Assembly: GCA_021734045.1 (NCBI GenBank)
Contig: JAIPJR010000075.1
Span: forward strand, 1-12,008
DNA: 12,008 nucleotides
Direction: 5' to 3'
From: Fidelibacterota bacterium
GTDB taxonomy: Bacteria; Fidelibacterota; UBA8477
The notes under the pieces were generated by a model. It saw nothing but the letters and a program-made list of their open reading frames with translations, had not been told where the DNA came from and ran no database searches. Position 1 is the stretch's first letter. Each line of letters opens with the position of its first letter. Made by a program: the position numbers and the translations under genes. Shown here in pieces: positions 1-12,008 of the stretch.

Positions 1-177
1 TAGGCAAACGGAGGTATCGATCAAGCGTATGAGTTGTTGGGTCCCGGGAGTTAAAGTGAATACAGTTTCAATCAAGAGGAGAAGTAGGACAAGAACACTT
101 AAGACAAGGATTACAAGTTGCCAAATTGTCAGATACTGATTTGAGCGCTGTTCCGGAGTAATCGCTTTGTTCCTCAT
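1..177 (-). CDS. Membrane protein N-terminus, cut by left window edge
   Basis: An open frame of 59 codons starts at the ATG at 177-175 and runs off the left edge without a stop. Reading the minus strand gives a short polar N-terminus (MRNKAITPEQRSNQYLTIW), then a very hydrophobic helix at about residues 19-37 rich in Leu and Val, then IETVFTLTPGTQQLIRLIDT and the start of another hydrophobic stretch. One helix, a short loop and a second helix beginning LIRLID recalls the N-termini of bacterial voltage-gated-type cation channels, but no pore or selectivity filter is inside the window, so that is only a guess. The next in-frame stop upstream lies near 263, and no ATG, GTG or TTG falls in that frame between it and 177, which fixes this start. 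The start has no close Shine-Dalgarno; a strong GAGGAG lies about 30 nt upstream (see 200-213). It follows the GH1 gene on the same strand after 162 nt. Confidence 0.6.
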   Translation of the reverse strand, partial: MRNKAITPEQRSNQYLTIWQLVILVLSVLVLLLLLIETVFTLTPGTQQLIRLIDTSVCL

Positions 178-199
178 ATTGATAAAATAACTTGGTACG

Positions 200-213
200 T
201 TACATATCTCCTC
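200..213 (-). promoter_or_regulatory. Strong Shine-Dalgarno followed by an ATG-TAA start-stop pair
   Basis: On the minus strand GAGGAG (213-208) is followed two bases later by ATG (205-203) and at once by TAA (202-200). The pair lies about 22 nt upstream of the ATG of the left-edge membrane gene, whose own start has no clear Shine-Dalgarno. This could hold ribosomes in the leader, it could be a decayed start, or it could be chance. The rest of the 178-339 gap shows no gene or convincing terminator. Confidence 0.3.
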
Positions 214-339
214 TTTCAGGAAATATTTTTTGGGAATATGTTGTCTGCATATATCTGACGTCTAATAACATACGATTGTAAAATCTTTGAGCTTACTACA
301 ACGGGACCTGATTCAAACTTGAAAGTCTTTTCGCAAATT

Positions 340-1755
340 TTACGCTTCCCGCGCCGCCTCCCGGATTGACATACGGTAGGCTTCTGAACCGGTTCGCAGG
401 GTACGCTCCTGTGTCTCAAAGTTCACCGCGTACAGACCAAATTTCATGGCATACCCTTCCGCCCACTCGAAATTATCCATGAGACTCCAGTAAAAATACC
501 CGCGCACATCCACACCCTCTTCAATCGCCCGGGATACCGCATAGAGATAGGTGCGAATGAAAAGAAACCGGCGATCATCGCGTTTATCAGCAATACCGTT
601 TTCCGTGATGATAATGGGTAACCCCAGACCATTCAGTTCATGAAGGGCCCGGTACATACCTTCCGGGTACATGGCATAGCCCATGTCCGTGGCCACATCA
701 TCCTTGTGGAGTTGAAATACAAACCCGCGTCTGATACTGAATTTCACATTGAAATGCGAGTAGTAGTTCAATCCGATGAAGTCGTTGGACCGGGCAGCAT
801 GTCCATTGTAATGGCGCACCAGGTTGAGTCCGGGTAGTGAAAATCTAAACCGTCCGGTTTTCAAAAATTGAAACACGGCAGTATTGAATGCTTTATGCAG
901 GGTGCGCGCCACAATCCAGTCGAGCAGGAAATTCCGGTGAATCGGGTCAAACTGGGTAAGATTTTTCACCAGCCCGATTTTCGCCTCTTTTCCTCCGGGT
1001 CGTTTTTTTAATGCCGTGTAGACCTGAACATGGGCTTCCAGCAGATTGCGCAGCACGACACCAGTTTTACGAATGTTGCGTTTCCCGGGTGGAAATTCTC
1101 CCCGGAAGTAGCCCATGGTGGCATATACCGAAGGTTCATTGATGGTACACCAGTAGGTGACCTGATCCTGAAGCTCGTCGAAAACCTTTTCCGCGAAACG
1201 GACAAAATAATGAATGTTTTTCTTCTTTTCGAAGGCGCCCAATTTTTCAAACCAGAGGGGATTCGTGAAATGGTGCAGCGTCACCATGGGCTCAATGCCC
1301 TGCTGGCGCAATTCCCGGATGAGCGTTTTGTAGTGCGTTAATGCCGCTTGGTCGAACTGATTTTCCATCGGTTCGATTTTGCTCCATTCAATGGAGAAGC
1401 GGTAGGCATTACACCCCAACTCTACCACACAGGCAATATCTTTTTGGTAGCGCGTCCAGTGTTCACAGGCATTCCCTGATATTTCGCCTGTTTTAATCCG
1501 TGGTGCTCCCCTGGAATTTTTAGCGTGCTCCCACGCCCACCAGTTATTGTTGGTGCAATCACCCTCCACCTGATGGGCAGAGGTGGCTACGCCCCAGAGG
1601 AAATTTTCAGGAAATTTAACTTCCGTGGTATCGGTCCATTCCCAGTCCCATTGCTCTTCCGGATAGCGCCGATTGAGCCAGATGACGAACAAGCCCGGAA
1701 TGACCACCACGATCCATAACACGATGAAAAACAAAATCCAGTCGAGCAAAGCCAT
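340..1755 (-). CDS. GH1 beta-glycosidase (beta-glucosidase/galactosidase type), membrane-anchored
   Basis: A 471-aa glycoside hydrolase family 1 retaining enzyme that removes terminal beta-linked glucose or a related sugar. Visible hallmarks: the N-terminal signature FLWGVATSAHQVEG near residues 52-65; TLHHFTNP near 159-166; the acid/base glutamate E207 in TINEPS; the nucleophile E385 in ITENG; and the sugar-binding segment WSLMDNFEWAEGY near 423-435. All catalytic positions are intact and the length is normal. Residues 5-26 form a hydrophobic helix with no cleavage site or lipobox, followed by NRR, so a membrane anchor with the catalytic domain on the cytoplasmic side is most likely (positive-inside rule; inference). 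I chose the ATG at 1755 because the frame's longer start at 1839 lies inside the GH36 gene and adds 28 residues unlike the family. The 1755 start sits five bases after the GH36 stop with AGAGGGA just upstream. It is the last gene of the four-gene operon. Exact sugar specificity cannot be read. Confidence 0.93.
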   Translation of the reverse strand: MALLDWILFFIVLWIVVVIPGLFVIWLNRRYPEEQWDWEWTDTTEVKFPENFLWGVATSAHQVEGDCTNNNWWAWEHAKNSRGAPRIKTGEISGNACEHWTRYQKDIACVVELGCNAYRFSIEWSKIEPMENQFDQAALTHYKTLIRELRQQGIEPMVTLHHFTNPLWFEKLGAFEKKKNIHYFVRFAEKVFDELQDQVTYWCTINEPSVYATMGYFRGEFPPGKRNIRKTGVVLRNLLEAHVQVYTALKKRPGGKEAKIGLVKNLTQFDPIHRNFLLDWIVARTLHKAFNTAVFQFLKTGRFRFSLPGLNLVRHYNGHAARSNDFIGLNYYSHFNVKFSIRRGFVFQLHKDDVATDMGYAMYPEGMYRALHELNGLGLPIIITENGIADKRDDRRFLFIRTYLYAVSRAIEEGVDVRGYFYWSLMDNFEWAEGYAMKFGLYAVNFETQERTLRTGSEAYRMSIREAAREA

Positions 1756-1760
1756 TCCCT

Positions 1761-3998
1761 CTAAACTTTTTCTTTCACGTCTAACGTCACCGTCCAGGGT
1801 GCTTTCGCTTCCACGGTGAGAACATAACCACGCGGCCATTTTTCAATGTGCAGTACTTCACGCGGTAGTCGTTCTTCCTCCAGCAGGAGGTTCGGTGGAA
1901 ATTCCAAACATATTTTCCCATCAAATGCTGCTAATCGCTCACCGCGCAAAATAAGCCTTCCTTGGCGAGGATGGAAGTCACTTCTCAGCCGTCCTTCCAA
2001 AAGCCCCGTCAAGTGAAATGTGGTTCCTACAATTCGTGGCGCTGACCCAATGGCATCCAGGGGATGGATAAGGACCCGTACACCATGCGGTGGAATGGTG
2101 ATATCATGATTGGTGGAAATCATTTCCCCACGCCAAAAGTCAAATACATATCCTGATTCCCGGTCAAGCGGATTGTGAAACTCAATATGTTGCCTGCGTT
2201 TGGTCCAATTAAAACGGGCTTCCAACTTGTGTGTGTGTGTGAGGAGCAACAACTGTTCCGCAAACGCCTCATCCTCCGGAAAGATTGGTGTTGCCGTCAA
2301 TTCTGACGGCGGCAAAACCGCATCAAGCAACCTGAGACGCTGTGGAGATAAGCGGTGCAAGGCATCACCCAGAAATATGGCCCCGCCACCCAAACCGGCG
2401 ATTGTTAATTGAAGCTGAATTTCTGCCGGCGTGAGCGTACTGTGTTTTTCTCTCACGATAAGACAATCGGGATCGTTCAACCACCAACGTCCATTCATTG
2501 CCATGCGGGTTAGATTGTTACGCAGGTTGTCTTTCATCGAGGGAATATCACAGCCCCGTCCCAACACTCGAAATAACTTGGGTTCCCACACCTCTTTGGT
2601 ATCGGCTGAAATGCGCATACTATCCACATGCCCGATGGAAGCGCCCAACGGAGCGCCACATCCCAAGATGTAGCTCTCTTCGCCCACCGCCCTGCGAATG
2701 GTGGCCATGGCATCCCGGTAGGCTTCCAGCGGGGACTGTTGCGGATCAAACCGGTGCCCTTTCCGCAGGCCGGCAAAGAGAAAATCCAATTTAAAGAAGA
2801 CGAATCCCACCGCCCGAAAAGCGACAAACAAATTATAGAGCCAGGCCAGCGCCTCCGGGTGGGTCAAATCCAGAGCCCGGGTACGCCCGCCCCAGTTGGG
2901 ATTATATCCGCAATCCACAAATTTCCCGCGCTCATTCCGGAGAAACCATCCCGGGTGGTCTCTGAACAATTCTGACCGGGTCGTGGCCATAAATGGCGCC
3001 AGCCAAATCCCGGGTTTGAGCCCTTTGTCCCCAATCCCCTGTGCCAATTCGGCCATGGTAGGCGGAAATCCTTTGGCCGGCTGCAACCAGTCACCTACCG
3101 CCTGTTGGTACCCATCATCAATCTGAAAACAGGTTGCGCCCAGTTCAGGAAATTGGCTGATCCGCTCGGCATTCAAACTGAGCTCCGCCGGGGAAATTTT
3201 AGTATAGTATTCGTACCAGGAACTCCAACCCACCATCGCCTTTTCCGGAATACGAGCCTCCATTGCATTACCCACTTCGTCCAGGTAGGTGTGCAAAATT
3301 TCTGGCCAGTCATGTTGGGTCAGATACAAGGGGTCGGTACGCAGGCTCTCGCCGGGCAGCAGTTCCTTGCCGCCATAGTCCAGTGAACAGATGAACTGAT
3401 CCCGCTGACTCGGCCGCCAAAAAATTTCACCCAGACCGGTCTTCTGTGTTAAAAACCCGAACAACCCGGATTCCAGGGCCGAATTCTCCTTTAACAGGAT
3501 GAACTGGGCTGACAGCAATCCGTCCCGGCGTTTCCAAAACCGACTGTCGGTGTAATGATTCATCTCTCCGAAGGATTTCAGCAATGGATATTTCATGGTA
3601 TCGGTTGCTTTTCTGAACCGGGTGGGCGACCAGGATTGGTAACCGTTCTGAAAGATGGAGAGTTGATCCGGCTTCGCCATTAAAACCGGATCTACCGAAA
3701 TCCGGGCAGGTTCAATGGCATACAGGGTGATGGGCAGGTCGCTGAGATTTTTCACCTGTAATGACAAAAGCAATACATGTTGCCGGGCTTCCCAGTGGAC
3801 GGTAACCTCAAAATCCTGCACATACCAGTACCAGCTGCGGGCTTCCTCCGGTGCATAACCCGGCTCGTCCGGCATCCAGGTGAAATGCCGTCCGCTGATT
3901 TCCAACTCAATAGCCGGATAGACAAATGTGGGGAAGTTAAACAGTGCCTCAATGGTGAAGCCGTAACGACCTTTCTGTTTCTGAGGACGGACTAACAT
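1761..3998 (-). CDS. GH36 alpha-galactosidase (melibiase family)
   Basis: A 745-aa retaining alpha-galactosidase of family GH36, releasing terminal alpha-galactose from melibiose, raffinose or galactosyl-polyol type substrates. An N-terminal beta-sandwich (about 1-245) contains the family-typical FQNGYQSWSP (116-125). The TIM barrel follows with WSSWYEYY (258-265), FQIDDGYQ (291-298), KPGIWLAPF (328-336), the nucleophile D405 in FFKLDF, and the acid/base D466 in RISADT, then a C-terminal beta domain. No signal peptide is seen, so it should be cytoplasmic. The length matches the bacterial 700-750 aa group. The start is the only one possible, because the permease stop is in the same frame 24 nt upstream; GGAG lies 13 nt before the ATG, a rather long spacing. 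It lies between the MFS and GH1 genes in the operon. A related activity such as alpha-N-acetylgalactosaminidase cannot be excluded from sequence alone. Confidence 0.93.
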   Translation of the reverse strand: MLVRPQKQKGRYGFTIEALFNFPTFVYPAIELEISGRHFTWMPDEPGYAPEEARSWYWYVQDFEVTVHWEARQHVLLLSLQVKNLSDLPITLYAIEPARISVDPVLMAKPDQLSIFQNGYQSWSPTRFRKATDTMKYPLLKSFGEMNHYTDSRFWKRRDGLLSAQFILLKENSALESGLFGFLTQKTGLGEIFWRPSQRDQFICSLDYGGKELLPGESLRTDPLYLTQHDWPEILHTYLDEVGNAMEARIPEKAMVGWSSWYEYYTKISPAELSLNAERISQFPELGATCFQIDDGYQQAVGDWLQPAKGFPPTMAELAQGIGDKGLKPGIWLAPFMATTRSELFRDHPGWFLRNERGKFVDCGYNPNWGGRTRALDLTHPEALAWLYNLFVAFRAVGFVFFKLDFLFAGLRKGHRFDPQQSPLEAYRDAMATIRRAVGEESYILGCGAPLGASIGHVDSMRISADTKEVWEPKLFRVLGRGCDIPSMKDNLRNNLTRMAMNGRWWLNDPDCLIVREKHSTLTPAEIQLQLTIAGLGGGAIFLGDALHRLSPQRLRLLDAVLPPSELTATPIFPEDEAFAEQLLLLTHTHKLEARFNWTKRRQHIEFHNPLDRESGYVFDFWRGEMISTNHDITIPPHGVRVLIHPLDAIGSAPRIVGTTFHLTGLLEGRLRSDFHPRQGRLILRGERLAAFDGKICLEFPPNLLLEEERLPREVLHIEKWPRGYVLTVEAKAPWTVTLDVKEKV
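2228..2241. repeat. (TG)7 dinucleotide tract inside the GH36 gene
   Basis: Seven TG units on the plus strand encode the LTHTHK segment of the GH36 protein (around residues 587-591). The frame is intact. The tract is short, and I see no sign that it is a contingency locus. Confidence 0.6.
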
Positions 3999-4022
3999 GA
4001 ATTGAGTAGCACTCCGAAACGC

Positions 4023-5369
4023 TCAAATAGGCCGTTTTGATTGCAGGCTGGCAGCGCGTTCCATAACCACGGAATTCAACCGCCTCTCATCCCGGGGAAA
4101 GATCCAAATCAGCCACAGGAGAGTCACACCACAGAACAACCAAAACAGATTGGCCACATTAAATGCCCAGGTGCGTCCCAGGGAGACAATGAGAATGCTG
4201 ATAATCACAGGCCCAAACCCCTTGCCCAGGTCGTCGGTGAGGTTGAACAGGGAAAAAATGGAACCCCGGGTTTCTGGCAGATTCACATTTAACAACATGG
4301 CTTTCACATTGGGGCCGGTGATGCTGATGGTAAATCCGGTGAACAGCCCGGAAACCAGCGGCAGCATCAGGTTGGGATTGGCGACGCCGCTTTGATCCGG
4401 AATATTGATAAGGATGGCCGTTGGAATAATGCCTAATAATGTGGTAATACCACACAGGGCCGGCAGATATTTGGGGTTGAGATTGTAGAGTTTATGCCCC
4501 ATTAATCCCCCCAGAAAACCACCAAAAATCGCCGCTCCACCAATGATGGTGACGATGAGCGTCGCCGTCTCGATGGTGTACCCCTTATCCTGCGACAGAT
4601 AGTCATTGAGAAAGATGAAAAAGACGCCCCAGGGAACCGTGCCCGGAATCCCCTGCAGAAATATCAGCAGGTTTGTTTTAATCCGGAAAAGTTGCTTGTA
4701 TTCCGACCAGTTAATACGCGCGGTATAGATTTGTCCTGACTGCAGCAGGTCTTTCAACCCCTCCTCAGCCTGACCGCGCGACGGCTCCTGCATGGTAAAC
4801 CAGAAAACCAGTGCCAGTAGAAAATTGGGCAGAGCCACCAGGATGAATGGCAATCGCCAGCCATATTCCGGTCCAATGAAGCCTGCCAGTAATTGTCCCA
4901 CGGCAATTCCCAATCCCATCGCCAAAGCCATGTAGGCGGAAGCGGCCGTTCGCAATTTGGGACTGAAATAATCACCCAGCAGCGAATAAACCAGGGGCAG
5001 CGCACCGCCGATACCAATACCGGTTAGCGCCCGCAGCCAGAACAATTGGGAATAGGTCTGGGCAAATCCGGTGAGCAGGCAGGGAATTTCTCCCACCAGA
5101 ATAACCGCAATAAACAGCGCTTTTCGCGAGATTCGGTCCGTGAGATATCCGATGCCCAATGTCACCAGTCCACCAAAAACCCAAAAAACGAACGAGATAT
5201 TCCCACCCAGCATCACATCCCGCTCCACGGCATCAAAACCAAAATCATCGGCGATCTGGGTGAGGTTGGGTGCCATGAGATTTTGATCGGCAAACAAAAA
5301 CAGCGTGATAATGGCCAACAGTGCCACCGCAAAGCGTTCACGCCCCGGAGAATTGGAATGACCTGCCAT
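4023..5369 (-). CDS. MFS permease, probable glycoside importer
   Basis: A 448-aa major facilitator superfamily protein with about twelve hydrophobic segments. Visible features: a charged D28 in helix 1 (FADQN); the loop 2-3 motif A GYLTDRISRK (74-83); a helix-4 WLRALTGIGIGG segment with R113; a cytoplasmic central loop about 196-228; and NLPETRGSIFSLFNLTDDLGKGFGP (363-387) before the last helices. The motif pattern resembles the Spinster-like/organic-anion branch of MFS more than classical sugar symporters, so the substrate is not readable. Its place between GH13 and GH36 genes, with ten bases to the former and 24 to the latter, makes oligosaccharide or glycoside uptake the best inference. 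The start has a good Shine-Dalgarno (AGGGG, about seven bases from the ATG). Proton coupling is likely from family knowledge only. No periplasmic binding protein or TonB receptor is present in the window. Confidence 0.88.
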   Translation of the reverse strand: MAGHSNSPGRERFAVALLAIITLFLFADQNLMAPNLTQIADDFGFDAVERDVMLGGNISFVFWVFGGLVTLGIGYLTDRISRKALFIAVILVGEIPCLLTGFAQTYSQLFWLRALTGIGIGGALPLVYSLLGDYFSPKLRTAASAYMALAMGLGIAVGQLLAGFIGPEYGWRLPFILVALPNFLLALVFWFTMQEPSRGQAEEGLKDLLQSGQIYTARINWSEYKQLFRIKTNLLIFLQGIPGTVPWGVFFIFLNDYLSQDKGYTIETATLIVTIIGGAAIFGGFLGGLMGHKLYNLNPKYLPALCGITTLLGIIPTAILINIPDQSGVANPNLMLPLVSGLFTGFTISITGPNVKAMLLNVNLPETRGSIFSLFNLTDDLGKGFGPVIISILIVSLGRTWAFNVANLFWLFCGVTLLWLIWIFPRDERRLNSVVMERAASLQSKRPI

Positions 5370-5379
5370 GGGCTATCCC

Positions 5380-7020
5380 CTATGTTGATTTACGACAAAT
5401 AAGTGCTTCGTCAGGTTCCAGGCTGACACTACCCTGGGGGAAGGTGTGCCCCGCAGGGTGATGTGTAGCCAGAACGACTTCCAGTGTTTCGCTGAAGTTA
5501 AATGAAAATGTTGTCTTGCGCTGCGAAAAGTTGAGGGCAATCCAAAGCGTATCCTCACCCAATGAGCGGCGATAAACGAGGAGATGATCCGGCGTATCAT
5601 CCAATAGGTGCAGGGAACCGGATAGCAGGGCAGGTGTCTGTTTGCGCAGGGAGATGAGTGCCCGGTAAAATTGAAAGAGTGACTGCTCATCTTGCCGTTC
5701 TGACACCACATTCACCGTCTTTTTGTCTTTGTTCGTCGGCAGCCAGGAATGAGTTGTGGAAAATCCCGCATTTTCAGCGTCAGTCCACTGCATGGGCGTG
5801 CGGCAGCCATCCCGCCCCCGAAAGAAGGGCCAGAATTTTTTCCCGGGCGGGTCCTGGATCTGGGCGCGTGACAGACGGGCTTCCCGCATGCCGATTTCTT
5901 CACCATAGTACAAAAACGGTGTCCCTTTAAGCGTTAACAGCAGGGTTGCAGCCACCCTGGCACGCAGGTGACCAACGCCATTCCGGGCGTAGCGTGTAAA
6001 ATGACGGATGACGTCATGATTGCTCAGGACCCATGTGGGCCAGGCACCCTCAGGCGCATATTGTTTCCAATGCAGAATAGATTGCCGGAAGTCCCTCGCC
6101 CGCCAGCGCGAATTAAGGAATTCAAAATTAAACACTAAATTCAGACCATCCTGATTTTGACCATAATAGGAGTAGGCTTGTTGGAAATTATCAATGGTGC
6201 TGGTCTCACCCACCAGCATCCTGTCGCCGGGATAACTGTCCACGATTTCCCGCATTTTCCCGAGTGCGCCATACATTTCCGGTTGATCCTGGTCGTAAAT
6301 ATGATGCTGACCCTCGTAGGCATAAAACAGGCCACGTAAACTACGGCGACGGGGATTGGAGCGAAGCGTAGCATCTTTGAAATAAAAATTATAAACATCC
6401 AATCGAAAGCCATCTACACCCATATCCAGCCAGTAACGCATTATCGCCCAGACGGCCTCCTGAACCTCTGGATTCCGCCAGTTCAAATCCGGCTGTTCTC
6501 TCAGAAATAGATGGAGATAGTATTGCCCGGAGTCTTCATCCCACTGCCAGGCGGGTCCGCCGAACATGCTCCGCCAGTTATTGGGGGGGTCATCTCCCTT
6601 ACCGTCGCGCCAGATGTACCAGTCGCGTTTGGGATTGTCCCGGGAGCTGCGGGATTCCTGGAACCACGGGTGATCCCACGAGGTGTGGTTCACTACCAGA
6701 TCCATCACTATCTTAATATCCCGGGCGTGAGCCTCTTCCAGTAGCGTTTTGAAGGTAGCCAGGTCACCAAACAGGGGATCAATGTCCCGGTAGTCTTTAA
6801 TGTCGTAGCCAAAATCGTGTTGCGGAGAGGGATAGATGGGGCTGAGCCACAGGGCATCCACGCCCAGCGAATCGGGCTTACCCTTTAGGTAGTCCAGTTT
6901 TTTGATAATGCCTGCCAGATCACCAATGCCGTCGCCATTGGCATCCATAAAACTGCGGGGATAGATCTGGTAAAAGACGGCGCGCTGCCACCAGGGCTGG
7001 GTATTTTTTTTTGCTGTCAT
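5380..7020 (-). CDS. GH13 alpha-glucosidase (oligo-1,6-glucosidase-like)
   Basis: A 546-aa GH13 retaining alpha-glucosidase acting on short alpha-glucosides. In order: WWQRAVFYQIYPRSF (10-24), the calcium-site-like DANGDGIGD (26-34), region I DLVVNHTS (107-114), QPDLNW (176-181), region II GFRLDVYNF with nucleophile D208, region III LVGETST with acid/base E272, and region IV VLSNHD with D336. The segment DVYNFYFKDATLRSNP is typical of the HaG-like bacterial alpha-glucosidases (GH13_23/30 area). V209 directly after the nucleophile is the residue type that, in yeast isomaltase and Bacillus oligo-1,6-glucosidase, favours alpha-1,6 bonds, whereas threonine favours alpha-1,4; alpha-1,6 preference here is inference. 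No signal peptide, so cytoplasmic. First gene of the operon. GAGGTGA lies 12 nt before the ATG. Codons 3-6 contain a run of nine A. Trehalose or sucrose hydrolysis is a less likely alternative. Confidence 0.93.
   Translation of the reverse strand: MTAKKNTQPWWQRAVFYQIYPRSFMDANGDGIGDLAGIIKKLDYLKGKPDSLGVDALWLSPIYPSPQHDFGYDIKDYRDIDPLFGDLATFKTLLEEAHARDIKIVMDLVVNHTSWDHPWFQESRSSRDNPKRDWYIWRDGKGDDPPNNWRSMFGGPAWQWDEDSGQYYLHLFLREQPDLNWRNPEVQEAVWAIMRYWLDMGVDGFRLDVYNFYFKDATLRSNPRRRSLRGLFYAYEGQHHIYDQDQPEMYGALGKMREIVDSYPGDRMLVGETSTIDNFQQAYSYYGQNQDGLNLVFNFEFLNSRWRARDFRQSILHWKQYAPEGAWPTWVLSNHDVIRHFTRYARNGVGHLRARVAATLLLTLKGTPFLYYGEEIGMREARLSRAQIQDPPGKKFWPFFRGRDGCRTPMQWTDAENAGFSTTHSWLPTNKDKKTVNVVSERQDEQSLFQFYRALISLRKQTPALLSGSLHLLDDTPDHLLVYRRSLGEDTLWIALNFSQRKTTFSFNFSETLEVVLATHHPAGHTFPQGSVSLEPDEALICRKST
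7004..7012 (-). repeat. A9 homopolymer just after the GH13 start codon
   Basis: Nine consecutive T on the plus strand read as nine A in the coding strand, covering codons 3-6 (MTAKKN). Runs of this length can allow polymerase or replication slippage, and at this position a slip would abolish the protein. The frame as given is intact. Confidence 0.5.
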
Positions 7021-7063
7021 ATTCTTAAACGGTCACCTCAAATTTTGTGCAATTAAGCCGGAA

Positions 7064-7092
7064 ATAATGAAATTGATGATTACAAATATCAA
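7064..7092 (-). promoter_or_regulatory. Candidate promoter of the glycosidase operon
   Basis: On the minus strand TTGATA (7092-7087; five of six matches to TTGACA) is separated by exactly 17 bases from CATTAT (7069-7064; four of six to TATAAT). It predicts a start near 7057 and a leader of about 37 nt before the GH13 ATG. TTGAT and ATCAA arms (7073-7077 and 7088-7092) form a short inverted repeat over the promoter that might be an operator. This is motif reading only. Confidence 0.35.
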
Positions 7093-7144
7093 ATAAGGCG
7101 TGAAAATAAGCGCGGAGATGACATCCACAAATGCCTAGTTCCGC

Positions 7145-7173
7145 TTGAAGAATAAGGCAAAATACATTGTAAA
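7145..7173 (+). promoter_or_regulatory. Candidate promoter of the response-regulator gene
   Basis: TTGAAG (7145-7150) and TGTAAA (7168-7173) are spaced by 17 bases and match the sigma70 consensus at four of six positions each. A start near 7180 would leave a leader of about 120 nt. In the remaining divergent gap (7021-7299) I see no gene, no riboswitch and no convincing terminator. Confidence 0.25.
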
Positions 7174-7299
7174 GTGAAGTCTAATTAATATCGTTATCTT
7201 TACTATCTTGGATTTTTTCCCCCGCACATGTATGTTCAGCCCGCAATATTGGAACGAACGGAAGGGTAGCAATCATTAACTCCAATAATCAGATCTTCC

Positions 7300-8685
7300 A
7301 TGCCAACTATTTTAATCGTTGATGATGACCCACATATTCGTGCCGAACTAACGGAATTTCTCCAGCAAGAGCAGTATGATACCACGGCCGTGGAAACAGC
7401 CGAAGAGGCGCTGGAAATTATCCGGTCGGAGCAGCCGGATTTGATTCTATCGGATATTTTTCTGCCCACCATGGGTGGGTTGGAATTGCTGGACCGGGTG
7501 AAAAAAGCCCACGCCGAAATTGATGTGATTATGATTACAGGCCATGGTGACGTGAGCACCGCTGTGAGTGCCATGAAGCTGGGTGCCCGGGATTACATCA
7601 AAAAGCCCTTCCACCTGGATGAAATTCTCCTGGTTATTACCCGCGCCTTACAGAATAAAGCTCGGGATGAGCAGCTGGCCTATCTGCAGCGGGAAGAGCG
7701 CAAGCTGTTGGGATTCGAGGAAATCATCGGGACCAGCCCGCCCATGCAGCAAGTTTTTGAGTTAATCCGTAAAATCTCCCGTTCATCACGCACCACCGTC
7801 CTGATTCATGGCGAAACCGGGACCGGAAAAGAATTGGTCGCCCGGGCGATCCATCAAAATAGTGAGCGGTCCGGAAAACCTTTTATAGAAATCAATTGCT
7901 CTGCCTTTCAGCCAACCTTGCTGGAAGCCGAGCTATTCGGATATGAAGCCGGCGCGTTTACCGGCGCCCGCCAGCGGAAAAAGGGGCTGCTGGAAATCGC
8001 CGACGGAGGCTCGTTCTTCCTGGATGAAATAGCTGACATGAGCCTGGAATTGCAGGCTAAGATGCTGAAAGTGCTGGAGGAGCAGACGTTTCGGCGGGTG
8101 GGCGGCACCAAAGAAATCAAAATTGATATCCGGGTAATCAGTGCCACCTCAAAAGATCTGGACGTGGCTACACTGAAGGGCAGCTTTCGACAGGATTTAT
8201 ACTACCGGCTCAATGTGGCGCGCATTGCCCTGCCTTCTTTGCGGGAGCGCGGGGATGATGTGATTATTCTGGCAAAACATTTTTTGGACCATTATAACCG
8301 GGAATTGAAACGCGATATCCATTCCATCTCACCAGATGTGGTAAACATTTTAAAACGCTATTCCTGGCCCGGGAATGTGCGGGAATTACGCAATATTATG
8401 GAGCGGGCGGTGTTGTTTGAACAATCCGACACACTCACCGCATCCAGTCTGCATACGATGCTGGACAATGATAATGACACATCCAAACCAGCGAAGGGAA
8501 TCACCGGAACGCATCCTTTGGAGCTGCAGATTCCGCCGGGAGGTGTCGCGCTGGTTGATGTGGAAAAGCGCCTGATTATGCAGGCACTGGAGCTGACGGG
8601 GGGTAATCAAACCAAAGCTGCAGAATTATTAAAACTGACGCGGGAAACGTTGAAATACAGAATGCGGAAATTCCAACTGCATTAA
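7300..8685 (+). CDS. NtrC-family sigma54-dependent response regulator
   Basis: A complete 461-aa regulator that activates sigma54 RNA polymerase when phosphorylated. The receiver domain (1-120) has the acidic pair D8/D9, phospho-acceptor D52, T80 and K102. The AAA+ domain (about 139-375) has Walker A GETGTGKE (171-178), the sigma54-contacting GAFTGA loop (218-223), Walker B FFLDE (239-243) and probable arginine fingers R297/R303 in FRQDLYYRLNV. A Fis-type helix-turn-helix closes the protein (about 420-459, GGNQTKAAELLKLTRETLKYR). All key residues are present, so it should be functional. The ATG at 7300 begins exactly at the receiver domain, though no clear Shine-Dalgarno precedes it. The next gene, 46 nt downstream, encodes an H-box protein that is the obvious phosphate donor. 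A likely target is the palindrome plus -24/-12 element before the lipoprotein gene at 9711. The physiological signal is unknown. Confidence 0.95.
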   Translation: MPTILIVDDDPHIRAELTEFLQQEQYDTTAVETAEEALEIIRSEQPDLILSDIFLPTMGGLELLDRVKKAHAEIDVIMITGHGDVSTAVSAMKLGARDYIKKPFHLDEILLVITRALQNKARDEQLAYLQREERKLLGFEEIIGTSPPMQQVFELIRKISRSSRTTVLIHGETGTGKELVARAIHQNSERSGKPFIEINCSAFQPTLLEAELFGYEAGAFTGARQRKKGLLEIADGGSFFLDEIADMSLELQAKMLKVLEEQTFRRVGGTKEIKIDIRVISATSKDLDVATLKGSFRQDLYYRLNVARIALPSLRERGDDVIILAKHFLDHYNRELKRDIHSISPDVVNILKRYSWPGNVRELRNIMERAVLFEQSDTLTASSLHTMLDNDNDTSKPAKGITGTHPLELQIPPGGVALVDVEKRLIMQALELTGGNQTKAAELLKLTRETLKYRMRKFQLH

Positions 8686-8731
8686 CTAATCACATTCTGT
8701 ATTAGACAACAGGACAAGGGGACTCGACTTC

Positions 8732-9418
8732 ATGGTCACACAAGACAGGATGAACCTGGGGAAATTCTTTCAGCTACTCTATCAATTTGGACAAAGTCAT
8801 CGGGATCAGGAGATCGCCCACGATCTCAATAACCATCTCTCCGTGCTTTCCATGCAGGTCAATATGCTCACCCGAGCACTGACCCGGGAGGATCGTGAGT
8901 TGGCAATGCGGAAATCTGACGAGATCCAGGAGACCGCCCAACGCATCCAACAATTCGCTGAATTTTTGAATCAGCCAGCCCAGCAGAGAATAACAATTTC
9001 CGAAACGAACCTGGGTCAATTGATTGAGGAGACACTCTCCTATTTAAACTATCTGCCGGAAATTGCTGATGTATCCGTACATTGGGAGCGACCTACAAAA
9101 CCGGTTGTTGTTTCCTGCTCTCCTGCTGGCGTCCAGCTAACGCTCCTTGGTTTTCTGTACAGTGTAAAGCAAATTGTTGATGCGCCACAGGTACATTTTG
9201 TCCTTGATACAAAAACGGGTACCTCCCACCGACTGACCTGCACGCTGCAACGTTCTCTCTCCACAAAAACACCGCTCAAGTTCCCCCGGCAGACAGAACA
9301 ATTGCCCGGTTCAATCCCGCTGCGCCACCTTCTGCACAATTTTGATGGGGAAAGTGCTGGTTTCCGAATCGAGCTGAACGAAGACGACACCCTGTCCGTG
9401 GCCTGTATTTTTCACTGA
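8732..9418 (+). CDS. Histidine-kinase-like phosphotransferase lacking an intact ATPase domain
   Basis: A 228-aa soluble protein. Residues 27-36, EIAHDLNNHL, are a good H-box of the NtrB-like HDLNN type with H30 as the candidate phospho-histidine, followed by a second helix (about 53-82) as expected for a dimerisation four-helix bundle. The C-terminal half has the layout of a kinase ATPase domain, but the place where N-box asparagines should be reads GVQLTLLGFLYSVKQIVDA, and there is no DxGxG or glycine-rich lid. It therefore cannot be expected to bind ATP like a kinase. Size and layout match ChpT and, more loosely, Spo0B, which relay phosphate between a kinase and response regulators (family knowledge). 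No membrane segment or sensor domain. AAGGGG lies ten bases before the ATG; M7 is an alternative start. It is probably co-transcribed with the sigma54 regulator. Alternatives: a phosphatase-only partner or a decayed kinase. Confidence 0.75.
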   Translation: MVTQDRMNLGKFFQLLYQFGQSHRDQEIAHDLNNHLSVLSMQVNMLTRALTREDRELAMRKSDEIQETAQRIQQFAEFLNQPAQQRITISETNLGQLIEETLSYLNYLPEIADVSVHWERPTKPVVVSCSPAGVQLTLLGFLYSVKQIVDAPQVHFVLDTKTGTSHRLTCTLQRSLSTKTPLKFPRQTEQLPGSIPLRHLLHNFDGESAGFRIELNEDDTLSVACIFH

Positions 9419-9453
9419 CTTCTCCGTTTAAATAATACGGCAAAGGACACAGT

Positions 9454-9483
9454 TGGTTGATATAAACCGGTTTATATCAACCA
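9454..9483. promoter_or_regulatory. Perfect 30-bp palindrome, candidate enhancer site
   Basis: Left half TGGTTGATATAAACC (9454-9468) is followed with no spacer by its exact reverse complement (9469-9483). The centre is about 206 bp upstream of the start predicted from the -24/-12 element at 9649, a usual distance for NtrC-type activator sites. In RNA it would make a 13-bp stem with a CCGG loop, but no U-run follows, so a plain intrinsic terminator for the gene ending at 9418 is less likely. Confidence 0.6.
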
Positions 9484-9648
9484 CTCATGATTTATCTTCA
9501 CCCACGCTCGCCCACCGAACCAGCAATAAGAATTCATAACGATAATAATTCAGCTGTCTTTTAAAATATTGTAATTTATTCTTTTACTGTTGAAATTGAA
9601 AACCGGCCAGCAAGGGATTAAGCCGATTAATTCCAGGGTGAATTGGTT

Positions 9649-9664
9649 TGGCATGTCCTTTGGA
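9649..9664 (+). promoter_or_regulatory. Candidate sigma54 (-24/-12) promoter of the lipoprotein gene
   Basis: TGGCATG-N4-TTGGA fits the sigma54 consensus TGGCACG-N4-TTGCW with correct spacing and two mismatches (C to T near -24, C to G at -12). It predicts a start near 9675, 36 nt before the ATG at 9711. A sigma54 activator gene and a palindromic site lie upstream, which supports the reading. The AT-rich stretch 9520-9600 between the two sites could give the needed bend. Confidence 0.5.
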
Positions 9665-9710
9665 TTATGACCCTTGCTAACATCTGGCAAAAAAACTGAG
9701 GAGAGATGTC

Positions 9711-10391
9711 ATGAAACAGACTCGTAACAAATGGTATGCAGGAATTCTGCTCGCAGGAGCTATTGGATTTGTCCTGAGCGGCTGTAGCGAAAACGGACTG
9801 ACAGGTCCGGACAATATGGTAACCGGTGCAGCCAAGGGATTAACGACAGAAGAAATCAATGTGGTGAACTGGAAACCGGAAGTTCAGACGGCGATTAACG
9901 CCATTGAAGTTGAGGGAATCCAGGCACCATCAAATCTCACAAAATCAACAGACGACGGTGATGACTCCGGTGAGTGGGCCGCATTGGCTTGGGGTTACAT
10001 CTGGAAATTCAACGGTGGTACAGTAGGTGGCGATGCGACCTTTGGAAACAAGGTTGACGTACCTGCACATGCTTATCCACAACTTGCGCGACTCTTCGTG
10101 GTGGCTGTTACCAATGCCAATCCGGAGAACAATCAAGGCGCTGCAGTGGATTTTCTGCCCAGCCAACAGTTCCTACGACCGGTAACCGTCACCCTTTCCT
10201 GGGATTACTTAGATTTCAATGGGGATCCTAACGATTTGGTCCTCTACTGGCAAAATGAAGAGACCGGACTGTGGATCGAGGTTCCAGAAAGCGTCATCGA
10301 CCCCATCGCCCGTACGATTTCCGGACAGGTAAATCATTTCACCAAGTTCTTGTGGGGCTGGGAGGACGATTTTGACGACGATGGCAATTAA
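9711..10391 (+). CDS. Lipoprotein with C-terminal ZU5-like beta domain
   Basis: A 226-aa exported protein of unknown function. Residues 1-24 are a signal peptide (MKQTRNKW, then a hydrophobic stretch) ending in the lipobox LSGC with C25 as the lipidated residue. Ser and Glu follow, so there is no Asp retention signal at +2 and outer-membrane placement is likely. A low-complexity linker (about 75-90, TDDGDDSGEW) leads into a beta-rich region (about 97-213). There, a VDVPAHAYPQ strand, FLPSQQFLRPVTVTLSW, LVLYWQNEETGLWIEVPES and a closing ISGQVNHFTKF resemble the ZU5-type domains seen in some bacterial surface proteins (pattern recognition, not a search). The tail WEDDFDDDGN is strongly acidic. 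GAGGAGA six bases before the ATG is a strong Shine-Dalgarno. A candidate sigma54 promoter lies at 9649-9664, so expression may be controlled by the regulator at 7300. The TPR gene follows after 83 nt with no obvious terminator between. Confidence 0.8.
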   Translation: MKQTRNKWYAGILLAGAIGFVLSGCSENGLTGPDNMVTGAAKGLTTEEINVVNWKPEVQTAINAIEVEGIQAPSNLTKSTDDGDDSGEWAALAWGYIWKFNGGTVGGDATFGNKVDVPAHAYPQLARLFVVAVTNANPENNQGAAVDFLPSQQFLRPVTVTLSWDYLDFNGDPNDLVLYWQNEETGLWIEVPESVIDPIARTISGQVNHFTKFLWGWEDDFDDDGN

Positions 10392-10431
10392 TGGCGACTA
10401 ATGCAGTAGCACAGGACGCTTTAAGGTGATC

Positions 10432-10482
10432 ATGAGAAACCTAAAACGACTAAGCATTAGGATGGAAATCGTCCATGAGTAA
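10432..10482 (+). CDS. Possible 16-residue leader ORF overlapping the TPR gene start
   Basis: The ATG at 10432 has AAGGTGA directly upstream and encodes MRNLKRLSIRMEIVHE before a TAA at 10480-10482. It overlaps the TPR start codon as ATGAGTAA, the arrangement seen in translationally coupled pairs. The TPR ATG itself has only AGGA 13 bases upstream, so ribosomes ending the leader could restart there. Whether the peptide itself matters is unknown. Confidence 0.35.
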   Translation: MRNLKRLSIRMEIVHE

Positions 10483-11713
10483 TACAAATCTACAAAAATT
10501 TCTCGAAGCGGTCTCGGATCTGGCTGGTGAGCGCTGTGGCCAGGCGTTCACAAACGAGATGACATCTCTCCTGGCGGAGCGAGACCGCTTATTGAAAAGC
10601 AGCTGGCAGGAGGTGGATGCATCGGTCATTTCCACGGAAGACCGTAAAAAGCTTCTAAAGGAAGTGGACTTCGACACCTTCACCTCCCGGGCTGCAAATT
10701 TTCTCGACAAAAAGGCATATCCGCTCTTTCTTTTCAATGTGGCTAACACCGGTATCCGATTTGGAGAGCTTACCAAAGCAAAACGATTGTTGACTGCCAT
10801 TGTAGCGAAATACACAGCTTCCTTGGACAAGCTAATCGTTGCGCGATGTCATAAGAATCTCGGTCAAATTGCATTCTATCAAAATGACTTGAAGTCAGCG
10901 GAGACTTCGCTAAAAACAAGTCTGCGTCTTTTCAAATCCATTAACTCTCACGATGGAATTGCATCCACACACAACGCTCTTGGTACCGTACTTATTGAGA
11001 TGGGCAAACCTGAAGCGGGTCAAAAAGAGTTTAATGAAGCGAAAGCAATCGCAGAGAAACACAAACTTGACCAAACCCTCTCCAGTGTTCTAATGAATCT
11101 GGGAAATGTGGCCAGTATTCTTGGTGAGTGGGATGAGGCCCTGGCAAATTATCAGTCCGCTTTGACCGGATTAAAGAATCAGGAAGCTCATCAACTGAAG
11201 GCGAAGCTTAATCTGAACCTTGCCTCCGTGTATCTGAAGCAGGGAAATTTCCCCAAAGCAGAATCGCTGGTCAAAGAAGGTAATCGGTTCTCTGAAAAAG
11301 GAAATTTACGCTACGAGCGGGCAGTTTCGTATTTGATTGAAGCTGAAATTGCCTGCCGTAAACGGATATACTCTACCGGAAGTGCCCTGGCTATTACGGC
11401 CTTCCACCTCTTCTCCGAGATGGGCGACAGACATGGCTTGGCAGAGGTGTACCGGGTTCTGGGAATGATAAACCGGGATTCAGAACACTTCGATCAGGCA
11501 CTTTCCTACTTTGAAAACAGCCGGCGGATTAACACCGAGCTGGGCAGCCATCTCAATCTGGGTGAAACCCTGTATGAAATGGGCCAGCTCCATCAAACCA
11601 CCGGTAATAAGAGGAAAGCAGGGAAAGCTTTCCGCGATGCCATTGCCAGCTATAAGCGGGTCAATGCAAAATCCAGACAGCTGGAAGCGGAAATTGCCCT
11701 GTCAAACCTCTAA
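10475..11713 (+). CDS. Cytoplasmic tetratricopeptide-repeat protein
   Basis: A 412-aa protein made almost wholly of TPR helical hairpins. About eight units can be placed near residues 83-116, 122-155, 163-196, 203-236, 243-276, 283-316, 323-356 and 363-396. The best are HKNLGQIAFYQNDLKSAETSL, HNALGTVLIEMGKPEAGQKEF, LMNLGNVASILGEWDEALANYQSAL and YRVLGMINRDSEHFDQALSYF. The first 75 residues are helical, charged and not TPR. There is no signal peptide, membrane segment, kinase, cyclase or HTH domain, so it is probably a protein-interaction or peptide-sensing scaffold; the partner is unknown. The start overlaps a small leader ORF (10432-10482). It follows the lipoprotein gene on the same strand and may share its transcript, and two GC-rich hairpins lie after the stop. 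TPR proteins of this architecture include Rap-like and anti-activator proteins, but nothing here proves such a role. Confidence 0.85.
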   Translation: MSNTNLQKFLEAVSDLAGERCGQAFTNEMTSLLAERDRLLKSSWQEVDASVISTEDRKKLLKEVDFDTFTSRAANFLDKKAYPLFLFNVANTGIRFGELTKAKRLLTAIVAKYTASLDKLIVARCHKNLGQIAFYQNDLKSAETSLKTSLRLFKSINSHDGIASTHNALGTVLIEMGKPEAGQKEFNEAKAIAEKHKLDQTLSSVLMNLGNVASILGEWDEALANYQSALTGLKNQEAHQLKAKLNLNLASVYLKQGNFPKAESLVKEGNRFSEKGNLRYERAVSYLIEAEIACRKRIYSTGSALAITAFHLFSEMGDRHGLAEVYRVLGMINRDSEHFDQALSYFENSRRINTELGSHLNLGETLYEMGQLHQTTGNKRKAGKAFRDAIASYKRVNAKSRQLEAEIALSNL

Positions 11714-11735
11714 TCAACGCAACCTGCCTTCCCTT

Positions 11736-11782
11736 GGAAGTCGGGGGTGGTCCCCATCCATCCCCAAACGCCCCTGACTTCC
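11736..11782 (+). terminator. Long-loop GC-rich hairpin after the TPR gene
   Basis: The left arm GGAAGTCGGGGG (11736-11747) pairs with CCCCTGACTTCC (11771-11782) over 12 bp with one G-T wobble, enclosing a 23-nt C-rich loop. ATTTCTTAT follows. It starts 22 nt after the TPR stop codon. A role in termination or RNA stability is plausible. Confidence 0.45.
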
Positions 11783-11803
11783 ATTTCTTATACCGATAGC
11801 TGT

Positions 11804-11827
11804 GGGGAACTCCTCCAGGAGTTCCCC
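11804..11827 (+). terminator. Strong 10-bp hairpin, likely terminator
   Basis: GGGGAACTCC (11804-11813), loop TCCA, GGAGTTCCCC (11818-11827): a perfect stem. The following CTTCTCCCTTT is pyrimidine-rich but has no solid U-run, so it is an imperfect intrinsic terminator. Its near symmetry could let it work for transcripts from either side. Confidence 0.55.
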
Positions 11828-11878
11828 CTTCTCCCTTTACGAGAACTGTTGTTAAATAAACTATTTTAGATCACTACT

Positions 11879-11971
11879 GTCCCGTTAGAAGTCCCATAAT
11901 AACAATTGGTTAGAGTCAGCCTGCTCAACAAAGCGGGAGTTGGATTCTGTAAGTAGTTGATTTAACGGGAC
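11879..11971. repeat. 9-bp inverted repeat at the right end, unknown nature
   Basis: GTCCCGTTA (11879-11887) recurs as its exact reverse complement TAACGGGAC (11963-11971), 75 bases apart. AGAAGTCCC (11887-11895) is also almost repeated in inverse at 11967-11976 (GGGACTTTCT). No open frame lies between. Such arms could be the edge of a mobile element whose body lies outside the window, or a structured non-coding region. The rest of 11829-12008 shows no gene. Confidence 0.3.
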
Positions 11972-12008
11972 TTTCTCGAAAAGCGAGACACTTAAAATCT
12001 GTAGAATT

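Follow-up and report, generated by a model that had tools for sequence, protein, structure and literature searches.

The described systems that most closely resemble the locus analyzed here are NtrBC, ZraSR and the EBP regulons of Desulfovibrio vulgaris (PMC4641369), in which a response regulator with a GAFTGA-bearing AAA+ domain and a Fis-type HTH is combined with a dyad UAS that lies over 100 bp upstream of a -24/-12 promoter, and in which the target adjoins the gene for the regulator. A second point of comparison is provided by relays such as CckA-ChpT-CtrA, Spo0F-Spo0B-Spo0A and that of PhyT (PMC3433190, PMC5898713), which are composed of a hybrid or separate kinase, a His-bearing protein derived from a histidine kinase (HK), and an output regulator. 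In particular, ChpT keeps the shape of a histidine kinase together with its His but cannot use ATP (PMC3433190), and PhyT, at first regarded as a phosphatase, later proved to act as a phosphotransferase (PMC5898713). The third comparison concerns domains of the ZU5 superfamily; PIDD is cut at HF/S directly after its ZU5 domains (PMC3210808), and self-processing has been proposed for the ZU5 domains of bacterial surface proteins (PMC3482391).

Here we analyze a 12,008-bp stretch of DNA (the window) that makes up a whole contig of a 2.54-Mb Neomarinimicrobiota genome. On the basis of comparisons with related genomes, we consider it highly likely that positions 9454–9483 constitute the UAS of the adjacent NtrC-type regulator and act together with a sigma54 promoter that serves a lipoprotein gene. 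A switch of this kind would be ordinary and well known, whereas the conserved gene module in which it lies is undescribed in the literature we found; our search of that literature returned neither a sigma54 circuit in Neomarinimicrobiota/Marinimicrobia nor a description of the module.

Results

A paired dyad and a -24/-12 element follow the gene for an NtrC-type regulator

The original prediction placed an NtrC-family activator upstream of the lipoprotein gene, and Pfam domains bear this out (Table 1). The protein has the features of an NtrC-family EBP, namely an N-terminal receiver (PF00072, E-value 5e-32), an AAA+ domain with the GAFTGA motif (PF00158, 6e-69) and a C-terminal Fis-type HTH (PF02954, 4e-15), and alignments of relatives revealed that both the GAFTGA motif and the HTH are conserved. 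Elsewhere, GAFTDA, GAFTNA or GAYTDA replaces GAFTGA in the sigma54-contact loop (loci L145, L146-L148, L153-L156, L158-L164 and L168-L170); of these, GAFTDA has been reported as one of the variants that maintain activity (PMC4641369).

Table 1 Features of the window considered in this study.
Feature	Position	Strand	Basis
NtrC-type response regulator, 461 aa; REC, sigma54 AAA+ (GAFTGA), Fis-type HTH	7300..8685	+	Pfam PF00072, PF00158, PF25601, PF02954
Histidine-kinase-like protein, 228 aa; DHp and Bergerat-like C-terminal fold lacking ATP-binding motifs	8732..9418	+	alignments, Pfam, model
Putative enhancer dyad 1, GGTTGATATAAACC	9455..9468	.	conservation across relatives
Putative enhancer dyad 2, GGTTTATATCAACC; abuts dyad 1	9469..9482	.	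conservation across relatives
-24/-12 element TGGCATG-TCCT-TTGGA (TGGCATGTCCTTTGGA)	9649..9664	+	motif scan and conservation
Lipoprotein gene, 226 aa; lipobox LSGC, ZU5/GAIN-like beta-sandwich, conserved C-terminal HFT	9711..10391	+	alignment, model, structure comparison
TPR protein, 412 aa; next gene after lipoprotein in nearly all loci	10475..11713	+	Pfam TPR; gene order in relatives
G+C-rich hairpin GGGGAACTCC..GGAGTTCCCC after TPR gene; similar hairpin in L040	11804..11827	+	sequence inspection

Beginning 35 bp past the stop codon of the HK-like gene, TGGTTGATATAAACCGGTTTATATCAACCA (9454–9483) equals its own reverse complement and is thus the perfect 30-bp palindrome that had been claimed. 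As had also been argued, such a palindrome is not expected by chance (with equal base use, the chance is approximately 1e-5 in 12 kb, rising to 0.002 over the whole genome). It is composed of two abutting 14-bp dyads of the form GGTT-N6-AACC, to which an outer T and an outer A are added. Even when up to 3 mismatches were tolerated, the search for further copies that had been proposed returned this single copy in the 2.54-Mb genome, and its half-sites, searched for with 3 mismatches, gave 111 hits versus 65 in a reversed control, which represents some excess. An Rfam search of the window gave no match.

Using the lipoprotein as the query against genome contigs, we recovered two loci from the same genus. 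We also compared two other genomes of the genus with that of the window. Identities in these relatives were 92% and 80% for the regulator, 92% and 67% for the lipoprotein, and 68% and 39% for the HK-like protein, and in the more distant of the two the intergenic region has largely diverged, such that conserved blocks stand out. One of these blocks, TGGTT-N6-AACCGGTT-N6-AACCA, lies in the same place in both genomes, just past the stop codon of the upstream gene; others are TTGGCAY-N4-TTTGG and the stretch from GCTAACATCTGGC to the start codon, which includes the Shine-Dalgarno sequence. The alignment of relatives suggested as a check therefore finds the palindrome site kept where the genes are kept. 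The original idea that the 30-bp palindrome is itself the unit did not hold, however. Its mirror symmetry has one unmatched pair in G002, the middle of each arm is lost in G001, and full symmetry is gone both in G001 and in another family; what is kept is the 14-bp dyad, in two to three copies with a spacing of 14 or ~18-22 bp.

The GG at 9650–9651 places -24 at 9651, -12 at 9663 and the predicted +1 at 9675, which is 36 nt from the lipoprotein ATG (9711) and ~206 bp from the centre of the palindrome; the TGGCATG-N4-TTGGA element and both of these distances are as first described. The significance of the element rests on its conservation, because a match as such is at chance level in 12 kb (6 matches were found in the window and 12 were expected). 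Indeed, the GG at -25/-24 characteristic of TGGCAC is found in TTGGCAT here and in TTGGCAY throughout the genus. The -12 part reads TTGG, not the consensus TTGC, and the element is conserved in place; TTGG recurs in the genus, in the sister family and in the main groups of the order, and elsewhere TTGT is often found and sometimes TTGC. Validated sigma54 promoters without TTGC have been listed (PMC12316311). The GAFTGA loop of the regulator varies in many families, and the -12 element of the target promoter varies too (TTGG/TTGT). The genome contains a complete rpoN, the presence of which had been named as a check; it encodes a 468-aa protein with AID, CBD and DBD.

Lying at least ~100 bp upstream of the promoter and conserved along with the regulator, the dyads have the features of a UAS. 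Taken with the comparisons below, this suggests that they very probably form a paired site through which the neighboring NtrC-type regulator, their probable binder, switches on the sigma54 promoter of the surface lipoprotein. Between the dyads and the promoter there is also an A/T-rich block, TATTGTAATTTATTCTTTTACTG (9565–9595), which is partly conserved in the genus and might serve as a bend or as an IHF/HU-like site.

Dyad and -24/-12 element recur at the same locus across the order and the phylum

The same gene order is found in a second family of the order, where two exact GGTTNATATNAACC sites with a degenerate one between them lie just past the stop codon of the HK-like gene, with TGGCAYG-AAAA-TTGG ~240-280 bp farther downstream. 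Across 23 genomes of the order (74 Mb) there are 19 exact GGTTNATATNAACC sites, 16 of which fall at the regulator-lipoprotein locus. Approximately 4 would be expected by chance; the 3 off-locus sites, one of them inside a long ORF, fit this number. With 16 of the 19 at one locus, the regulator seems to be devoted to a single target in each genome.

Of 245 genomes from the phylum, 44, belonging to 24 genera, encode a member of the lipoprotein family. As a held-out test, we scored 31 intergenic regions from phylum families that had not been used to define the motif and compared them with shuffles. A dyad with no more than 1 mismatch was present in 13 of the 31 (against a mean of 0.07 and a maximum of 1 in the shuffles), and in 14 of the 31 the sigma54 score was 10 or higher, out of a possible 11 (shuffle mean 1.06). 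At most loci the dyads lie within ~60 bp of the end of the upstream gene and usually ~130-240 bp before the -24 element, with copies 14 bp or ~18-22 bp apart. Outside the order, roughly one in three lipoprotein loci showed no clear GGTT dyad. Non-GGTT dyads occur at the same place in L167 (GGACTATATAGTCC) and L140 (GGGGCATGTGCCCC), in both cases with a recognition helix that is not R-E-T. More generally, where an operator differs from GGTT, the recognition helix of the regulator tends to differ from R-E-T (Fisher p 0.004, ignoring relatedness). This association, which is confounded by relatedness, is suggestive of a regulator that reads the dyad but is not proof of it.

In the sister family (L168:6950-7203, L169:5592-5862, L170:5706-5976, L047 and L044), the ~250 nt that separate the -24/-12 element from the lipoprotein ATG are well conserved. 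This stretch contains several invariant stem-like parts with little covariation, and a long leader or a small RNA is suggested.

The probable target genes and the probable kinase

The model of the lipoprotein (pLDDT 83) best matches the ZU5 domain of ankyrin (Z 11.3, rmsd 3.1 over 123 residues). We refer to the protein as ZU5-fold and not as a member of Pfam ZU5, because it gave no match to the Pfam ZU5 profile up to an E-value of 10; nor did it have any significant Pfam hit. Close to the C-terminus, [DN]-H-F-[TS] is present in 29 of 29 aligned homologues. The invariant H-F-[T/S], found in the window (9711–10391) and in L040 and L136-L170, resembles the self-cleavage sites of PIDD and Nup98, and it is possible, if speculative, that the protein is an autoproteolytic surface lipoprotein.

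At most loci where the contig reaches far enough, the order of genes is NtrC-type regulator, lipoprotein, TPR protein (~410 aa) and histidine kinase. The TPR gene is probably in the same transcript as the lipoprotein gene, and the hairpin that follows it is the probable end of that transcript. L040 has a similar hairpin after its TPR gene, so separate transcription of the kinase is possible in the genus. The downstream kinases contain PAS, HisKA and HATPase_c domains and often a receiver; that of the same-genus L040 (5399–6895) is a 498-aa PAS-HisKA-HATPase-REC hybrid. A three-Cys motif (for example, KCYEVLRGKSSPCEDCPL) is conserved in the PAS-domain kinases of L040 and L136-L170, and is possibly a redox or metal sensor.

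The contig of the window ends at 12008, 295 bp past the TPR stop codon and thus before or at the expected start of the kinase gene. In the same draft genome we found no orthologue of the downstream kinase: the best full-length match (34% identical) does not have the N-terminal PAS/Cys part and was rejected. Judged by the gene order in relatives, phosphate most likely comes from a PAS hybrid kinase whose gene follows that of the TPR protein. The circuit is not, as had been supposed, self-contained within the window, for its probable kinase would sit beyond the contig end. (Note that the lipoprotein-TPR-kinase part is present twice in tandem in L155, at 5125–9871 and 10070–13001, each copy having its own upstream dyad and -24/-12 element.) On the other side of the regulator, positions 340–7020 carry a divergent sugar-utilization cluster on the minus strand (GH13 alpha-amylase-type, MFS transporter, melibiase-like and GH1 genes); a GH13-type gene is also divergent beside the regulator in L040.

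The HK-like protein

The original prediction cast the product of 8732–9418 as the probable phosphate donor, that is, as a kinase. Comparison of ten homologues showed that His30, Asn33 and Asn34 (H-x-x-N-N) are invariant, and the model, of modest confidence (pLDDT 63), has the histidine-kinase fold over both domains. The protein thus has the anatomy of ChpT, Spo0B and PhyT, with a DHp domain carrying a conserved His followed by an ATPase-like domain in which the ATP motifs are missing; from the missing motifs we infer that ATP binding has been lost. A Pfam search gave no significant hit to the protein and no HATPase_c, and searches against the ChpT and Spo0B families returned no Pfam or PDB sequence hit, with weak hits to ordinary kinases. 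A contig search with the protein as the query gave no match. The gene adjoins the regulator in families f1, f2, f16 and f25 and is missing elsewhere, even though the rest of the module is kept. Its presence does not track cleanly with that of a receiver in the kinase; L147 and L155 have a receiver and no adjacent HK-like gene. By analogy, the protein is probably a phosphotransferase, at most ChpT/Spo0B-like, or a phosphatase, and any resemblance that we infer to ChpT concerns its working and not family membership.

Alternative explanations

Could the palindrome act as RNA, forming a terminator or a stabilizing hairpin that ends the regulator/HK-like transcript? Its position just past a stop codon is suitable, and the RNA of the window folds there at -14.7 kcal/mol (z -3.0). 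However, no U tract follows the palindrome, and the terminator scan found no terminator. Moreover, the 13-bp hairpin is lost in G001 and in the other family, where the 14-bp DNA dyads are kept, and in many relatives the ~18-22 bp between dyad copies is compatible with conservation of symmetric DNA and not of a long stem. We therefore regard the hairpin as very unlikely. That a perfect palindrome within an intergenic region might belong to a dispersed REP-like repeat family is hardly credible, given one copy in its own genome and the same syntenic place in relatives; copy number, synteny and the terminator scan together argue that it is neither repeat nor terminator, the two identities against which the original prediction had asked for a check. 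A different possibility is that the dyads bind some other factor, such as a repressor or a sigma70-type activator, and that the NtrC-type regulator acts elsewhere. In favor of this, expression of the TPR and kinase genes could be controlled in some other way. Nevertheless, the dyads accompany the regulator and the lipoprotein across families, nearly all exact copies in the order are at the locus, and the spacing to the conserved -24/-12 element is typical of enhancers, with UASs found at least 100 bp upstream of sigma54 promoters (PMC4641369); the only sigma70-like site of the region is at chance level. Binding of another factor is thus improbable, and we favor the dyads as the UAS of the NtrC-type regulator.

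As for phosphate, the HK-like neighbor might be an active kinase that phosphorylates the regulator, consistent with its histidine-kinase fold and with an invariant, potentially phospho-accepting His in the H-x-x-N-N box. Against this, no HATPase_c match was obtained, the N, G1 and G2 boxes are unrecognizable at their positions, and the acidic residue usual after the phospho-His is not kept (D, S, K or Q is found among homologues). In addition, many loci that keep the rest of the module do not have the gene and show a full kinase downstream. An active kinase is accordingly a poor prospect, and a phosphotransferase or phosphatase is preferred.

Discussion

What stands of the originally predicted enhancer-dependent lipoprotein circuit is an enhancer-like site, a sigma54 promoter and an adjacent regulator; the neighboring kinase, the self-containment and the 30-bp unit do not. 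The module conserved in relatives comprises, in order, the response regulator, in some families the ATP-less HK-like protein, the putative UAS, the sigma54 promoter, the ZU5-fold lipoprotein, the TPR protein and the kinase. We propose that the phosphorylated regulator would assemble on the UAS at 9454–9483, each 14-bp dyad being suited to one dimer of its Fis-type HTH, and would reach sigma54-RNA polymerase at 9649–9664 by DNA looping over ~170 bp, whereupon its AAA+ ATPase would open the promoter. The transcript, starting from ~9675, would encode the lipoprotein and probably the TPR protein too. The PAS hybrid kinase might feed phosphate to the regulator by way of the ATP-less HK-like protein, which would then work as ChpT and Spo0B do, the phosphate going from a His of the kinase to the Asp of its receiver, on to the His of the HK-like protein and finally to the Asp of the regulator; alternatively, the HK-like protein may be a phosphatase. 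Taken by itself, this relay step has in our view an even chance of being right.

A broader proposal is that of a dedicated sigma54 phosphorelay found throughout the phylum, in which a three-Cys PAS hybrid kinase would act through an ATP-less, HK-derived phosphotransferase on an NtrC-type activator whose sole target is the operon of a ZU5-fold lipoprotein that possibly cuts itself (HF/T). This we put forward tentatively, as a possibility that we think unlikely to hold in full. If it were true, the kinase would be in or behind the target operon, and the phylum-wide circuit could therefore feed back on itself.

For a signaling system kept in some two dozen genera of a poorly characterized phylum, known largely from metagenomes, the analysis supplies a candidate operator and promoter together with the complete gene module. 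One regulator paired with one target through defined dyads offers a test case for DNA recognition by NtrC-type proteins, and the module as a whole offers another, for whether an ATP-less relative of a kinase can serve a sigma54 activator. The lipoprotein, in turn, raises the testable question of self-cleavage in bacterial ZU5-fold surface proteins.

With the ZU5-superfamily domains of ankyrin, PIDD and GAIN and of bacterial surface proteins (PMC3482391), the lipoprotein shares a predicted fold, and its conserved H-F-T/S close to the C-terminus is, from sequence, like the HF/S cleavage site of PIDD (PMC3210808). Unlike these proteins, it is small, has no death or adhesion modules and lacks a significant Pfam hit. 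The HK-like protein shares with ChpT, Spo0B and PhyT, which are dimeric HK-derived proteins that have lost ATP binding, a conserved His and, as judged from its motifs, the loss of ATP binding. Unlike in those relays, the output would be an NtrC-type sigma54 activator, the presence of the HK-like gene varies across the phylum, and we saw no ChpT or Spo0B sequence membership. Finally, the arrangement of regulator, dyads and promoter is that of NtrBC, ZraSR and the D. vulgaris circuits, from which this locus differs in several ways. It has its own putative operator, GGTT-N6-AACC, and the regulator apparently serves a single target in each genome; the regulator gene is accompanied by one for an ATP-less HK-like protein; the target is a ZU5-fold lipoprotein plus a TPR protein; and the -12 element reads TTGG or TTGT.
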